Assembly: GCA_017307375.1 (NCBI GenBank)
Contig: JAFKFH010000004.1
Span: forward strand, 1 to 64,000
Direction: 5' to 3'
DNA: 64,000 bases
Origin: Alphaproteobacteria bacterium
GTDB taxonomy: Bacteria > Pseudomonadota > Alphaproteobacteria > Ferrovibrionales > Ferrovibrionaceae
Below the pieces are notes generated by a model, which was given only the letters and a program-made list of their open reading frames with translations, searched no databases and had not been told where the DNA came from. The position numbers and the translations under genes are program-made. Shown here in pieces: positions 1 through 64,000 of this stretch (the stretch's first letter is position 1; each line of letters starts with the position of its first letter).

Positions 1-251
1 ACCAGGCCCGACTGGGCGATCGCCGCCGACCCGACCTTGGTGATGTCGCGGCCGTTGTACATGATCCGGCCGCCGGTCGGGATCAGGAACTTGGTCAACA
101 GGTTGAAGCAGGTCGTCTTGCCTGCGCCGTTCGGCCCGATCAGCGCATGAATCGTATGGCGCCGGACCTGCAGCGCCACGTCGCGTACCGCGAAGAAACC
201 CTTGAACTGCTTCGTCAGGCCCGTGGTTTCAAGAATGTAGTCCTGTCCCAT
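1..251 (-). CDS. livG: Branched-chain amino acid ABC transporter ATP-binding protein (LivG-like), N-terminal part
   Basis: Partial gene: only the first 83 residues are inside the window and the 3' part lies before base 1. The visible protein starts MGQDYILETTGLTKQF and carries a Walker A motif, GPNGAGKTT, near residues 39-47. It is followed by FNLLTKFLIPTGGRI and a D-I-T-K motif, the usual arrangement in LivG ATPases that power high-affinity uptake of branched-chain amino acids. The protein would sit at the cytoplasmic face of the inner membrane with LivH/LivM permeases. The start is the ATG at 251. The family is clear; the substrate (amino acid versus urea or another amide) cannot be told from this fragment. 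Confidence 0.85.
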   Translation of the reverse strand, partial: MGQDYILETTGLTKQFKGFFAVRDVALQVRRHTIHALIGPNGAGKTTCFNLLTKFLIPTGGRIMYNGRDITKVGSAAIAQSGL

Positions 252-410
252 ACGCGCCCTGTACCTCCCTGTCAGCGTGTCGCTGTACGTCGTTTTCATT
301 TCTCGGGCGCATGAGCATATGCCAGCCGACCGCGATCCTGGCAAGCATTAAGGTGACGATCGGTTCAGGTATGTGAGGCGGAGCCGGCAAGTGCCTGAAA
401 AACCGGCAGT

Positions 411-2009
411 TCACGGAGATTTTACGGCGTCTGCCCGAATCATATCCGCTGCTTTTTCACCGATCATGATCGTCGGCGCATTGGTGTTGCCGGAGACCAG
501 CCGCGGCATGATCGAGGCATCGGCCACGCGCAGGCCGTCGACGCCGTGGACGCGCAACCGATGGTCGACGACCGCCTGGGTATCCGCACCCATCCGGCAG
601 GTGCCGACCGGGTGGTACTCGGTCTCGGCGGCGCGGCGGACGAAGTCGGCGAGCTCGGCGTCGCTGCGGATATCCGGGCCGGGAAAGCGCTCGCCGGCGA
701 CGACGCGGGCAAGCGGCGTCTGGGCAAAGATGTCACGCCCGACCTTCAGGCCTTCGACCAGCGTCTGCAGGTCGGCCGGATCGGCGAAATAGTTCGGGTC
801 GATTGCCGGGGCCTGGCGGGGATCGGACGATTTCAGGCGGATCTCGCCGGTGGAACGCGGGCGCAGCGTGCACATGTGCAGCGTCAGGCCCGGGCCGCCC
901 GGCTTCACCCGGGCATGGTCGATGATATAGGCCGGGATGAAATGATACTGCAGATCGGGCGTGGCCTGGTCGACGCCCAGGCGGACGAAGCCGCCGGCCT
1001 CCGCCGCGTTCGAAGTACCCGGGCCGTTTCCCTTCAGGTAGAAGTCCCAGGCGACCTTGACCGATGGCAGCGGCTTGTCCAGCCCGTCATAGGTGCGGGT
1101 GCCCGGGCGGCAGTCGGCGATCAGGTTGACGTCGATATGGTCCTGCAGGTTGCGGCCGACGCCCGGCAGGTGATGAACGACCGGCACCCCGACCTTTTCC
1201 AGCTCCGCCGCCGGACCGATTCCCGACAGCATCAGCAGTTGCGGCGAGTTGACCGCGCCGCCGGCGAGAATCACCTCGCAGGCCGCCATCGCCTGACGGG
1301 CCGGGCCGCCGCGGCGGGAGTATTCGACGCCGATGGCCCGCCCGCTGGCGGTCAGCACGCGCAAGGCCAGCGCCTCGGTGATGACCGTCAGATTCGGGCG
1401 GGACAGGGCCGGACGCAGATAGGCGGCCGCGGCGCTCCAGCGCCGGCCCTTCTTCTGCGTGACCTGGTAGAAGCCGAACCCCTCCTGCTGCGGCCCGTTG
1501 AAATCGGGATTGAGCCGATGGCCGGCGGAAACGGCGGCATCGAGGAAATCCTGCGTCAGCGGGTTGCGATGGATGTGGTCGGCGACGTTGAGCGGCCCAC
1601 CGACGCCATGCAGCGCATCCTCGCCGCGCTCCTGATTCTGCGCCCGGCGAAAGAAGGGCAGGACGTCGTCGAAGCTCCAGCCCTCGTTGCCAAGCTGGCG
1701 CCAGACATCGTAATCCTGCGCCTGGCCGCGGATGTAGATCATCGCGTTGATCGAGGACGAGCCGCCCAGCGTGCGACCGCGCGGCCAGTACAGCTTGCGG
1801 CCGTGCATCTGCGCCTGCGGCTCGGTCCAGTAGGCCCAATCGTAGCGCGATTCCATCAGCTTGACGACGCCGGCCGGCATGTGGATGAACGGCGAGCGGT
1901 CGGCCGGCCCGGCTTCGAGCAGCAGGACGCGGGCATTGCCATCCTCGCTCAACCGATTGGCAAGCACGCAGCCGGCCGAGCCGGCACCGACCACGACATA
2001 GTCGTACAT
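411..2009 (-). CDS. GMC family FAD-dependent oxidoreductase (choline/alcohol dehydrogenase-like)
   Basis: Predicted flavoprotein of 532 residues, the usual GMC length. The N-terminus YVVVGAGSAGCVLANRL is the Rossmann dinucleotide-binding motif for FAD. GRTLGGSSSINAMIYIRG near residue 80 and AGGAVNSPQLLMLSG near residue 250 match the two GMC signatures. The C-terminal HPVGTCRMG supplies the catalytic histidine, and SGNTNAPTIMIGEKA carries the second active-site position as Asn. Members oxidise choline, primary alcohols or polyethylene glycols; the substrate cannot be chosen here, and no betaine aldehyde dehydrogenase gene lies next to it. The start at 2009 has a strong GGGGAGGA ribosome binding site that lies inside a perfect hairpin (separate entry). 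Confidence 0.9.
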   Translation of the reverse strand: MYDYVVVGAGSAGCVLANRLSEDGNARVLLLEAGPADRSPFIHMPAGVVKLMESRYDWAYWTEPQAQMHGRKLYWPRGRTLGGSSSINAMIYIRGQAQDYDVWRQLGNEGWSFDDVLPFFRRAQNQERGEDALHGVGGPLNVADHIHRNPLTQDFLDAAVSAGHRLNPDFNGPQQEGFGFYQVTQKKGRRWSAAAAYLRPALSRPNLTVITEALALRVLTASGRAIGVEYSRRGGPARQAMAACEVILAGGAVNSPQLLMLSGIGPAAELEKVGVPVVHHLPGVGRNLQDHIDVNLIADCRPGTRTYDGLDKPLPSVKVAWDFYLKGNGPGTSNAAEAGGFVRLGVDQATPDLQYHFIPAYIIDHARVKPGGPGLTLHMCTLRPRSTGEIRLKSSDPRQAPAIDPNYFADPADLQTLVEGLKVGRDIFAQTPLARVVAGERFPGPDIRSDAELADFVRRAAETEYHPVGTCRMGADTQAVVDHRLRVHGVDGLRVADASIMPRLVSGNTNAPTIMIGEKAADMIRADAVKSP

Positions 2010-2016
2010 CGCCGTT

Positions 2017-2041
2017 TCCTCCCCAAGGTTATTGGGGAGGA
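2017..2041 (-). promoter_or_regulatory. Perfect 10-bp hairpin that contains the ribosome binding site of the GMC oxidoreductase gene
   Basis: Arms at 2017-2026 and 2032-2041 are exact reverse complements (TCCTCCCCAA and TTGGGGAGGA on the plus strand) with a 5-base loop. Read on the minus strand, the distal arm is TTGGGGAGGA, the Shine-Dalgarno sequence placed about 6 bases before the ATG at 2009. If the stem forms, the ribosome binding site is paired. This suggests translational control, for example by temperature, ligand or RNA-binding protein. It could also be a protein-binding palindrome at DNA level. Confidence 0.6.
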
Positions 2042-2077
2042 CGGTAGCCGATGCGTAGCCGTGTGGCTACAGCGTGA

Positions 2078-2320
2078 TTATGAAAAAGCCTTGAAGGTGA
2101 TCAGCGTGAACGTGTCGCGCACGCCCGGAATGGTCTGCAGGCGCGAGACGACGAAATGCCCGATATCCTCGCCTTCCGGCAGGAAGCACTTCATCAGCAG
2201 GTCGTACTGGCCGGAGGTCGAGTGGACCTCCGACACCTGCTCGACATTCTCGACTGCCTCGCCCGCCACGTCGTAGGAGCGGCCGAGTTCGCATTTCACC
2301 ATCACGAAGATCGTCTGCAT
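2078..2320 (-). CDS. Stand-alone Lrp/AsnC ligand-binding (RAM) domain protein
   Basis: Small protein of 80 residues with no DNA-binding part. The sequence (FVMVKCELGRSYDVA, then VHSTSGQYDLLMKCFLP and a C-terminal VRDTFTLITFKAF) fits the alpha-beta RAM domain of Lrp/AsnC regulators, which binds amino acids and builds octamers. The usual N-terminal helix-turn-helix is missing, and the region upstream encodes a helicase, so this is not a truncated start. Such stand-alone domains are thought to sense amino acids or to modify full-length Lrp proteins by mixed oligomers. The gene lies two bases after the DEAD-box helicase stop on the same strand, so the two are probably cotranscribed. Confidence 0.8.
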   Translation of the reverse strand: MQTIFVMVKCELGRSYDVAGEAVENVEQVSEVHSTSGQYDLLMKCFLPEGEDIGHFVVSRLQTIPGVRDTFTLITFKAFS

Positions 2321-2322
2321 CG

Positions 2323-3765
2323 TCAGGCGCTCTTGCGGATCACCGGGCGCAGCAGGAACGCCGGAATATGGTCGCCGAAGGCCAGCACCGGCCGGTCGTC
2401 GGCCTCGTCATTGGCCCGTTCGCGCGGGCGACGGCGATTGGCCTTGGCCTCGTCCAGCGCGATGGGGCGCGACGGTTCGCGCTCGGGCGCCGCCTTGGCA
2501 GCGGCAGGCTTGGCGGCGGCCGGCTTGCGCTCGGCCGCCTTGGGGGCGGCAGGCGCCCGCTCGGCCCGCTCGGCGGCAGGCTTGGCCGCGCCACGGCGCC
2601 CGCGACGGTCGCGCGAACGGGGGGCTTCGTCTTCGGTGCCGGGTTCGTAACCGTCCAGCGTGACCACCGGAATCGCCTTGCCCATCATCCGCTCGATCGC
2701 ATTCACGTATTTCGACTCGTCGGCCGTGGCGAGCGTGAAGGCATGACCCTCGGCGCCGGCGCGGCCGGTACGCCCGATGCGGTGGACGTAATCCTCGCTG
2801 TGGATCGGCACGTCGAAATTGAAGACGTGGCTCAGCCCCTGGATGTCGATACCGCGCGCGGCGACGTCGGAAGCGACCAGGATCGAAATCTCGCCGGCCT
2901 TGAAGCGGGCCAGCATTTCCATGCGCGCCGGCTGGCTCATGTCGCCGTGCAGCGCGCCGACCGAGAACTGATGCTTTTCAAGCGACTTCCAGAGGATCTG
3001 GACGTCGCGCTTGCGGTTGCAGAAGATGATCGCGTTGCGGACGTTTTCCTTGCGGATCAGCTGGCGCAGCACCTCGCGCTTGTCGGCGGTCGAGACGCGC
3101 AGCAGGCCTTGCGCGACGGTCTCCGCCGCGGTGGCCTGGCGGGCGACCGAAATCTCCTTCGGGTTCGACAGGAACTGCTCGGTCAGCTTGCGCATCTCGG
3201 GCGCCATGGTGGCCGAGAAGAACAGCGTCTGGCGCATCTGCGGCAGCAGCTTCACGATCCGCTCGACATCGGGCATGAAGCCCATGTCCAGCATACGGTC
3301 GGCTTCGTCGATCACCAGGATCTTGACGTCGTTGAGCATGATCCCGCCGCGCTCGAAATGATCGAGCAGGCGACCCGGGGTCGCGATCAGCACGTTGACG
3401 CCGCGGTCCAGCGCCTTTTCCTGGTCGGAGAACGAGACGCCGCCGATCAGCAGCGCCTTGGACAGCTTGGTATATTTGCCGTACTTGTCGAAGCTCGACG
3501 CGACCTGGTCGGCCAGTTCGCGGGTCGGCTCGAGGATCAGCGCGCCGGGCATGCGGGCCCGCGCACGGGAATCGGCCAGGATGTCGATCAGCGGCAAGGT
3601 GAAACCGGCCGTCTTGCCGGTTCCGGTCTGGGCGACGGCGAGCAGGTCGCGGCCCATCAGAACATAGGGAATTGCTTGAGCCTGTACGGGGGTCGGCTCG
3701 ACGTAGCCAGCCTCGGTGACCGCCTTCAGGACGGGTTCGCTGAGGCCCAGGTCGGAAAATGTCAT
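2323..3765 (-). CDS. DEAD-box ATP-dependent RNA helicase (RhlE-like)
   Basis: 480 residues with the full DEAD-box motif set: a Q motif region (TFSDLGLSEPVLKAV, PTPVQAQAIP), Walker A AQTGTGKT, PTRELA, TPGR, DEAD inside VIDEADRMLDMGF, SAT, and the C-terminal HRIGRTGRAG motif VI. After residue 370 comes a basic, Ala/Pro/Lys/Arg-rich tail typical of RhlE-type proteins that bind RNA loosely. These enzymes unwind structured RNA in ribosome assembly or cold adaptation. The short AsnC-domain gene follows by two bases. The start at 3765 lies at the edge of a 144-bp divergent spacer shared with the isochorismatase-fold gene. Confidence 0.93.
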   Translation of the reverse strand: MTFSDLGLSEPVLKAVTEAGYVEPTPVQAQAIPYVLMGRDLLAVAQTGTGKTAGFTLPLIDILADSRARARMPGALILEPTRELADQVASSFDKYGKYTKLSKALLIGGVSFSDQEKALDRGVNVLIATPGRLLDHFERGGIMLNDVKILVIDEADRMLDMGFMPDVERIVKLLPQMRQTLFFSATMAPEMRKLTEQFLSNPKEISVARQATAAETVAQGLLRVSTADKREVLRQLIRKENVRNAIIFCNRKRDVQILWKSLEKHQFSVGALHGDMSQPARMEMLARFKAGEISILVASDVAARGIDIQGLSHVFNFDVPIHSEDYVHRIGRTGRAGAEGHAFTLATADESKYVNAIERMMGKAIPVVTLDGYEPGTEDEAPRSRDRRGRRGAAKPAAERAERAPAAPKAAERKPAAAKPAAAKAAPEREPSRPIALDEAKANRRRPRERANDEADDRPVLAFGDHIPAFLLRPVIRKSA

Positions 3766-3909
3766 CGCAGGTTCCAGGAAACGGCGCCATCATTGGTGCC
3801 GTAGCCAGCGCAAAATGCGCGATTTCCGCCAGTTTGTCAAATCGATGCTGCATTGCAACATGAAATTTCCCCGGCAATCGTTGCCGTTTAGCCGCAGGTG
3901 GGAGGAAAA

Positions 3910-4452
3910 ATGCTGATCGAACGGTCAAATTCTTTGCTGCTGGTGGTCGACATCCAGTCCCGGCTGATGCCGGCGATCCATCAGGCCGAGATGGTGGAAC
4001 TGGGCGCGGTGATCCTGCTCGACGCCGCCGCGCGGCTCGGCGTGCCGCGGCTGATTTCCGAACAGTATCCGAAAGGTCTGGGGCCGACCGTCCCGGTTGT
4101 CGCCAATGCGGCCGGCGATGTCGTGCCGCTGCCCAAGATCACCTTTTCCTGCGCCGCGGATCCCGGCATCGCCGCCGCGATCCGTGCCGCGGGCCGCCAG
4201 CAGATCGTGCTGGCCGGCGCGGAGGCCCATGTCTGCGTGCTGCAATCGGCGCTGGGGTTCAAGGCCGAGGGCTACGATGTGGTGATCGTGGCCGACGCCA
4301 CCTCGTCACGCCGGCCGGAGAGCAAGGCGGTCGCCTTGCGCCGTGCCGCGCAGGCCGGCATCGTCGTCGCGACGGTCGAGATGGTGCTGTTCGAGTGGCT
4401 GGGCGCCGCCGGCACCGAAGAATTCCGCGCGATTTCGCGGCTGATCAAGTAA
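3910..4452 (+). CDS. Isochorismatase-family cysteine hydrolase
   Basis: Predicted cytoplasmic hydrolase of 180 residues. The catalytic triad of the family can be read: Asp14 in LLLVVDIQSRLMP, Lys76 in PLPKITFSC and Cys109 in EAHVCVLQSAL, with the expected cis-peptide neighbourhood before the Cys. The family includes nicotinamidases and small amidases; the divergent YcaC-like branch fits best because no metal-site DxHxxxH pattern is evident. The ATG at 3910 is chosen because a GGGAGGAAAA ribosome binding site precedes it. An in-frame GTG at 3898 would overlap that site. The substrate is unknown. Confidence 0.85.
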   Translation: MLIERSNSLLLVVDIQSRLMPAIHQAEMVELGAVILLDAAARLGVPRLISEQYPKGLGPTVPVVANAAGDVVPLPKITFSCAADPGIAAAIRAAGRQQIVLAGAEAHVCVLQSALGFKAEGYDVVIVADATSSRRPESKAVALRRAAQAGIVVATVEMVLFEWLGAAGTEEFRAISRLIK

Positions 4453-4528
4453 AAGCCCGTCGCTACTCGATCGTCATGGCCGCTGGCGGGGCACGCCCGG
4501 CAGCGGCTTCAAACATTGGATTCTTCGT

Positions 4529-5230
4529 ATGGATCGCATCCCCCTGGTCCTCCTGCCCGGCGTGCTGCTGCGCGACGATCTCTGGACCGAACAGAAGCGC
4601 CTGTTGGCCGGGCGAGCCGAGCCGATCGTCTACAACGACCATTCCAGCCACGACGATATGGGCGCGATCGCGCGGGCGATCCTGGCTAAGGCGCCGCGCC
4701 GGTTTGCGCTCGCCGGCCTGTCGATGGGGGGCTATGTCGCGATGGAGATCATGGCCCAGGCGCCCGAGCGGGTGATCAAGCTGGCCTTGCTCGACACCCA
4801 TGCCCGCGCCGATGCCGACACGGTCAAGGTGCTGCGCCAGCAGCGCATCGACCTGTCGCGGCGGGGCAAGTTCGTCGGGCTGTCGCGCAAGCTGTTCAAG
4901 GAATGGGTTCATCCCGACCGGGCCGAGGACGAGACCCTGCGCAACCGCGTCGCCGCGATGGCCCAGGCAACCGGCCGCGACGGGTTCGTCAATCAGTACA
5001 CCGCGCTGATGAACCGCCCCGACCGGCGCGCCGACATCGCCGGCTATCGGCTGCCCACGCTGGTGCTGTGCGGACGCGAGGATGCGGTCACGCCGCTTGA
5101 GCTGTCGCAGGAGATGGCCGGGCTGATCCCCGGCGCCGAACTCGCCGTCATCGAGCATTGCGGCCACCTCTCCACGATGGAAGAGCCGGAGGCGGTGGCC
5201 GCAGCGCTCGATCGCTGGCTGGCCGATTAG
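4529..5230 (+). CDS. Alpha/beta hydrolase
   Basis: 233 residues. The oxyanion-hole segment is LVLLPGVLLRDDLW and the nucleophile elbow is GLSMGGY with Ser65. The likely acid is in LCGREDAVTPLE and the catalytic His in EHCGHLSTMEEPEAV near the C-terminus. There is no signal peptide, so it should act in the cytoplasm as an esterase or C-C hydrolase on an unknown substrate. It follows the isochorismatase-fold gene by 76 bases on the same strand and may share its transcript. Its stop overlaps the convergent phoD-like gene by four bases. Confidence 0.85.
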   Translation: MDRIPLVLLPGVLLRDDLWTEQKRLLAGRAEPIVYNDHSSHDDMGAIARAILAKAPRRFALAGLSMGGYVAMEIMAQAPERVIKLALLDTHARADADTVKVLRQQRIDLSRRGKFVGLSRKLFKEWVHPDRAEDETLRNRVAAMAQATGRDGFVNQYTALMNRPDRRADIAGYRLPTLVLCGREDAVTPLELSQEMAGLIPGAELAVIEHCGHLSTMEEPEAVAAALDRWLAD

Positions 5231-7014
5231 GACAGCCGGGTCATCGCCTTCGCCCCCGCGGCGACCTGGAACACCGCATCGGTGGTCGCGGTGTAGCTGC
5301 GGGTGAAGACGTTGTTGAATGCGACGTATTCGGCCCGGGCGGCCGACGGCGTCAGTTCGATGACGACATAGCCGCGCCGCGCGGTATCGGCATAGACCAG
5401 CTTGTCGAGGACGGAGCGGTTGGCGGACGTCTCGATCAGCAGGCGGGCCAGCTTGGCCGGATCGACGCCGATCAGCGTCTGCTCGAAACCGGGCGATGTC
5501 ACGCTGGACGTGCCGAACTCGACGCCCAGCGGGCGGATGCCCTGGGTGGTCGCAAGCGACAGGTTGGCCGCCCAGGCATTGTGGCTGTCCCCGGCCAGAA
5601 CCAGCGGATTCTTTGCCGCGGCCAGCATGCGGCCCAGGCGCAGCTTGGCGGCGGGATAGCCGGTCCAGGCATCCTGGGCCGACGGGCTGGGCGCCCCGGC
5701 GGCGCCGAGGGCGGCGAACTGTGCGCCGGTGCCCTTGCCGAACAGCTGGTCCAGCAGGCCCGAAAGCTGTGCCTTCTCGGCCGTCGTCAGGATCGCCGAC
5801 GACATGTAGTCCGGCGTCGGCTGGTACTGGTAGAGCATCTGGCTGCCGATGACCTGCCAGGTCTGCGTCGACGTGGCGATCTGGTCGGCCAGCCAGGCTT
5901 CCTGGGCCTGGCCCAGGATCTGACGCGAGACGCCGGCGGCGGTGACGTCGAGCGGGAATTCGCCGGTGGCGGTCATCCCGGCATAGACGGCATAGAGCTG
6001 CGGGCTGGCAATCTCGTCGGCCGTCTCGAACTGCGCATCACGCCCGACCAGGCGGGTGTCGAGCATTGCCAGCCGGGCGAGATTGCCGAAGTCGAAACGG
6101 CGATAGATCGGGGCCGGGTTGCCGGCCGCATCGATGCGGGTACCACCGGCCGGCTCGCGGATCGGCAGCCAGTTGTAGAAGGCGTTGACGGCCGCGATCT
6201 TGCGCGCGACCCAGCTGCCTTCGGTCGCCGGCTGGTGATTGTGGGCACCATCCTTCCACGCATTGTCGGCGGTCTCGTGGTCGTCCCAGACGACGATCCA
6301 CGGCGCCTTGGCATGCAGCGCCTGCAGGTCGGGGTCGCTCTTGTAGGTGATGTAGCGCTGGCGGTAGTCGTCGGCCGCGACGATCTCCTTGCGCGGCAGG
6401 ACGAGGTCGGCGCGCGGCTCGGTGACCGCGCCGGCCGCCATCGCGGCAGTGACGTAGCCACCAGGGGCGTATTCGTAGATGTAGTCGCCCAGCGCCAGCA
6501 CGAAGTCGATGTCACCACGCTGCGCGGCGTGGCCGTAGACGTTGAAGAAGCCCTTCTCGTAATTGGCGCAAGAGAACATCGCCAGGCGGAGCTTGGCGAC
6601 GTCGCCGGCGGGAAGGGTGCGGGTCGTGCCGATGGCCGAGCGCTGATCCTGGCGGTAGAAGCGATAATAATAGGTCGTGCCGGGTTCCAGGCCCTGGACG
6701 TCGACCTTGACGAGCCAGTCATTGGCGGCGGTGACATTGACGACGCCGCCGGTGAAATGGACCGACATGTCGGGCTGGCGCGACACCTGCCAGACCAGCT
6801 GGAAATCGCTGCGCTGGTCGTCGGGCACGGCGCGCGTCCAGATGATCACGCCGGTGGTCTGCGGATCGCCCGAGGCGATGCCCTGCGGGAAGGTGAGGCT
6901 CGGCGCGGCCTGTGCGAAATCAGGGGTGAAGGTCGCGGTCGCGATGCCGGCGGCTGCGGCGGCCTTCAGCGCGTCGCGGCGCGTGATGGCGGCGGCGTGG
7001 CGGGGGTGGCTCAT
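5227..7014 (-). CDS. phoD: Alkaline phosphatase D family protein, Tat-exported
   Basis: 595 residues. The N-terminus has a twin-arginine motif (TRRDALK, residues 11-17), an alanine-rich hydrophobic stretch and a likely AQA cleavage site near residue 36, so the folded enzyme should be exported by Tat. The mature part begins with a PhoD N-terminal beta domain (FPQGIASGDPQTTGVIIWTR). The metal-ligand segments follow: ALGDYIYEY, VVWDDHETADNAW and LAGDSHNAWAANL. PhoD enzymes hydrolyse phosphate mono- and diesters and use Fe/Ca. No Pho box is evident upstream by eye, so phosphate regulation is not shown. Confidence 0.92.
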   Translation of the reverse strand: MSHPRHAAAITRRDALKAAAAAGIATATFTPDFAQAAPSLTFPQGIASGDPQTTGVIIWTRAVPDDQRSDFQLVWQVSRQPDMSVHFTGGVVNVTAANDWLVKVDVQGLEPGTTYYYRFYRQDQRSAIGTTRTLPAGDVAKLRLAMFSCANYEKGFFNVYGHAAQRGDIDFVLALGDYIYEYAPGGYVTAAMAAGAVTEPRADLVLPRKEIVAADDYRQRYITYKSDPDLQALHAKAPWIVVWDDHETADNAWKDGAHNHQPATEGSWVARKIAAVNAFYNWLPIREPAGGTRIDAAGNPAPIYRRFDFGNLARLAMLDTRLVGRDAQFETADEIASPQLYAVYAGMTATGEFPLDVTAAGVSRQILGQAQEAWLADQIATSTQTWQVIGSQMLYQYQPTPDYMSSAILTTAEKAQLSGLLDQLFGKGTGAQFAALGAAGAPSPSAQDAWTGYPAAKLRLGRMLAAAKNPLVLAGDSHNAWAANLSLATTQGIRPLGVEFGTSSVTSPGFEQTLIGVDPAKLARLLIETSANRSVLDKLVYADTARRGYVVIELTPSAARAEYVAFNNVFTRSYTATTDAVFQVAAGAKAMTRLS

Positions 7015-7094
7015 GGCTGGGTTGTCTCCGCTGACGGGTGATGACCCCGTCTAGCGAAGTTCCAAGACGTTTCCGTTCCGGTTCTATGAAGCTT

Positions 7095-7655
7095 TTAGCA
7101 ATAGGGTCCGCACATCGGGCTCATGCCCAGCGTGGGGTCGTAGGGCGGCAGCATCGAGACCATCATGTCGGCCATCAGGCTGCGATAGGCCGGGTCGGCC
7201 AGCGACTGCACCGGGCCGGTCTTGCCCTCGGTATAGGCGATCGCCCGGTTGACCGAACAGAACGCGGCCATGATCACGGTTTCCTGCCCGTTCGGCGGGC
7301 GGACCGCGACGCCGTTGATGTCGCTGCACAGATTGTCGAACGACTGGTTCGGATTGACCGGGTTGAAGGCGAAGGCCAGCCGGAAGTTCATGTTGGCATC
7401 GGCGTTCGGCCGCGTCGTCGGCTTGGTCGGCGGCAGATAGCCCGGCAGCGGCACCGCGTTGGCGATCGCTTCCGGCTCGGTCGGTTGCGGGAACGGGTTG
7501 CCGACCAGCTGGACGGGCAGGGTGCCCGACTGCCCGGCATAGCCGACCAGCCCCGGCGAATAGGGCGGCAGCTGGTCGGTGAAATAGATCGTGTTCAGCC
7601 CGCCACAGCCGGCGAGACCGAGGCCGAGCAACGCAAGAATGGCGAACCGACGCAT
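7095..7655 (-). CDS. Putative lipoprotein of unknown function
   Basis: Starting at the ATG at 7655, the protein reads MRRFAILALLGLGLAGCGG, a lipoprotein signal peptide with lipobox LAGC at about residues 14-17. This start is preferred over the upstream ATG at 7691 because the latter adds a charged stretch before the signal. The mature protein (about 170 residues) is Pro- and Asn-rich (PPYSPGLVGYAGQSG, LPPTKPTTRPNADANM) and ends in a short Cys-containing tail MCGPYC. I recognise no domain. It lies between phoD and parE, all on the minus strand, with gaps of 80 and 53 bases. Confidence 0.7.
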   Translation of the reverse strand: MRRFAILALLGLGLAGCGGLNTIYFTDQLPPYSPGLVGYAGQSGTLPVQLVGNPFPQPTEPEAIANAVPLPGYLPPTKPTTRPNADANMNFRLAFAFNPVNPNQSFDNLCSDINGVAVRPPNGQETVIMAAFCSVNRAIAYTEGKTGPVQSLADPAYRSLMADMMVSMLPPYDPTLGMSPMCGPYC

Positions 7656-7708
7656 CCGACTGCTCCCAACACGACTTCGAGCGCCGCCCATGATATCGGG
7701 CGGGCGGC

Positions 7709-9676
7709 TCAGATGTCGACTTCGCCGACGAAGCTGGCGTTTTCCTGGATGAACTTGAAGCGCAGCTCGGGCTTGCGGCCCATCAGGCTTTCGATGAGGT
7801 CGGCGGTTTCGGCGGTGTTCTCCTCGGGCACCACGACGCGCAGCAGCGTGCGGTTCCGGCGCGACATCGTCGTCTCCTTCAACTGGGCGACCGGCATTTC
7901 GCCGAGGCCCTTGAAGCGGCTGATCTCGACCTTGCCCGATCCCTTGAACTCCTTCTTCAGGATCTCGTCCTTGTGCTTGTCGTCGCGGGCATAGACGGTC
8001 TTGCCGCCCTGGGTCAGGCGATAGAGCGGGGGCAGCGCCAGGTAGAGATGCCCTTCGTCGATCAGCTTGGGCATTTCGCGGCGGAAGAAGGTCATCAGCA
8101 GCGAGGCGATGTGGGCGCCGTCGACGTCGGCGTCCGTCATGATCACGACCTTTTCGTAGCGCAGGTCTTCGCCGCGATAGCGGTTGCCGGTGCCGCAGCC
8201 CAGCGCCAGCACCAGGTCGGCCAGTTCCTGGTTCTGGGCAAGCTTGCCGGCGGCGGCCGACGCGACGTTGAGAATCTTGCCGCGCAGCGGCAGCACCGCC
8301 TGGCTTTCGCGGTCACGCGCCTGCTTGGCCGAGCCGCCGGCCGAATCACCCTCGACCAGGAAGATCTCGGTGCCGTCCGCGGCATCCTTGGAGCAGTCGG
8401 CGAGCTTGCCGGGCAGGCGCAGCTTGCGGGTCGGGGTCTTGCGCCCGACCTCCTTCTCCTGCTTCTTGCGCAGCCGCTCCTCGGCCTTCTCGATCAGCCG
8501 GCCGAGCAGTTCGTTGGCCATCTGCGGATGGCCGGCGAGCCAATGGTCGAAATTGTCCTTCACCGCCTGCTCGACCAGCCTGGTCGCCTCCGCGGTCGCG
8601 AGCTTCTCCTTGGTCTGGCCCTGGAACTGCGGCTCGCGGATGAAGACCGACAGCAGCGCGACGCCGCCGCCCAGCACGTCGTCGGCGGTCAGAAGCTGGG
8701 CGCGCTTGTTGTTGGTCAACTCGCCGTAACCCTTCAGCGAGCGGACGAGGGCCGAGCGCAGCCCGGATTCGTGGGTGCCGCCCTCGGGCGTCGGCACCGT
8801 GTTGCAGTAGGAGGACATCATGCCCTCGCCGTCGTCGGGCCAGCCGACGGCCCATTCGACGCGGCCCCGCTCGTCACCGAACTTGACGCGGCCGACGAAC
8901 GGGGTCGGCGTGGCGCAGGGCCGGCCGGCGATCAGGCTGTCGAGGAAATCGCCGAGGCCGCCGGGGAAATGCAGCACGCCTTCCGCCGGGGTCTGGTCGT
9001 CCCCTTGCAGCTTTTCGGCGGCGCAGCGCCAGCGGATCTCGACGCCGGGATAGAGATAGGCCTTCGAGCGGGCCATGCGGTAGAGCCGCGCCGGCTTGAA
9101 GGCGGCGCCCTCGCCGAAGATCGTCTCGTCGGGATGGAAGCGCACGGTGGTGCCGCGGCGATTGGGCGCGGCGCCGACCTTGATCAGTTTCGAGGTCGGG
9201 GTGCCGCGGGCATAGGTCTGGCGCCAGAGTTCGCGATCGCGGGCGACCTCGATCTCCAGCCGGTCGGACAGCGCGTTGACGACCGAGGCACCGACGCCGT
9301 GCAGGCCGCCCGAGGTCTGATAGACCTTGTCCGAGAACTTGCCGCCCGAATGCAGTGTGGTCAGGATCACTTCCAGTGCCGACTTGCCGGGAAACTTCTT
9401 GTGTTCGTCGATCGGCATGCCGCGGCCGTTATCGGCGATCGACAGCGTGCCGTCGGCCTGCAACTCGACCTCAATGCGGTCGGCATGGCCCGCCACGGCC
9501 TCGTCCATCGCATTGTCCAGCACCTCGGCGAACAGATGGTGCAATGCCCGCTCGTCGGTGCCGCCGATATACATGCCGGGGCGGCGGCGCACGGGTTCCA
9601 GCCCCTCGAGCACCTCGATATGGTCGGCGGTATAATCGGACGCGCCCTTGCGCCCGGCTTGGAACAGATCATTCAT
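7709..9676 (-). CDS. parE: DNA topoisomerase IV subunit B
   Basis: 655 residues from the ATG at 9676 (MNDLFQAGRKGASDY); the open frame runs further upstream but without homology-like sequence. The protein has a GHKL ATPase domain (EVLEGLEPVRRRPGMYIGG, DNGRGMP, GLHGVGASVVNALS), a transducer domain, then a Toprim domain with LVEGDSAGGSAKQARDR and MTDADVDGAHI. The C-terminal PRF..IQENA region is typical of type IIA topoisomerases. The shorter length and the absence of the long GyrB insert favour ParE, the ATPase subunit that with ParC decatenates daughter chromosomes. The gene is divergent from the thioesterase gene. Confidence 0.93.
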   Translation of the reverse strand: MNDLFQAGRKGASDYTADHIEVLEGLEPVRRRPGMYIGGTDERALHHLFAEVLDNAMDEAVAGHADRIEVELQADGTLSIADNGRGMPIDEHKKFPGKSALEVILTTLHSGGKFSDKVYQTSGGLHGVGASVVNALSDRLEIEVARDRELWRQTYARGTPTSKLIKVGAAPNRRGTTVRFHPDETIFGEGAAFKPARLYRMARSKAYLYPGVEIRWRCAAEKLQGDDQTPAEGVLHFPGGLGDFLDSLIAGRPCATPTPFVGRVKFGDERGRVEWAVGWPDDGEGMMSSYCNTVPTPEGGTHESGLRSALVRSLKGYGELTNNKRAQLLTADDVLGGGVALLSVFIREPQFQGQTKEKLATAEATRLVEQAVKDNFDHWLAGHPQMANELLGRLIEKAEERLRKKQEKEVGRKTPTRKLRLPGKLADCSKDAADGTEIFLVEGDSAGGSAKQARDRESQAVLPLRGKILNVASAAAGKLAQNQELADLVLALGCGTGNRYRGEDLRYEKVVIMTDADVDGAHIASLLMTFFRREMPKLIDEGHLYLALPPLYRLTQGGKTVYARDDKHKDEILKKEFKGSGKVEISRFKGLGEMPVAQLKETTMSRRNRTLLRVVVPEENTAETADLIESLMGRKPELRFKFIQENASFVGEVDI

Positions 9677-9776
9677 GCGACTGGACTTTGCAACAGGTTG
9701 CTTGGAATAGACTGACGTTCCACAATATGTCGTGGCGGCGTCGCCGGGCGAACCGCCTGAACGTATGGAGGACAGT

Positions 9777-10169
9777 GTGAGCGACGTCAAGCTGAGTGCG
9801 CATGAGCGCGGCGAGCCGGTGATCCGGACCGTGCCGCTGCCCGCCGATCTGAATGGCAACGGCGACGTGTTCGGCGGCTGGGTGCTGTCGCAGATGGACA
9901 TCGCCGGCGGCATCATCGCCGCACGCCGGGCCCAGGGGCGGGTGGTCACGGTTGCGGTCGCCGCGATGCGGTTCAACCAGCCGATCAAGGTCGGCGACGT
10001 GGTGACGATCTACGGCCGCGTCACCAAGGTCGGGCGCACCTCGATTTCGGTCGAGATGGAAACGATCGTGCAGCGCCGGCTGGATCCCGACGAGATCCTG
10101 GTCACCGACGGCACCTATGTCTATGTCGCCATCGACGGCGAGGGGCGCCCGCGGCCGCTGGAGCCCTGA
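9777..10169 (+). CDS. yciA: Acyl-CoA thioesterase (YciA-like hotdog fold)
   Basis: 130 residues in a single hotdog domain. NGNGDVFGGWVLSQMDIAGGI carries the catalytic Asn/Asp and the long hotdog helix. AMRFNQPIKVGDVVTIYGRV and ISVEMETIVQ follow in the order seen in YciA/BFIT-type thioesterases, which release free CoA from acyl-CoAs. I place the start at the GTG at 9777 because GGAGGA at 9767-9772 lies just before it; an in-frame ATG at 9765 has no upstream ribosome binding site. It stands alone between divergent parE and the convergent anti-sigma gene. Confidence 0.85.
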   Translation: MSDVKLSAHERGEPVIRTVPLPADLNGNGDVFGGWVLSQMDIAGGIIAARRAQGRVVTVAVAAMRFNQPIKVGDVVTIYGRVTKVGRTSISVEMETIVQRRLDPDEILVTDGTYVYVAIDGEGRPRPLEP

Positions 10170-10171
10170 GG

Positions 10172-10840
10172 TCAGCGCTCGAGGCGCTCGTAGACCTTCT
10201 GCGCCACGGGCAGCAGCCGGGCGCGGTCCGTCGCGCCGATCAACGCATAGGCGACATCGCGGTCGAGCCAGTAGAACACGGCGGTTTCGCCGTCCTGCAG
10301 GAAACGGAAGGCGGTCTCGGTCGTGCCGGTAGCGGCGGTCGCGTAGAGCGTGAGGCGGTCGCCGGTCGCTGTCTCGTACATGAATTGGGCCGCCGGACCG
10401 TGCTGGCCGGGCAACAGTCGCCCGCCGACGAGGTGATAGCCGAGATCGCCCAGCGGCGGTGGGCGCACCGGTACGCCCAGGCGCCGCGACAGCCACGAAA
10501 CCAGATGGCCTTCGTCGGAGGCCGGAACCTCGACCGGATGGCGCACTTCGACCGCGAAGACCCGATGGGCCAGCGCCGCGCCCCGGGCCAGGGTGGCGAG
10601 GTGCATGCCGTCGTCCGGCCGCGACGCCTGGTACTGGCCATGGGCGAGCCAGCCCAGCCCGCCGCCCACCAGAAATACGGCGAGGCCGGCCGCCGTCCGC
10701 CACATCAGCCGGCGGCGGGACGGGCGGTCGACGGCCGCTATCAGCCGCGCGGGAACCGGTTCGTCGCCGATCGGGCCGAACAGCGCCTGCAGTTCCGCAT
10801 CGATGGCGCGATCGCCTGGTGGCAGCACGGGTTCGCTCAT
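10172..10840 (-). CDS. Anti-sigma factor, single-pass membrane protein
   Basis: 222 residues. The N-terminal segment (PGDRAIDAELQALFGPIGDEPVPARL) would lie in the cytoplasm and bind the sigma factor. One hydrophobic segment, AAGLAVFLVGGGLGWLAHG (about residues 50-68), is followed by a periplasmic domain of about 150 residues. This matches the RsbW-independent, ChrR-unlike anti-sigma proteins that pair with ECF sigmas in alphaproteobacteria. The ATG overlaps the sigma gene's stop by four bases, showing translational coupling. No zinc-binding HxxxCxxC motif is present, so a thiol-switch anti-sigma of the ZAS type is unlikely. Confidence 0.85.
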   Translation of the reverse strand: MSEPVLPPGDRAIDAELQALFGPIGDEPVPARLIAAVDRPSRRRLMWRTAAGLAVFLVGGGLGWLAHGQYQASRPDDGMHLATLARGAALAHRVFAVEVRHPVEVPASDEGHLVSWLSRRLGVPVRPPPLGDLGYHLVGGRLLPGQHGPAAQFMYETATGDRLTLYATAATGTTETAFRFLQDGETAVFYWLDRDVAYALIGATDRARLLPVAQKVYERLER

Positions 10841-11325
10841 TTCACGCGCCTCAATCCCGGCGGTTCGCCGCTGTCCGACCGCAGGCGCGCCCGGGCGCGC
10901 GACAGCCGTGACATCACGGTGCCGACAGGCACGCCCTGCACCGCCGCCACCTCTTCATAACTCAGCCCCTCGACCGCGACCAGCATCAGCGCGGCGCGCT
11001 GGTCGTCGGGCAGATCGCCCAGCCTGGCCAGTACCTCGCGGGCCGCGAGGCGCTCGTGCTGGTCGGCGGGCGCGATGCTCAGCGCCGCCTCGACCAGCGC
11101 CTCGTGCGCCGGCCGGGCGCGGCCGGCCCGGACGGCATTGAGATGCAGGTTGTGCAGGATGGTGAACAGCCAGGCGCGGAGATTGCCGCCCTGCCACAGA
11201 TGGTCGCGCTCGAGCGCGCGGGCGATGCAGTCCTGGACCAGATCGTCGGCACGGGTCGCGTCGCCGCACAATGTCCGGGCGTATCGTCTCAGGCCCGGCA
11301 GTTGCGCGACGAGCGCGTCCCGCAT
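10837..11325 (-). CDS. ECF-type RNA polymerase sigma factor
   Basis: 162 residues. Region 2 reads RYARTLCGDATRADDLVQDC and ERDHLWQGGNLRAWLFTILHN, region 4 LPDDQRAALMLVAVEGLSYE and GTVMSRLSRARARLR. Regions 1.1 and 3 are absent, as in all ECF sigmas. The protein directs polymerase to a stress or envelope regulon and is presumably held by the membrane anti-sigma factor encoded next. The start at 11325 is only 18 bases after the stop of the upstream lipoprotein gene, so the three genes probably form one operon. Confidence 0.93.
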   Translation of the reverse strand: MRDALVAQLPGLRRYARTLCGDATRADDLVQDCIARALERDHLWQGGNLRAWLFTILHNLHLNAVRAGRARPAHEALVEAALSIAPADQHERLAAREVLARLGDLPDDQRAALMLVAVEGLSYEEVAAVQGVPVGTVMSRLSRARARLRSDSGEPPGLRRVK

Positions 11326-11343
11326 CGATCTATAGTCCTACGC

Positions 11344-11730
11344 TTACGGCCTGGCCACGTGCCAGACGTTGTTGAAATTCTCGCCCGTGGTGTCGCCGGG
11401 CTTGGCATCCTTGGACCAGGTGTAGAGAGGCTTGCCCTTGTAGGCCCACTGCTCGCGGCCGTCTTCGCGCAGAACGAACGAATAGGCGCCAGTGGGGAAG
11501 GTCGAATCGTCGGATACCAGCGGCGGCCAGTTGGTGGCGCAGGGGCCGTTGCAAGCCGACTTGCCGTTGGGGTCGCGATCGAAGGTGTAGAGGGTCATGC
11601 CCTTGGCGTCGGTCAGGACAGGCCCGAGGCTGGTCTGCCCGACCGTCGTCGGGGGCGGCGGGGTATGGCCGCAAGCGGCCAGGGTGACGGCGGCAACGGC
11701 GAGGATCGGCAAGGCGAGCGTCAGTTTCAT
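11344..11730 (-). CDS. COG4315-type secreted-repeat lipoprotein
   Basis: 128 residues from the ATG at 11730, which has an AGGAGGGACC ribosome binding site. The signal peptide MKLTLALPILAVAAVTLAAC ends in a lipobox (LAAC), so the protein should be lipidated. The mature part has the family's repeat: LTDAKGMTLYTFDRDPNGKS with CNGPCATNWPPL, then a second half SYSFVLREDGREQWAYKGKP-like segment and LYTWSKDAKPGDTTGENFNN. The function is unknown; the two Cys are probably paired in the periplasm. Location directly before the ECF sigma/anti-sigma pair suggests it is part of, or a target of, that stress system. Confidence 0.85.
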   Translation of the reverse strand: MKLTLALPILAVAAVTLAACGHTPPPPTTVGQTSLGPVLTDAKGMTLYTFDRDPNGKSACNGPCATNWPPLVSDDSTFPTGAYSFVLREDGREQWAYKGKPLYTWSKDAKPGDTTGENFNNVWHVARP

Positions 11731-11799
11731 GGTCCCTCCTGAAAGGGCCCTACTCCTGGGCCCCTCCAAGACGAACACCGCGCGCGGCCGTTTATTCCG

Positions 11800-12294
11800 T
11801 CACTGCGCGACGATTTTCCACGACCCGTCCGGCTGGCGGCAGGCGGTACCGTAGGCGCGCTCGGTCTGGCCGCCGACCGTCACGGTCTGCTGGTATTCGC
11901 GGCAATACTGGCCGCCGGCGGTCTGGTAGGCCGCCTGCGGCACGACGGTCCCGTAATTGCCGTTGTCCGGGTTGCGCCAGGTCGCAACCTGACCCGACGG
12001 GGCGGTTTCGAGCGTATGCTGGGTAGTCTGCGCCATGTAGGCACGATCGGCGCGATCGAGCGACTTGCCGACCTCGCTGCCGATCAGCGCGCCGAGCAGG
12101 GTGCCGGCGGCAACGCCCACGATCTGGCCGGTCCCCTTGCCGAACTGCGAGCCGATCGCGGCGCCGCCGATGCCGCCGAGCAGTGTGCCGGCGGTCGCCT
12201 TCGGATTGTTCTGCATGTCGGCGCAGCCGACGGCGGTGGCGGCGAGTGCCAGCGCCAGGACGGAGCGGGTCGCAATGCGGGTGATGGCAGCCAT
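11800..12294 (-). CDS. Glycine-zipper outer-membrane lipoprotein (17-kDa antigen-like)
   Basis: 164 residues. Residues 1-24 form a signal peptide ending AVGC, a lipobox-type site. The following ATAGTLLGGIGGAAIGSQFG and VAAGTLLGALIGSEVGKSLD are two glycine-zipper helices as in the Rickettsia 17-kDa antigen family (COG4520). The C-terminal third (WRNPDNGNYGTVVPQAAYQT, YCREYQQTVTVGGQ, DGSWKIV) is the usual small beta domain with a conserved Cys pair. Likely an envelope-stabilising lipoprotein. A separate promoter is probable because about 70 bases separate it from the next gene on the same strand. Confidence 0.85.
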   Translation of the reverse strand: MAAITRIATRSVLALALAATAVGCADMQNNPKATAGTLLGGIGGAAIGSQFGKGTGQIVGVAAGTLLGALIGSEVGKSLDRADRAYMAQTTQHTLETAPSGQVATWRNPDNGNYGTVVPQAAYQTAGGQYCREYQQTVTVGGQTERAYGTACRQPDGSWKIVAQ

Positions 12295-12378
12295 GACGTG
12301 TCGATCCTTGAACGGTGCCGACGCGAATCGATCGGCCCGCCGATTAGGGCGCCGGATCCTGGCGAAGTTGGGGCAGGC

Positions 12379-12825
12379 TCACGGCAGGGTTGCGGCGGGC
12401 CAGCGTGCAACAAGCCTGGCAAGACCTTCGCAAAGCTGCGCTTCGCCATCGCCGCCAGTACCTTTCACGCGCCGGTGGTGCAGCAGGCTCAGCGACTGGG
12501 CGTGCGCGAGCAGGGCAGGGGGATCCACCTGACCGGCCGCCCCAAGGCGCTCGGCCAGGTCGCAGAGGCTGCCGGCGATGTCGGACACCAGGACATAGCC
12601 GAAAGCACCGCCAAGTCCGCGCAGCGTCGCGGCCACACGGTAGATCGCCTCGACATCCGGCTGGGCCGCGCCGCTCAGGACGTTCAATTGGGCGATCAGC
12701 CTGTCGGCCTCGGCGATGTAGTCGCCTTCCATCGTGGCAAGCTGGCTTTCCGCCGCCTGGACGGCGTCGCTGCGTTTCCTGCCCCCGTCGCGGGTGGCCA
12801 GGGCGGCAAAGCGGCTCTTCCTCAC
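12379..12825 (-). CDS. Hpt-like four-helix protein lacking the phospho-accepting histidine
   Basis: 148 residues, all helical in appearance. The central part (EADRLIAQLNVL, then VAATLRGLGGAFGYVLVSDI) resembles a histidine phosphotransfer domain, but the H of the HxLKG motif is replaced by Ala (AATLRG). The gene overlaps the preceding receiver-domain gene by four bases, so the two proteins are made together. I infer a scaffold or docking partner of that receiver rather than a phosphorelay intermediate. The N-terminal SRFAALATRDGGRKRSDAVQ is basic and of unknown role. Whether another His serves is open: HHRR occurs near residue 116 but outside the motif. Confidence 0.6.
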   Translation of the reverse strand: MRKSRFAALATRDGGRKRSDAVQAAESQLATMEGDYIAEADRLIAQLNVLSGAAQPDVEAIYRVAATLRGLGGAFGYVLVSDIAGSLCDLAERLGAAGQVDPPALLAHAQSLSLLHHRRVKGTGGDGEAQLCEGLARLVARWPAATLP

Positions 12826-13403
12826 AGGCTGTCCGCCTGGCGCAGGATCGCCATGATTTCATCATGGCTGACCGATGATTTGGTCTGGTCGGCAAAGCGT
12901 TCGCGGTCCATCTGCCGACGCGCCACGCCATTCGGCGGCTCGCCGACGTTGTGGCGCCGGTCGGGGCCGGCGTAGATCGCACTGTCGACGAAGGGGCGGG
13001 GATCGCGCGCGATCCAGGCCAGCCGGTCGTAGAGCGCCTTCGGCGCCACCGGCTTGGCCAGGATCAGACTGGCGCCGCAATCGCGCATGCGGATGACATC
13101 GGCCTGCCGGGTATGGCCGGCCAGCAGCAGGACCGGGATGGACCGGTAGGTGGCACCATTGTCGTGCCTGATCATGCGGGTAAGGGTAATGCCATCCGGA
13201 TTTTCAACCAACGTGTCGCAGATCAGCAGATCGACCGGCCCGCGCTTTAGCGCGTCAAGCGCAGTCTCGCCGTCTTCCGCTTCGAGGATCGTGCCGACGC
13301 CGAACTCGGCCAACATCTGGGCCACCAGCTTGCGGGTGAACTTCGACCCGTCGGCCAGCAGGACCGTCACGCCATCCAGCCGCAGGCCACCGCTGCGAAT
13401 CAT
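12822..13403 (-). CDS. Atypical CheY-like response regulator receiver protein
   Basis: 193 residues. A receiver domain spans about residues 10-135: VTVLLADGSKFTRKLVAQML at the acidic pocket, the phospho-accepting Asp63 in DLLICDTLVENPDG and Lys117 in LAKPVAPK. Two positions are unusual: the acidic pair is reduced to a single Asp18 (ADG), and the conserved Thr/Ser after beta 4 is Ala/Gly (LLLAGHT). The C-terminal 55 residues are basic (GPDRRHNVGEPPNGVARRQM) with no output domain that I recognise. The gene is coupled to the Hpt-like gene downstream. A signalling role in chemotaxis or cell-cycle control is possible but not shown. Confidence 0.85.
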   Translation of the reverse strand: MIRSGGLRLDGVTVLLADGSKFTRKLVAQMLAEFGVGTILEAEDGETALDALKRGPVDLLICDTLVENPDGITLTRMIRHDNGATYRSIPVLLLAGHTRQADVIRMRDCGASLILAKPVAPKALYDRLAWIARDPRPFVDSAIYAGPDRRHNVGEPPNGVARRQMDRERFADQTKSSVSHDEIMAILRQADSL

Positions 13404-13492
13404 GCCGACCTGCCGCCTTCCCCCGAATCGACCGGAAGATCAGGCTACCCATGCTGGTGCCTGCCGTCCAGTCGCCGGCGGCGGAAGGTCGG

Positions 13493-14221
13493 TCAGATGC
13501 AGAACAGGCGCGGCAGTTCGGCCTCGAGCTTGACCAGGGCATGCAGCGCGGTCGAGGACGCCAGGCCGAGCGAGCCGACATCGGCGATGACCATCGCCGT
13601 CTGGCCGCATGCCGACGCCTCGGCAAAACGCAGGCAGGTGCCGTCGAACAGCGGTAGCGTGACGGGCAACTCCAGCACGTCCGCGCCGGCCGGGGCGGCG
13701 AAGGGATCGGCAAGCGCCGGGGCGAGACGGCGCCAGAGCCCGGCGCGCGCGCCATGCCGGCCGAGCTCGGCCAGGTCGCTCAGCGGCAGGTTGAACCAGG
13801 TGTGGAACCACGACGGTTCGATCAGCGTGATCGCGCCATCGGCATCGCCGCGCAGGATCGAGAAGCGCAGGCCGCTCGCGGCGGTCTGGGCCAGCAGCGC
13901 GTTACGCTCAGCAGCCACGTAATCCTGGGTCACGTCTTCCCAGCGCTCCAGCCGGAAGCCGCCTTCCAGCGCCTCGGTCGACCGCCGCATCCAGCGGCCG
14001 GTCTGGGGATGCTGGCAGTCGATGACGCCGGACAGGCGGCGATGCAGCCGCGTCTGTTCGGGCTGCGGAAACATCTGCCGGTAGGACGGGCTGGTCGCGG
14101 CGATGCGTTCGGCGGCATCATAGAGGCAGAGCGGCTCGGCGCTGGGATCGTCGAGTGCGAAGAACAACCCGCCCCAGTCCATCGTGTCGCCCATGATCTT
14201 TTCGGCCGCCATGCCCATCAT
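13493..14221 (-). CDS. PAS-like sensory protein without a kinase domain
   Basis: 242 residues from the tandem ATG at 14221, preceded by AAGGAGGCG. The frame stays open far upstream, but that part reads as antisense of thiB. The N-terminal half (GLFFALDDPSAEPLCLYDAA, IAATSPSYRQMFPQPEQT) looks like a PAS domain of the type found at the start of alphaproteobacterial sensor proteins. The second half has WFHTWFNLPLSDLAELGRHG and LELPVTLPLFDGTCLRFAEA. No histidine kinase, GGDEF or HTH region follows. It lies 90 bases before the receiver gene on the same strand, so it may feed the same signalling set. Confidence 0.55.
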   Translation of the reverse strand: MMGMAAEKIMGDTMDWGGLFFALDDPSAEPLCLYDAAERIAATSPSYRQMFPQPEQTRLHRRLSGVIDCQHPQTGRWMRRSTEALEGGFRLERWEDVTQDYVAAERNALLAQTAASGLRFSILRGDADGAITLIEPSWFHTWFNLPLSDLAELGRHGARAGLWRRLAPALADPFAAPAGADVLELPVTLPLFDGTCLRFAEASACGQTAMVIADVGSLGLASSTALHALVKLEAELPRLFCI

Positions 14222-14335
14222 CGCCTCCTTGGTGTCGGGCAACTGATAGCGCGGTGCCGTGAAACCGTGTCCAACCCCTTGTAAAACTTTGTCGAGACCG
14301 TTATCGCCGATGAACGCGTTCTGCAGGGGCCCCCG

Positions 14336-15343
14336 ATGAAGCTGGTATTTGCAACCTTGATGCTGCTGCTGGGCCTCGGACCGATGACCGGGGCGCTGGC
14401 GCAGGACAAGCCGATCCTGACGGTCTATTCGTATGCCTCGTTCGTCGGCAAGTACGGGCCCGGCGCGAGGGTGAAGGAGCGTTTCGAAGCCACCTGCGAC
14501 TGTACGCTCAACTGGGTCGCGACCGACGATGCCGGTACCTTGCTGGCCCGGCTGAAGCTGGAGGGGCCGGGATCGAAGGCCGACGTGGCGCTTGGCCTCG
14601 ATGCCAATCTGGTGGCGGAGGCCGGGGCAACCGGCCTGTTCGCCCCGCATGACCGCGACCTGTCCGGACTGGATCTGCCGGTTGCCTGGACCGACCGGAC
14701 TTTCGTGCCGTTCGACTGGAGCTACCTCGCCTTCGTCTACAATGCCGAGCGGTTCAGCCGTCCGCCGGCGTCGCTGCGCGAACTCGTCGAGGATCCCAAA
14801 GGGCCGACCGTGATCATCGAGGACCCGCGGACCAGTGCGCCGGGCCTCGGCTTCCTGCTGTGGATGCAGGCGGTGCAGGGCGATCAGGCCGGTGCCGGCT
14901 GGAGCCGGCTGCGCCCGCGCATCGTGACCTTCACCAAGGGCTGGTCGGAAGCCTATGGCCTGTTCCTGAAGGGCGAGGCCGACATGGTGCTGAGCTATAC
15001 CACGTCGCCGGCCTATCATGTCGCGGTCGAGAAGAAATCGAATTTCCGGGCGGCAGCCTTTGCCGAAGGCAACTACGTCCATGTCGAGGTCGCCGGCGTG
15101 CTGAAGACGGCGCGGCAGCCCGGGCTGGCCCGTGCCTTCATCGACTTCATGCTGTCCGACGCCTTCCAGGGCCTGATGCCCGAGGGCAACTGGATGTATC
15201 CGGTGCGCCGGCCGGCGGCGGGGCTGCCCGCCTCGTTCGACGGCCTGGCCCAGCCACCGCGAGGGCTGATGATCGCGCCGGAGGCCGTGCGCGAGAATCG
15301 GCGGTCCTGGACCGACGGCTGGCTGGCGGCCACGAGCCGCTGA
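14336..15343 (+). CDS. thiB: Thiamine ABC transporter substrate-binding protein
   Basis: 335 residues with a cleavable signal peptide (MKLVFATLMLLLGLGPMTGALAQ). The mature protein begins ILTVYSYASFVGKYGPGARV, typical of ThiB/TbpA, and keeps LARLKLEGPGSKADVALGLD, FVPFDWSYLAFVYN and the GYxxxLKGEADMVLSYTTSP ligand-contact region. It binds thiamine or its phosphates in the periplasm and delivers them to ThiP. Its stop overlaps the thiP start by one base (TGATG). I see no TPP riboswitch in the 114-bp upstream region, which is shared with the divergent PAS-like gene. Confidence 0.92.
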   Translation: MKLVFATLMLLLGLGPMTGALAQDKPILTVYSYASFVGKYGPGARVKERFEATCDCTLNWVATDDAGTLLARLKLEGPGSKADVALGLDANLVAEAGATGLFAPHDRDLSGLDLPVAWTDRTFVPFDWSYLAFVYNAERFSRPPASLRELVEDPKGPTVIIEDPRTSAPGLGFLLWMQAVQGDQAGAGWSRLRPRIVTFTKGWSEAYGLFLKGEADMVLSYTTSPAYHVAVEKKSNFRAAAFAEGNYVHVEVAGVLKTARQPGLARAFIDFMLSDAFQGLMPEGNWMYPVRRPAAGLPASFDGLAQPPRGLMIAPEAVRENRRSWTDGWLAATSR

Positions 15344-16926
15344 TGCCCCGTCCGGGGCTCGTCGCAGCGGGCCTGGCTGCCGCCGGGCTCGTTGCGCTCG
15401 TCATCCTGGCGGCGTTGACCGGGCTCGGGCAGGGCGGTGGCAGCGTCGACTGGAGCGTGCTGGTCGGACCCTATGGCCGGCGTGTCGTCGTCTTCTCCTG
15501 CCTCCAGGCGGGGTTGTCGACCTTGCTGTCCCTCGCGCTCGGCGCGCTGCTGGCGCTGGGCCTGGCGCGTCGCGCCAGCTTTCCCGGCCGGCAGTTCGCG
15601 CTGTCGCTGATCGCGACGGCCACGGCCCTTCCCGGCATCGTCGTCGTGTTCGCTGTTGTGACAGTCTACGGCCGGGGCGGCTGGATTGGCGCGCTGGCGC
15701 GGTCGTTCGGCTTCGATCCCGGCACCTGGCTCTACGGCCTGCCTGGCATCCTGATCGCGCATGTCTTCATGAACGGTCCGTTCTGTGCCCGCGTCTTGCT
15801 GCAGGCGTTGGAGGCTGTGCCCCCTGAGCAGCATCGTCTTGCCGCGCATCTGGGCCTGACGCCCCGGGCGGTCTTCCGCCATCTCGACCTGCCGATCCTG
15901 GGGCGCGAGATGCCCGGGCTCGCGGCCTTGGTCTTCCTGCTCTGCTTTTCGTCGTTTGCCGTCGTCCTGACGCTGGGCGGCGGGCCGGACCGCGCGACCC
16001 TCGAGGTCGCAATCTTCGAGGCGCTGCGGGTCGATGCCGATTTCGCCCGTGCGGCAATGCTGGCCACCGGCCAACTCGGTTTCGGGCTCGTCCTGACCGT
16101 TGTTTTCGTCGCGTTGGCCCGGCGCCCTGCCGAGATTGCGGGTGCCGGCCGCGCTGCAACGCGACCTGATCGCGAGAGCCGGGGACTGAGGCTGTTCGAT
16201 CTCGCCGCGCTCGCCATCGGCGCCCTGGTCGTGGTGCCGCCGCTCGTCGCCGTGGCGCTGGCGGCCCGCCGGCTGGACACCCTGATTGCCCGGGACGTGA
16301 TGGCCGCCGCCGCGACCAGCGCCTGGGTCGCGCTGGCCGCGGCAAGTCTCAGCGTGATGCTTGCCGTGGCGATCGCGGTGGCGGCCCGTGATCTGCGCCG
16401 CCACCGGCGCGCCGGCCTGGGCCGCCTGGTCGCGACCATCGCCTATGCCCCCCTGGCGTTGCCGTCGTTTGCCTTGATTGCCGGGCTGTTCGGCGTGCTG
16501 CGGCGCGTGGTCGACCCGCTGGCGATCGGTCCCGGCATGGTGGTCCTGGTCAATGCGCTGATGGCCTTGCCCTTCGTCGTCCGGCTGGTCGAGCCGCCGC
16601 TACTGTTGGCGGGGGAGCGGCATGGGCGGCTGGCCGATGCGCTGGACATGCGGGGGCTGGTGCGCCTGCGGCTGGTCGACTGGCCGCTGCTGAAGGTACC
16701 GTTGCGCAGCGCGTTTGCGCTTGCGGCCGCCTTGTCGCTCGGCGATCTCGGTGTCATCGCCTTCTTCGGGGGACCGGATTTCGAGACGCTGCCCTTTCTG
16801 CTCTACCAGCGGCTCGGCGCGTATCGGCTGGACGAGGCTGCCGCGGTGGCGCTGCTGCTGGCCCTGATCGTCTTTCTGCTGTCGCTTGCCGCGCATTCGG
16901 AGCCGAGGCGCGATGCTGAAGCTTGA
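15343..16926 (+). CDS. thiP: Thiamine ABC transporter permease (two fused halves)
   Basis: 527 residues. The start is the ATG at 15343, which shares a base with the thiB stop. The protein has about twelve hydrophobic segments in two repeated halves, each ending with an EAA loop: the first near EAVPPEQHRLAAHLGLTPRA and the second near ADALDMRGLVRLRLVDWPLL. This fused two-permease form is the standard ThiP layout. It forms the inner-membrane channel for thiamine with ThiQ as the ATPase. The next gene starts 14 bases before its stop. Confidence 0.92.
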   Translation: MPRPGLVAAGLAAAGLVALVILAALTGLGQGGGSVDWSVLVGPYGRRVVVFSCLQAGLSTLLSLALGALLALGLARRASFPGRQFALSLIATATALPGIVVVFAVVTVYGRGGWIGALARSFGFDPGTWLYGLPGILIAHVFMNGPFCARVLLQALEAVPPEQHRLAAHLGLTPRAVFRHLDLPILGREMPGLAALVFLLCFSSFAVVLTLGGGPDRATLEVAIFEALRVDADFARAAMLATGQLGFGLVLTVVFVALARRPAEIAGAGRAATRPDRESRGLRLFDLAALAIGALVVVPPLVAVALAARRLDTLIARDVMAAAATSAWVALAAASLSVMLAVAIAVAARDLRRHRRAGLGRLVATIAYAPLALPSFALIAGLFGVLRRVVDPLAIGPGMVVLVNALMALPFVVRLVEPPLLLAGERHGRLADALDMRGLVRLRLVDWPLLKVPLRSAFALAAALSLGDLGVIAFFGGPDFETLPFLLYQRLGAYRLDEAAAVALLLALIVFLLSLAAHSEPRRDAEA

Positions 16927-17602
16927 ACGATTGACGGTCGCCTATCCGGATTTTGTCGGCCGCTACGACCTTGTGGTGCCGCGCGGCGCTCTTTGCGCGG
17001 TGGTCGGCCCCTCCGGCGGGGGCAAGACCACGCTGTTGTCGGCCATCGCCGGATTCGAGACGGTCGCCGCGGGCCATCTCGCCTTCGACGGCATCGATCT
17101 GTTGCCACTGCCGCCGGCGCGTCGCCCGGTCGGCCTGCTGTTCCAGGAGTTCAACCTGTTTCCGCATCTGACGGCGGCCGAGAATGTCGGGCTGGGGCTG
17201 CGGCCCGATCTTCGCCTGTCGCCGGCGCAGCACGCCGAGGTCGAGGCGGCGCTGGACCGGGTCGGCTTGGCCGGCTACGGCCCGCGCCGGCCGGCGGCGC
17301 TGTCGGGGGGGCAACGCCAGCGCGTGGCGCTGGCCAGGGCGCTGGCAATGAAGCGGCCGCTGCTCCTGCTCGACGAACCCTTCGCGGCTCTCGATCCGGG
17401 CCTGCGGCGCGGCATGATCGCGCTGGTCGACACCTTGCGCCGCGACCAGGGCCTGACCGTCGTCATGTCGATCCACACCCCCGAGGATGTCGTCGACCGG
17501 GCCGACCTGATCGCGTTCGTGGATGGCGGTGCGGTTGCCGCCTGCGGACCGCCGGCGGCGGTCATGAACCTGCCGGCGCTCGATGCTTTTCTCGGGCGTT
17601 GA
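16913..17602 (+). CDS. thiQ: Thiamine ABC transporter ATP-binding protein
   Basis: 229 residues from the ATG at 16913 (MLKLERLTVAYPDF). Walker A is GPSGGGKTT, the Q-loop is LFQEFNLFPHLTAAENV, the ABC signature is LSGGQRQRVALARAL and Walker B is LLLDEPFAALD. The short length, with no C-terminal regulatory domain, is typical of ThiQ. The gene overlaps thiP by 14 bases, giving the order thiB-thiP-thiQ in one operon. The convergent AraC-type gene begins its stop 22 bases after the thiQ stop, and a short inverted repeat (17604-17630) lies between them. Confidence 0.93.
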   Translation: MLKLERLTVAYPDFVGRYDLVVPRGALCAVVGPSGGGKTTLLSAIAGFETVAAGHLAFDGIDLLPLPPARRPVGLLFQEFNLFPHLTAAENVGLGLRPDLRLSPAQHAEVEAALDRVGLAGYGPRRPAALSGGQRQRVALARALAMKRPLLLLDEPFAALDPGLRRGMIALVDTLRRDQGLTVVMSIHTPEDVVDRADLIAFVDGGAVAACGPPAAVMNLPALDAFLGR

Positions 17603-17624
17603 CGCCTGAGCCGCGCCGCGGCGA

Positions 17625-18434
17625 TCAGGCCTTGAGCAACTGGCGCGGCGTGAAGCCGTGCGTGCGCTTGAAATGCCGGTTCATCGCCGCCTGATCGTAG
17701 AAGCCGGCCGCGGTTGCGGCCTCGGCCATGCCGAGGCCGCCGCGCATCAGTCGGATCGCCGCCCGTAGCCTGATCTGGGTCACGTAGCCATAGGGCGGCA
17801 TGCCCAGCGCGCGGCGAAAACTGCGGCAGAGCTGGAACGGCGACAGGTCGATCTGGCGGGCGAGGTCTTCGAGGCTCAGATCCTCGGCGTAATGCGCACG
17901 GACATAGTCGATGACCCGGCCGATCCTGTCATCGCTCGGCAGTTGCGGGCGCCGGCCGCTACAGTGATCGGCCAGCAGGCGCGCCAGCGCCGCGTGCAAC
18001 GCATCGCCGGCGGCCAGCCGATCTTCGCCGGCGCAGGCTTCGTGGGCTCGCCCGAAGGCTGCCACCAGGCCTTGCTCGTCGATCTGATTGCAGGCGAACG
18101 CGGGCAGCGCGCGAAATCCCAGCGTCTCCGCCACCTCCCGTACCAGTTCGCTGGCGACATAGAGCGCGCGATAGCGCCAGCGCCGCCGCTGGTCCAGGCG
18201 GCTTGCATGCGCCTCTTCCGGGTTGAAGACAAGCAAGGCACCCGGTCGTGTCTGGTCCGTCCGGTGGCGTGTCCGGAAGCTGGCGCCACCGGCCTCGGTC
18301 ACGGCGAAGACGAAGGTGTCGTGGGCGTGCGTGGTGTATTCGTGGGTCGTGAAGTCGGCGGTCAGCAGACTGACGCCGGGCATCCCGGGGGCCACCCGGA
18401 ACACCGCCCGGTTGCGCGGATCGGTTCTCGCCAT
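17625..18434 (-). CDS. AraC-family transcriptional regulator
   Basis: 269 residues from the ATG at 18434. The open frame extends to 18602, but that stretch overlaps the divergent racemase gene. The N-terminal half is an AraC-type cupin sensor (ADFTTHEYTTHAHDTFVFAV, FNPEEAHASRL). The C-terminal half has two helix-turn-helix motifs: DLSLEDLARQIDLSPFQLCR and GLGMAEAATAAGFYDQAAMN, then HFKRTHGFTPRQLL. The family member is likely a regulator of a nearby transporter or amino-acid gene; the divergent racemase gene, sharing a 151-bp spacer, is the most direct candidate target. Confidence 0.9.
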   Translation of the reverse strand: MARTDPRNRAVFRVAPGMPGVSLLTADFTTHEYTTHAHDTFVFAVTEAGGASFRTRHRTDQTRPGALLVFNPEEAHASRLDQRRRWRYRALYVASELVREVAETLGFRALPAFACNQIDEQGLVAAFGRAHEACAGEDRLAAGDALHAALARLLADHCSGRRPQLPSDDRIGRVIDYVRAHYAEDLSLEDLARQIDLSPFQLCRSFRRALGMPPYGYVTQIRLRAAIRLMRGGLGMAEAATAAGFYDQAAMNRHFKRTHGFTPRQLLKA

Positions 18435-18585
18435 GCCTGCATCCCTGAAGCTACGCCAAGCCGGTTCCAATCCTGCCAGATCGGCAGCGCGCCGTATTGG
18501 CAGGTCTTGCGCATCGTTTTTCGACAATACGCAGTTTCTCGTCAGCCTCATCCTGCTCGCGTCGACCGAGGAGGCACACGGCGTC

Positions 18586-19308
18586 ATGAAGCATATCGGC
18601 ATTCTCGCTCATTCGGCCGAGGGTTCGGCCCTCTGCTACCTGACCGCCTGCCACGAAGGCGGGGCACGTCTCGGCGAATACGATCATCCGGAAATCACGA
18701 TGAGCATCCTGCCGATGGGGCCGGTGCTGGCGGCGTGGGAGCGCCTGGACCTGCCGGCCGTCAACCGGGTGCTCGCGCGCAGTGCCGGGCGCCTTGCTGC
18801 CGCCGGCTGCGACTTCTTCGTCTGCCCGGACAACACCGCCCATATCGCCCTCGAACTGACGGGCCTGCGGCTGCCGCTGCCGGGGCTGCATATCGCGGAG
18901 GTCGTGGCGGGCGAGGCCGCCGCGCGCGGCCACCGGCGGGTCGGGCTGCTTGGCACCCGGTGGACGATGGAAGGGGCAGTCTATCCCGCCGCTTTTCGCC
19001 GCCATGGCCTCGGGTATCGCGTGCCCGCGCCTGCCGACCGCGACCTTGTCGACCGCGTGATCTTCACGGAACTGTGCGCCGGCCGGTTTCTCGATCAATC
19101 GCGGCGCGACTATGTCCGGATCATCGCCGAACTGAAAGCCGAGGGCTGCGATGCGGTGGCCCTTTGCTGTACCGAGATCCCCCTGCTGGTCGCGCCCGCG
19201 CAGTCGCCGCTGCCCGTGCTCGATTCGACGCGGCTGCTGGCGCGTGCCGCCGTCGAGGTGGCGCTCGGCGATCGGCCGATGCCCGGCTGGATAGGCGGGC
19301 CGGTCTAG
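18586..19308 (+). CDS. Aspartate/glutamate racemase-family protein
   Basis: 240 residues. The two catalytic cysteines can be seen: Cys80 in FFVCPDNTAH and Cys195 in ALCCTEIPLL, the C-x-N-T and C-T-E signatures of the Asp/Glu/hydantoin racemase family. The start is the ATG at 18586 (MKHIGILAHSAEGS), about 12 bases after a GAGGAGG ribosome binding site. The protein probably interconverts L- and D-amino acids, most likely aspartate, in the cytoplasm. The AraC-type regulator is divergently transcribed. The gene ends six bases before a terminator-like hairpin that points mainly the other way. Confidence 0.87.
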   Translation: MKHIGILAHSAEGSALCYLTACHEGGARLGEYDHPEITMSILPMGPVLAAWERLDLPAVNRVLARSAGRLAAAGCDFFVCPDNTAHIALELTGLRLPLPGLHIAEVVAGEAAARGHRRVGLLGTRWTMEGAVYPAAFRRHGLGYRVPAPADRDLVDRVIFTELCAGRFLDQSRRDYVRIIAELKAEGCDAVALCCTEIPLLVAPAQSPLPVLDSTRLLARAAVEVALGDRPMPGWIGGPV

Positions 19309-19314
19309 AAAGAA

Positions 19315-19340
19315 AACCCCCGCCATCGCTGGCGGGGGTT
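19315..19340 (-). terminator. Intrinsic terminator of a minus-strand host gene, also downstream of the racemase
   Basis: Perfect 11-bp stem, AACCCCCGCCA (19315-19325) with TGGCGGGGGTT (19330-19340), and a 4-base loop. On the minus strand the stem is followed by TTCTTTC, a T-rich tail, so it best fits termination of a leftward transcript. Read rightward it lacks a T-tract but may still stop the racemase transcript. It sits 24 bases downstream, on the minus strand, of the stop codon of the coding remnant at 19364-19387. Confidence 0.8.
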
Positions 19341-19363
19341 CGCTTGCCGGATCCGTGCGGGGA

Positions 19364-19387
19364 TCAGACGCTGTAGTACATCGCGTA
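19364..19387 (-). pseudogene. 3'-end remnant of a host gene at the left prophage junction (possibly glnA)
   Basis: On the minus strand this encodes YAMYYSV-stop, then a 24-base spacer and an intrinsic terminator. The frame is closed upstream by TAG at 19388-19390, so it is not part of an intact gene here. Glutamine synthetases commonly end in a -YYSV type tail (E. coli GlnA ends ELYYSV), so I infer that the phage integrated in the 3' end of glnA and left this displaced copy next to the integrase. The rest of the gene would be at the right end of the prophage, outside the window. The identity is uncertain because only about seven codons remain. Confidence 0.4.
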
Positions 19388-19427
19388 CTAGGATCGGCAT
19401 TTAAGCTATTGATTTTATTGATATCCG

Positions 19428-20489
19428 TTAGCCGTTTCCAGAAGCCGCGTTAGACTTTTTTCGCCGTTTGGCCTCGTGGCGTTCCAGCTTGTCGATCGCG
19501 TTTTGCCCCATGGCGAACGTGCGCGGGATGTAGGTTTCCAGGATCTTGGTCGTTTCCTCGATGGTGTGTCCGCTGATCGCGGCGATCTCGATCGGGGTGG
19601 CGCCGGCCTCGGCCATGTTGACCATGGCTGTGCGGCGCAGGTCGCGCGGCTGCAGGTGGCCGACGCCGGCGGCGGTGGCGATCTGGTGGAACCGGGCGCT
19701 GAAGGAGGCATAGGGGATCGGCCGGCCCCGATTCGCCACGATGCGCCGGCCCTCGGTCTGGGCCGGGCGAATCGCCTCGAGATGGCGGCGCAGATTGCGA
19801 TGCAGGGGCGGTTCTACCAGTTTCCCGGTTTTTTGTTGGCGCAACCGGATGCGGTCGCCCAGATGCTGCGACCAGGTCAGCTTCAGGACGTCGGCCGGCC
19901 GCTGGGCGATGTAGCGCAGCAGCGTGAAGGCCGTGACCATGTCCTGGCCGTGCGGATGCGTCGCGGCGGCCGACAGCCAGGCCTCGATATCCTCGGGCGA
20001 CCACAATTCCTGCCGGCGCGGCGGCGCGCGCAGCTTCAGCCGGGCGGCGTGGTTCTCCCGGACCAACTCGTGATACATGGCCACGTTGAACAGGTTCCGC
20101 AGCACCGCGGCGGCCTTGCGCCGCTCGCCCCGGCCCTCGATCGCCGAGATGTAGTCGACCACGCGCCGGCGCGTCAGCAGCTTGAACGGGATGGCCAGGC
20201 CCAGCCGGCCGATATCGGCCAGCCACTTCCGGTAATAGTGGGCGGTGCCGGGGGCGAGGTCGCGGAAGTCGTCCGATGCCTGATAGGTCTCGATCACCCA
20301 GCCGATCGAACCGGGTACCGCCAGCGCGCCGGCCGATCGGTCGGCATCGGCATTGAGGCGCAGCGCCATGGCGGCGCGGTCGGCCTCATCGTCCGGCAGG
20401 CGGACCAGCGGGTGGCCGCGGCGCTGCCAGTACCAGCGATCGCCGGCCTTGTCCCGGCGCCTGGTCACATATTTCAGCCGCAGATCCAC
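19428..20489 (-). CDS. int: Tyrosine-type site-specific integrase
   Basis: 353 residues. An N-terminal SAM-like core-binding domain (VIETYQASDDFRDLAPGTAH) precedes the catalytic domain. The first catalytic Arg is in YIAQRPADVLKLTW, the beta-hairpin Lys in RQQKTGKLVEPPL, the second box is RDLRRTAMVNMAEAG, then SGHTIEETTKILETYI with the last His and the nucleophilic Tyr. The first residue of the H-x-x-R box is Arg rather than His, a known variation. The protein cuts and rejoins DNA at attP/attB. It is the last gene of the leftward early operon and lies next to the presumed attL, as usual for temperate phages. Confidence 0.93.
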   Translation of the reverse strand: MDLRLKYVTRRRDKAGDRWYWQRRGHPLVRLPDDEADRAAMALRLNADADRSAGALAVPGSIGWVIETYQASDDFRDLAPGTAHYYRKWLADIGRLGLAIPFKLLTRRRVVDYISAIEGRGERRKAAAVLRNLFNVAMYHELVRENHAARLKLRAPPRRQELWSPEDIEAWLSAAATHPHGQDMVTAFTLLRYIAQRPADVLKLTWSQHLGDRIRLRQQKTGKLVEPPLHRNLRRHLEAIRPAQTEGRRIVANRGRPIPYASFSARFHQIATAAGVGHLQPRDLRRTAMVNMAEAGATPIEIAAISGHTIEETTKILETYIPRTFAMGQNAIDKLERHEAKRRKKSNAASGNG

Positions 20490-20516
20490 ATTCGCCCCCG
20501 GGCGCCGCCATGATCA

Positions 20517-20819
20517 TCAGCGATTGAAGCGCCGGGCGAGCGCCAGATCCAGCGCCTCTTCGTCCCGCTGCTGGCGCTCGGCCTTGCGCCGCGCCGCCTG
20601 GTCGGCGATATCGGGCCGGCGGCCGCCGATTCGGTCGAAGGCGTCGTCGATGGCGCTGCGATCCCAGATCAGCCGCCGGCGCCCCAGCTGGATCGGCGGC
20701 GGCATCAGGCCATCCTTGACCGCCTGGCGGAACAGCGGGGGTGAGACGCCGACATAGGCGGCGGCTGCATCCTCGGCGAGGCCGCGCGGCACGACCTCGA
20801 CACGGTCCGGCCGGCTCAC
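20517..20819 (-). CDS. AlpA/excisionase-like helix-turn-helix protein
   Basis: 100 residues. The N-terminal half (GLAEDAAAAYVGVSPPLFRQ then AVKDGLMPPPIQLGRRRLIW, ending DRSAIDDAF) is a winged helix-turn-helix of the MerR/AlpA excisionase type, where the wing carries GRRRLIW. The C-terminal half is a charged helix (DQAARRKAERQQRDEEALDL). Its place directly before int on the same strand fits a recombination directionality factor, though it could also be a transcription regulator. The start overlaps the stop of the upstream small gene by four bases, and the gap to int is 27 bases. Confidence 0.75.
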   Translation of the reverse strand: MSRPDRVEVVPRGLAEDAAAAYVGVSPPLFRQAVKDGLMPPPIQLGRRRLIWDRSAIDDAFDRIGGRRPDIADQAARRKAERQQRDEEALDLALARRFNR

Positions 20820-21022
20820 GTCGGCTCGGCGATGCGGTCGGCCAGCCGCCGGGCCGCCTCCGCCGCCACCTCGCGCAGCATGGCGGTCAGCGGCCGTCGT
20901 GCCGGGCCGGGGTGCAGGCTGCAGCCGAAGCCCGCCGGCGGCAGGAATTGCTGGGCGGCGAGGTCGGGGTGTTCGCAGGCGTGGCCCGGCATGTGCGGGC
21001 AGGTGTCGCAGCGATCGGTCAT
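20816..21022 (-). CDS. Small Cys-rich phage protein
   Basis: 68 residues from the ATG at 21022, which overlaps the stop of the DUF4326 gene by four bases. The N-terminus reads MTDRCDTCPHMPGHACEHPD, with Cys5, Cys8 and Cys16 and two His, so a zinc site is likely. A further Cys occurs in FGCSLHPG. The C-terminal half is a helical, charged segment (MLREVAAEAARRLADRI). I do not recognise the family. It is part of a run of overlapping genes from the methyltransferase to the AlpA-like gene. A longer open frame starting at 21199 reads as an out-of-frame shadow of the DUF4326 gene. Confidence 0.6.
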   Translation of the reverse strand: MTDRCDTCPHMPGHACEHPDLAAQQFLPPAGFGCSLHPGPARRPLTAMLREVAAEAARRLADRIAEPT

Positions 21023-21510
21023 GGCAGTATCCAGGGGCAGGGTTTGGCCAGGGGGTTGCGGCAGTCGGGGCAGGGCTCGGCGTCCGGCTGGGTCGAGGGC
21101 AGCAGGATCTGGCGCCAGCCGATGCCGTGGCAGGTCGGGCAGGGCGGGTTGGCCATCTCGATCAGCACGTCGGCGTGGCAGGGGTCGCCGGGCTTGCACC
21201 AGCAGGCGAGGTTGTGGCCGCGGAGGGCCGCGATCAGGTCGCAGGCCCGATCGGCATGATCCGTAGACTGTCGCAACTCGTTGACCAGCACAGCGCGGAA
21301 CAGGGCCACCGCCGTGGCGGCATCAGGCACGACGCCTTTATGAAATGCGGCATAAAGCCGATGCGCGTCCTCGCCGATAACGAAGGGATTACCGTAGGGG
21401 GACGGCCTGGCCACGTTGACCGCCGGCAGCCCGTTGGCTGCCAGGGACAGGGACTGCAGGTTGAAGCCCTTCTTGCGCGACAGTTGGAGTCGGATCGGAT
21501 GCGCGGTCAT
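21019..21510 (-). CDS. DUF4326-domain protein with C-terminal zinc ribbon
   Basis: 163 residues. The first 125 residues match DUF4326: VNVARPSPYGNPFVIGEDAH and the C-terminal signature RGHNLACWCKPGDPCHADVL. After this comes a Cys-rich tail with CPTCHGIGW and CPDCRNPLAKPCP, a DnaJ-like zinc ribbon. DUF4326 proteins are common in phages and are of unknown activity; the conserved Cys cluster suggests a metal or nucleotide function. The gene overlaps the ASCH gene before it and the Cys-rich gene after it by four bases each, so all three are translationally coupled. Confidence 0.85.
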   Translation of the reverse strand: MTAHPIRLQLSRKKGFNLQSLSLAANGLPAVNVARPSPYGNPFVIGEDAHRLYAAFHKGVVPDAATAVALFRAVLVNELRQSTDHADRACDLIAALRGHNLACWCKPGDPCHADVLIEMANPPCPTCHGIGWRQILLPSTQPDAEPCPDCRNPLAKPCPWILP

Positions 21511-21983
21511 AGCTCGAGCGCTCCTTGCCGCGACGCGGAGGCCGGTTGCCGCGGCGCGTCCTTCGCCGGTTCCGGCGCTGGTGCGTCAAAGTTCGGGACG
21601 AAGAAGCCGAGTTGCCCGCGGCAGGGTTTGAAGGCCACGGGTTCGGGCTTGGCCAGCACCAGCCCGTAGGGTCCGAAGAACCAGGGCGACGGATGGCGGG
21701 TGACGACGTCGGTGATGACGGCTCGCCCGACGATGCCGCCGCGGTCGTAGCGCTCGGAGTCCTGGGGCAGGTCGATGCCCATGTCGAGGGCGAAGTCGAC
21801 GCCGTCGGCGTCGAAGCCCTTGCCGGCATGGACCCAGATCGGCCCGCGCATCTTCAGCCCGTGATTCCACGGCTTCCAGTTGCGGTTCTCGACCGCCTTG
21901 TGCCCGTGGACGATCAGCCAGGCCCAGGGCTGCAGGATCGACAGCGCGTGCGTCGGCGTCCGCAGGTTGTCGGGGCCGGACAT
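21507..21983 (-). CDS. ASCH-domain protein
   Basis: 158 residues from the ATG at 21983. The N-terminal LSILQPWAWLIVHGHKAVEN followed by RNWKPWNH is the ASCH/PUA-like fold signature, with GPIWVHAGKGFD, GGIVGRAVITDVV and PWFFGPYGLVLAKPEPVAF completing the domain. ASCH proteins bind RNA or modified nucleosides, and some are amidohydrolases of acetylcytidine. In phages they often lie with nucleotide-modifying genes, as here between DUF5131 and DUF4326. The start shares one base with the DUF5131 stop. The last 25 residues (PAPEPAKDAPRQPASAS) are disordered. Confidence 0.85.
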   Translation of the reverse strand: MSGPDNLRTPTHALSILQPWAWLIVHGHKAVENRNWKPWNHGLKMRGPIWVHAGKGFDADGVDFALDMGIDLPQDSERYDRGGIVGRAVITDVVTRHPSPWFFGPYGLVLAKPEPVAFKPCRGQLGFFVPNFDAPAPEPAKDAPRQPASASRQGALEL

Positions 21984-22969
21984 CAGGCGGCCACCTTGCG
22001 GGCCGGGCGCCGGTCCCATACCTGCCCGTCCAGCTTCCGGCCGGCGGCGTGCTTGCCGCTGGGCACGACATAGACCAGCCGGTCGCCGTGGAAGCCGTGC
22101 CCGCCGGCGAGATTGAGCCAGCGCCCGCGCGGGTTGCGCCGGGCGATCTCGCCGCTTTGGCGCCAATCCGGGTCGTCGGCATCGCGGTCGTAGATCACCC
22201 GCCAGCCGCCCCATTGCTTGAAAAAGAAGGCGACGCCGGCGGCGAGGCACTGGTCGCGGATCGACCGGACCCAGTCGGGATGAACCGGCCGGGCGTTGGG
22301 GCCGCTTTCCCCGCCGACGATGACCCAGTCGATGCCGGCGAGATCGATCGGCCCGAGGTCTTCGAGCAAGGGCTCGATGCTGATCAGGCGGACGGCCGCC
22401 GGCGTGCGGCGCAGCTGATCGATGCGACCGAGCTGGGCGCGGTTCTCGACGCTGACGCCGAGCCACAGATTGGGCAGCGGCCAGGCGGGTACGGTTTCCA
22501 CCCCGAACGTGGTGAAGGCCTGCATCTGGTCCTCGATCGCCATCAGTCGGCGCGGCGTGCCCCTGTCGGACAGCCCGGCCTCGAAATGGGCCTGCATCCG
22601 GTCGGCGCGCTTGGTCAGCAAGACATAGTCGTGCCGGGGCGTCAGCGCGGCCACCGCCAGCACGCGATCGACGGCCTCGGCCGGCACGCCCTCGAGGAAC
22701 AGATCGCCCATCGAATTGACGAAGATCGTCGCCGGCTTCTGCCATCGGAACGGCAGGTCGAGCGCGGCCGCGTCGAGCGCGAATCGCCCGTTCCACACCG
22801 GCCCGGCCCGGCCGCCGCGCGTCAGCCCGGCGTACTTCGCCTGTCCCATCGCCGCCAGCCGCGGCGCCAGGCGCATCGCATAGCAGTTGGTGCAGCCGGG
22901 GCTGATCACCTTGCACCCGACGATCGGGTTCCACGATTTGCCGGCCCATTCGATCGCTGTATCAGCCAT
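21983..22969 (-). CDS. Phage Gp37/Gp68 family (DUF5131) three-cysteine protein
   Basis: 328 residues from the ATG at 22969. The start MADTAIEWAGKSWNPIVGC is followed by Cys26 and Cys29, giving the Cys19-x6-Cys26-x2-Cys29 pattern of the family. Further family signatures are FVNSMGDLFLEGVPAE, WLGVSVENRAQLGRI, WVIVGGESGPNARP and FFFKQWGGW. The Cys pattern resembles an iron-sulfur site of radical-SAM-like enzymes, but the chemistry is not known. The family is found in many phages and near restriction or DNA-modification genes. It overlaps the MazG-like gene by eight bases and touches the ASCH gene. Confidence 0.88.
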   Translation of the reverse strand: MADTAIEWAGKSWNPIVGCKVISPGCTNCYAMRLAPRLAAMGQAKYAGLTRGGRAGPVWNGRFALDAAALDLPFRWQKPATIFVNSMGDLFLEGVPAEAVDRVLAVAALTPRHDYVLLTKRADRMQAHFEAGLSDRGTPRRLMAIEDQMQAFTTFGVETVPAWPLPNLWLGVSVENRAQLGRIDQLRRTPAAVRLISIEPLLEDLGPIDLAGIDWVIVGGESGPNARPVHPDWVRSIRDQCLAAGVAFFFKQWGGWRVIYDRDADDPDWRQSGEIARRNPRGRWLNLAGGHGFHGDRLVYVVPSGKHAAGRKLDGQVWDRRPARKVAA

Positions 22970-23507
22970 GGCTGGTCGCCTTCGCCCTCGCGCCCAGGCC
23001 TGCATCGCGCGATCGCGTGAGTCCGGAGGCATCGTTGTGCTTCAGCTGCGGGCCGATCCGCCCGGCCTTGCCATCGGCGGCCCGGTCGATCGCCGCGTCA
23101 TCGACGTCGCCGCACGCGGCCATCAGTCTGATGGCGACGTCCAGGTCGCCCAGTTCGCGTTCAAGTCCCTGGGTCCCTGTCTCTCCGGTTGCCGGGTGCG
23201 TGCTGTCGGCGCCGAATCGGAGGATCTTGGTCGCGGCCTGGATGACCTCGCTCGATTCCTCGATCAGCAGCGCCAGCCGCTCGAGCTGGGCCGGCGCGCA
23301 GGTGGCGGGCGGCGGCCCGAATTCCTTCATGGCGAACAGCCGGCCCTCGCCCCGGTCGAGGTCGTGCGCCGGCAGCAGCCAACCCGGCAGCGGGTGCCAT
23401 TTCGTGGTGCCCCAGAACGGCGCGCCGGTCGGGATGATCCGGCGCAGCGACCATTCGCCCTGCCAGTTGGTGTAGCCGATGACAAGCGGGTGCTGGTTCG
23501 TGCTCAT
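22962..23507 (-). CDS. MazG-like nucleotide pyrophosphohydrolase domain protein
   Basis: 181 residues. Residues about 80-140 carry the MazG/dUTPase-like helical pattern: QLERLALLIEESSEVIQAAT with the EExxE metal ligands, and GLERELGDLDVAIRLMA with the second ExxD. The first 70 residues (GYTNWQGEWSLRRIIPTGAP, FWGTTKWHPLPGWLL) form a separate small beta domain often seen in front of phage NTPase genes. The protein probably hydrolyses a non-canonical or host nucleoside triphosphate. The start overlaps the methyltransferase stop by four bases, so its dose is tied to that enzyme. Confidence 0.8.
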   Translation of the reverse strand: MSTNQHPLVIGYTNWQGEWSLRRIIPTGAPFWGTTKWHPLPGWLLPAHDLDRGEGRLFAMKEFGPPPATCAPAQLERLALLIEESSEVIQAATKILRFGADSTHPATGETGTQGLERELGDLDVAIRLMAACGDVDDAAIDRAADGKAGRIGPQLKHNDASGLTRSRDAGLGARAKATSHG

Positions 23508-25723
23508 GCTATGGCCCTCATGTCCGGCATCAGGCCCAATGCCTTCAGCGCGGCTGCCGCGTTCAATTCGCTCAACTTCTCCGCCATGTCGGCCGGCACG
23601 CTGTTGCCGATCAGCCGCATCGCCTCAGTCTTGTTCAACGGGCGGCTGATCATGATCGGCATGCCGTCGCCGTCGAACAGCCGGTTGCCCTTGCGGTCCC
23701 GCTTCTGGAGCGTGATGGCGTCCGGCATCGTCAGGTTGTGAGCCTTGGCGGCTTCCCAGTGCTTCAGCATCCGCATCCCGAGGTCCGCGATGATGTAGTT
23801 GCCGACCGTAACGATCTCGCCGCCGTCCCAGCATCCGAAGCGCCGCAGGAAATCGGCGACCTGGCGGGCGCGGGCGTACTGTGCCGGCGTCAGCGGTGGC
23901 GACTGCAGTCCGGCGCTGGTTACGCTGAAGCGATCGACTGACGGCAGGGTGTTCAGCGCGTCGCCGACATCCTGGTGCTGGCCGCCTGTGCCGTAATACT
24001 CGGTCAGATGGGCAACCGTGATGGCGTGCTTTACTTCGCTGGCGACCTGGGTGCCGATCGCCTCTTCGATGTCGAGGGCGCGCGGTTCCTGACCGTCGCG
24101 CTCGCCATAGCCGACCTGGACCATGGACGCGGCGACGACACCGAGCGGAATGGCACAGCCTGGACGGGTTTCGCTGTTGCCGTTGGCGGTGACGGTCGGC
24201 AGCGCGTCGTTGACGTCGCCGCCCACCGAGTTCTCCCGGAACTTGGTCAGATGCACCGCGGCGACGTGGATATTGTCGCCGCCGCGTCCGCCTCCCGTCG
24301 CGAGTGTCCGCAGGCTTTCCTCGATCGACGTCGGCGCGCCCGTGCCTCGCTGATGCACGAGATAGGCGGCTGCCAGGCCCTGCGGTCCCATGGTGGCGAC
24401 GGTGGTGCTCAATGCCTCCTCCGCCGAGTGTCCGATCACCCCGGTATTGTTTTGCACCAGCCAGGCGCCGGCGACGGCAAGCTCGCCGCCCTTGACGTTC
24501 GCGGTCAGTGTCGGCAGGGCGCCGGCACCTTCATGTGTCCGGTTGTCCGAGCCGGCGCCGCCACGATGCGTCGTCGATACCAGTGAGGGCGCCACAAGGG
24601 CCATCTCGCCGCGATGCGCACCGGTGATTGTCGGTACCGGGAGGTCGACATCGATCGGGTTGCGCTGACCGTGATGGGTCAGCGCGACCAGAAACGGTTT
24701 TTCGGCGTCGATGACATAGCGCTTAGTGCCGAAGGCGATTCGGCGCTGGGTGGCGATGACCAGGTCCTTCTTGCGGTCGAATATGCTCGGGATCGGGATT
24801 GACCAGTCGAGGATTGTGGCGGCCGCGACGTGCGGAAGAAGGCGCCCTGAGAGGACTGTTTCGCGGTGTCGACGGTCGTGGGTCTGCTGCGGCCAGACCG
24901 GCGCTGCCCCGCTGAAATGGCCGATCCCGAACAGTCGGGTCCTGGTGGTCGGAATGCCGTAGTTCGCGCAGCAGAGGTCGCGATCCTCGTAGGTGGCGCC
25001 CAGTCCGCGCAGGTGCTTCAACCAGGCGCGCCACCGCTGCCCGGCCCGCTTCGGGTCGCGGACCAGGGCCTGTTCGCGTACCGGTACGACCTCGCCCTTC
25101 GCTGCCACGGTGCCGTCGAGCTTGACGACGCGGCCGGTCGCCTTGCATCGCTTCGCGATCAAAGGCCCCCAGCCACGGATCTCCTTGACGTTTTCGAGGT
25201 ATACGACTTCAGGCCCCAAGCCTCGCTTTCGCAGGACGCCGACCCAGCGGCACATCTGCCACGGCAGAGACCGTCGGCGCGGTGATCGCGGCGCGTCGCC
25301 CTTGGCCACGCTGAAATCGACGCAATCCGGGCTGCCCCATAGCTGGAAAACCCTCTGGCCGCCGACGGCAAGGTAGGGATCGACTTCGAGAATGTCGGCC
25401 TGGATATGCCGGGTATGCGGATTCAGGGCGCGGTGCGCCGCGATTGCGATCTCGTCGTGGTTGACTGCGACCGCTACGGGAAATCCCGCCTTTTCCATGC
25501 CCTGGCAGGCGCCACCCATGCCGGCGAACAGCACCACATTGATCCCGACGCCGAGGGGCCATTGCCTACGTCGCCGTTCCCGCGCCGACGCGGCGATGCG
25601 CGGCGCCTGGCGTGCGGCGTTCCGGCGCGGCTCGCGGAAACTTTGCCGGCGGCGGCGCTGCGGCTTGGGCGGGGCCGGGTCAATCTGCTCGGGCAGGTCG
25701 GTGAACAGTCCGGTGTCGCTCAT
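23504..25723 (-). CDS. DNA (cytosine-5) methyltransferase with long repeat-containing insert
   Basis: 739 residues, far longer than the usual 330-450. Motif I is LFAGMGGACQGMEKAGF near residue 65; motif IV contains Cys134 in GSPDCVDFS, where PC is read as PDC; motif VI is LENVKEI near 177. Motif VIII-like PTTRTRLFGIGHF is near 260, and motif X IGNSVPADMAEKL is at the C-terminus. Residues about 343-602 hold seven degenerate repeats of 33-43 residues in the target-recognition region. An N-terminal basic extension (RRRRQSFREPRRNAARQ) precedes the core. The enzyme methylates cytosine in phage or host DNA, perhaps to escape restriction. It overlaps ssb and the MazG gene by four bases each. Confidence 0.88.
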   Translation of the reverse strand: MSDTGLFTDLPEQIDPAPPKPQRRRRQSFREPRRNAARQAPRIAASARERRRRQWPLGVGINVVLFAGMGGACQGMEKAGFPVAVAVNHDEIAIAAHRALNPHTRHIQADILEVDPYLAVGGQRVFQLWGSPDCVDFSVAKGDAPRSPRRRSLPWQMCRWVGVLRKRGLGPEVVYLENVKEIRGWGPLIAKRCKATGRVVKLDGTVAAKGEVVPVREQALVRDPKRAGQRWRAWLKHLRGLGATYEDRDLCCANYGIPTTRTRLFGIGHFSGAAPVWPQQTHDRRHRETVLSGRLLPHVAAATILDWSIPIPSIFDRKKDLVIATQRRIAFGTKRYVIDAEKPFLVALTHHGQRNPIDVDLPVPTITGAHRGEMALVAPSLVSTTHRGGAGSDNRTHEGAGALPTLTANVKGGELAVAGAWLVQNNTGVIGHSAEEALSTTVATMGPQGLAAAYLVHQRGTGAPTSIEESLRTLATGGGRGGDNIHVAAVHLTKFRENSVGGDVNDALPTVTANGNSETRPGCAIPLGVVAASMVQVGYGERDGQEPRALDIEEAIGTQVASEVKHAITVAHLTEYYGTGGQHQDVGDALNTLPSVDRFSVTSAGLQSPPLTPAQYARARQVADFLRRFGCWDGGEIVTVGNYIIADLGMRMLKHWEAAKAHNLTMPDAITLQKRDRKGNRLFDGDGMPIMISRPLNKTEAMRLIGNSVPADMAEKLSELNAAAALKALGLMPDMRAIA

Positions 25724-26247
25724 CGGTCGGGCCTGAAGAACGGGATTTCATCGTCGAGGCCGATCGGGCCGCCGCCATAGCCGCCGCCCGATGCCGCGCC
25801 GCCGCCGGCCGAGCCGGTGCGGCTCGGGGTGCCGCCGGCGGTGCCGCGGCTGGTCGTGGTACCGTAATCGTCCTCGCTGGGTCCGCGGCCGCCGCCACCG
25901 CCGTCGAGCAAGGTGAGCGCGCCGCGGAAGCGGGGCAGGGTCACCTCGGTCGAGTATTTCTCCTGGCCGGCGGCGTCGGTCCATTTGCGGGTGTGAAGCT
26001 CGCCCTCGATGTAGACCTTCGATCCCTTCTTCAGGTACTGGTGCGCGATCTTGCCCAGGCCCTCGTTGAAGATGACCACGCGGTGCCACTCGGTGCGCTC
26101 CTTCCGCTCGCCCGAGTCCTTGTCCTTCCAGCTTTCCGACGTGGCGATCGACAGGTGGACGATGTCGGCGCCGCTGGTGGTTGTGCGCATCTCGGGGTCG
26201 CGGCCGAGATTGCCGATCAGGATGACCTTGTTGACGCTGCCGGCCAT
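25720..26247 (-). CDS. ssb: Single-stranded DNA-binding protein (phage SSB)
   Basis: 175 residues. The OB fold is clear: NKVILIGNLGRDPEMRTT, HLSIATSESWKDKDSGERKE, RTEWHRVVIFNEGLGKIAH and YLKKGSKVYIEGELHTRKW. A Gly/Ser-rich linker follows (GGGGGRGPSEDDY, then SGGGYGGGPIG). The tip ends LDDEIPFFRPDR, so the canonical acidic D-D-x-I-P-F sequence is not terminal but followed by FRPDR. It coats single-stranded DNA during phage replication and recruits partners through the tip. The stop overlaps the methyltransferase start by four bases. Confidence 0.92.
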   Translation of the reverse strand: MAGSVNKVILIGNLGRDPEMRTTTSGADIVHLSIATSESWKDKDSGERKERTEWHRVVIFNEGLGKIAHQYLKKGSKVYIEGELHTRKWTDAAGQEKYSTEVTLPRFRGALTLLDGGGGGRGPSEDDYGTTTSRGTAGGTPSRTGSAGGGAASGGGYGGGPIGLDDEIPFFRPDR

Positions 26248-26251
26248 GGGG

Positions 26252-26896
26252 TCAGACCCAGGCCGGCGCGGCGTCGCCGAACAGCCGGGTGATCGCGGCG
26301 TCGAACACGACCGCGGCCTGCCGCCAGTTCAACGGTTCGATCCGCGGCACGCCGGCGGGGTCGGGGTAGTCGCCTTCCCAGGCCGGGCCCGGCTTCAGCA
26401 GGTCGCGGCGCTCGGCCATCAGGGCCAGCAGGTCGGCCGCCTTGACGGCGAAAGTGATGCCCGCGCCGGGCCGCGGGGCGAGGCCGAAGGCGCGGTGGAC
26501 CGCCTCGTCGATGCGATCCTCGATCATCCCGCGGGCGTCGACGGCAATGCTGCCGAATTCGCGCAACGCCCATTTCACCGGCGTCGCCACGTCGCCGAGA
26601 TAGGCCTCGTGCGCATCGTGCAGCAGCGCATAGCGCGGCGCGTCCGGGTGGTCGCTGAACTGGGTGACCAGCTCGGCCACCAGCACCGAATGCTGCGCGA
26701 CCGAATAGGGTTCGCGCGTGTGGCCCGTGAACCGGTTGATCTTGGCCAGCGCCGCGACCAGGTCGGCGCGCCGGATATCCGCCGCCTCCGGGTTGATCAA
26801 CGGGAAGGCCAGGCCTTCGTGGGTCTGGATCCATGGGCCGCGGGTGGCGGCGGGCGCGGCGATGCTGGGGCTGGGCTGGGTCATCGTCTGGTCCAT
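26252..26896 (-). CDS. HD-domain metal-dependent phosphohydrolase
   Basis: 214 residues. Metal ligands are seen in YSVAQHSVLVAELV (His), YALLHDAHEAYLGD (His-Asp pair) and the later KAADLLALMAERRD (Asp). The order and spacing fit the YfbR-like HD family, which dephosphorylates 5'-deoxynucleotides. A role in phage nucleotide metabolism, shaping pools for replication, is a fair inference. The start is either the ATG at 26896 or the one at 26884; neither has a strong ribosome binding site. It lies four bases before ssb on the same strand. Confidence 0.8.
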   Translation of the reverse strand: MDQTMTQPSPSIAAPAATRGPWIQTHEGLAFPLINPEAADIRRADLVAALAKINRFTGHTREPYSVAQHSVLVAELVTQFSDHPDAPRYALLHDAHEAYLGDVATPVKWALREFGSIAVDARGMIEDRIDEAVHRAFGLAPRPGAGITFAVKAADLLALMAERRDLLKPGPAWEGDYPDPAGVPRIEPLNWRQAAVVFDAAITRLFGDAAPAWV

Positions 26897-26964
26897 CGTC
26901 GGGGTGGTTGGGCTCGGCACTCGGCGGGCGGCGGAGGGAGGGCACGCCGCCCGCCGTCGGGGCG

Positions 26965-28035
26965 TCAGCGGGTCTGGGCCGCCGTCGGCACCGTCTCGGG
27001 TTGCCCGTAGAACAGCGGCAGGCCGGTCTTTTCCCCCGCCAGTTCCGCGGCCTCGCGGAAGGCATCGTCGAAGACCAGGTCGGGCCGGTGGATCTGGTAG
27101 AACCAGACCAGCTTCGCGCCGGACTTGCGGTAGCGCAGCCGCACCGGGATGCGGTAGGGGCGGCCGTGCAGGAACACCGGGATGCCGACCAGGAACAGGC
27201 CGGGCACCACCAGCGGGGCGCCGTCGCTGCCGAGATGCTCCTCGGAGAACACGACCTGGGCGGCGCCCGACTGCAGGTTGACGATGTTCTTGACCTGGCC
27301 GGTCGAATGCACCGCCATGCCGCGCGACAGTTCCAGCAGCTTCGATGCCGTCGCCACCGTGGTGCCGAGCTGGCCCAGCAGCTCCATCAGCTTCTGGTCG
27401 GCGATGCGCTCGGCCTCGCTGGCCTGGGGCGCGGCGGCGCCGAGATCCTGGCCGGACTGGCGGGCCAGGATCAGCGCCGGCGGGTGAACGACGTCGGTGA
27501 TGCGGTCCTCGAGGAAGGCGGCGAAGGCGGCCTGTTCCATCGGCTCGCCGTCGTTCGCGGTCCAGGCCTGCCATTCGTCGGACAGCGGAAAGGCGTAATG
27601 GCCGCGATGGTCGCCGTATTCGGCCTGGCCGTCGGCGCCGGCGCGGTGATAGTTGATCACCGCCGTCAACGTCGGGGCCTTGCGGTCGGGCAGGGCATAG
27701 AGCGCGCTGTGTTCGTTCTTGAAGCGATTGGCGAAATCGATCAGCGAGGCGACGGTGTCGAGCCGGGCGGTGCCCTGGCGCCGCTCGGGGTGCAGGCGGA
27801 ACGGGTCCAGCAGGTTGCGCAGCGGCTGCAGCGTCAGGCCCTGGGGCAGGGCAAGCGCGGAGATCGGCGCGACCTGTCCGTTCGGGTCGTGCAGATTGAC
27901 GATCGCCGGCTGCATCCGCTTCTCGATCGTCTCGATCAGCGCGGTGGTGCCCTCGCCCAGGATCAGCGGGGCCGAGGCGGCGAACAGGCCGCTGACGCCC
28001 TCGGCGCCCGCGGCGGCGGTATCGTTCTGGTTCAT
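26965..28035 (-). CDS. DUF2303 family phage protein
   Basis: 356 residues. The sequence matches DUF2303: IVNLHDPNGQVAPISALALP, LIDFANRFKNEHSALYALPD, TLTAVINYHRAGADGQAEYG and FPLSDEWQAWTANDGEPMEQ, with the later AAFAAFLEDRITDVV. Family members are found in phages and conjugative elements of proteobacteria beside ssb and recombination genes; the molecular role is not known. It lies in the early operon downstream of the small gene at 28053 (17-base gap). The C-terminal VRLRYRKSGAKLVWFYQIHR looks like a beta-rich region. Confidence 0.85.
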   Translation of the reverse strand: MNQNDTAAAGAEGVSGLFAASAPLILGEGTTALIETIEKRMQPAIVNLHDPNGQVAPISALALPQGLTLQPLRNLLDPFRLHPERRQGTARLDTVASLIDFANRFKNEHSALYALPDRKAPTLTAVINYHRAGADGQAEYGDHRGHYAFPLSDEWQAWTANDGEPMEQAAFAAFLEDRITDVVHPPALILARQSGQDLGAAAPQASEAERIADQKLMELLGQLGTTVATASKLLELSRGMAVHSTGQVKNIVNLQSGAAQVVFSEEHLGSDGAPLVVPGLFLVGIPVFLHGRPYRIPVRLRYRKSGAKLVWFYQIHRPDLVFDDAFREAAELAGEKTGLPLFYGQPETVPTAAQTR

Positions 28036-28052
28036 GTGACTATGCTCCTAGG

Positions 28053-28442
28053 TCAGACCGCGCGCATGCCGTCGGTGTTCGCGAAGCTCACGTCGCGGAA
28101 CAGCTCGGTCTGGCGCGGGTTCTTGTGGGTGAAGTTGTGGCCGGCGGTCGACCACATCATGGTCCGTCCGCGCGGCGGCGACGGGATCTTGACCTTGTAA
28201 TCGCCTTTGATCTCCCAGACGCCTCCCTCGAGCAGGAAATCGACGGTGATGGTCAAGGTGGCCTTGACCTTCTTGGCGCCGTTCAGCGCCAGGTCGGAGA
28301 CATCCTCGTTGATCTTGACCAGGGCCTTGGACAGGTCGCCGTGCAGGACGCCTTCCTCCAGGCCCGCGAGGAACACGCTGAAGGGCGCGGTGCCCTCCCT
28401 CGTCGCGCTGGGGCCGAGGCCGGGATCGGTATCGGGGGGCAT
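28053..28442 (-). CDS. Hypothetical phage protein upstream of DUF2303
   Basis: 129 residues of unknown family. The central part (LVKINEDVSDLALNGAKKVK then ATLTITVDFLLEGGVWEIKG) is predicted as one helix followed by alternating beta strands, and the C-terminal part is STAGHNFTHKNPRQTELFRD. There is no signal peptide, membrane segment or Cys. It is coupled by position to the DUF2303 gene, with which small genes of this kind often travel, so a common function in phage early replication is likely but unproven. Confidence 0.65.
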   Translation of the reverse strand: MPPDTDPGLGPSATREGTAPFSVFLAGLEEGVLHGDLSKALVKINEDVSDLALNGAKKVKATLTITVDFLLEGGVWEIKGDYKVKIPSPPRGRTMMWSTAGHNFTHKNPRQTELFRDVSFANTDGMRAV

Positions 28443-28491
28443 GTGGGTCTTGCCTTTCTTGCTGGGGGCTGGGTTGGCCGGGCGCGGCGGG

Positions 28492-29613
28492 TCAGACGCG
28501 CATCGGCATCACGACGACCAGGATGTCCGGGTCGTCGGGATCGGTGATCAGCGCGGGGCTGCCGGCGGAATCGCCGTGGAAGGTGACGCTGTCGCCGGCC
28601 AGGGCCTCGAGGCCGTCGATCAGGTAGCGGCCGTTGAACCCGATGGTCAGCGGCTCGCCGGCATAGTCGGCGAGGTCGAGCGTATCCTCGGCGCTGCCGT
28701 GCTCGGGTTCGGTGGCGCTGACCGTGACCGCGCCGGGGCCCAGCGCCAGGCGCACCGACCGGGTACGGTCGGTGGCGACCGCCATGACGCGGTCCAGCGT
28801 GGTGGCGAGCGGCTTGCGCTCGATGCGGGCGGTGACCGATTGCTGGTCGGCCTTCGGAATCACCCGCTCATAGTCGGGGAACTGGCCGTCGATCACCTTG
28901 GTCATCAGGGTGATGTCGCCCCAGGAAAACGACACCCGCGTCGGCGTCGCCGCGATCGTGACCTCGCCTTCGGGTTTGAGTTTCAGCAGGTTGGCCACGG
29001 TGTCGCGCGGCAGGATGACGGGGTCGATGCGTTCGGCCCCGGCCGGCGCGGCCAGGGTGGCGCGGGCGAGGCGATGGCCGTCGGTGGCGACGGCGGCCAG
29101 CCGCTCGCCCAGCCGGTGCAGATAGACGCCGTTGAGGTAATAGCGGGTTTCCTCGCGCGACATGGCGAAGGCCGGCCGGCCCAGCAGCGCGACCAGCTGC
29201 GGCGCGGCCAGGCTGAACCGGCTGGGTTCGTCGCCGCCCTCGCCCGGCGCCTTCATCGCCGGGAAATCCGCGGCCGGCAGGGTCGGCAGGTCGAAGCGGG
29301 CGCGGCCCGCCGTCAGCCGGGCGCGCTGGGCCTGGGCATCATGCGTGATCTGCACCGGCGCGCCGTCGGGCAACTTGGCCAGGATCTGGTGCAGCATCCG
29401 GCCGGGCAGGGTGGCGCGGCCGGGCTGGGCCATGTCGACGCCCAGCCCGACGGTGACCAGCTGGTCCAGGTCGGTGGCGGCAAGGCGCAGCCGGCCGTCG
29501 GCGGCCTCGACCAGCACATTGGCCAGCACCGGGATGGTCGTGCGGCTGGCGATCGGCGCGGTGGCGGCGGCCAGCAGCGGCAGCAGCGCGTTGCGGGTGG
29601 TCGAGAACATCAT
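28492..29613 (-). CDS. dnaN: Phage-encoded DNA polymerase III sliding clamp (beta subunit)
   Basis: 373 residues, close to the E. coli length of 366. All three clamp domains are visible: MMFSTTRNALLPLLAAATAP and RTTIPVLANVLVEAADGRLR; GEGGDEPSRFSLAAPQLVAL with YYLNGVYLHRLGERLAAVAT and DGHRLARA; and ITLMTKVIDGQFPDYERVIP with GFNGRYLIDGLEALAGDSVT. The C-terminus (DILVVVMPMRV) keeps the M-P-M-R ending of bacterial clamps. It should tether a polymerase to phage DNA. The ATG at 29613 overlaps the upstream small gene's stop. Phage-borne clamps in this class are infrequent, and this one lacks an obvious own polymerase nearby. Confidence 0.92.
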   Translation of the reverse strand: MMFSTTRNALLPLLAAATAPIASRTTIPVLANVLVEAADGRLRLAATDLDQLVTVGLGVDMAQPGRATLPGRMLHQILAKLPDGAPVQITHDAQAQRARLTAGRARFDLPTLPAADFPAMKAPGEGGDEPSRFSLAAPQLVALLGRPAFAMSREETRYYLNGVYLHRLGERLAAVATDGHRLARATLAAPAGAERIDPVILPRDTVANLLKLKPEGEVTIAATPTRVSFSWGDITLMTKVIDGQFPDYERVIPKADQQSVTARIERKPLATTLDRVMAVATDRTRSVRLALGPGAVTVSATEPEHGSAEDTLDLADYAGEPLTIGFNGRYLIDGLEALAGDSVTFHGDSAGSPALITDPDDPDILVVVMPMRV

Positions 29614-29810
29614 GTGCGGGTCACCCAGCCATAGGTCACGCGCACCGGCGCGGCCTGGCCATACAGAAAGGCGGTGCGGACAAGCCGGGCATGGCCGAGA
29701 TCGGCCAGCACGACGGTTTCGAGGGTGCCGTCGGCCAGCCGCAGTTCCGGCCGGCCGATGCTGCGGCGAAAGGCGGCGAGGTCGCGCGGGGGCGCGGCGG
29801 GGGCGTTCAT
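29610..29810 (-). CDS. Small hypothetical protein coupled to the clamp gene
   Basis: 66 residues (starts MNAPAAPPRDLAAFRRSIG). The central LRLADGTLETVVLADLGHAR and the C-terminal FLYGQAAPVRVTYGWV look beta-rich. No domain is recognised. Its stop overlaps the clamp ATG by four bases and its start overlaps the next upstream gene by four bases, so it is translated as part of a coupled run. Confidence 0.6.
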   Translation of the reverse strand: MNAPAAPPRDLAAFRRSIGRPELRLADGTLETVVLADLGHARLVRTAFLYGQAAPVRVTYGWVTRT

Positions 29811-30187
29811 GCCGGTTCCCGCGCGGCGGGCGGCGCCGCCAGCCAGGCGGCCATCGCCGCGATCGCCCGCTCGGCCTCCTCGTGGCGGCCCAGCCAGCGA
29901 TGTTCGAGGATGTCGCGCAGCCGCCGCCCGATCTCGGCGACATCGGGCGCCCAGGGCCGCGCCGCCGGGCCGGGCCCGGGGGCGCAGGTGGCGGCGATGC
30001 GCTCGGCGGCCAGGTCGATGGCGCGGGCCAGCGCGGCGGCGGTCATGTCGGCGGCCAGCGGGTCCATCGGCCGGCGATCGCGGGCGGCGGCGCGGGCCTC
30101 GCCGCGCCCGGTCTCATGCGCGGTCAGCCGCAACCGCTCGATGGTGTCGGCGGCAACGGCGAGGCGGGTGGCGAGGTCACGCGGCAT
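29807..30187 (-). CDS. Hypothetical helical phage protein
   Basis: 126 residues, Ala- and Arg-rich and probably all helical (RDLATRLAVAADTIERLRLT, PLAADMTAAALARAIDLAAE, IGRRLRDILEHRWLGRHEEA). There is no signal peptide or membrane segment. The start overlaps the upstream gene by 11 bases and the stop overlaps the next gene by four bases. Position between the PL promoter and the clamp gene suggests an early replication role, but I cannot assign one. Confidence 0.6.
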   Translation of the reverse strand: MPRDLATRLAVAADTIERLRLTAHETGRGEARAAARDRRPMDPLAADMTAAALARAIDLAAERIAATCAPGPGPAARPWAPDVAEIGRRLRDILEHRWLGRHEEAERAIAAMAAWLAAPPAAREPA

Positions 30188-30623
30188 CGGCCGCCCCCTG
30201 CGGCTTCAAGGCAGGGGCGGGCGCGGCCGAGCGGCAGAAATCGACCAGCGCCACGGTGATCGCCCGCCGCCGCTCGCCGCTGGCCGGCGCCCCGATCGCC
30301 ATGTTGCTGACGATCGTCGACAGCCGTTCGCCGTCGCGGGCCGACAGGGTCACGCCGAGGCAATGGATCTGCCGGCACAGCTCGACCTCGGCCGCATTCA
30401 GGGCGCGGCCGATGATCAGGTCGGCGCGCTGGTCGATCGACCCGGCATAGTCGCGGTGCAGCATCGCGACATGGGCGGCGGTGCGGCGCCGGTGGCTGAA
30501 ACCGGCGCGCAGCAACCGCTGGATCCGCGCCGCCTCCTTGACCAGCGGCACGAAGATTTCGGCGATATCGGCCTGACGGGGGCTGAGGCCGCGGGTCAGG
30601 GCGAGGGTGCGGATCCTGGTCAT
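30177..30623 (-). CDS. Hypothetical phage protein with helix-turn-helix-like start
   Basis: 148 residues. The start LALTRGLSPRQADIAEIFVP resembles a DNA-binding helix pair, and HRRRTAAHVAMLHRDYAGSI and LNAAEVELCRQIHCLGVTLS are helical with two Cys-containing positions. No family is recognised. The gene is second in the leftward early operon. There is an 18-base gap to the upstream gene and an 11-base overlap with the next one. Confidence 0.6.
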   Translation of the reverse strand: MTRIRTLALTRGLSPRQADIAEIFVPLVKEAARIQRLLRAGFSHRRRTAAHVAMLHRDYAGSIDQRADLIIGRALNAAEVELCRQIHCLGVTLSARDGERLSTIVSNMAIGAPASGERRRAITVALVDFCRSAAPAPALKPQGAADAA

Positions 30624-30641
30624 GGCGCGTCCGCCTCCGCC

Positions 30642-31097
30642 TCAGGCCGCAGCCCGGCCGGCGGGGGCCTTGGGGGCCCAGGCCTGGCCGGTCAGGTCGC
30701 GGCGCGTCTCGGTCAGCAGGTCGATCGCCTCGTCCAGCGCGTCGATGGCGCGGGGCGCGGCCGGGCCGCGGCGGCCGGTGCCGCCGGCGGCGATCAGCTT
30801 CTGGACCAGGAAATCGAGACGGGCGCGGGCGGTGCCGATCTGGCTCGAGGCGCGGCGCGCACGGGCCGGGGTCAGGTCATGGGCGGCGGCCCGGTCGGCG
30901 CGGCCCGCCGCCTCGGTCTGGTCCTGCCAGCGCCGGACCAGCGCGGCGGCCGCCTGACCGTGCTGGGCGATGTCGCCATCGCTCCAACCCAGGCGATGCA
31001 TGTCGGCCTCGGTGCAATCGCCGTGCTCGGCGATGGCCGCCTGCATGTCCTGGGCGAGGTTGACGACCGGATCGGTAGATGTCGTTCGACGGGCCAT
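30642..31097 (-). CDS. First gene of the leftward early operon, helical protein of unknown function
   Basis: 151 residues from the ATG at 31097, which has an AGGGGGATAGAG ribosome binding site; the longer frame to 31202 would begin inside the promoter. The protein is helical and Ala/Arg-rich (QDMQAAIAEHGDCTEADMHR, RLGWSDGDIAQHGQAAAALV, SQIGTARARLDFLVQKLIAA). No domain is recognised. Its position about 100 bases after PL makes it the first product after de-repression, a place often taken by anti-terminators or host-takeover proteins. Confidence 0.65.
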   Translation of the reverse strand: MARRTTSTDPVVNLAQDMQAAIAEHGDCTEADMHRLGWSDGDIAQHGQAAAALVRRWQDQTEAAGRADRAAAHDLTPARARRASSQIGTARARLDFLVQKLIAAGGTGRRGPAAPRAIDALDEAIDLLTETRRDLTGQAWAPKAPAGRAAA

Positions 31098-31197
31098 CTC
31101 TATCCCCCTGCGGGCCGCCGACCCGCTAGAGGGTCGGGTCGGCGGCGGGTTCTGCCGGTCTGCCCCGGCGGCACCGGAGCGGGGCTCAGGTGGATAG

Positions 31198-31227
31198 ATC
31201 AAACAACATGTTTGATGACGGTGTCAA
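31198..31227 (-). promoter_or_regulatory. Leftward early promoter PL
   Basis: On the minus strand: -35 TTGACA (31227-31222), 18-base spacer, -10 TTTGAT (31203-31198). The -10 lies inside operator 1 and the -35 overlaps operator 2, so a bound repressor would block polymerase. It points to the early operon whose first gene starts at 31097. The same -35 and -10 hexamers occur at PR (35219-35247). Confidence 0.75.
31199..31215. promoter_or_regulatory. Early operator OL1 (TCAAAC-N5-GTTTGA)
   Basis: 17-base inverted repeat TCAAACAACATGTTTGA with 6-base arms and a 5-base centre. It overlaps the -10 element of the leftward promoter. The same arms occur at 31224-31240 and 35230-35246, so it is a likely binding site of the CI-like repressor encoded at 34743-35171. 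Confidence 0.78.
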
Positions 31228-31240
31228 ACGGAATGTTTGA
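31224..31240. promoter_or_regulatory. Early operator OL2 (TCAAAC-N5-GTTTGA)
   Basis: 17-base inverted repeat TCAAACGGAATGTTTGA, centre 25 bases from OL1, overlapping the -35 element of PL. The two sites lie on nearly the same face of the helix, which would allow cooperative binding of repressor dimers. Confidence 0.78.
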
Positions 31241-31447
31241 ATTCGTGGTGTGTGCGATGTTCTCTTGCCGCTTCGCCCGTTCTCACCTTGATCGAAGTCG
31301 TCGTGGCGCAAAATCCTGGTGCCCGAACGAATGGGGGGCGACGGAAGGCAGCAAGCAGACGTAACGTCTATGTATGCGTTTTTGCTTGCTCAGTCGGTTG
31401 GCCTGTGCTGTCCTGTATGCACCTATAGCGCGAATCTGCGAGGAAGC

Positions 31448-32443
31448 ATGAAGAGTCCACAAAGCAAAGGGGGGGCGGCGCGCGCCGCTGCTCTTACCCG
31501 CGAACAACGCAGCGAGATCGCGCGCAAGGGGGCGCTAGCCAAGAAAGCCGTGGCGGAGGCCGGAGATCTGCCCAAGGCGACCCACGCCGGTGAGCGCGAG
31601 GTTGGAGGCTATGTTATCCCGGTTCACAATCTAGACGACGGCAGGCGAGTGCTTTCCGAGAGGGCTTTTTTGGCCGCGATCGGCGCTAAAGGTCGCGGTT
31701 CGTCTAGTGGACATCGACTCACTCGGATTGTCGCGGATCCGATTATCAAGTCATTCTTTTCTAAGAAACTTTTAGTGGACATTGGTAGGCCGATCGCATT
31801 CCTGTCGCTCACCAACGTCCTCACAAATGGCTATGAAGACGAAGTTTTGCATGAATTCTGCATCTCAATGCTCAAGGCAAAGGGTGCCCGTGCGCTCACA
31901 ACAGAAGCACAGATTCGATATGGCGAGTATTGCGAAGCTCTTGTCTTTGCGTTCTCCAGGCTTGGCATTGCCGCCTGGATCGACGAAGCTACCGGCTTTC
32001 AGCGCGATCGCGCCCGGGATGCCCTTCACCAGATTCTTGACAAGTACATTGCGGATCACTGGGCTAAGTGGTCAAAGACATTCCCGGATGAGTTCTATGA
32101 GAACATTTATCGCCTGAAAGGCCATAAGTACGATCCAGATAGCGCGGCTCGGCCTGGGTTTATCGGTCGCCTTACTACAGACATCGTATATGCGCGCTTG
32201 GCGCCGGGTGTGCTTGAAGAGCTTCAGCGGAAAAATCCGGTGATGGATGAGACACGGCGTCGGCAACGAAAGCACCACCAGTGGCTGACGAGAGACTTTG
32301 GTCATCCGAAGCTCAAGGAGCATATCGGCAACGTCACCTTCATGATGAAGGGGGCAGCGAAGTGGGAGACTTTTTACCGCAATCTGCAGCGCGCGGCGCC
32401 CCGGCTGCATGAGACCACGCCTTTCGACTTCGGCGAGGATTAA
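31448..32443 (+). CDS. P63C-domain phage protein
   Basis: 331 residues from the ATG at 31448 (GAGGAAGC ribosome binding site). The N-terminal 45 residues are basic and Ala/Lys-rich (SKGGAARAAALTREQRSEIA). The middle (AFLAAIGAKGRGSSSGHRLT, then SLTNVLTNGYEDEVLHEFCI) and the C-terminal WIDEATGFQRDRARDALHQI with KWSKTFPDEFYENIYRLKGH match the P63C domain of phage and plasmid proteins, whose function is not settled. G+C is visibly lower than in the neighbours, as for recently acquired cargo. It lies between PL and the repressor on the opposite strand to the repressor. Its stop overlaps the convergent XRE gene by four bases. Confidence 0.85.
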   Translation: MKSPQSKGGAARAAALTREQRSEIARKGALAKKAVAEAGDLPKATHAGEREVGGYVIPVHNLDDGRRVLSERAFLAAIGAKGRGSSSGHRLTRIVADPIIKSFFSKKLLVDIGRPIAFLSLTNVLTNGYEDEVLHEFCISMLKAKGARALTTEAQIRYGEYCEALVFAFSRLGIAAWIDEATGFQRDRARDALHQILDKYIADHWAKWSKTFPDEFYENIYRLKGHKYDPDSAARPGFIGRLTTDIVYARLAPGVLEELQRKNPVMDETRRRQRKHHQWLTRDFGHPKLKEHIGNVTFMMKGAAKWETFYRNLQRAAPRLHETTPFDFGED

Positions 32444-32706
32444 GGGATATTCTTTTTCTTCCGCCCTCGCTTCAGCGCGGCTGGGGTTGCCGCTGTCGCG
32501 GGTTCCTCGAGCAATCGCGATAGCGTCACCCCCAGCGCCTCCGCGATCGCGTCGAGCTTGTCCAACCCAACGCTCGCCCCGCCGCGCTGGATCCGCCAGA
32601 TGTAGGTCAGATGCACCCCTGCGGCCTCGGCCAGGCGCTCGGCCGACATGCCTCGCTCCATGCGCAGCGCCACGATGTTCACCGCAAGAATCTGTCTCCC
32701 CTGCAT
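32440..32706 (-). CDS. XRE-family helix-turn-helix regulator
   Basis: 88 residues from the ATG at 32706. A single XRE domain spans residues 5-65 (NIVALRMERGMSAERLAEAA, GVHLTYIWRIQRGGASVGLD, KLDAIAEALGVTLSRLLEE), followed by a Lys/Arg tail (LKRGRKKKNIP). It is not the main repressor, which is encoded at 34743-35171. It probably represses its own gene or the adjacent P63C gene, with which it is convergent by four bases. The longer frame to 32817 gives an unlikely N-terminus. Confidence 0.8.
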   Translation of the reverse strand: MQGRQILAVNIVALRMERGMSAERLAEAAGVHLTYIWRIQRGGASVGLDKLDAIAEALGVTLSRLLEEPATAATPAALKRGRKKKNIP

Positions 32707-32959
32707 CCCGGCAATCGACCACGCGGGCCGTCGCGGAAAAATGTAGACAATCGTCTGTGGTTTACGGGACCATTGGGTGGCCGTAGCGGGTGCGGCCCAT
32801 GCGGCACGCCGCTTCACTCGCTCGCTGCGCGAGTGTAATCAACTGTAATTCCCTGAGAAATCCTGAAAGGATGCGATCCGTTACCGCGCTGTCAAAAAAC
32901 TTTCGGCAACCTAGCAGATTCCCCTATGCGGCAACTAAACGTCATGCTGCAATTGGACT
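32707..32959. other. Spacer between divergent XRE and PAS-LuxR genes
   Basis: 253 bases without a credible gene. A hairpin with 7-bp arms CACTCGC (32815-32821) and GCGAGTG (32829-32835) and a 7-base loop lies in it. The right part is A+T-richer, with AAAAAACTTTC near 32896. Both promoters for the flanking genes should be here; I cannot place their hexamers with confidence. Confidence 0.5.
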
Positions 32960-34039
32960 ATGGGGAGCGCAGAGACTGATATCGCGACATTGCCGGCGGG
33001 GACTGGCGACGGTCTAAAGGGGCTGGTGCGGGCTGGTGCGACGATCGACGCTGCGATGCAGATCATCGACGCCGACGAAAACATCGTATGGGCGAATGGC
33101 GGCCAACGCCGATTGATGCCTGTGGTCGACTACGACGCGGGCGCGACCTATGAGAGTCTGTTTCATGCATTGCTGGCAAAGGGCCTCGTTGGGAACCCGT
33201 TGGCGCGCGCCCGGCCGGCGGAGTTCCTTGCGTCGGTGCGCTGGCATCGCGCCGAATCCCCGCTGGCGATCAGCGTCAACCGATACCCGTGGGGCGATAT
33301 GGTTGTGTCGACCCGGCGCATAGACGAGAACACTTGCCTGCTACTGCGATATTCGACGGATGCAGCCACGCTCGGCGAACTGCCGGAGCATGCGCTGATC
33401 GCGGCCGAGCAGGCGCGGCGACATGCGCAAGCTCTACGCGCAGGCCTCGATCAGATCTCGCTCGGTATTGCCTTGGTGGACGAAGTCGGCCGGGAGAGTT
33501 ACCGCAACGCCGCTTTGCGCGCGTTGGCTGACCGGGAGCTCGGCGTGCGACGGGTCGACGGCATCCTGCAGCCAGTCCACGCGATCGACCGTGCCGGCTG
33601 GGCGATGGCGCTTGCGGCAGGCGGCGGTCGGGCTCAGACGATGCTGCTTCGCGATACCGACGGCTATCCCTGCATCGGCGTCACGATCTCGCCCGGCGCG
33701 CACCCGGGCGCCCGGCTCGTCCTGGCCGGGCCACTGCGCCCTTCGGCCGACATGCTCACGCGAAAGACGCTGGCCGCATCGCTCGACCTGACGCCGGCTG
33801 AAGCACGCATCGTCGCGGCCCTCGGTGCGGGCTATTCCATCGCCGAAATCGCCGAGGACAAGGGGCGGTCGCGTAGCACGGTTCATAACCTTCTCGCCAG
33901 CGCCAAGCGGGCGTTGAGCGACATCGGAATCGCGGGCGTCCACGCTGGCAGCATTGCCGCGATCGCCAGCCAGATTGCCGCGATAACCCCGCGCCCGGGG
34001 TGGGCGCCGAAACAGGGAGACGACGATGCAGGTAGTTGA
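32960..34039 (+). CDS. PAS-containing LuxR-type transcription regulator
   Basis: 359 residues. The first 250 residues contain one or two degenerate PAS domains (GATIDAAMQIIDADENIVWA, then GLDQISLGIALVDEVGRESY). The C-terminal LTPAEARIVAALGAGYSIAE, EIAEDKGRSRSTVHNLLASA and KRALSDIGI form a LuxR helix-turn-helix. Such genes are typical of host chromosomes rather than lambda-like phages, so this is probably cargo acting on host or prophage genes. The start has no good ribosome binding site. It shares 14 bases with the small gene downstream and is followed by a terminator-like hairpin. Confidence 0.82.
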   Translation: MGSAETDIATLPAGTGDGLKGLVRAGATIDAAMQIIDADENIVWANGGQRRLMPVVDYDAGATYESLFHALLAKGLVGNPLARARPAEFLASVRWHRAESPLAISVNRYPWGDMVVSTRRIDENTCLLLRYSTDAATLGELPEHALIAAEQARRHAQALRAGLDQISLGIALVDEVGRESYRNAALRALADRELGVRRVDGILQPVHAIDRAGWAMALAAGGGRAQTMLLRDTDGYPCIGVTISPGAHPGARLVLAGPLRPSADMLTRKTLAASLDLTPAEARIVAALGAGYSIAEIAEDKGRSRSTVHNLLASAKRALSDIGIAGVHAGSIAAIASQIAAITPRPGWAPKQGDDDAGS

Positions 34040-34340
34040 CCAAATCCAGGCCCGCGCGGATCTCGAGATCATCATGGCCGAGCTGGCGCGCGATCCGTCC
34101 TCGCCGGTGGCGGTGACCGAGGCGGCCGACCAGGTGCTGCATGACGCGCTCGATGCCGGGACAATCACGGTTCTTCACGATCCGACTGCCTGGGGCACGG
34201 ACCAGTACCGCGCCGCCTGGCGCCGCACGGTTACCGCGTTCGCGCGGCGCGGGATTACGCTCGACGCCGATCCTGCGGCGCCCCGGGCAGATGGCCGCGC
34301 CGGCGCAATGTGCTACGTGGCGGTCAAGGCTGCCGCGTAA
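34026..34340 (+). CDS. Hypothetical protein coupled to the PAS-LuxR gene
   Basis: 104 residues. The ATG at 34026 has an AGGGAGACGACG ribosome binding site and overlaps the regulator's end by 14 bases. The protein is helical (VVDQIQARADLEIIMAELAR, VTEAADQVLHDALDAGTITV) and ends in RADGRAGAMCYVAVKAAA. No family is recognised. Because it is translated with the regulator, it may modulate it or be its cargo partner. Confidence 0.65.
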   Translation: MQVVDQIQARADLEIIMAELARDPSSPVAVTEAADQVLHDALDAGTITVLHDPTAWGTDQYRAAWRRTVTAFARRGITLDADPAAPRADGRAGAMCYVAVKAAA

Positions 34341-34353
34341 TCGATGAGGCGGG

Positions 34354-34378
34354 GGCGGGGGACTGGAGATCCCCCGCC
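34354..34378 (+). terminator. Terminator-like hairpin after the PAS-LuxR operon
   Basis: Perfect 9-bp G+C-rich stem, GGCGGGGGA (34354-34362) with TCCCCCGCC (34370-34378), and a 7-base loop. It lies 14 bases after the stop of the small gene at 34026. There is no T-tract, so it may act with Rho or as an mRNA-protecting end. Confidence 0.55.
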
Positions 34379-34443
34379 ACGCAATCGGGGTGTAGCCCGA
34401 CCACCGGCCTTAGTGATCGCGTCCGATTACCAAGACCGATGTC

Positions 34444-34465
34444 CGCCAAGCCCGCGGGCTTGGCG
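34444..34465. repeat. Perfect 22-base palindrome
   Basis: Fully self-complementary 22-base sequence centred at 34454/34455 (half site CGCCAAGCCCG). It has no spacer and lies just before a GGAGG ribosome binding site (34476-34480). It could be an operator for a dimeric protein, such as the PAS-LuxR or XRE regulator, or a cruciform-forming element. Confidence 0.6.
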
Positions 34466-34485
34466 AACCATAACCGGAGGTCGCT

Positions 34486-34560
34486 GTGACGGTACCGCTT
34501 TGGATTGTAAGAATTTGCGAGAGAATTCGCCCCATAAGTGGCCCTCTTAGGCGAAGTTAA
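34486..34560 (+). CDS. Possible leader/small ORF, 24 residues
   Basis: GTG start with GGAGG 5 bases upstream. The peptide reads VTVPLWIVRICERIRPIS and a short basic end, then TAA. It is short, so coding is uncertain, but the good ribosome binding site and the next ORF starting four bases after its stop suggest a coupled pair. It could be a leader that controls the following gene. Confidence 0.35.
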   Translation: MTVPLWIVRICERIRPISGPLRRS

Positions 34561-34564
34561 GAAT

Positions 34565-34792
34565 ATGGGCGCGAAGATGAGCGGGCCTTTTGCCCTATCT
34601 CCAACACGGATTGTGTCAACATTTGACAGGATTTTATTGGCAGCCCTTGCGGATGGGCATGCATTTGCTAATGCAGAGTATAAATCGCTGAAGGCGTGCG
34701 CAGCCTTCTACGATATATCGGTCGAAAATCTGGTTTTTCTGGTCAATCTGCGCTACCCGAAGAAACCAGTTCACTTTGATAAATCTGGATAG
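34565..34792 (+). CDS. Small hypothetical protein convergent with the repressor
   Basis: 75 residues from the ATG at 34565; a longer frame to 34538 is possible. The sequence (FALSPTRIVSTFDRILLAAL, ADGHAFANAEYKSLKACAAF, YDISVENLVFLVNLRYPKKP) looks like a genuine helical protein. The DNA is A+T-richer than the phage average. It overlaps the repressor gene's 3' end by 50 bases on the opposite strand, so high transcription of one could interfere with the other. No family is recognised. Confidence 0.5.
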   Translation: MGAKMSGPFALSPTRIVSTFDRILLAALADGHAFANAEYKSLKACAAFYDISVENLVFLVNLRYPKKPVHFDKSG

Positions 34793-35171
34793 CTTTTGCG
34801 GCTATTTTAGAGGCGTCGGTTTCGGAAACTTCGAAGAACACCAGCGCGGCTTTGATTGAGCGCCGCAACATGTCGTGGTCAACGCCAGCGTTACCGGCCT
34901 GAGTAACGACAGGTTGAACCTCCGACCCGCCGCCGCGCATCAAGGCCGAGGCGGGCACGCCGAGATGGGGTGCAAGTCTTGCCATCCATTTGTCCGTCAG
35001 GCGCCGCGCACCAGACTCCAGGTGGCCAATCTGCTGATTGGATGTGTCGGCAAGGTCCGCCAAATCCTGCTGCGTCATGCCTCGTGCCGAACGGATCTCG
35101 GCGATCCGGTTCGGCGGCTCATCAAATGCCTTGATTGGCCTGGGTTTGGACAGGTTTTTGCGGGGCGGCAT
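34743..35171 (-). CDS. CI-like phage repressor
   Basis: 142 residues from the ATG at 35171. In-frame ATGs at 35225 and 35237 lie within the operator region, so the shorter form is preferred. An XRE helix-turn-helix spans residues 20-75: NRIAEIRSARGMTQQDLADL, ADTSNQQIGHLESGARRLTD, APHLGVPASALM. The C-terminal part (DHDMLRRSIKAALVFFEVSE, TDASKIAAKAIQIYQSELV) is helical and short, with no LexA/CI self-cleavage domain. It should hold lysogeny by binding the TCAAAC-N5-GTTTGA operators at PL and PR. Induction would then need an antirepressor or a different signal. Transcription is divergent from the Cro-like gene. Confidence 0.82.
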   Translation of the reverse strand: MPPRKNLSKPRPIKAFDEPPNRIAEIRSARGMTQQDLADLADTSNQQIGHLESGARRLTDKWMARLAPHLGVPASALMRGGGSEVQPVVTQAGNAGVDHDMLRRSIKAALVFFEVSETDASKIAAKAIQIYQSELVSSGSAD

Positions 35172-35205
35172 AGCGGCATGGTCCAACAAATAGTGCGGTC
35201 GTTCC

Positions 35206-35222
35206 ACCAACGACCTGTTTGA
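35206..35222. promoter_or_regulatory. Degenerate early operator OR2
   Basis: ACCAAC-N5-GTTTGA; the right arm is exact and the left arm matches four of six bases. Its centre is 24 bases from OR1, like the 25-base spacing of the pair at PL. It overlaps the -35 element of PR. Confidence 0.55.
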
Positions 35223-35247
35223 CATTTCTTCAAACAAGATGTTTGAT
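35219..35247 (+). promoter_or_regulatory. Rightward early promoter PR
   Basis: -35 TTGACA (35219-35224), 17-base spacer, -10 TTTGAT (35242-35247). The hexamers are identical to those of PL. Operator OR1 covers the spacer and most of the -10. The expected transcription start (about 35253-35255) coincides with the ATG at 35255, so the first mRNA would be leaderless. Confidence 0.75.
35230..35246. promoter_or_regulatory. Early operator OR1 (TCAAAC-N5-GTTTGA)
   Basis: 17-base inverted repeat TCAAACAAGATGTTTGA, the same arms as OL1 and OL2, inside the PR promoter. Binding would block rightward early transcription. Confidence 0.78.
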
Positions 35248-35254
35248 GGCGAGT

Positions 35255-35497
35255 ATGAAGCTCGCCGAGTGGATGACCGAAACCGGTACTACTATCCCCC
35301 AGCTCGCGGAGGGGACGGGCGAGGGTGTTGAAACCTGCCGGCTATGGGTGAAGGGCAAGCGAACCCCTCGCAAGGAGGCAATGGTAAAGCTCTTCGCTTT
35401 TACCCGCGGCAAGGTTTCTGCCAACGATTTCTTCGACATCCCGCACAACCCCACACCGACAGAAGGCGCGGCCGAACGGGCCGCGGATGCAGCATGA
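35255..35497 (+). CDS. Cro-like helix-turn-helix protein
   Basis: 80 residues from the ATG at 35255, which lies 7 bases after the -10 of PR and probably starts a leaderless mRNA. An in-frame ATG at 35246 falls inside the -10 element and would not be transcribed from PR. The protein MKLAEWMTETGTTIPQLAEG, TGEGVETCRLWVKGKRTPRK, EAMVKLFAFTRGKVSANDFF is a compact XRE/Cro-type fold. It is the first gene of the rightward operon and should compete with the repressor at the shared operators. Confidence 0.8.
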   Translation: MKLAEWMTETGTTIPQLAEGTGEGVETCRLWVKGKRTPRKEAMVKLFAFTRGKVSANDFFDIPHNPTPTEGAAERAADAA

Positions 35498-35889
35498 CTT
35501 ACATGCTCAAGGACAAATCGCTCACCGAGCTGAAGGCCCGAATGAAGGCGCTTGATCAACGCTCGCTGTCCTGCGCTTCCGCGACTATCTGCTTGCTGGC
35601 CGAAGCGATGACGTCGACCACCAGTCGCGCGTCTTCGCCTGAAAGGCGCGACGCGGTGTCGGCGGCAAGTGTGCAGATCTGCATCAGTTCGTCGGGCGGC
35701 AACGAGCCTCGGGCGACGAGCGCGCCGGCCATGAAGCCCGTGAAAGTGGCTATGCCGCAGACCTGTGATTGCAGCGTCTGCCGCATGTCGCCGATGGCTT
35801 TGAGCATTTCCTGTAGCGCTTCTGACGGGGTTTCGGCCACGGTTCATCTCTCCTTCGATGTCATGGCGCGCGCTGCTGGTGCCCAATGA
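35494..35889 (+). CDS. ORF coupled to cro, of doubtful 3' part
   Basis: 131 residues. The ATG overlaps the cro stop (ATGA), and the first 23 residues (MTYMLKDKSLTELKARMKAL) look like a real helical protein. From about residue 25 on, the Ser- and Ala-rich sequence lies exactly opposite the minus-strand gene at 35556-35840 and looks like its antisense. The likely explanation is a gene fragment whose 3' end was replaced, or a short early protein with overlapping convergent genes. It is recorded for the coupling; the full length is not trusted. Confidence 0.3.
   Translation: MTYMLKDKSLTELKARMKALDQRSLSCASATICLLAEAMTSTTSRASSPERRDAVSAASVQICISSSGGNEPRATSAPAMKPVKVAMPQTCDCSVCRMSPMALSISCSASDGVSATVHLSFDVMARAAGAQ
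35556..35840 (-). CDS. Hypothetical phage protein, minus strand in the rightward operon
   Basis: 94 residues from a GTG at 35840 with GGAGAG upstream. The protein looks genuine: AETPSEALQEMLKAIGDMRQ, TLQSQVCGIATFTGFMAGAL with a weak hydrophobic stretch (residues 28-45), then LPPDELMQICTLAADTASRL and a C-terminal helix. No family is recognised. It lies opposite to surrounding early genes, as for a lysogenic-conversion gene expressed from its own promoter. Confidence 0.55.
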   Translation of the reverse strand: MAETPSEALQEMLKAIGDMRQTLQSQVCGIATFTGFMAGALVARGSLPPDELMQICTLAADTASRLSGEDARLVVDVIASASKQIVAEAQDSER

Positions 35890-36007
35890 TGTCCGGCCCC
35901 AATTGGTTGTCGTTCTCGCGCGCGGCGTCTAGCGTAGTGACGATGATAACGCCGCCCCCGCCGCCGCGTCTGGCCGGGTGGCCGGCCAACACCGGGAGGT
36001 TGCCGTC

Positions 36008-37084
36008 ATGACCACGATCGTTGCCCGTCTCGCCGCCGCGCTCGAATCCCGGCTGGGTCCGGCCTCGCCGATGACGCTGGTCGGCCTTGCCCAGGCCTCG
36101 GGCTATGGCGAATCCACCGTCCGCCGGCTGCGCCACGCGGAGACCACCCATATCCACGTCGCCATGCTGGTCGCCCTCGATCAGGCCTGTGTCCGATTCG
36201 GCCTGCCCGGGCTGATGGCCGAGGTGCTGGGCGGCGATGTCAGCCTGCCGGTGGTTGCCGCCGGCGATCTCGCCATGTGGTTCTCCGAGCGGGGCGAGGC
36301 GTTGCACGCGCCGCAGGGCCTGCGGGCGCTGGCGGCGGCCCAGCTCGGGCTGGGCCGGGTCGAGGGCGACGCGGCCGGTTATGCCCGCCGCATGCTCGGC
36401 TGGGTCGGGGCCACGCTGCGCGAGGATGGCACGCTGCTGGTCGAGGTCGAGCGCGGCGCGGTCGAGGGCGCGGCGCTGGCCCGGCTGCGCGAACATGCCG
36501 CCCGCCACGGCCAGCGGGTGCGGCGGGTGGTGATCACCCTGCACCAGGGCGATGCCGCGGTCAGCCGCGATTACGCCCGGCTGGGCGAGGCGCTCGAGGC
36601 GCTCGACCGCGCCGCGGTGATGCGGCCGGTGGTGGGCCAGCATCTGCTGGTCTCGGCGGCCGAGGTGCCGCTGTCGTTCGACCGGCTCGACGCGGAGCGG
36701 CGCTTCCTGCTGGACCTGCCGCTCGACGTCCATCCCGGCGAGGTGCTGGCGGCGGCGTCGCGCTGCGGCATGCTCGACCGTACCGCCATGGTGCGGGTGG
36801 GCGACGATGGCTCGGTGCGGCTGCTCTATGCCGGCGATGGCGTGCGCATCCGCGCCGACGCGGTCGGGCGCGAGGCCGGCGAGATGGACGATCTGGTCTA
36901 TGGCGAGGCGCTGCGGCGCGATATGCGCCGGGCCTGCGCCGCCGGGCGGTCGTTCACCCGGGTCGATCTCGCCGCGGCCGATGCGGCGGCCCGCTACACC
37001 CGCTCGGCGATCCGCGCGGCCGGCGGGGTCGTCGTCACCACCAATCTGGTCGATCGGGCGCCGCCGGGGTCGAGGGTCGGATGA
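36008..37084 (+). CDS. Hypothetical phage protein with N-terminal helix-turn-helix
   Basis: 358 residues from the ATG at 36008 (CCGGGAGG ribosome binding site). Residues 20-50 (MTLVGLAQASGYGESTVRRL) read as a helix-turn-helix. The rest (VVAAGDLAMWFSERGEALHA, RVRRVVITLHQGDAAVSRDY, RRFLLDLPLDVHPGEVLAAA) is alpha-beta with no family I recognise. Length and composition suggest a regulator or modifying factor, not a structural protein. It is coupled to the next gene by an ATGA overlap. The three genes 36008-38267 form one unit in the phage early region. Confidence 0.6.
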   Translation: MTTIVARLAAALESRLGPASPMTLVGLAQASGYGESTVRRLRHAETTHIHVAMLVALDQACVRFGLPGLMAEVLGGDVSLPVVAAGDLAMWFSERGEALHAPQGLRALAAAQLGLGRVEGDAAGYARRMLGWVGATLREDGTLLVEVERGAVEGAALARLREHAARHGQRVRRVVITLHQGDAAVSRDYARLGEALEALDRAAVMRPVVGQHLLVSAAEVPLSFDRLDAERRFLLDLPLDVHPGEVLAAASRCGMLDRTAMVRVGDDGSVRLLYAGDGVRIRADAVGREAGEMDDLVYGEALRRDMRRACAAGRSFTRVDLAAADAAARYTRSAIRAAGGVVVTTNLVDRAPPGSRVG

Positions 37085-37845
37085 TCAGCTATCTCGATGC
37101 CGTGCGTGCCGATTACCTGCCCGGCCGCCTGCGCGGCGAGGTCGGGCGCCATGTCGTGCCGCCGCTGCTGCGCGCCGCCGCCGCGCGTGGGCTGCAGGTC
37201 GAGGTCAGCCACGCGCTGAGCGACTTCTGGCAGGTCTGCGAGGCCGATCCCGGCCGCGCGGTGGCCAGCCAGTTCGTCAATCCCGCCGTCAATCCGGGGG
37301 CCGGCCCCGAGGATACGCTGTTCGTCATGCTGACCCGGGCGGGCCGGCCGGTCGCCTCGTCCGGCGCGCGGCTCAAATGGGTGCCGGGCACGCTGGCCGA
37401 GGCGATCGACGATGGCTCGCTGCTCTATCCCGCCGGCACGCCGGTCGGCTACCAGGGCTATTGCCACGCACCGGCGGCGCGGCGCATCGGCGGCTGGGTC
37501 GCGGTCTATACCGCGTTCTGGCGCCACCCGAACGAGAATGCGAACGATCCGGTGCCGATGCATCTGACCGTGCGGCTGCTGCACGCGCTGACGCTGGGCC
37601 GCTGGGGCTATGCCTGGGCGGTCTCGTTCGCCGAACCGCCGGTGGCCCGCCGCTATGCCCGCCAGGTCTGGCTGGCCGAGGTGGTCGAGGCCGGGGCCGG
37701 CTGGTCGATGATGGGCCGGCATTTCGATCTCAGCCTGGTGGCGGTCGACCGGGCCGGGCTGCTCGGCCGGCTGGCCGATCCGCGCTATGCCGATCCGGCC
37801 GCCCGGCTGCATCTGCCGCCCGATACCGGGCCGGTGCCGTCATGA
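37081..37845 (+). CDS. Hypothetical phage protein (second of three coupled genes)
   Basis: 254 residues; the ATG overlaps the upstream stop. Conserved-looking segments are FWQVCEADPGRAVASQFVNP, YPAGTPVGYQGYCHAPAARR, GGWVAVYTAFWRHPNENAND and LTLGRWGYAWAVSFAEPPVA. The pattern is reminiscent of acyltransferase-like folds with a central beta sheet, but I cannot place it. No membrane segments. Encoded together with the helix-turn-helix protein before it and a disordered small protein after it. Confidence 0.6.
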   Translation: MISYLDAVRADYLPGRLRGEVGRHVVPPLLRAAAARGLQVEVSHALSDFWQVCEADPGRAVASQFVNPAVNPGAGPEDTLFVMLTRAGRPVASSGARLKWVPGTLAEAIDDGSLLYPAGTPVGYQGYCHAPAARRIGGWVAVYTAFWRHPNENANDPVPMHLTVRLLHALTLGRWGYAWAVSFAEPPVARRYARQVWLAEVVEAGAGWSMMGRHFDLSLVAVDRAGLLGRLADPRYADPAARLHLPPDTGPVPS

Positions 37846-38267
37846 CCGCGGCGCACAGCCTCGGCGGCGACCGGCAGTTGCCGTTGTTCGCGGCGCTGCC
37901 CCCGTTGGCGCGCCCGCGGCCGGTGCCCCGCCCGGTGCCGCTGCGCGGCGGCAATGCCGCCCGCGCGGGCGCGGCGGCGCTGGCCGGGGTCGATGCGGTG
38001 CCGGCCTGGCGGCCGGTGCCGCTGGCGCTGATCGCCGGCCTCGGCCCCGACGACGATGGCGCCGGCGCCGGCCCCTATGCCGATGCCGACCTGCGGGCCG
38101 AGCGTGAGCGCAACCGGCGCCTGGCGGCGATGATCAACCGGCGCTGGGCCGCCATCGGCGTCGATGCCGGGGCGCGGGCGGTGCCGGTGGCCGAGCGCGG
38201 CGCGGTGATCGGCTGGGCGGTCGAAACCGGCGGGCTGTGCAACGGCGTGCCGGTGGTGGCGACCTGA
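37842..38267 (+). CDS. Hypothetical phage protein (third of three coupled genes)
   Basis: 141 residues. The ATG overlaps the upstream stop (ATGA). The first 80 residues are Pro/Ala-rich and probably disordered (PLFAALPPLARPRPVPRPVP). The C-terminal ADADLRAERERNRRLAAMIN, RRWAAIGVDAGARAVPVAER is helical. No domain is recognised. Confidence 0.5.
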   Translation: MTAAHSLGGDRQLPLFAALPPLARPRPVPRPVPLRGGNAARAGAAALAGVDAVPAWRPVPLALIAGLGPDDDGAGAGPYADADLRAERERNRRLAAMINRRWAAIGVDAGARAVPVAERGAVIGWAVETGGLCNGVPVVAT

Positions 38268-38323
38268 CGATGGGGTGATGCCGGGCGCCACCCGCCCGGC
38301 GGTCTGACGCGGGAGATTGAGAC

Positions 38324-39022
38324 ATGACGGCGATGACGATTGCCCGGCCCCTGCCGGGCGATGACGGGGAACACGTGCCTGACGCCACCTTGACTACGCC
38401 ATCGCGCGGCCCGGCCGACAGCCGCCCGGCGACACGCGGGCCGGCCCGGCCGGCCAACCGCGCGCTCGGCACCTGGTCGGATCAGCTCGTCGCCCGGTTG
38501 CTCGAGCTGGCCGGCGCCGGCCAGTCGAACGGCGCGATCGCCCAGGCGCTCGGCCCGGGCTTCACCAAGAACATGGTGGCCGGCAAGCTGCACCGCCTGG
38601 GCAACCCGGTGCCCAGGTCACCGCGCCCGGCGGCCGAGCCGCCGCAGCAGCAGCCGAAGCCGACGCCGACGTCGAAACCGCGGGCCGCCCGCGCGCCCAG
38701 GCCCGGGCGCGAAGGCCGGGCCGAGGCCGACCGCCGGCCGCTGGCGGTGCTGATCGATCTCGACGCCCGCCGGCCGCGCCCGAAACCGCGCCCGGATCCG
38801 GCCGCGACGCCGCGCCGGCGGGTCAGCGATTTCCGCACCTGCCAATGGATCGCCGGGGCGCCAAGCTGGGACGATGCCTGCAAATGCGGCGCCCCGACCG
38901 TCGAGGGATCGAACTACTGCGCGCCGCACGAGGCGCGGGCCTGGCAGGCCCGCGACCCGGATCTCGACCGGATGATGAAAAGCGGGGCGCGGCGGATCGG
39001 GGACCGGGAGGCGGGGCGGTGA
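38324..39022 (+). CDS. gcrA: GcrA-family cell-cycle regulator
   Basis: 232 residues. The N-terminal core (TWSDQLVARLLELAGAGQSN, GAIAQALGPGFTKNMVAGKL, HRLGNPV) matches the GcrA DNA-binding domain. The C-terminal zinc-like part is CQWIAGAPSWDDACKCGAPT then VEGSNYCAPHEARAW. A Pro/Arg-rich linker and a 40-residue N-terminal extension make it longer than typical GcrA (about 170). In Caulobacter and relatives GcrA activates promoters bearing CcrM-methylated GANTC sites. A phage copy next to methyltransferase genes may re-time host or phage promoters. The start has GGGAGATTGAG upstream. Confidence 0.85.
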   Translation: MTAMTIARPLPGDDGEHVPDATLTTPSRGPADSRPATRGPARPANRALGTWSDQLVARLLELAGAGQSNGAIAQALGPGFTKNMVAGKLHRLGNPVPRSPRPAAEPPQQQPKPTPTSKPRAARAPRPGREGRAEADRRPLAVLIDLDARRPRPKPRPDPAATPRRRVSDFRTCQWIAGAPSWDDACKCGAPTVEGSNYCAPHEARAWQARDPDLDRMMKSGARRIGDREAGR

Positions 39023-39030
39023 GGGGTCGG

Positions 39031-39846
39031 TCAGTCGTCTGGCTGAATGCCGCTGCCGTCGAACTGCAGTTCGATCGGACTGTGTGGTATGCGATTTTGG
39101 CGGCGCACCCGGCGCGCCACGATTGTCTGGTCGTAGGCTTCGGTGACTTCGTCGGCCGCGCCCGCCCGGCCATAGGCGGCCGCGACGGCGATGCTGCTGT
39201 GGTATCGCTTCATTGCCTCGAGGATGGCGATGCTGTCGTCGATACAGAGGAATACGGCATATTCGGCCGGTCTTCGGGCTTCCTCGCGCTCTTGCCCCGT
39301 GAGGTTGGCGGCGTTGGCGTGGAAGTGGCTGGCCTTGCGCTGAAGCAGTTCGATTCCAGTCCGAAGGCCTTCGATCTTGCCCACGATCATCGGGTCGTCG
39401 ATCGGGCGCCGTCGGATGAAGTCGATCAGGTCTTCATAGCCCTTGGTCACAAGATGCAGCCGTCTCGGAAACGCGCCCCAGTCATCGGGCGTGCCGGTAT
39501 TCGAGACGTCGGTGATCTGTCGCATCCAGTCGCAATGGTCGATGATCGGCAGGATCTGGTGAAGGGTGCTGCGCATGGCGCTGATCTGCGCCTTTGCGTC
39601 GGTTGCCAGTCGTTCGGTCCGTTGTTCGTTGGCCTGCTTCTCCGCCGAGCGGAGGGCGAGCCAGCCGGCCAGGATCGTCATCGCGCCGCCGATGATCGCG
39701 GCAACGACTTCCTTCCAGTCGCCCCACTCGGGCGCGAAACCTTGGAACGTCCTGAAGGCCATGGCGGCCAGGATCGTCGCCAGGCACCCGCCGGCAAATC
39801 CGATCGCGACATCAAGCTTTCGACTGTTTGCCATCACGCCGGCCAT
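39031..39846 (-). CDS. Two-helix membrane protein with cytoplasmic domain, cargo-like
   Basis: 271 residues. Two hydrophobic segments, FAGGCLATILAAMAFRTF (about 17-35) and VVAAIIGGAMTILAGWLALR (about 47-66), precede a long helical domain (SAEKQANEQRTERLATDAKA, STLHQILPIIDHCDWMRQIT). Starts at 39846 or 39834 are both possible. It is transcribed against the surrounding early genes and convergent with gcrA by eight bases, the usual place of a lysogenic cargo gene. No family is recognised; superinfection exclusion or abortive infection is a guess. Confidence 0.55.
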   Translation of the reverse strand: MAGVMANSRKLDVAIGFAGGCLATILAAMAFRTFQGFAPEWGDWKEVVAAIIGGAMTILAGWLALRSAEKQANEQRTERLATDAKAQISAMRSTLHQILPIIDHCDWMRQITDVSNTGTPDDWGAFPRRLHLVTKGYEDLIDFIRRRPIDDPMIVGKIEGLRTGIELLQRKASHFHANAANLTGQEREEARRPAEYAVFLCIDDSIAILEAMKRYHSSIAVAAAYGRAGAADEVTEAYDQTIVARRVRRQNRIPHSPIELQFDGSGIQPDD

Positions 39847-39884
39847 CCCCGAGGCGTCAACCCTTGGTTGTCGATGGTGGCAGC

Positions 39885-41099
39885 GTGACCGGCGCCGTGC
39901 AAGTCATCCACGGCGACAGCCGGGTCGAGCTGACCCGGCTGGCCGACGCCTCGGTCGATGCCGTCGTCACCGACACGCCCTATGCGCTGGAATCGATCGT
40001 CCGGCGCTTCGGCGCCGCCAATGCCGCGCCGGCCAAGGGCGGCGTCTACGGGCGCTCGGCTGCCGGCTTCATGGGCCAGAAATGGGATACCGGGGCCGAG
40101 GCGTTCGACCCGGCTTTCTGGCGCGAGGTGTTCAGGGTGATGAAGCCGGGCGCCTCGCTGTTCGCCTTCGGCGGCACCCGCACCTATCACCGCCTGGCCA
40201 CCGCGATCGAGGATGCGGGTTTCGAGATCCGCGACCAGTTCCAGTGGCTCTATGGCCAGGGCTACCCGAAGTCGCACTCGCCGCTCGAAAGCATGCTGGC
40301 TCTGCCGCGCACGCTCGACCGGGCGGGCTGGCGGCGCCTGCATCGCCTGGCGCGCCAGATGTCGGGCTCGGCGGTCAAGCCGTCGGTCGAACCGATCGTG
40401 CTGGCGCGCCGCCCGATGATCGGGAACACGCTGGAAAACCTGCTGGCGTTCGGTGTCGGGGCGCTGAACATCGACGGCTGCCGCGTACCGACCGACGACG
40501 ACCTGCGGGCCGGTGCCGGCGGTCTGCTGAGCCACGTTCGTGATGGCAAGCCCTGGCCGGGCGCTCGCCAGCGCGAGGGGGTGCCAAGTGCGGGCCGGCG
40601 CTACCATGCGTCGAGCCGCGAGGGATTCACGATGTTGCCCGGCGCGCGGGAAGGCCATTCGCTCGGCCGCTGGCCGGCAAACGTGCTGCATGACGGCTCG
40701 CCCGAGGTGCTGGCGCTGTTCCCCGAGGCGCCGGGGGGCGCGTCAGGCGGTGACGGGCGAGGAACGGTCACCGATCACCGCTGGCATCTTCGGCGACATG
40801 GGCAACGTGCGGCGGCCGGCGCTGCCGCGCGATGCCGGCGGTTCGGCCGCGCGGTTTTTCTATTGCGCCAAGGCCGACCCGTCGGACCGCATGGGGTCGC
40901 GGCACCCGACCGTCAAGCCGCTCGGGCCGAGGGCATGCGATCGATCCTGATCGAACGCGAAACCGCCTATGTCGCCGATATCCGCCGGCGGCTGGCCTGG
41001 GTCGAGGGCGAGGCACCACACAGCCGCCGCCTGAAGGCGCAGCGCCGCGCCCATGTGCCGGTACCGCCGACGCCGCTGTTCGGCGAGGCCGTGTCGTGA
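39885..41099 (+). pseudogene. Site-specific DNA methyltransferase, disrupted by poly-G frameshift and deletion
   Basis: The GTG start at 39885 gives MTGAVQVIHGDSRVELTRLA with the catalytic motif TDTPYA at residues 29-34 (DPPY-like, amino-methyltransferase). The sequence continues convincingly to PEVLALFPEAP. At a run of six G (40733-40738) the family-like sequence moves to the +1 frame: RQAVTGEERSPITAGIFGDM ... RFFYCAKADPSDRMGSRHPT. After VKPL the expected DPFxGSG SAM-binding segment is missing and the frame returns to EGMRSILIERETAYVADIRR. Two lesions, a +1 G and a deletion, explain this. The product is expected to be inactive. Confidence 0.78.
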
Positions 41100-42020
41100 C
41101 GGCGGCCGCGATCGCCGTGCCGCTGTCGCTGGTGCCGCGTCCCGTCCTGCGCTGGTTCGGCGGGAAGTGGAAGCTGGCGCCGTGGATCATCGCCCATTTT
41201 CCGGCGCATCGCGTCTATGTCGAGCCGTTCGGCGGCGGGGCGTCGGTGCTGATGCGCAAGCGGCCGGCCGAGCATGAGGTCTATAACGATCTCGACGACG
41301 ATGTCGTGAACCTGTTCCGGGTGCTGCGCGATCCGGCCTCGGCCGCATCGCTGGTGCAGCAGCTGGAACTGACGCCCTATGCCCGGGCGGAATTCGAACT
41401 GGCCTATCAGGCCAGCGATGATCCGCTCGAGCGCGCCCGGCGGCTGCTGATCCGTAGTTACATGGGATTCGGCGCGAACGCGCATAATTCGGAACTGACC
41501 GGCTCGCTGTCGACCGGCTTCCGCTCGTCGACGTCGGCGACGCGGGGCGGCTCGACCATGGTCGCCGACTGGCGGAACTATCCCGGCCGGGTGCCGCATT
41601 TCGTGCAGCGGCTCAAGTCGGTCTATATCGAGAATCGCGACGCCCTCGAGCTGATGCAGCGCCACGACGGGCCGGACACGCTCCACTATGTCGACCCGCC
41701 CTATCTGTGGGAGACGCGCAGCCGCGGCAACCGCTACGACCTGGTGCGGCGGATGTATCGCCACGAACTGGACCGGGGGGGGGCATGCCGACCTGCTGAC
41801 CGCGCTGCGCGGCCTCGCGGGCATGGTGGTGCTGTCGGGCTATCCCGACCCGATGTACGACGACATGCTGCCCGACTGGCGCCGCGTGACCTGCGTCGCC
41901 CTGGCCGACGGCGCGCGCGAGCGAACCGAGGTGCTGTGGATCTCGCCGCGCTGCGCTGCAGCCCTGGATGCGCGGGACCGGGCTGTCGTGCCGTCGCTGT
42001 TCGATCGGGTGGCGCCGTGA
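41096..42020 (+). pseudogene. Dam-type (D12 class) adenine methyltransferase, frameshifted in a run of nine G
   Basis: GTG start at 41096 overlapping the previous gene by four bases. Motif I-like FGGKWKLAPWII and YVEPFGGGASVLM (residues 21-53) and DPPY in LHYVDPPYLW (200-203) are intact. At 41775-41783 there are nine G. One G fewer would join the upstream part to GHADLLTALRGLAGMVVLSG and on to the TGA at 42018, giving 307 residues. With nine G the reading frame runs into a non-homologous extension to 42718. The class makes N6-methyladenine at sites such as GATC. The lesion could be a phase-variable OFF state or an assembly error. Confidence 0.8.
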
Positions 42021-42022
42021 CG

Positions 42023-42415
42023 TCACCCCGCCAGCAGCCGTTCGGCCGCCTCGGCCAGAAAGCCGGAGCGATTGCGGGAAACCGCGTCGATCCGGGCCAG
42101 CAACTGGGCGTCGAGGGTGACGTTGACGCGCACCGCGCGGCCCTCGGGCGGCAGCAGCGGCACCAGCACCGCGACGGCGCCTTCCCACACGATCCAATCG
42201 TCGCCGGCCGCCCGGATCTCGGCGAGGTCGCGCGGGGCCGGCACCGGGGCGCCATCCTCGCGCAGTCCTTCGACGTGCAGCGCCAGGGCCTCGGCCCCGC
42301 CGCGCACCGCCTCATCGACCGTTGCGCCCGCCGAGACGCAACCGGGAAAGTCGGGGAACGAAATGCCGTACTCGCTATCGGCATCCTTGTGGATCAGGGC
42401 GACATAGTAGGTCAT
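42023..42415 (-). CDS. hicB: HicB-family antitoxin
   Basis: 130 residues. The N-terminal HicB domain reads ALIHKDADSEYGISFPDFPG, CVSAGATVDEAVRGGAEALA, LHVEGLREDG. The C-terminal RVNVTLDAQLLARIDAVSRN with SGFLAEAAERLL is a ribbon-helix-helix DNA-binding domain. It neutralises HicA and represses the operon. It follows hicA on the minus strand with a 12-base gap. It overlaps none of the methyltransferase gene; the two stops are two bases apart. Confidence 0.9.
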   Translation of the reverse strand: MTYYVALIHKDADSEYGISFPDFPGCVSAGATVDEAVRGGAEALALHVEGLREDGAPVPAPRDLAEIRAAGDDWIVWEGAVAVLVPLLPPEGRAVRVNVTLDAQLLARIDAVSRNRSGFLAEAAERLLAG

Positions 42416-42427
42416 GGCGATCTCTCC

Positions 42428-42619
42428 TTATTTCAGCCCGGCTTGCCGCAGGATCGAGGCGATCGTGCCGGCCGGCAGCGTCTTGTTCGGGTGCGGGATG
42501 GTCACGCGGCCCGGCTTGGTCGGATGTTTGAACTGGACGTGGCTGCCCTTGGTGGCGACTTCGTACCAGCCGTCGGCCTGCACCATCTTGATCAGTTCGC
42601 CGCTCGACTTGTTCCGCAT
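42428..42619 (-). CDS. hicA: HicA-family toxin (mRNA interferase)
   Basis: 63 residues from the ATG at 42619. The sequence SGELIKMVQADGWYEVATKG, SHVQFKHPTKPGRVTIPHPN, KTLPAGTIASILRQAGL is the HicA dsRBD-like fold; the catalytic His is in GSHVQFKHP. It cleaves mRNA in the absence of HicB. The gene is first in the hicAB operon, transcribed opposite to the replication genes. Its -35 TTGACG (42672-42667) and -10 TATGTT (42649-42644) are separated by 17 bases on the minus strand. Confidence 0.9.
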   Translation of the reverse strand: MRNKSSGELIKMVQADGWYEVATKGSHVQFKHPTKPGRVTIPHPNKTLPAGTIASILRQAGLK

Positions 42620-42635
42620 CGCAACCCCCGTGTTG

Positions 42636-42699
42636 TGTGTATTAACATACACATCATTGGGCTGGTCGTCAAGGGTTTGTGTGTAGAAAAATACACACA
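42636..42699. promoter_or_regulatory. hicAB promoter with two TGTGTA/TACACA palindromes
   Basis: Palindrome 1: TGTGTAT-TAAC-ATACACA (42636-42653), overlapping the -10 of the hicA promoter. Palindrome 2: TGTGTGTA-N6-TACACACA (42678-42699), just upstream of the -35 and 15 bases before the primase ATG. Both share TGTGTA/TACACA half sites, as for the HicB ribbon-helix-helix domain. Site 2 could also affect the rightward primase transcript. Confidence 0.7.
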
Positions 42700-42714
42700 A
42701 AATGGCAGGCCGGC

Positions 42715-43827
42715 ATGAGCTTCGATCCGGCTTTCCTCGATGATCTGCGCGCCCGCACCCGGGTGGTCGATGTGGTCGGCCGCCGGGTGACGCTGCGGCG
42801 CGCCGGCCGGGAATATCAGGGCCTCTGCCCGTTCCATGCCGAAAAGGGGCCGTCGTTCACGGTCCGCGAGGACAAGGGCTTCTTTCATTGCTTCGGCTGC
42901 GGCGCCCATGGCGACGCCATCGCCTTCCTGATGCGGCTCGACGGGCTGTCCTTCGTCGACGCGGTCGAGCAACTGGCCGGCGAGGCCGGGCTGATGCCGC
43001 TGCGCGATGGCCGGCGCGAGGCCCTGGCCCCGGTGGTCAAGCGGCGGTCCCCCGAGGAACAGGCCGAATCGGATGCCTGGGCGCGGCGCCATGCGGCCGG
43101 GCTGTGGCGCGCCGCCCGGCCGGTGGCCGGCAGCATCGGTGCCGCCTATCTGCCGTCGCGCGGCATCACCATCCCGGCGCCGCCGACGCTGCGGTTCGTG
43201 CCCCGCCTCAAGCACCGGCACCGGCCCGAGGATGGGCCGGAACAGGTCTCGCACTGGCCGGCGCTGATCGCCGCGGTCTGGGCGCCCGATCGCTCGCTGA
43301 TGACCTGCCATCGCCATTACCTCGCCCTCGACGGCGCGGCCAAGGCACCGGTACCGGCGGCGAAGAAGGCGCTGGGCGCCTATGCCGGCGGTGCCGTCCG
43401 CCTGACCCGGCCAGCGCGGCGCCTCGCCGTCGGCGAGGGGGTCGAGACCTGCTTGTCCGTCGCGCAATCGTTCTGGGACGACGCTGCCGGCGGGCCGGTC
43501 TGCGACGGCGAGCGGCTGGCCGTCTGGTCGGCCGTCTCGCTCGCCAATCTGGCCGGCGGCGGCGACGATCGCTCGACCCCGCACCCGACGCTGCCGGGCA
43601 AGCGCGTGCCCAGCCCGTACCCCGACCCCGAGCGGCCGGGCCTGATCCTGCCCGACTGGGTCGAGGAAGTGATCCTGCTGGGCGATGCCGACGGCGACAT
43701 GCCGACGGCCGAGGCCCTGATTGAGCGCGCCGCCCGCCGCCACCACGCCGCCGGCCGCCGCGTCCGCATCGCCTGGCCTGCGCCGGGCACAGATTTCAAC
43801 GACATGCTTCAGGGGGCCGCCGAGTGA
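42715..43827 (+). CDS. Phage DNA primase, CHC2 zinc finger plus Toprim
   Basis: 370 residues from the ATG at 42715. The zinc finger is YQGLCPFHAEKGPSFTV with FFHCFGCGAHGDAIAFLM (Cys-His-Cys-Cys), as in DnaG. The middle domain includes YLPSRGITIPAPPTLRFVPR. A Toprim-type centre follows with LAVGEGVETCLSVAQ (E of EGxE) and VILLGDADGDMPTAEALIER (DxD). It should synthesise RNA primers or help the coupled helicase. The stop overlaps the helicase GTG start by four bases. The hicAB operators lie directly upstream. Confidence 0.9.
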   Translation: MSFDPAFLDDLRARTRVVDVVGRRVTLRRAGREYQGLCPFHAEKGPSFTVREDKGFFHCFGCGAHGDAIAFLMRLDGLSFVDAVEQLAGEAGLMPLRDGRREALAPVVKRRSPEEQAESDAWARRHAAGLWRAARPVAGSIGAAYLPSRGITIPAPPTLRFVPRLKHRHRPEDGPEQVSHWPALIAAVWAPDRSLMTCHRHYLALDGAAKAPVPAAKKALGAYAGGAVRLTRPARRLAVGEGVETCLSVAQSFWDDAAGGPVCDGERLAVWSAVSLANLAGGGDDRSTPHPTLPGKRVPSPYPDPERPGLILPDWVEEVILLGDADGDMPTAEALIERAARRHHAAGRRVRIAWPAPGTDFNDMLQGAAE

Positions 43828-45410
43828 GCGAGGATCGTATCCGGCAGTCGGTGCTGGCGGCCAAGGTGGTCAGCTTTCCCGGTGCCTCGCCGGCACCGGC
43901 ATCGGCGGCCAACGACCTGTTCGGCGCGGGACGCGACGGGCAGGGCCGGGGCGAGGGCGGGGGCGAGGCGCCGGCCGCCATCGACCTCGACCTGTCCTAT
44001 CGCGAGCGCAACGACATCGGTAATGCCGAACGGCTGCTGGCGCGCCATGGCGACGACCTGCTGTTCGTCCGCGAACGCGGCTGGATGGTCTGGACCGGTA
44101 CCCATTGGGACGGCGAGGGGGCCGACCACGCGGTCGAGCGCCGCGCCCAGCTCGCCGCCCGCGCGATCTTCGACGAGGTCAAGGCGCTGCAGGCGCGCGG
44201 GCCTGAGACCTGGCAGTCCAAGGCCGACTTCAACAAGGCGGTCGAGGATCTGTTCAAATGGGGGTATGCCTCGGGCAACAGTGCGCGGATCGACGGGATG
44301 ATCAACCGCGCGTTGCCGCATATCTCGGTTGGGCCGAACAGCCTCGACGCCGACCCCGACGTGCTCAACCTGGCGAACGGCACGCTGCGCCTGGCGGGTG
44401 CCTGCGACGAGCTGCGCCCCCACAGCCGCGGCGATCGCCTGGCCAAGATCATGGATGTCGACTTCGACCCGGAGGCGACATGCCCGACCTGGCACCAGTT
44501 CCTCGGCCGGGTCCAGCCGTCCGAGGCGGTTCGGGGCTTCCTGCAGCGCTGGATCGGCTATTGCCTGACCGGCTTCACCAACGAACAGGCGCTCATCTTC
44601 AACTACGGTACCGGGTCGAACGGCAAGTCGGTGTTCGTCGACCTGATCGCCCGGATGCTCGGACCCTATGCCCAGACGCTGCCCTTCGAATCGCTGATCG
44701 CCAACGATCGGCGCGGCGGCGGCGATGCGACGCCGGATCTGGCGGAACTACCGGGCAAGCGCTTCGTGCGGGCCAGCGAACCCGAACAGGGCGTGCGGCT
44801 GGGCGAGGCGATGGTCAAGGCCCTGACCGGCGGCGAGAAGATCATGGCGCGGCGACTGCACCAGGGGTTCTTCGAATTCACACCCGCCTTCAAGTTGATG
44901 GTCTCGGGCAATCACAAGCCTACGATTCGCGGCCAGGACCATGGCATCTGGCGGCGCGTCCGGCTGGTGTTGTGGGGGGTGACCATCCCGCGCGAGGAAT
45001 GGGATCGCGAACTGCCGGCCAAGCTGTGGGCCGAACGCTCGGGCATTCTCAACTGGGCGCTCGACGGGCTGCGGGTCTGGCTCGAGCGCGGGCTCGAGGT
45101 GCCGCACGAGGTCGTGGTCGCCACCGAGGAATACCGGCATGAGAACGACCCGGTCGGCCGATTCGTGTCCGAGTGCATCAAGCTGTCGGCCGGCGGCAGC
45201 GTGCAGGCCAAGACGATGTACCGCGCCTATTGCGCCTGGTGCCGGGCCAATGCCGAAAAGCCCTGGTCGATGACCGCGTTCGGCAAGGCGTTGCCAGAGC
45301 GGGGCATCAGGCGCGTCGACGGGCGCATCCGCTATTACGACGCGGTCGAGCTGGTCAACGTGCCGGATGAAATGCCTATCGGGCCTGACGACGACGGCGG
45401 GGGCGATTGA
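43824..45410 (+). CDS. P4/D5-family replicative primase-helicase
   Basis: 528 residues. The start is the GTG at 43824, coupled to the primase stop. After a 50-residue disordered start, a D5-N type domain (ARHGDDLLFVRERGWMVWTG) leads to the superfamily 3 helicase: Walker A FNYGTGSNGKSVFVDLIARM (residues 262-269), a Walker B-like LPGKRFVRASE, and the sensor LMVSGNHKPTIRGQDHGIWR. The C-terminal DNA-binding part is MYRAYCAWCRANAEKPWSMT. SF3 helicases of this family load at phage origins. The repeat cluster starting at its stop codon is the candidate origin. Confidence 0.92.
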   Translation: MSEDRIRQSVLAAKVVSFPGASPAPASAANDLFGAGRDGQGRGEGGGEAPAAIDLDLSYRERNDIGNAERLLARHGDDLLFVRERGWMVWTGTHWDGEGADHAVERRAQLAARAIFDEVKALQARGPETWQSKADFNKAVEDLFKWGYASGNSARIDGMINRALPHISVGPNSLDADPDVLNLANGTLRLAGACDELRPHSRGDRLAKIMDVDFDPEATCPTWHQFLGRVQPSEAVRGFLQRWIGYCLTGFTNEQALIFNYGTGSNGKSVFVDLIARMLGPYAQTLPFESLIANDRRGGGDATPDLAELPGKRFVRASEPEQGVRLGEAMVKALTGGEKIMARRLHQGFFEFTPAFKLMVSGNHKPTIRGQDHGIWRRVRLVLWGVTIPREEWDRELPAKLWAERSGILNWALDGLRVWLERGLEVPHEVVVATEEYRHENDPVGRFVSECIKLSAGGSVQAKTMYRAYCAWCRANAEKPWSMTAFGKALPERGIRRVDGRIRYYDAVELVNVPDEMPIGPDDDGGGD

Positions 45411-45651
45411 ACCCTCGTAACCATCGCAGACTATCGCGCGCGGCAAGGCTAATGAAATCAACGGCTTGCGATGGTCGCGATAGTTGCGAGGGTTGCGCCG
45501 GCTAATGCAGGTGCGTGAACGCATTACGTAAAAACATGGTCTCCAACTGTCGCAACCCTCGCAGGGGGAAAGCAAGATGTTGAAGCTTCAGGGATATTCG
45601 GGCGGCGGAGTATCGCAGGGCCAGCCTCGCGACCCTCGCAACCCTCGCAAT
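45410..45651. repeat. Iteron-like CCTCGCAAC repeat cluster (candidate replication origin)
   Basis: A 9-base unit close to CCTCGCAAC recurs: CCTCGTAAC at 45413-45421, reverse-strand GTTGCGAGG at 45483-45491, CCTCGCAGG at 45557-45565, and three in tandem at 45625-45651 (CCTCGCGAC, CCTCGCAAC, CCTCGCAAT). Between the first two, CATCGC and TATCGC elements form an imperfect inverted repeat (45421-45438 with 45466-45482). The cluster begins at the helicase stop and runs into the start of the next gene, the usual place for the origin of a P4-type helicase. Confidence 0.5.
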
Positions 45652-46242
45652 CTGGTCTCGATCGAATGGCTGCTCGAATGGACCTATCGCCAGCAGCGGG
45701 CCCAGCACTACGCCGGGCGCGGCATCGGCCTCTACGAGGGCGAGCGCGCGGCCCAGGGGGTCGAGTGGTTCGGCCACTCGGCCGACGGCGTCTTCGAAAT
45801 CGAGCGCCGCGCCCAGATCGGCGGTCGGATCGACGTCAGCGGCGGCGACATGGGCTGGCTCGATGACGACGCTGCCACGGTGCATGACGTCGTCGAGGGC
45901 GCGCCCGACGGGATTCTCGTGATCCGCCAGGCCGAAATCGGCGGGCGGCCGTCCTGGGGGGCCGACGCCCAGCCCCGGCTGCGCCCGGTGCTCGACGCCA
46001 AGGGCAAGCCCGAGATCGGATACTGGTGGGACTTCGATGCGCGCGACCATCGCCGCTATTGCCCGGTCATCGTCCTGAATTCGGCCGACGAGGTCGCGCA
46101 TGTCCGTGCCGTCTACCAGCGCTGGGCGCGGGCGGTGATCGCGATCAGGCTGCGGTTGCTCAATGCCGACCGCTCGTTGCGCCGCCATCGCCTCGACCAG
46201 ACGGTGCCGCCGCTGGCGCCGTGGCTCGACGGCGGCGCTTGA
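45577..46242 (+). CDS. Hypothetical protein after the helicase
   Basis: 221 residues. The N-terminus (MLKLQGYSGGGVSQGQPRDP and RNPRN) is encoded across the iteron-like repeats. The central part (LVSIEWLLEWTYRQQRAQHY, GGDMGWLDDDAATVHDVVEG, YWWDFDARDHRRYCPVIVLN) looks like a folded alpha-beta domain. The C-terminal ARAVIAIRLRLLNADRSLRR is helical. Many proteobacterial phages have an unnamed gene here, between replication and terminase. It ends before a strong terminator and so closes the early operon. Confidence 0.65.
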   Translation: MLKLQGYSGGGVSQGQPRDPRNPRNLVSIEWLLEWTYRQQRAQHYAGRGIGLYEGERAAQGVEWFGHSADGVFEIERRAQIGGRIDVSGGDMGWLDDDAATVHDVVEGAPDGILVIRQAEIGGRPSWGADAQPRLRPVLDAKGKPEIGYWWDFDARDHRRYCPVIVLNSADEVAHVRAVYQRWARAVIAIRLRLLNADRSLRRHRLDQTVPPLAPWLDGGA

Positions 46243-46286
46243 CTTCCCCGACTGGTATTGACAGAGTGACCATAGTCGATGTTTCG

Positions 46287-46320
46287 CGCCCGCCAGGAAA
46301 TCATTCCCGGCGGGCGTTTT
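46287..46320 (+). terminator. Intrinsic terminator closing the rightward early operon
   Basis: Stem CGCCCGCC (46287-46294) with GGCGGGCG (46309-46316); inside it GGAA pairs with TTCC after one mismatch, leaving a 4-base loop. TTTTCGTTT follows. This is a strong Rho-independent terminator between the replication genes and the terminase. Late genes would need a new promoter or antitermination past it. A second hairpin, CGGCGGCAG with CTGCCGCCG (46355-46381), follows without a T-tract. Confidence 0.8.
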
Positions 46321-46505
46321 CGTTTCGGAGGCGCCAATGTGACCGCGCGATGGTCGGCGGCAGCCGGAAACACTGCCGCCGTCCGGTCCCGGGTCCTTCC
46401 CCATGCCCCAAAACGACGCGGGCGAAACGAGCGCGGGTGTTTGTCTTCGGGCAACGTTTGCTCGGGGTCGGATTGTTGTTCTTTTTCAACATTTTGGAGC
46501 CGGGG

Positions 46506-47066
46506 ATGAGCGAACAGGACGTCCGCAGCCTCGGCGATACCGCACGTTTTTTCGACGTGTCGGCGCCGACGGTGAAAACCTGGATCGTCAATGGCTGTCC
46601 CGTCGTCAAAGGCGGGTCGAACGGTGTGGCCTACGAATTGGACCTGCGCGCGGTCCATGCCTGGCGGCAAGCGCGCAGCGACGCTGAGGAGCGCGCCACG
46701 GCCGAGAGGCTGGCGCGAGATCATCAGCTGAAGCTCGAATTCCTGGGCGATGGCGCGCTGATCGCCAACGAGGGTGAAACGCTGTCGCGCCGCGCCCAGG
46801 CAGAGGCGCTGAAGGCCGAGCTGGACCGGACCAAGCTGGCGCAGCTGCGCGGCGAATTGGTCTCGGCGGCAGACGTCAAGTTCGAGCTGACCTCGGTGCT
46901 GGGCTTGATCCGGGAGCGGCTGCGTGGCCTGCCGGACGAGTTGCAGCGGGAACTGGGGATCGACGACGAGGTCGTCACCGAAATGCAGGCAAAGGTCGAC
47001 GCCGCCTTGTCCGACCTGGCTGACGCGCTGGAAAGGGTAATGATCGATGATGCCCAGGCTGCGTGA
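46506..47066 (+). CDS. Terminase small subunit
   Basis: 186 residues from the ATG at 46506 (GGAGCCGGGG upstream). The N-terminal DVRSLGDTARFFDVSAPTVK, TWIVNGCPVVKGGSNGVAYE is a winged helix-turn-helix of the Nu1 type that binds the packaging site. A charged coiled coil follows (LSRRAQAEALKAELDRTKLA), then a helical region (FELTSVLGLIRERLRGLPDE) for contact with the large subunit. It overlaps the large subunit gene by 20 bases. The cos or pac site should be in or before this gene; I cannot pick it out. Confidence 0.88.
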   Translation: MSEQDVRSLGDTARFFDVSAPTVKTWIVNGCPVVKGGSNGVAYELDLRAVHAWRQARSDAEERATAERLARDHQLKLEFLGDGALIANEGETLSRRAQAEALKAELDRTKLAQLRGELVSAADVKFELTSVLGLIRERLRGLPDELQRELGIDDEVVTEMQAKVDAALSDLADALERVMIDDAQAA

Positions 47067-49170
47067 GGAGGCCCTGCCGCCGTTCGTGACTGCCGCCGCG
47101 GTCCGGCGTGCCGCGGCATCGGCATTGCGCCCGCCGCGGCGGATCACGATTAGCGAGTGCGCCGAAAAGCACCGCCATGTTCGCAACAAGGGCGGCGGGT
47201 ATAGCGGCCCCTGGCGCAACAGCCTGACCCCCTACCTGGTCGAGCCGATGGACCGTCAATTGCGGCGCGACACCGACATGGTCGTGATCATCGGGCCAGC
47301 TCAATTCGGGAAAACCGAGATCTTCCTGAACACGATTGCGCATGCAGCGCTGTATGCGCCGCGCGACATCCTGCTGATTCAACCGTCGCGGAGCCTGGCC
47401 CAGGATTTCAGCGAGCGCCGGATCGAACAGGGGCTGTTGAACACGTCGCCCGACGTCAAGGCGCAGATCGGCGAAAGCCGGGGCGACGACAAGGTGTTCA
47501 CCAAGACGTTCAAGAATGGGTCGATGGTGACCCTGGGCTACCCGGTTTCCGGCGAGTTGGCGAGCCGGCCGGTACCCTTCGTTCTGATCGACGAGCGCGA
47601 TTCGATCGACGACGACATCGGCGGCGAGGGCGATCCCATCGTCCTCGCCAGAAAGCGCACCACCCAGTTCGGCAAGAACGGCATCATCACCGTGGTGTCG
47701 TCGCCGAAGCGCGAGGACATCACCAAGGGAATCGTGCCGCTGTTCTTCGACGGCGACCGGAACCTGTGGTGGTGGCCGTGCCTGGATTGCGGCGAGTACT
47801 GGTCACCGGGTTTTGATGCCGATCAGGTCCCGACGATCGCGCATCTGCGCATTCTGCCGGACGCCACGCCCGACCAGGCGGCCAGCATGGCGGCGCTGAT
47901 CTGCCCGCATTGCGGCGCGCTGACCGAAGCTGAGCGCCACCGGACTGAAATGCGTTCCCGGGGGCTGTGGCTGCCCTATGGCATGGGCATCCGCCCATCT
48001 GGCGACCTGATCGGCGTCCGGCCGGTCACCCGGGTCGGCAGCTACTGGCTGTCAGGCCTAGTCAACGCGTTCAAGCCGTTGGCCGATACCGTGCACGCCT
48101 ACGTCACCGCGCTGCGCAAATACGAGCGGACCGGCGACGAGACCGACCTGAAGGCCGAGGTCAACACCACCCTCGGCGTCTACTACAAGTCGAAGGCGGT
48201 GACCGAGGCCGAACAGCTGGAGCCCGGGGTCCTGAAGGAGCGGGCTGAAGCCTTTCCGCTGGGGGTCGTGCCGGCGCGTGCCGGGGCGATCTTCGGTACC
48301 GTCGATGTGCAGATGAACAGCTTCGTGGTGGCGATCTGGGCCGTCGCCGCCACCGGCGAATTCTGGCTGGTGGCGTACTTCGACATCTTCAAGGCGGTCG
48401 AAGTCGACGGGATCGAACGCCAGATCTCGCCCGCGACCAACGGGGCCGACTGGGACGTCCTGACCGACCAGGTGGTGTTGAGCCGCTGGCCGGTCGAGGG
48501 CACCGAGGATTTCATGTCGCCGACCCTGACCATGGTCGACACCGGCGGCAAGAAGGGGGCGACCGGCAACGCCTATGAATGGTGGATCCGGGCGAGCCGG
48601 TACCGCGACGCCGCCGGGCTGCGCGTCCGGCTCGACCGGTCGATCATGCTGACCAAGGGCGGCAACCGCCCTGATGCGCCGCTGATCACCCGCAGCCTGA
48701 TCGAAACCGACAACCGCGGCCGGCGGCTGAAGAAGGGCGTCAAGCTCTATATCCTGAACGTCCACGCGCTGAAGGACATTGCGTCATCGCGGCTGCAGGT
48801 GGCGAAGCCGGGCGCGAACTACGTGCATTTCTCGCTCGATACGCCGGACCGCGTCTATGCCGAGCTATGCGCCGAGGTGCGCACCGAGGATGACGGCTGG
48901 CAGAAGCGGTCGCCCCGCAACGAGGCCTGGGATCTGTTCGTCCAGCTGCTGGCGGCATGGGTCCGCAAGGGCGGGCCGAAGATCGACCCGGCCTCGCCGC
49001 CGTCCTGGTTGCGCCAGGTCGCGACGGCCGAGGTGTCGCCACAGGCCGACGATCGCGCCGTGGCCGAAGGTCCCGCCCAGGCGGCGGTCAGGCCCGTGAC
49101 CTTGCCGGCCAAGCGCAAGAAGCGCCGCGGCTTTCTGGGCGACATGTCGCATTGGGGGCAGCATGCGTAG
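47047..49170 (+). CDS. Terminase large subunit (GpA family)
   Basis: 707 residues. The ATPase has an adenine-binding and Walker A region VVIIGPAQFGKTEIFLNTIA (residues 79-97) and Walker B VPFVLIDERDSIDDDI near 175-190. A zinc-ribbon-like part CLDCGEYWSPGF and CPHCGALTEAERH (about 240-300) and the C-terminal nuclease domain (VDVQMNSFVVAIWAVAATGE, MVDTGGKKGATGNAYEWWIR) complete the protein. It cuts concatemers and pumps DNA into the prohead. The 3' end overlaps the joiner gene by eight bases. GpA-family membership suggests cos-type packaging with cohesive ends. Confidence 0.93.
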   Translation: MMPRLREEALPPFVTAAAVRRAAASALRPPRRITISECAEKHRHVRNKGGGYSGPWRNSLTPYLVEPMDRQLRRDTDMVVIIGPAQFGKTEIFLNTIAHAALYAPRDILLIQPSRSLAQDFSERRIEQGLLNTSPDVKAQIGESRGDDKVFTKTFKNGSMVTLGYPVSGELASRPVPFVLIDERDSIDDDIGGEGDPIVLARKRTTQFGKNGIITVVSSPKREDITKGIVPLFFDGDRNLWWWPCLDCGEYWSPGFDADQVPTIAHLRILPDATPDQAASMAALICPHCGALTEAERHRTEMRSRGLWLPYGMGIRPSGDLIGVRPVTRVGSYWLSGLVNAFKPLADTVHAYVTALRKYERTGDETDLKAEVNTTLGVYYKSKAVTEAEQLEPGVLKERAEAFPLGVVPARAGAIFGTVDVQMNSFVVAIWAVAATGEFWLVAYFDIFKAVEVDGIERQISPATNGADWDVLTDQVVLSRWPVEGTEDFMSPTLTMVDTGGKKGATGNAYEWWIRASRYRDAAGLRVRLDRSIMLTKGGNRPDAPLITRSLIETDNRGRRLKKGVKLYILNVHALKDIASSRLQVAKPGANYVHFSLDTPDRVYAELCAEVRTEDDGWQKRSPRNEAWDLFVQLLAAWVRKGGPKIDPASPPSWLRQVATAEVSPQADDRAVAEGPAQAAVRPVTLPAKRKKRRGFLGDMSHWGQHA

Positions 49171-49378
49171 CCGCGAGGCGATCGAGGCGGATATCGCGGC
49201 GCTGCGCGCCCAGCGCGGCAGCGGCGTGGCCTCGATCCGGTCGGGGGAACGCATGCTGACCTACCGCGGCGAGGACGATATCGCCAGGGCGATCGGCGCG
49301 CTGAACGACGAACTGCGCCGCCTCGACGGGCGCCGGCGCGTGCGGCGGCTGCGCGTGATGCAGGACAGGGATTACTGA
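49163..49378 (+). CDS. gpW-like head-tail joining protein
   Basis: 71 residues: MRSREAIEADIAALRAQRGS, GVASIRSGERMLTYRGEDDI, ARAIGALNDELRRLDGRRRV, then RRLRVMQDRDY. The fold (two helices around a two-stranded hairpin) fits the gpW family, which fills the portal hole before tail attachment. Placement between the large terminase and portal genes is the lambda order (A, W, B). The start overlaps the terminase by eight bases. Confidence 0.85.
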   Translation: MRSREAIEADIAALRAQRGSGVASIRSGERMLTYRGEDDIARAIGALNDELRRLDGRRRVRRLRVMQDRDY

Positions 49379-49380
49379 TC

Positions 49381-50952
49381 ATGCTGCGATGGGGAAAAAA
49401 CGCGGGAGCGGCGCCGCCGCGCGTCGAGCCGCGAGTCTTTCCGTCATCCGGTGTCGGCGGGCGGCCGGCGGCGCGCGCGGCGACGGCGCCCTTCGAGGGC
49501 GCGGCGCGCGGCCGCCGGCTGGCCGGGCTGCAGGCCCCGACCGTGCATGTCAACCAGCTGATCGCCGCGGCGGGCCCGACGCTGACCGCGCGGGCGCGCT
49601 GGATGTACAAGAACCTGCCCTATGCGAAGAAGGGGGTGAACGCATGGGTCAACGCGCATGTCGCGACCGGCATCGTCCCGAGCTGGCGCCTGCCGAACCA
49701 GGCCAAGAGCCAGGAACTGATCGACCTGTTCGATTTCTCGTCGGCCGAGATCGATGCCGACGGTCGGTCGGACTTCTACGGCTTTCAGCGCCGGGTCGAT
49801 ACCGAGGAATGCCTGGCCGGCGAGGCGTTCGTGCGATTCCGGCCCCGCTTGATGGCGGACGGGCTGGCCGTGCCGCTGCAGTTGCAGCTGATCCCGTCGG
49901 AACAGTGCCCGATGGAACTGACCCGCCTGGCGCCGAACGGCAACGTGATCCGCCAGGGTATCGAGCTGGATGCGATCGGCCGGCGCGTGGCCTACTGGTT
50001 CTGGCGCAGGCACCCGCAGGACAACATCCCGCTGGCCACCGCCAACGAACTGGTACGGGTGCCGGCGTCCGAGATCCTGCATGTGTTCGAGGCCTTCGAG
50101 GCCGGGCAGCTGCGCGGCTTCTCGCGCCTGACCGCCGCGATCGTCAAGCTGTTCCTGCAGGCCGAGCATGATGACAACGAGCAAGCCCGGCACGGCGTCG
50201 CCTCGCTCTACAGCGTGTTCATCACCGAGCCGGCCGACGAGGATGGCGACGACGACGAGGATGTCGAGGGTGATGTGATCAGGCTGTCGACCGGCGCGGT
50301 CAACCGCCTGCGGCCGGGTGAAAAGATCGAGGTGGCGGCCCCGGCCGACGTCGGCGCGAACTACGAGGCCTATCAGTACCGCCAGGGCCTGGCGATCGCC
50401 GCGGCCCTCGACCTGCCCTATGTCGTGATGTTCGGCGACCTGGTGCGCTCGAACTTCTCGAACAACAAGGGGATCATGGTCGACTTCGGCCGCCAGATCG
50501 AATCGCACCAGCATTCGGTGCTGGGCCACCAGTTCCTGTTTCCGTTCATCCGGCGCTGGGTCGATGCAGCCCAGGCCTCGGGCGCCATCGTCCTGCCCGG
50601 CTATGGCCGCAACCCGCGCCCCTATATCCGGCCGCAGCTGATCCCGCCGAAGTTCGAATGGCTCGACAGGCTGAAGGATGTGCAGGCCGACGTCCTCGAG
50701 GTGCAGGCCGGATTCGCCTCGCGCCGCTCGAAGGTCGCGGCGCGCGGCGGCGATATCGAGGAAGTCGACCGGACCAATGCGCGGGACCGCGCCAATGCCC
50801 TCGACCAGGGGCTGCGCTACAGCACCGACCTGCCGCCGGCCGGCACGGCACAGCCGGACGGGGCGGCATCGGCCGGCACCGCCGCGCTGCCGCCCCCCGA
50901 TCCCGTGGAAGACGACGCCGCGCCGGCGGCCGATCCATCAACGGAGAACTGA
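49381..50952 (+). CDS. Portal protein (lambda gpB family)
   Basis: 523 residues. The N-terminus is a disordered Gly/Ala/Arg-rich stretch. The core is LPYAKKGVNAWVNAHVATGI, SDFYGFQRRVDTEECLAGEA, FVRFRPRLMADGLAVPLQLQ, LIPSEQCPMELTRL, then SEILHVFEAFEAGQLRGFSR and YEAYQYRQGLAIAAALDLPY. The acidic loop DEDGDDDEDVEGDV is a family variation. It forms the ring through which DNA enters and leaves the head. Three bases separate it from the joiner gene before it. Confidence 0.93.
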   Translation: MLRWGKNAGAAPPRVEPRVFPSSGVGGRPAARAATAPFEGAARGRRLAGLQAPTVHVNQLIAAAGPTLTARARWMYKNLPYAKKGVNAWVNAHVATGIVPSWRLPNQAKSQELIDLFDFSSAEIDADGRSDFYGFQRRVDTEECLAGEAFVRFRPRLMADGLAVPLQLQLIPSEQCPMELTRLAPNGNVIRQGIELDAIGRRVAYWFWRRHPQDNIPLATANELVRVPASEILHVFEAFEAGQLRGFSRLTAAIVKLFLQAEHDDNEQARHGVASLYSVFITEPADEDGDDDEDVEGDVIRLSTGAVNRLRPGEKIEVAAPADVGANYEAYQYRQGLAIAAALDLPYVVMFGDLVRSNFSNNKGIMVDFGRQIESHQHSVLGHQFLFPFIRRWVDAAQASGAIVLPGYGRNPRPYIRPQLIPPKFEWLDRLKDVQADVLEVQAGFASRRSKVAARGGDIEEVDRTNARDRANALDQGLRYSTDLPPAGTAQPDGAASAGTAALPPPDPVEDDAAPAADPSTEN

Positions 50953-50954
50953 TC

Positions 50955-52283
50955 ATGCGCCATGCGCTGTTGCTGGGGCGGCTGCTGAACCAGTCGCTGA
51001 TGGTCGAGCCGCGCGCGCTCGACGCGATGATGCCCGGCCTGCTGTCGGTCCTGCTGGCCCAGGCCCCGGCACCGCGGGCGATGGAGGATGACGGCGAGGA
51101 TGCGCCGCCCCCGCCGCCGCCCTTCGTGATGCTGGCGCCGGGGATCGCCGGGGTGACCGTGCATGGCGCGCTGGCCCGTTATGCCGGCATGATCGACCTG
51201 CGCAGCTGCACCATGATCGACAGCTACCAGGCCTGCGAACAACGCATCGCCGCCGCGCTGGCCGACCCGGCGGTGCGGGCGGTGGCGCTGATCATCGACA
51301 GCCCCGGCGGCGAGGTCTCCGGCTGTTTCGAGTTCTGCGACCGCCTCGCCGCCGCGGCGCGCGGGCCGAAGCCGATCTGGGCGATCGCCGACGACCGCGC
51401 GTGTTCCGCCGCCTATCTGATCGCCGCGGCCTGCGCCCAGGCCTGGGCGACCGAGACGGCCGACGTGGGGTCGATCGGGGTGATGGGCGTGCATTGCGAC
51501 ATGTCGGGTTACGACGCCCAGATGGGGCTGAAATACACCTACATCTATTCGGGCGCCCACAAGGTCGACGGCAACCCGCACGAACCGTTGCCCGAGGCGG
51601 TGCGGGCCGTGTGGACCGCCGAATTTGACGAACTGCGCGCGATGTTCGCCGGCCGCGTCGCCGCCTGGCGCGGCTTGAGCCTCGACGCGGTGCTGGCGAC
51701 CGAGGCCCGCGTCTACGCGCGCGAAGCCGCCCTGGCCGAGGGCCTGGTCGACCGCATCGGCACGCTGGATCGGATGCTGGTCGAGATGTCGGCGGCGCTG
51801 GCCGCGGGCGAGAGTTTACCGCGCGGCGCCGCCGCGCAAATCCCTGGCAATCGGAAAGGAGAACAGATGAACACCGTTGCCAATCCCGGCGGCCTCGCGC
51901 CGCTTGTTGCCGCGCTGCCGCAGACGTCGACCGCCGCGGTCGCGCCGCCGGCTGCGACCGCCCCCGGTGCCGTCGATGCCCAGGTCGCGGCCGTTGCCGG
52001 CCCGGCCCCGGCGTCCGACCGCAACGCCGAGGCGGCCGCGATCGTCGAGCGTTGCGCCCAGGCGGGCCAGCCGGCCCGTGCCGCCGATTTCCTGGGCAAG
52101 GGCATGAGCCTCGCCCAGGTGCGGCAGATCCTCAATGCCGAGGAAGTCGCCGCCGCCGAGAAGACGGCGGTGTCGAGCTATGGCGGGGGTGGTGCCGCGA
52201 CCGGCGGCGCACCGCCCGCCGCCGCGGCGCCCAAGATCGATATCGCGGCGATCTACAGCCGCATGAACCAGGTGAAGGGGTAA
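50955..52283 (+). CDS. S49-family head maturation protease with scaffold C-terminus
   Basis: 442 residues from the ATG at 50955. The SppA-like domain has VRAVALIIDSPGGEVSGCFE, AIADDRACSAAYLIAAACAQ (catalytic Ser in CSAAY), ADVGSIGVMGVHCDMSGYDA and ALAEGLVDRIGTLDRML. Around residue 300 it changes to an Ala/Pro-rich scaffold-like part (TSTAAVAPPAATAPGAVDAQ). The layout matches lambda gpC, whose C-terminus is also made alone as the scaffold Nu3 from an internal start (separate entry). It should cleave head proteins during prohead maturation. Confidence 0.9.
   Translation: MRHALLLGRLLNQSLMVEPRALDAMMPGLLSVLLAQAPAPRAMEDDGEDAPPPPPPFVMLAPGIAGVTVHGALARYAGMIDLRSCTMIDSYQACEQRIAAALADPAVRAVALIIDSPGGEVSGCFEFCDRLAAAARGPKPIWAIADDRACSAAYLIAAACAQAWATETADVGSIGVMGVHCDMSGYDAQMGLKYTYIYSGAHKVDGNPHEPLPEAVRAVWTAEFDELRAMFAGRVAAWRGLSLDAVLATEARVYAREAALAEGLVDRIGTLDRMLVEMSAALAAGESLPRGAAAQIPGNRKGEQMNTVANPGGLAPLVAALPQTSTAAVAPPAATAPGAVDAQVAAVAGPAPASDRNAEAAAIVERCAQAGQPARAADFLGKGMSLAQVRQILNAEEVAAAEKTAVSSYGGGGAATGGAPPAAAAPKIDIAAIYSRMNQVKG
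51867..52283 (+). CDS. Nested scaffold protein from an internal start (Nu3-like)
   Basis: 138 residues in the same frame as the protease. The ATG at 51867 (MNTVANPGGLAPLVAALPQT) is preceded by GAAAGGAGAACAG, a strong ribosome binding site in the middle of the protease gene. It would give the scaffold alone in excess over the protease-scaffold fusion, as in lambda C/Nu3. The protein ends with an EEVAAAEKTAVSS and MNQVKG tail typical of scaffolds. The evidence is the internal ribosome binding site and the domain break. Confidence 0.7.
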   Translation: MNTVANPGGLAPLVAALPQTSTAAVAPPAATAPGAVDAQVAAVAGPAPASDRNAEAAAIVERCAQAGQPARAADFLGKGMSLAQVRQILNAEEVAAAEKTAVSSYGGGGAATGGAPPAAAAPKIDIAAIYSRMNQVKG

Positions 52284-52289
52284 GCCATC

Positions 52290-52949
52290 ATGCCGAACGT
52301 GATCACCGAAGGCCGCTATGCGGCCGAGTTCCTGGTGTCGGAGGCGAGCGGCAACCGCTCGCGCGGCACCGGCATCCTGCTGGCCGGTGCCAACTATGCC
52401 GCCGGTACGGTGCTGGGGCAGATCGGCGTCGCCGCGACCGCCACGGTGACGCCGGGCACCAATACCGGCACCGGCGCACTGACCATGGATGCGACCACGC
52501 CGGTGCTGGCCGGCGCCAAGGTCGGCAGCTATGTCGTGACCTGCATCGCGGCGGCGACCAACAGCGGCACCTTCCGCGTCGAGGATCCCGACGGCTATGT
52601 GCTGGGCGACGTGGTCGTGGGCGCCACCTTCGCCGACGACATCAAGTTCATCATCGCCGACGGCACCCCCGACTTCGTGGTGGGCGACAAGTTCACCATC
52701 GCGGTCGGCGCCGGCTCGGGCAAGTGGCGCATCTACAACCCGGCGAACACCGACGGGTCGCAGGTGCCGCGCGCCGTGCTGTTCGACAACGTCGACGCCA
52801 CCGCCGCCGACCGCCGCGCCGCGATGATCCGGCGGGACGCCGAGGTCAACGGCAACATCCTGACCTGGTTTGCCGGCGCGACGACGAACCAGAAGGCCGC
52901 CGGCGCCGTCCTGCTCGAGCAGGCGGCCGGCATCATCGTGCGCAACTGA
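52290..52949 (+). CDS. Head decoration protein (lambda gpD-like)
   Basis: 219 residues. The N-terminus ITEGRYAAEFLVSEASGNRS, RGTGILLAGANYAAGTVLGQ is the gpD-family start. A middle domain of alternating Thr/Ala/Val strands follows, and the C-terminus is QVPRAVLFDNVDATAADRRA, ITWFAG-like and LEQAAGIIVRN. The protein trims the expanded capsid at three-fold axes. It is twice the length of lambda gpD, so an inserted extra domain is probable. The gene starts six bases after the protease stop. Confidence 0.87.
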   Translation: MPNVITEGRYAAEFLVSEASGNRSRGTGILLAGANYAAGTVLGQIGVAATATVTPGTNTGTGALTMDATTPVLAGAKVGSYVVTCIAAATNSGTFRVEDPDGYVLGDVVVGATFADDIKFIIADGTPDFVVGDKFTIAVGAGSGKWRIYNPANTDGSQVPRAVLFDNVDATAADRRAAMIRRDAEVNGNILTWFAGATTNQKAAGAVLLEQAAGIIVRN

Positions 52950-52959
52950 GGAGGGCCTG

Positions 52960-54018
52960 ATGGCACCGCGCGAAATCCCCGATATCTTCTCGGGCCAGCC
53001 GTTCAGCGCCGTCACGCTGACCGGCATCATCAACAACACGCCCTACACCCCGAACTTCCTCGGGTCGATCGGCCTTTACGCCGCCGACGGCGTGCGCACC
53101 ACCAGCATCGCCATCGGCGAGCGCAACGGCGCGCTGCAGGTGGTCGCCACCTCGCCCCGCGGCAGCGAGCCGGAACAGATCGATCATCCGGTCTCGGCGC
53201 TGCGCACGGCCCCGTCCGTGCATATCCAGATCGAGGCGACGGTCAGTGCCGACGAGGTGCAGAGCGTGCTGGCCCCGGCCGGCGACGGTGCCTTCGCCGA
53301 ATTCCAGACGCCCGAGGCGCTGATCACCGAGCGGGTGGAAGGGCCGTTCGGCCTGCGGGCGCGGATCGAACTGACCCACGAATACCACCGCCTCGGCGGT
53401 ATTCGTGGCGTGGTCATGGACAAGGATGGCACGACCGAGCTGTACAACTGGTACAGCTTCTTCGGCATCGCGCCGATGGCCGCGCACAACATGAACTTCG
53501 GCACGCTCGACCCCGATGCGTCGACGTTCGAACAGGCCTGCGCGACCCTCAAGCGCGACATGCTGAACGAACTGGACGGCCTGCCGGTCACCAATGCCCA
53601 GCCGGTCGCGCTCTGCGGCGACAACTATTACGATCAGGTCTGGGGCAACAAGGAAGTCAAGGCCTGGCGCAAGGCGCAGGGGACAGGCCGCGACACCGAC
53701 GTGTTCAGCCAGAACAAGGCGTTCTCGTCGTTCACCTATGGCGGCATCACCTTCGTCAACTATCGCGGAACCAAAGACGGCAAGGTCGGCATCGCGACCG
53801 ACGAGGGCCGGCTGTTTCCGTTCGGGGTGCCCGGCCTGTTCCAGATGCTGTTCGCCCCGCCGCCGATCATGGGGCTGACCAACACCAAGGGTCTGCCGGT
53901 CTATGCGCTGATGCCGCCGCATCGCCAGACCATCCGGCAGGCTGTGGTCGAGGCGCAGTCCAACCCGCTGACCCTCTGTGTCCGGCCGCGCTCGCTGCGC
54001 CAGCTGACCAAGTCCTGA
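52960..54018 (+). CDS. Major capsid protein (lambda gpE family)
   Basis: 352 residues from the ATG at 52960 (GAGGAGGGCC upstream). The sequence AVTLTGIINNTPYTPNFLGS, IGLYAADGVRTTSIAIGERN, VRGPFGLRARIELTHEYHRL-like segments, RAQGTGRDTDVFSQNKAFSS and TYGGITFVNYRGTK fits the lambda E capsid family. It is the shell protein of the head. A terminator hairpin follows 27 bases after the stop. Confidence 0.93.
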   Translation: MAPREIPDIFSGQPFSAVTLTGIINNTPYTPNFLGSIGLYAADGVRTTSIAIGERNGALQVVATSPRGSEPEQIDHPVSALRTAPSVHIQIEATVSADEVQSVLAPAGDGAFAEFQTPEALITERVEGPFGLRARIELTHEYHRLGGIRGVVMDKDGTTELYNWYSFFGIAPMAAHNMNFGTLDPDASTFEQACATLKRDMLNELDGLPVTNAQPVALCGDNYYDQVWGNKEVKAWRKAQGTGRDTDVFSQNKAFSSFTYGGITFVNYRGTKDGKVGIATDEGRLFPFGVPGLFQMLFAPPPIMGLTNTKGLPVYALMPPHRQTIRQAVVEAQSNPLTLCVRPRSLRQLTKS

Positions 54019-54044
54019 TCGCCGTCGACGAAGTCGTGATGCCG

Positions 54045-54078
54045 GAAGGCCCGCCCCAGTGGCGGGCCTTCGGCTTTT
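54045..54078 (+). terminator. Terminator after the major capsid gene
   Basis: Perfect 11-bp stem GAAGGCCCGCC (54045-54055) with GGCGGGCCTTC (54061-54071) and a 5-base loop, followed by GGCTTTT. It would lower tail-gene expression relative to capsid expression, as needed because one head uses hundreds of capsid proteins. Part of the stem lies close to the next gene's start (54091). Confidence 0.82.
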
Positions 54079-54090
54079 CAGGAGGCAGCC

Positions 54091-54414
54091 ATGTCGTTCG
54101 ACACGCTGATGGCCGCGGCTGACGTGCAGATCTTTCGCGGCCTCGGCCAGGCCGACAGCTGGTATCACCCGCCGGGCGGCGCGCCGGCGGTGGCGGTGAT
54201 GCCGATTCCCCAATCCGCCGATCTGCTGGTGGCCGAGTTCGGCGCCCAGTCGGTCGCGGCGGGCCTGGCCGTGATGATCCGGGCGGCCGAGGTGGGCGAG
54301 ATTTCCAGCGCCGGCCGACTGTCCTTCGGCGGCCAGGTCTACCGCATCGCCTCGGCCCGCCGCGCCGATGGCGATCGGCTGGTCTGGCTTGTCCAATTGG
54401 CCGCGGCGAAATGA
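54091..54414 (+). CDS. FII-like head-tail connector protein
   Basis: 107 residues. FDTLMAAADVQIFRGLGQAD followed by GLAVMIRAAEVGEISSAGRL, SFGGQVYRIASARRADGDRL resembles lambda gpFII (helix, beta barrel with ALFVRTDEV-like strand). The protein seals the head and forms the tail attachment site. The ATG follows the capsid terminator by 12 bases. It overlaps the next gene by four bases. Confidence 0.75.
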   Translation: MSFDTLMAAADVQIFRGLGQADSWYHPPGGAPAVAVMPIPQSADLLVAEFGAQSVAAGLAVMIRAAEVGEISSAGRLSFGGQVYRIASARRADGDRLVWLVQLAAAK

Positions 54415-54884
54415 CCGCCTCGGTCCGCGCCGGCCTGCTGGCCAACCTGCTGGCGATGCTCGGCACGCTGAGCGGGGATTTTCCCGGCCTCGAGGTCGAG
54501 CGCAACCGGCCGGAGGGCGAGGCGGTCGACCGGCGCCCGCATCTCGGGTTGATCGACGACGAGCGGGCGGGGGCCGACGAGGTCATCGACCGTGACGTCT
54601 ACGTCCATACCTGCCTGGCCCAGCCGGTCATCGTCGGCTGGGTCGAGGCGGCCGACCGGGCGGCGGCGCTGGCCGAGGCCGACCGCCTCGCCGTCGCGGT
54701 GGCGCGGCTGGTCGGGGCGCCGGGCGCCTCGCTCGGGCCCGGCTGGGTCGATACCGAGGCGCGGCCGGCGATGCCGGGCGGCGCGGCCGCCGCGGTCGAG
54801 GCGATCGCATCGTTCCAGTTGCCGCTGGCCATCACCTATCAGCACGCCGCCACCGATCCGGCCGATCCCGCGACCGGCATCTGA
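54411..54884 (+). CDS. Tail terminator / minor tail protein (gpU/gpZ-like)
   Basis: 157 residues, starting by ATGA overlap with the connector gene. The pattern VIDRDVYVHTCLAQPVIVGW, VEAADRAAALAEADRLAVAV with the C-terminal AVEAIASFQLPLAITYQHAA is that of small tail-completion proteins of the gpU or gpZ type, found between the FII-like and tail tube genes. I cannot choose between the two. It would cap the tail tube at the head end. Confidence 0.65.
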   Translation: MTASVRAGLLANLLAMLGTLSGDFPGLEVERNRPEGEAVDRRPHLGLIDDERAGADEVIDRDVYVHTCLAQPVIVGWVEAADRAAALAEADRLAVAVARLVGAPGASLGPGWVDTEARPAMPGGAAAAVEAIASFQLPLAITYQHAATDPADPATGI

Positions 54885-54909
54885 CGGCGACAACCCGAGA
54901 GGAACACCG

Positions 54910-55089
54910 ATGTCCCAGATGATCGGAGGGCGCTACGTCCTCCGCGACGGCGAGCGCGTGCTCGTCGCCGACCAGTTCGACCAGCCGGTCGAGGCCGTCC
55001 CGTCACCGCCGGTCGCGGCGGGCGGGGCCGGCGCCACCACCAACCCCGTCAACGATCCGCCGGCCGAGGCCGGCCAGCCGGAGGAATAA
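54910..55089 (+). CDS. Small phage protein between tail completion and tube genes
   Basis: 59 residues from the ATG at 54910 (GAGAGGAAC upstream). A short beta hairpin (MIGGRYVLRDGERVLVADQF) is followed by a disordered Pro/Ala/Gly tail (PPVAAGGAGATTNPVNDPPA). Family not recognised. The codon use and ribosome binding site support a real gene. It lies four bases before the tail tube gene. Confidence 0.55.
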   Translation: MSQMIGGRYVLRDGERVLVADQFDQPVEAVPSPPVAAGGAGATTNPVNDPPAEAGQPEE

Positions 55090-55093
55090 AATC

Positions 55094-56245
55094 ATGGCAG
55101 CCATGCGCATGCGCAATGCCCTGCTGGCGTTCAAGCTGCAGGGTGCCGAGGGGACCGCGGCCGCGCTGACCGCGGCGACCGATGCGGTCAAGGTCGAGAA
55201 TATCCAGATCAAGATGAACCCGACCCAGACCGACAACAACGAACTGTCCGGCGGCCTCGACATGGGCGAGGGGTTCGTGGGCGGCATGTCCTGCGATATC
55301 TCGTTCGACATCAAGCTTGCCGGTTCGGCCGCTGCCGGCACCGCGCCGGACTGGGGCAAGATCATGCGGGCGATGGGCTGGGCCGAGACGATCACCGCCG
55401 CGGCGGTGCCGGTGGCGCCCGAGGCCTGCGCCGCCGGCTCGACCACCACCGCCACGCTGGGGGCGGGGGCGTCGGCCACCGCCGGCACCTATGCCGGCAT
55501 GCCGATCGTCGTCACCGGCACCGCCGCCGGTACCTATGCGATCATCGACTATTCGGGCAGCAAGGTCGCGACGCTCGGCCAGACCGCCGGCGCGGCTATT
55601 AGCGCGTCGTCGAACTACCAGATCCCGGTCAACGTCCTCTACACGCTTGTCTCGTCGGCGATCGGCTATGCGACGATCGGCATCTGGCGCGACGGCGTCC
55701 AGTGGCTGTTCCAGGACTGCCGCGGCGGCTGGTCGATCGCGATGAAGGCGAATGCGCCGTCGACGATGTCCTGCAAGCTCAAGGGCATCTTCGTCAGCCA
55801 CATCGACGCGGCGGTGCCGACCATCCCGGCGTTTACCGCGCCTGCCGCCCCGGTCTGGAAGGCGGGCGAAATGTTGATGAACCGCCTGCCGGCGCGGGTG
55901 TCGACGTTCAACATCGATTCGGGCATCTCGCCAGTAATGCCCGACGATCCCAATGCGACAGAGGGGTTCGGTGCGCCCGAGCTGACCTCGCGCAAGGTCA
56001 CCGCGACCCTGGATCCGCTCAAGACGCTGGTGGCGACCCGCGACCTGATCGGGGCGCTGCGCGCCGGGACCAAATACCCGCTGGTGGCGCGCTGCGGCTC
56101 GAGCGCGGGCAACCGGCTGCTGATCACCGCGCCGGCGGCCAAAGTGATGGGCGACGACGAACAGGACCGCCAGGGCCTGGTGGCCGAGAACGTCAACCTG
56201 CATCTGGTCGGCACCAACAGCGCCGTCACCATCTGCGTGTACTGA
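55094..56245 (+). CDS. Major tail tube protein
   Basis: 383 residues. The start (AAMRMRNALLAFKLQGAEGT) and the pattern KVENIQIKMNPTQTDNNELS, GGLDMGEGFVGGMSCDISFD are typical for tail tube proteins of siphoviruses. The Ala/Thr-rich middle (residues about 110-190) resembles an Ig-like insert. ISPVMPDDPNATEGFGAPEL and the late segments complete the barrel. The length is larger than the usual 150-250 residues. It precedes the chaperone genes and the tape measure, as is normal. Confidence 0.8.
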   Translation: MAAMRMRNALLAFKLQGAEGTAAALTAATDAVKVENIQIKMNPTQTDNNELSGGLDMGEGFVGGMSCDISFDIKLAGSAAAGTAPDWGKIMRAMGWAETITAAAVPVAPEACAAGSTTTATLGAGASATAGTYAGMPIVVTGTAAGTYAIIDYSGSKVATLGQTAGAAISASSNYQIPVNVLYTLVSSAIGYATIGIWRDGVQWLFQDCRGGWSIAMKANAPSTMSCKLKGIFVSHIDAAVPTIPAFTAPAAPVWKAGEMLMNRLPARVSTFNIDSGISPVMPDDPNATEGFGAPELTSRKVTATLDPLKTLVATRDLIGALRAGTKYPLVARCGSSAGNRLLITAPAAKVMGDDEQDRQGLVAENVNLHLVGTNSAVTICVY

Positions 56246-56258
56246 AGGGCTGTTCCCG

Positions 56259-57050
56259 ATGATTCCCACGTCAAGGCGCGACCTGGTCGCGTTCACGCCG
56301 TCGCGCTTCGATCTTGCCGCCGCCTCGGCGGCCTTGGCCGAGGCGGAAGCGGCGCTGGCCGCGGCCGGCGACGACGAGCGGGCCAAGGCCGAGCGGCGCG
56401 CCGCCTCGGCCCGCCGTCGTCTCGCCCAGGTCGAGACCAATATTGCCGCCTGCCCGGGCGGCCAGCCGCCGGTCTACTGGATCGAGCCGCCCGGGGTCTA
56501 CGAGCGCACGCGGGCGCTGGGTCTGATCGCCCAGCGCGGCGCGGCGCATTACCCCGGCGATCGCGACCTGGTCACCGCGATGCGCCGGGTGGTCGAGGAT
56601 GCGATCGATCCGCGCATCGACGCCTCGGCCGTGCTCGAATTTCTGGACCGCTGGGATGGCATGCTGGCGGCCGGCGAGGTGATCGCCGGGGCCGACAAGC
56701 ATCAGGTCGACGACCTCATGCTGTATTTCCAGTCGCACCCGCTGGTCGCCTCCCGCCTCGAGGCCCGGGCGGTCTGGGTGGCGGTGGTGCCGATCGTCGC
56801 GACCCAGATGTTCCTGGCCCGCGCCGATGGCGTCGCCTTCGATGTGCGGCGTGGTCCCGGCCAGTTGCTCGACGAACGCACGCTGGGGCTGATCCCCGAC
56901 GAGGACAGGAACGAAATCGGCTGGCAGGCCTGGGCGCTGGGCACGCTGTCGGAGGCCGACCGAAAAAAGTCCGCATCGCTGTCGTCGCCACCCGCGAGCC
57001 TGCCGCCTTCGACAGCGATGACGACGGCGGCGGCGGATGGGACGTCCTAG
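56259..57050 (+). CDS. Tail assembly chaperone, zero-frame product (gpG-like)
   Basis: 263 residues. It is the gpG equivalent: VLEFLDRWDGMLAAGEVIAG, DKHQVDDLMLYFQSHPLVAS, VPIVATQMFLARADGVAFDV. The N-terminal 65 residues are an Ala/Glu/Arg coiled coil (ALAEAEAALAAAGDDERAKA). The zero frame ends 81 bases past a slippery A AAA AAG at 56963-56969, in a low-information Ser/Pro tail (SPPASLPPSTAMTTAAADGT), which suggests that the -1 frame carries the conserved sequence. It acts on the tape measure during tail assembly. Confidence 0.75.
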   Translation: MIPTSRRDLVAFTPSRFDLAAASAALAEAEAALAAAGDDERAKAERRAASARRRLAQVETNIAACPGGQPPVYWIEPPGVYERTRALGLIAQRGAAHYPGDRDLVTAMRRVVEDAIDPRIDASAVLEFLDRWDGMLAAGEVIAGADKHQVDDLMLYFQSHPLVASRLEARAVWVAVVPIVATQMFLARADGVAFDVRRGPGQLLDERTLGLIPDEDRNEIGWQAWALGTLSEADRKKSASLSSPPASLPPSTAMTTAAADGTS

Positions 57051-57271
57051 GCGACGTCTATCACGTCAACCCGGCCGGCCTGCTGACCCCGGATGTCCGC
57101 CATGCGGTTGCGCTCTACCGCATGGGGGGCTGGGGCGGCATGTCGGCCGGGTTGCTGCCTGATCCCGGCGGCGTCAATGACCAGTCGTCGGCATTGATGG
57201 AGGCGTTCATGGTGGTGGCCGAAGCCGATTCCGAGTGGGACCGGATCAACAAGCCCGAGACGCAGCGATGA
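56259..57271 (+). CDS. Tail assembly chaperone, -1 frameshift fusion (gpGT-like)
   Basis: 337 residues if ribosomes slip back one base at A AAA AAG (56963-56969). The first 237 codons are the gpG-like part. The -1 part reads VRIAVVATREPAAFDSDDDG, WDVLGDVYHVNPAGLLTPDV, RHAVALYRMGGWGGMSAGLL, PDPGGVNDQSSALMEAFMVV, AEADSEWDRINKPETQR. It resembles DUF1799, a family of phage tail assembly proteins found at this place. Its stop at 57269-57271 overlaps the next ATG (57268) by the usual ATGA, which supports translation of this frame. Confidence 0.78.
56951..56969 (+). promoter_or_regulatory. dnaX-like programmed -1 frameshift signal
   Basis: Slippery heptamer A AAA AAG at 56963-56969 in the zero frame of the chaperone gene, with a Shine-Dalgarno-like GGAGG (56951-56955) seven bases before it. 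The same heptamer with an upstream SD-like stimulator is used in E. coli dnaX. A downstream stem is not obvious by eye. Confidence 0.75.
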
Positions 57272-57945
57272 TCCATCTGTCGGGCGGCATGGTGGGTCAG
57301 GGCTTCGCCGCCGCGCTGCGGGCCGACCTCGAGCGCGCCAAGCGCGCCCACACCGCCGGTATCGGCGATGCAGCCGCCGCGATGCGGGCCGACCTGATCG
57401 ACGATGCCCGGGGCGCCGGCCTCGGCAAGCTGGGCTATGCCTGGCGGGCCGACGTCTATCCGCGGCGGGGCGCCAGCCTTGCCGCCGCCGCCCAGATCTG
57501 GGTCAAGAACCCGCGCCATCGCGGGGCGATCGAGGCCTACACGACCGGCGCGACGATCCGCGGGCAGGGCGGTCAGTACCTGGCCATCCCGACCGAAGCG
57601 GTGCCCTACCGCGCCGGTGTCGGTCGCGGCGTGCGCCAGCGCATGACGCCGGTCGAGGTCGAGGCCGCGTTCAACCGCGATCTCGAGCTGGTGCCGGCCG
57701 GGCCGGGCCGCTTCGTGCTGGTGATGCCGGAGGCGACGCCGGCCCGCCGCGGCGGCTATCGCGAGGTGACGCGCCGCCGCCGCGCCGCCGGGCGGGCGGT
57801 CCGCCGCATCGTCATGTTCACGCTGGTGCGCCAGGTCACCATCGCGCGCCGGCTGTCGACCGACCAGATCGCGGCGGCGGGGCTGGCCCGCGTGCCGGCG
57901 ATGATCGAAGCCGCCTGGGCGGCGGAAGGGGGAAAGGATGCCTAG
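57268..57945 (+). CDS. Tail component, DUF6441-like
   Basis: 225 residues from the ATG at 57268, coupled to the -1 chaperone frame. The sequence GMVGQGFAAALRADLERAKR, LGYAWRADVYPRRGASLAAA, AQIWVKNPRHRGAIEAYTTG, ATIRGQGGQYLAIPTEAVPY and GRFVLVMPEATPARRGGYRE resembles DUF6441-type phage proteins that follow the chaperone genes. Its fold reminds of gp10/Z-like minor tail proteins. The stop overlaps the tape measure gene by eight bases. Confidence 0.65.
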   Translation: MIHLSGGMVGQGFAAALRADLERAKRAHTAGIGDAAAAMRADLIDDARGAGLGKLGYAWRADVYPRRGASLAAAAQIWVKNPRHRGAIEAYTTGATIRGQGGQYLAIPTEAVPYRAGVGRGVRQRMTPVEVEAAFNRDLELVPAGPGRFVLVMPEATPARRGGYREVTRRRRAAGRAVRRIVMFTLVRQVTIARRLSTDQIAAAGLARVPAMIEAAWAAEGGKDA

Positions 57946-60900
57946 TCTGGTCTATCGGCTGGAAAGCCAGGGTTTCGACACGCTGGAACAGCGGTTCGTC
58001 TCGGTCGGCAATGCCGGCGACCGCGTCATGTCGCGCATCACCCAGGCGGTGGCGCAGATGGCGCAATCCTGGCGGCAGGCCGATGCCCAGGCCGAACAGT
58101 CGGCGGCGAAGACGGCGAAATCGGCCGATGAGATGGCCAAGGCCTTCGAGCGCGCAGCCGCCGGCGCCGAGGCGCTGGGCGAGGTCGACCTGTCGGGCGT
58201 CGGCGATGCCGCCGAGGCCTCGGCCGATCGCGCCGCCGGCGTGTTCGAACAGGCGGTCGCCCGCGTCAAAGCCGCGTTCGCGGGCGGCGCCGAGGAAAGC
58301 GGCGCGTCGTGGGACCGGTTCGCGCAGCGCCAGGACCGTTCGGCGGTGCTGACCGTGGCCAAATGGGGCGCGGTCGCGGCTGCGGCGGCCTATGCCGCCG
58401 ATGCCGCGATCAACGGATTCGACAAGGCCAACGCACGCGTCGTCGGCATCGTCACCGGCATCGGCGAGGCCGGCGAACAGGCGGCTCGGGCGGCCGAGGA
58501 TTATGCGCGGCGGAGCGCCGGTGCGATCGGCGACGCCTATGACCAGTCGGCCGCCCAGGTGCAGCGCTGGGCCGACCAGGCCACCGCGCAGTACCAGCGG
58601 TTGAGCGACGCGGCCGAGGGCGCGGCGCGGGCCGCCGCCGACGCGGCGGTGACCAAAGGATTCGAACTGGCGGCCGAGGCGGTGCGGGCCTATGCCGGCG
58701 AGATGGTCGACCTCGGCCTGCAGTTCGACGCGCTGCGCCAGCAGACCGGCCAGTCGGTGGCGGCGATGATGCAGCAGCGCCAGGCGGCCGCCGCGCTGGG
58801 CACCGATACCGCGACGCTGGGCGCCGCGCTCACCCGGCTGGGCGACACCATCGAGGGCACCGGTGAGGATGCGGCCCGCACCCGCGCCATGCTGGCCGAT
58901 ATGGGGGTCAGCCTCGACGGGCTGACCCGCAGCCAGGCACCCGAGGCGCTGGCCCGCATCGCCGAGCGGATGCAGCAATATGGCCCGTCGGCCGAGCGCG
59001 CGACCATCGCCAACAAGCTCTTGGGCGACGGCATCGGTACCGAGCTGCTGCCGGCGCTCGACCGTGGCGGGGCGGCGATGCGGGCGGCGGCGGGCGAGGC
59101 CGAGCGCTATGGCCTGCGGCTGTCGGATGCCCAGGTGGCGGCCTATCGCCGCATGGCCGAGCGCCAGGCGCAGGCCGAGCGCGAGAATCGCGCCTATGCC
59201 GAGCGGGTCGGCATCATCTGGGGCGACCTGGCGGCGAAATTCTCCGATATCGGCGCCGCGCAGATCGGGGCGCTCGACAAGCTGTCGCATGGCTGGAACG
59301 CGGTGCTGACCGCGATGGGCGAGCGGGCGCAGGCCTGGTGGGACACGCTGCCCGAATTCCTGCGCAACCTGCTGTCGCCCGGGGCGATCACCGGGGCGAT
59401 GTCGTCGCTGACGGTGACGATGCCGCCGCTGCAGGTCTCGGTGCCCGGCCAGACGGCGCCGGGCGGCGCCTCGGCCACCGCGGTCGACTACCTGACCAAC
59501 GGCACCCAGGCGGCGGGCAGCGCCACCCGCGTGCTGGCCGAGGAGCAGCGCCGGATGTTCGAGGCGGCCAAAGCCGGGATCGCCGACATCAACAAGGGCT
59601 ATGAGGAAAAGATTCGACTGGCCGGCCTCGACGTCACCCAGCAACAGGTGATCGCCGCACGCGAGCGGGCGCGGGCCGAGGTGCTGGCCCTGTTCCCGAA
59701 CCTGACGAAGGAACAGGCTAAAGAGTTGGAACCGCTGATCAAGCAGACCGAGGCCCTGGCGGAGCGCGAGATCCGCACGGCCGAGGCGCGCAAGAAAGCC
59801 CAGGAAGCAGCCGAGAAGGCGAACAAGCTGCTGATCAGCCAGGGCGACGACCTGGTGCGGGCGACCGACGCCCAGGCCAAGGCGATCGTCAAGGCGAACG
59901 ATGGCGTCGAAAGCCAGATCCGCAAATTGGAGGCCGCGGCCGTCGCCGCGGGCGGGTTGACCACCGAACAGCGGGTGCAGCAGGCGATCATCGAAGCGCA
60001 GAACCAGCTGGTCGATGCCCAGGGGCAGAAGATCCGCGACCTGACCGAGGCGGAGAGGACCCGGATCGACGCGGCGATCCGCCTGAAGGAAACGAGCGAA
60101 GCGCAGAAAAAGGCGATCGAGGATCAGCAGCGCGCGACCGAGAAGATGACCGACGATGTGGTGCGGTATGGGGCCGATCGCTTTGCCGACCTGTTCTCGG
60201 CCAATCGCAAGGGCTGGCGCGAGATGGTGGCCGACATGGGCTCGTCGGCGATGGCCATGTTCGCCCGGCTGGCGTTCGAGGCGGCGGCGCGGCCGATCGT
60301 GCTGCCGGTGGTGACGTCGGTGGTCGGCATGATGTCGGGCGGTGCGGCCGCGGCCTCGCCGGTCGCGGGCGTCGCCTCGTCGGGCTCGTCGTCGTTCATG
60401 TCGTCGATCGTCTCGCCGACGAACTTCCTGCCGACCAACTTCTTGAACCCTTTCGGCAACAACTTCTTCGGCGTGGCCGGGGGGCTGTCGGAGATCATGA
60501 CGCCGGGGGCCGGCTGGCTCGCCTCGGCGCTGCCGTCGCTGTTCGCGGCGCCGGTGACCGGGCTGACCTCGGGCGCCGCGGCCTCGCTCGGGATCGGGGC
60601 GGCCGAGGCCGCGTCGCTGAGTGCCGGCGGCGCGCTGGCCGGCATGTCCGGCCTGCTGTCGGTCGGGTTGCCGATCGCCGCGGCGATCGCGCTGCCGATG
60701 CTGATGGGCCTGTTCGGCGACGATCAGCGCCCGGTGGGCAATGCGCAGTTCGAGGCGATCCGCAATGGCCGGCTGTTCGTCGGCAATGGCGGCGTCACCA
60801 GCCTCGACGGCGGCGATACCTCGGTGCCGATGCAGATGCGGGCCAACACGGCCGAGGCGGTCAACCGCATGGCCACGGCCTATGGCCTGACCATCAACAA

Positions 60901-63418
60901 GGATCTGTTTCAGCCGGACTACGACCCGCGTTTTGCCGGGTTCGGCAATACCAGCAACATCGACCTGTTCCGCTCGCCCGAGGATTACATCAAGGCGCTG
61001 TTCGGCGCCGACAGCGCCAAATACGGCGTCGGCGTCGAGGCCGACCGGCCGCAGGTGCGCGCAGCCCTCGACCGGCTGCGGGCCGGCAACTGGAAACCCG
61101 ACACGGTCGACGACATCAACCAGGGCCTGGCGGTCGCCTTCGACTTCGACCGCAACCGCAGCCTGGCGGCCGCCGGCGGCACCGGCACGCGCGAGGGCCA
61201 GCGGCTGAGCCAGCGTTACGCGGCCGAGGATGCCGCCAAGCAGCAGGGCGAGGCCTTCACCACCTATCTGGAAAAGGTCACGAAGGTGTTCGGCGAGGGC
61301 AGTGCACAGGCGACATCAGCCGCGACCTCGGTGCGCCAGCAGGCGCTGGCCTCGCTCGGCATCGGGCCGGAAGGCGGCGGCGCGGGGCTGACCGGGCGCG
61401 GGGCTGAGATCGTAGCGATTCAGGAACGGATCGCCGCGGCGGCCCCGGCCCTGAAGGCGGCCGGGCTGACCGATGCCGAGATCGCCGCCGCCCAGACCCA
61501 AGCCCGCGACAAGGCCCTCGACCCCTACAAGAAATCGCTGGCCGACCAGATGGCGCTGGCCAATGCCGGCGGCACCACCACCCGCGCCGGCCAGGCGGTG
61601 GCGCTGCGCATGGCGGCCGAGGCCCGGGCCCAGACCTATGCCGACAGCGCGAAAGAGATGATCGGCACGGCCGAGACGCTGTACGGCGCCGGCTCGGACC
61701 AGGCCAAGGCCGCCCAGGCGGCGGCCAAAAATCAGGTCCTGTCATCCTACGGCATCGGGCCGAAGGGCGACGGCGAGGCGCTGACCGGCATGGCCGCGGC
61801 GATCGCGGCGGTGCAGGCCGAGGCCAAGGCGGCCGAGCCGGCGCTGAAAGCGGCCGGATTGACCACCGAGGAAGTGGCCAAGGCGATGCAGCAGATCGAA
61901 TCGTCGGGCGTGTCGAAACTGAAGGACCAGTTCGTCAAGGAAATGGACAAGGGCTTGAAGCAACTGACCGACCCCGAGGGCGCGGCGCGCGACGCGATGC
62001 AGGCCCAGGTCGATGCGATCATGGCCGATGCCAAGGCGTTGAACGACCCGCAGGCGATGCAGAAGGCCAAGCAGTACACCGACCAGATCGTCGCGAATTT
62101 CGAACAGGCGGCGGCGGCGGCCCAGCAGGCGGCGCAGAACAGCCAGGTGGCGGCGACCGTGGGCGGCGCCACCAGCGTGGCGGTGGCCCGCCAGCAGGCG
62201 GCGACAGCGGCGGCGCAGAATGCCCTGGGCACCGCCAGCCAGGCGGTGGCGCAGGCGCAGTCCGACCTGTCGGCCGCGCAATCGGCGGTGCAGCAGCAGA
62301 TCGGCGCCGCCGCCCAGGCGGCGCAGGCCTGGGCGGCGACGGCCGACCGGCTGGCCTCGGCCCGCCGCGACCTTGCCCTGAGCGAGCTGTCGCCGTTGTC
62401 GGAGGCCGAGAAGCTGGCGGAGGCGCGTGCCCGCGTCGGCGTGCTGCGCGCGCAGGCGACCTCGGGTGGCACCGATGCGGCGACCCAGGCGGCGATGGAC
62501 GCGCTGCCGGATGCGATCCGGACATTCCTGCAGCTCGATCGCCTGTTCAACTCGGGCAGCGATAACGCGACCTACGGCCGGGATTTCGCCGAGATGCAGG
62601 ATCTGCTGCGCGATACCGAGACGACGGCCGGTCGCCAGGCGCGGTTGCAGCAGCAGATGGTCGACATGCTGCAGGCGCAACTGCCGGGCATCGGCACCAA
62701 CGTCAAGTCGATCGCCGACGCCACCGCGGCGCTGGCCGGCGCCCAGGCGGCCGAGGCCGCCGCCAAGGCCAATGCGTCGACGGCGGCGACGACATCGAAT
62801 GCGGCGCTGAAATCGCAGTTCGAGACGCTGGCGACCCAGGCGCTTGGCTACTACAACGATGCCGTGCCCAAGATCGGCGCGAAGCTAGCCGGTGACAATA
62901 TGGAAGCCCGCTACGGCGCCGCGCGCGACCAGATCCTCGGCGCGATCACCGACTGGCATATCATTAACGAGTTGGGCGAGAAGTACTATAAGGGCGCGGT
63001 GGGCTCGCCGGCGGCCGACAGCATGCGGGTAAAGATCATCCAGCTCGGGGGGGTGCCGACATTCGCCGATGGCGGCCTCGTCGCCGGTGGCATCCCGGGC
63101 ATGGACAGCGTGCTGGCCGGCTTGATGCCGGGCGAGCGGGTGCTGACCGTCGAACAGACCAGGATCTTCGACCGGCTGGCGGCCCGGGTGGTCAATGACA
63201 ATGTCCAGCCGGATCTGGCGCCGGTGGTCAAGGCGCTGGGCGGCCTCGGCCCGGTGTTCCGCGGTGCGCTGATCGGGACCGAAGGTCTGCTATCCCGGCT
63301 GCTGGCCGAGGTGGTCAAACTCAACGGCCAGGTGGCGCAGCAGCAGCGCGATCTGGCAGCACTTGGCCAGACGCGCGGCGATCTCTACGGCCGCGATATC
63401 GCCCGGTCGAAGCGATGA
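57938..63418 (+). CDS. Tail tape measure protein
   Basis: 1826 residues, mostly helical and Ala-rich. The N-terminal part (TLEQRFVSVGNAGDRVMSRI) and coiled coils are followed by a hydrophobic Gly/Ala/Ser region around residues 790-930 (PIVLPVVTSVVGMMSGGAAA, PIAAAIALPMLMGLFGDD). Two related segments of about 130 residues follow from about residue 1078 and 1209, each with GIGPxGxG and AxEPALKAAGLT-type sequences. The C-terminal GGLVAGGIPGMDSVLAGLMP, GERVLTVEQTRIFDRLAARV is the typical tape measure end. The protein sets tail length and enters the host membrane on infection. Confidence 0.93.
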   Translation: MPSLVYRLESQGFDTLEQRFVSVGNAGDRVMSRITQAVAQMAQSWRQADAQAEQSAAKTAKSADEMAKAFERAAAGAEALGEVDLSGVGDAAEASADRAAGVFEQAVARVKAAFAGGAEESGASWDRFAQRQDRSAVLTVAKWGAVAAAAAYAADAAINGFDKANARVVGIVTGIGEAGEQAARAAEDYARRSAGAIGDAYDQSAAQVQRWADQATAQYQRLSDAAEGAARAAADAAVTKGFELAAEAVRAYAGEMVDLGLQFDALRQQTGQSVAAMMQQRQAAAALGTDTATLGAALTRLGDTIEGTGEDAARTRAMLADMGVSLDGLTRSQAPEALARIAERMQQYGPSAERATIANKLLGDGIGTELLPALDRGGAAMRAAAGEAERYGLRLSDAQVAAYRRMAERQAQAERENRAYAERVGIIWGDLAAKFSDIGAAQIGALDKLSHGWNAVLTAMGERAQAWWDTLPEFLRNLLSPGAITGAMSSLTVTMPPLQVSVPGQTAPGGASATAVDYLTNGTQAAGSATRVLAEEQRRMFEAAKAGIADINKGYEEKIRLAGLDVTQQQVIAARERARAEVLALFPNLTKEQAKELEPLIKQTEALAEREIRTAEARKKAQEAAEKANKLLISQGDDLVRATDAQAKAIVKANDGVESQIRKLEAAAVAAGGLTTEQRVQQAIIEAQNQLVDAQGQKIRDLTEAERTRIDAAIRLKETSEAQKKAIEDQQRATEKMTDDVVRYGADRFADLFSANRKGWREMVADMGSSAMAMFARLAFEAAARPIVLPVVTSVVGMMSGGAAAASPVAGVASSGSSSFMSSIVSPTNFLPTNFLNPFGNNFFGVAGGLSEIMTPGAGWLASALPSLFAAPVTGLTSGAAASLGIGAAEAASLSAGGALAGMSGLLSVGLPIAAAIALPMLMGLFGDDQRPVGNAQFEAIRNGRLFVGNGGVTSLDGGDTSVPMQMRANTAEAVNRMATAYGLTINKDLFQPDYDPRFAGFGNTSNIDLFRSPEDYIKALFGADSAKYGVGVEADRPQVRAALDRLRAGNWKPDTVDDINQGLAVAFDFDRNRSLAAAGGTGTREGQRLSQRYAAEDAAKQQGEAFTTYLEKVTKVFGEGSAQATSAATSVRQQALASLGIGPEGGGAGLTGRGAEIVAIQERIAAAAPALKAAGLTDAEIAAAQTQARDKALDPYKKSLADQMALANAGGTTTRAGQAVALRMAAEARAQTYADSAKEMIGTAETLYGAGSDQAKAAQAAAKNQVLSSYGIGPKGDGEALTGMAAAIAAVQAEAKAAEPALKAAGLTTEEVAKAMQQIESSGVSKLKDQFVKEMDKGLKQLTDPEGAARDAMQAQVDAIMADAKALNDPQAMQKAKQYTDQIVANFEQAAAAAQQAAQNSQVAATVGGATSVAVARQQAATAAAQNALGTASQAVAQAQSDLSAAQSAVQQQIGAAAQAAQAWAATADRLASARRDLALSELSPLSEAEKLAEARARVGVLRAQATSGGTDAATQAAMDALPDAIRTFLQLDRLFNSGSDNATYGRDFAEMQDLLRDTETTAGRQARLQQQMVDMLQAQLPGIGTNVKSIADATAALAGAQAAEAAAKANASTAATTSNAALKSQFETLATQALGYYNDAVPKIGAKLAGDNMEARYGAARDQILGAITDWHIINELGEKYYKGAVGSPAADSMRVKIIQLGGVPTFADGGLVAGGIPGMDSVLAGLMPGERVLTVEQTRIFDRLAARVVNDNVQPDLAPVVKALGGLGPVFRGALIGTEGLLSRLLAEVVKLNGQVAQQQRDLAALGQTRGDLYGRDIARSKR

Positions 63419-63518
63419 GCAAACCTGATCGCCCCGGCCGCCAGGGTTGGCGGCCGGGCCGGGTTGACGCACGCGCCCGGCCGTGCTGGCGTCGCCCATG
63501 CTGACAGGGGAGGTCATG

Positions 63519-63896
63519 ATGCGGCTTGGTGCGGTGGTGCTGGCGGCGATGGTGATGGCGGCAGGGCCGGCGGTGGCCGAGGGCGAGGGCGTGCCGATCC
63601 CGCCCGACGTGATCATGCAGGCACCCTATACCGGCGCCCAGGTCCGCGCCGGCCGGGCCGGCGACGGGTGGACATCGTTCACGCCGAACGGCTGCATCAC
63701 CTACTACGATGGTGATTTGAAGCAGATGGTAACGATGATGTCGACCCGCGAAGGCCGGTGGTTTGGCAGCACGCTTCCCGGTGGTGTTGCCGCGCTGAAT
63801 ACCGCCTGCGCGGTGGCGGCGACGATGATGTTCCAACTCGAGGGCAATACCTGGACCCAGTGGTTGATCCAGGCCAATCCGCGGCTGGCGCAGTAG
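63519..63896 (+). CDS. Exported small protein after the tape measure gene
   Basis: 125 residues from the ATG at 63519, five bases after GGGGAGG; a neighbouring ATG at 63516 is less well spaced. A signal peptide (RLGAVVLAAMVMAAGPAVAE) ends near residue 22. The mature protein (PYTGAQVRAGRAGDGWTSFT, PNGCITYYDGDLKQMVTMMS, TREGRWFGSTLPGGVAALNT) has two Cys that may pair in the periplasm. No family is recognised. An exported protein inside a tail operon suggests a superinfection or entry-related role. After it, to base 64000, I see no gene. Confidence 0.65.
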   Translation: MRLGAVVLAAMVMAAGPAVAEGEGVPIPPDVIMQAPYTGAQVRAGRAGDGWTSFTPNGCITYYDGDLKQMVTMMSTREGRWFGSTLPGGVAALNTACAVAATMMFQLEGNTWTQWLIQANPRLAQ

Positions 63897-64000
63897 GAGG
63901 ATTCTCGCGCCCTGATGTTAGTATGTCGATTGTTCGTAGATTGTATTTGCCGATCGACAATTTTTGCGTCTTGCTTTGACCCGGGATCCCGATGATTGCT

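What the first reader, a model, noticed from the sequence alone, without database searches (positions are those of the whole stretch)
40733..41783. Tandem methyltransferase genes each interrupted at a poly-G run
The first gene leaves its frame at six G (40733-40738), the second at nine G (41775-41783); in each case removing one G restores the family-like sequence, giving 307 aa for the second. Poly-G slippage is a known phase-variation mechanism for methyltransferases, so these could be ON/OFF switches in the prophage. Homopolymer assembly error is the main alternative.
Basis: partly seen in the sequence, partly recalled or inferred. Interest (0 to 1): 0.7.

Follow-up and report, generated by a model that had tools for sequence, protein, structure and literature searches.

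The report
Decayed prophage methyltransferase gene pair
Two neighbouring DNA-methylating genes in a prophage are both broken; the first is dead for several independent reasons and cannot be a switch, and the second is put out of frame by one extra base in a run of nine G, which is more likely ordinary decay than an ON/OFF switch, although a switch is not ruled out for that gene.

Summary
Both frame breaks exist in the given sequence. Gene 1 (PF01555 N6/N4 methyltransferase, about 39885-41099) gains a net +1 at or beside G6 (40733-40738). Gene 2 (PF02086 D12/Dam-like, 41096-42020) gains exactly +1 in the ten bases holding G9 (41775-41783). The 'two poly-G switches' reading fails for gene 1: against its homologs it also lacks about 94 nt (33 codons reduced to 5 nt) holding SAM motif I (DPFAGSGST), and its catalytic motif IV reads DTPY where 31 of 32 homologs have DPPY. 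No G-run length could switch it on. Gene 2 is intact apart from the +1, so a reversible switch is possible, but no length variant was found, none of 128 homologs has a G/C run over 3 at this site, and the in-frame codons there (RGG) are atypical. Assembly error is unlikely: 12 other runs of 8-14 G in the genome lie in one open coding frame, and a frameshift scan of 760 kb found no other break at a G/C run. Best reading: a methyltransferase module decaying in an otherwise largely intact prophage. Tentative side result: phage Dam-like genes carry G/C runs of 8 or more about 3.5 times as often as their flanks, all in frame.

The parts
39885..41099 (+). gene 1: N6/N4 DNA methyltransferase (PF01555), pseudogene; the start codon is a guess (GTG 39885 or 39897)
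   Evidence: Pfam E 3.8e-6; phage homologs 35-44% identical
39972..39983 (+). motif IV of gene 1, reads DTPY instead of DPPY
   Evidence: 31 of 32 distinct homologs have DPPY
40733..40738 (+). G6 run; net +1 frame break at or beside it
40924..40928 (+). junction of a deletion of about 94 nt that removed motif I (5 nt where homologs have 33 codons); reading returns to frame 0
41096..42020 (+). gene 2: D12 class (Dam-like) adenine methyltransferase, PF02086, frame-broken at G9
   Evidence: Pfam E 3.4e-18; PHROG 56 E 5.9e-56; phage homologs up to 65% identical
41775..41783 (+). G9 run carrying the +1 frame break of gene 2

Best explanation
The two genes are a methyltransferase module decaying in a prophage. 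Shown: gene 1 has a frame break near G6, has lost the codons for SAM-binding motif I, and has an altered catalytic motif, so as read it cannot encode a working enzyme whatever the length of the G run. Shown: gene 2 as read is out of frame by +1 at G9, so its product loses its last 78 residues and runs on through about 310 unrelated codons to a stop at 42718. Inferred: with selection on the module relaxed, gene 2 broke at its most slippage-prone spot, a G9 run, by replication slippage. Such a change can in principle revert, but nothing shows that it is used as a switch.
For: Three block frames plus motif I deletion and DTPY in gene 1; exact +1 in gene 2 by spacing against 121 homologs; gene 2 tract absent from all homologs at this site, where the longest G/C run is 3; 12 other long G runs in the genome keep one coding frame and no other G/C-run break on 760 kb, so the breaks are probably real mutations; both genes are adjacent and overlap, and integrase, primase, terminase and portal genes of the prophage look intact.
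Against: Gene 2 has only one lesion and keeps coding signal on both sides, so its loss must be recent or it may still be used; no reads or sister strains were available to show that nine G is fixed.
Confidence: 0.68

Rival explanations
1. Gene 2 alone is a phase-variable Dam-like methyltransferase: slippage in the G9 tract switches a 307-aa enzyme ON and OFF in the lysogen population, and the sequenced consensus is OFF. Gene 1 is a bystander pseudogene.
For: G9 is a slippage-prone length (tracts of 8 or more are mostly variable in N. meningitidis, PMC5084427); gene 2 is otherwise complete; phage Dam-like genes carry G/C runs of 8 or more 3.5 times as often as flanks (9 vs 27, P=0.003); a homolog in another genome has its own in-frame G9 near the N-terminus.
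Against: No length variant found; tract not conserved at the site; all nine tracts of 8 or more in 155 homologs are in frame, none OFF; enrichment threshold was chosen after seeing the first set, and the genes beyond that set gave 3 tracts against about 1 expected; in-frame residues RGG are atypical.
Confidence: 0.15
2. Homopolymer assembly or consensus error: the true sequence has one G fewer in one or both runs.
For: Both breaks are +1 at G runs, and the assembly is a draft of 41 contigs; no raw reads could be examined.
Against: 12 other runs of 8-14 G lie in one open coding frame, several with Pfam domains spanning the run; no other G/C-run frame break on 760 kb containing 114 runs of six, 17 of seven; an error at G6 would not explain the 94-nt deletion or DTPY. 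The identical IMG/VR contig is probably the same sample and is weak evidence.
Confidence: 0.12
3. Gene 2 is expressed in spite of the +1 by transcriptional or translational slippage on the G9 run.
For: Long homopolymers can slip during transcription (general knowledge); the second half keeps coding signal.
Against: No homolog has a run or a frame change there, unlike a conserved programmed site.
Confidence: 0.05

Closest known systems
Simple-repeat phase-variable methyltransferases (mod genes and phasevarions of Neisseria and Haemophilus, M.NgoAV)
   Same: A long G homopolymer inside the coding sequence of an otherwise complete adenine methyltransferase (gene 2 only)
   Different: No length variation shown, tract not conserved, orphan phage D12 enzyme, and the neighbouring gene is a pseudogene; gene 1 fails outright
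Phage orphan Dam-like D12 methyltransferases (PHROG 56; e.g. Pseudomonas phage F116, Caulobacter phage Sansa)
   Same: Gene 2 N-terminal 225 aa about 50-55% identical, with EPFGGG and DPPY motifs present
   Different: Extra base in a G9 run; those homologs have no G/C run over 3 at the site
Phage PF01555 methyltransferases (Caulobacter phage DMCA, Rhizobium phage RHph_X2_25, Rhodobacter phage RcSaxon)
   Same: 43-44% identity over the N-terminal 280 aa (DMCA, RHph_X2_25); in DMCA also downstream of a GcrA-like gene
   Different: Window copy lacks motif I, has DTPY, and is frame-broken

Membership tests
Phase-variable methyltransferase (simple-repeat contingency locus), gene 1 | Gene intact apart from the repeat, so that a change of repeat length restores it | tested here: not met
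   Motif I deleted (about 94 nt), DTPY in motif IV
Phase-variable methyltransferase (simple-repeat contingency locus), gene 1 | Repeat long enough to slip often (about 8 or more G) | tested here: not met
   Six G; C38 alone holds 114 G/C runs of six
Phase-variable methyltransferase (simple-repeat contingency locus), gene 2 | Repeat of about 8 or more G in the coding frame | tested here: met
   G9 at 41775-41783
Phase-variable methyltransferase (simple-repeat contingency locus), gene 2 | Gene otherwise intact | tested here: met
   Both halves open, EPFGGG and DPPY present, C-terminus complete
Phase-variable methyltransferase (simple-repeat contingency locus), gene 2 | Repeat length varies between cells or strains | tested here: inconclusive
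   Only one other copy found, identical and probably from the same sample
Phase-variable methyltransferase (simple-repeat contingency locus), gene 2 | Repeat kept at the site in orthologs | tested here: not met
   Longest G/C run at the site in 128 homologs is 3
Phase-variable methyltransferase (simple-repeat contingency locus), gene 2 | Methylation differs between ON and OFF cells | not testable with these tools
   Needs methylome data
PF02086 D12 adenine methyltransferase (gene 2) | Profile match with motif I and DPPY | tested here: met
   E 3.4e-18 over 187 of 253 profile positions in the first frame
PF01555 N6/N4 methyltransferase (gene 1), functional member | Motif IV (DPPY) and motif I (DPFxGSG) present in one frame | tested here: not met
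   DTPY, motif I deleted; descent from the family is clear

The most novel reading that the evidence does not exclude
Phage-borne Dam-like (D12) orphan methyltransferases repeatedly and independently acquire long poly-G/C tracts and act as contingency loci; the window's gene 2 is one caught in the OFF state.
Probability: 0.1. Interest if true: 0.6.

Novelty: new member of a known kind. Interest (0 to 1): 0.25.

Why it matters
As read it is ordinary prophage gene decay, and the evidence removes one of the two proposed switches. If the excess of long G/C tracts in phage Dam-like genes holds up in an unbiased set, it would mean that phages use for their own DNA methylation the same slippage switch that some bacteria use for phasevarions, and that could be tested in existing lysogens.

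Tried and rejected
A gapped pattern around G9 in viral contigs found only the same contig; a gapped pattern around the G10 of L231 found only its own contig. No similar DNA in plasmids. First counts of tracts in sets B and C repeated some set A contigs because fetched offsets differed; corrected. A synonymous-codon shuffle showed runs of 6 and 7 well below expectation, runs of 8 or more not significantly above it (9 vs 5.5) and runs of 9 or more above it (4 vs 0.6). Frame changes flagged at 23635 and 29868 are ordinary four-base gene overlaps. No out-of-frame copies at a tract among 155 homologs; L329 has an in-frame stop codon instead. Two PHROG calls failed on coordinates. Structure prediction was not used: it would not bear on the question.

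Full report
What was checked. The window is bases 1-64000 of contig C38 (67.5% GC) of a 7.54 Mb genome in 41 contigs; no genome of the same genus appeared among the relatives searched. G6 (40733-40738) and G9 (41775-41783) are present.

Gene 1. It matches PF01555 and methyltransferases of Caulobacter phage DMCA, Rhizobium phage RHph_X2_25 and others. tblastn with homologs gives three blocks: frame 0 to about 40730, frame +1 at 40798-40923 (ending GSAARFFYCAKADPSDRMGSRHPTVKPL), then frame 0 again from about 40929 (EGMRSILIERETAYVADIRRRL). The first change is a net +1 in a short stretch that contains G6: homolog L060 has three residues between APG and AVTG, the window ten bases. The second change is a deletion: 5 nt where homologs have 33 codons, so about 94 nt are missing, including SAM-binding motif I (DPFAGSGST). 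In addition motif IV reads DTPY (39972-39983) where 31 of 32 distinct homologs have DPPY, and the commonly conserved GWGTALKP reads SGSAVKP. Gene 1 is therefore a pseudogene whose state does not depend on the G run.

Gene 2. It matches PF02086 and PHROG 56, and relatives in phage records are up to about 55% identical, in IMG/VR up to 65%. It begins at GTG 41096, overlapping the stop of gene 1 by four bases. Between HELD and the next conserved His the window has 10 nt; homologs have three codons. So there is exactly one extra base. Both halves are otherwise open and have coding signal. In frame, the run would read Arg-Gly-Gly at a site where acidic residues are common (Arg 1 of 121 at the first position), and no homolog has a G/C run longer than 3 there. 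Gene 2 is one lesion away from a complete reading frame, but its tract is peculiar to this lineage.

Is it an assembly error? In the whole genome there are 17 runs of exactly eight G and nine runs of nine or more. Twelve of these lie inside one open coding frame, among them a G10 in a dioxygenase, a G14 in an FkbM-domain methyltransferase and a G9 in a beta-lactamase-family gene, with Pfam matches spanning the run. The window's G9 is the only long run with confident coding in different frames on its two sides that is not a gene start or end. On C38 a codon-usage frame scan found no other break at a G/C run, although this scan would miss short shifted stretches, and it missed the one in gene 1. 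The breaks are therefore probably real, but reads are needed. IMG/VR contig 3300042370_000008 is identical over 9.2 kb including both runs; it is probably the same sample, so it is weak confirmation.

Is it phase variation? For gene 1, no. For gene 2 the mechanism is possible; homopolymers of 8 or more are the ones mostly found variable in Neisseria meningitidis (PMC5084427). No length variant could be found. As a wider test 155 distinct phage Dam-like genes were collected. Runs of 8 or more: 9 in 131 kb of gene against 27 in 1.36 Mb of flank (3.5-fold, P=0.003); runs of 10 or more: 4 against 5 (8-fold, P=0.005); runs of 6 or more are not enriched. A homolog in genome G021 has a G9 near its N-terminus, one of only two in that genome. 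This is suggestive but weak: thresholds were chosen after seeing the first set of 80; the genes beyond that set gave three tracts where roughly one was expected; all nine tracts are in frame; they sit at different sites, and three of the nine fall on the glycines of motif I. It stays a lead.

Conclusion. Most likely the module is decaying: gene 1 is dead, and gene 2 was recently knocked out of frame at its most slippage-prone site, in a prophage whose integrase, primase, terminase and portal genes look intact. Gene 2 as a switch is kept at 0.15, assembly error at 0.12.

Noticed in passing
window 56963-56969: Heptamer A AAA AAG in slippery phase near the end of the reading frame 56259-57050, with coding continuing in the -1 frame to 57271, two genes upstream of a very long ORF (57938-63418) that looks like a tape measure gene: a likely programmed -1 frameshift of a tail assembly chaperone.
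   Followed up: partly
window 42023-42619, minus strand: HicB-like antitoxin (42023-42415) and HicA toxin (42428-42619) genes directly downstream of and antisense to gene 2; the out-of-frame extension of gene 2 runs through them.
   Followed up: no
window 38324-39022: GcrA-like cell cycle regulator (PF07750) upstream of the methyltransferases; Caulobacter phage DMCA has a GcrA gene upstream of its homologous methyltransferase too.
   Followed up: no
L145 (G000:C10:13052-13065): In-frame run of 14 G inside an FkbM-domain methyltransferase gene of the same genome, longer than the background decline of run lengths would predict: a better contingency-locus candidate than the finding itself.
   Followed up: partly
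L190, L231, L360, L191 (phage Dam-like genes): In-frame tracts of 10-11 G or C at different sites of homologous phage Dam-like genes.
   Followed up: partly
window 19428 to about C38:72210: Prophage extent implied by IMG/VR contig 3300042370_000008; an integrase gene (19428-20489, minus strand) lies at its left edge.
   Followed up: partly
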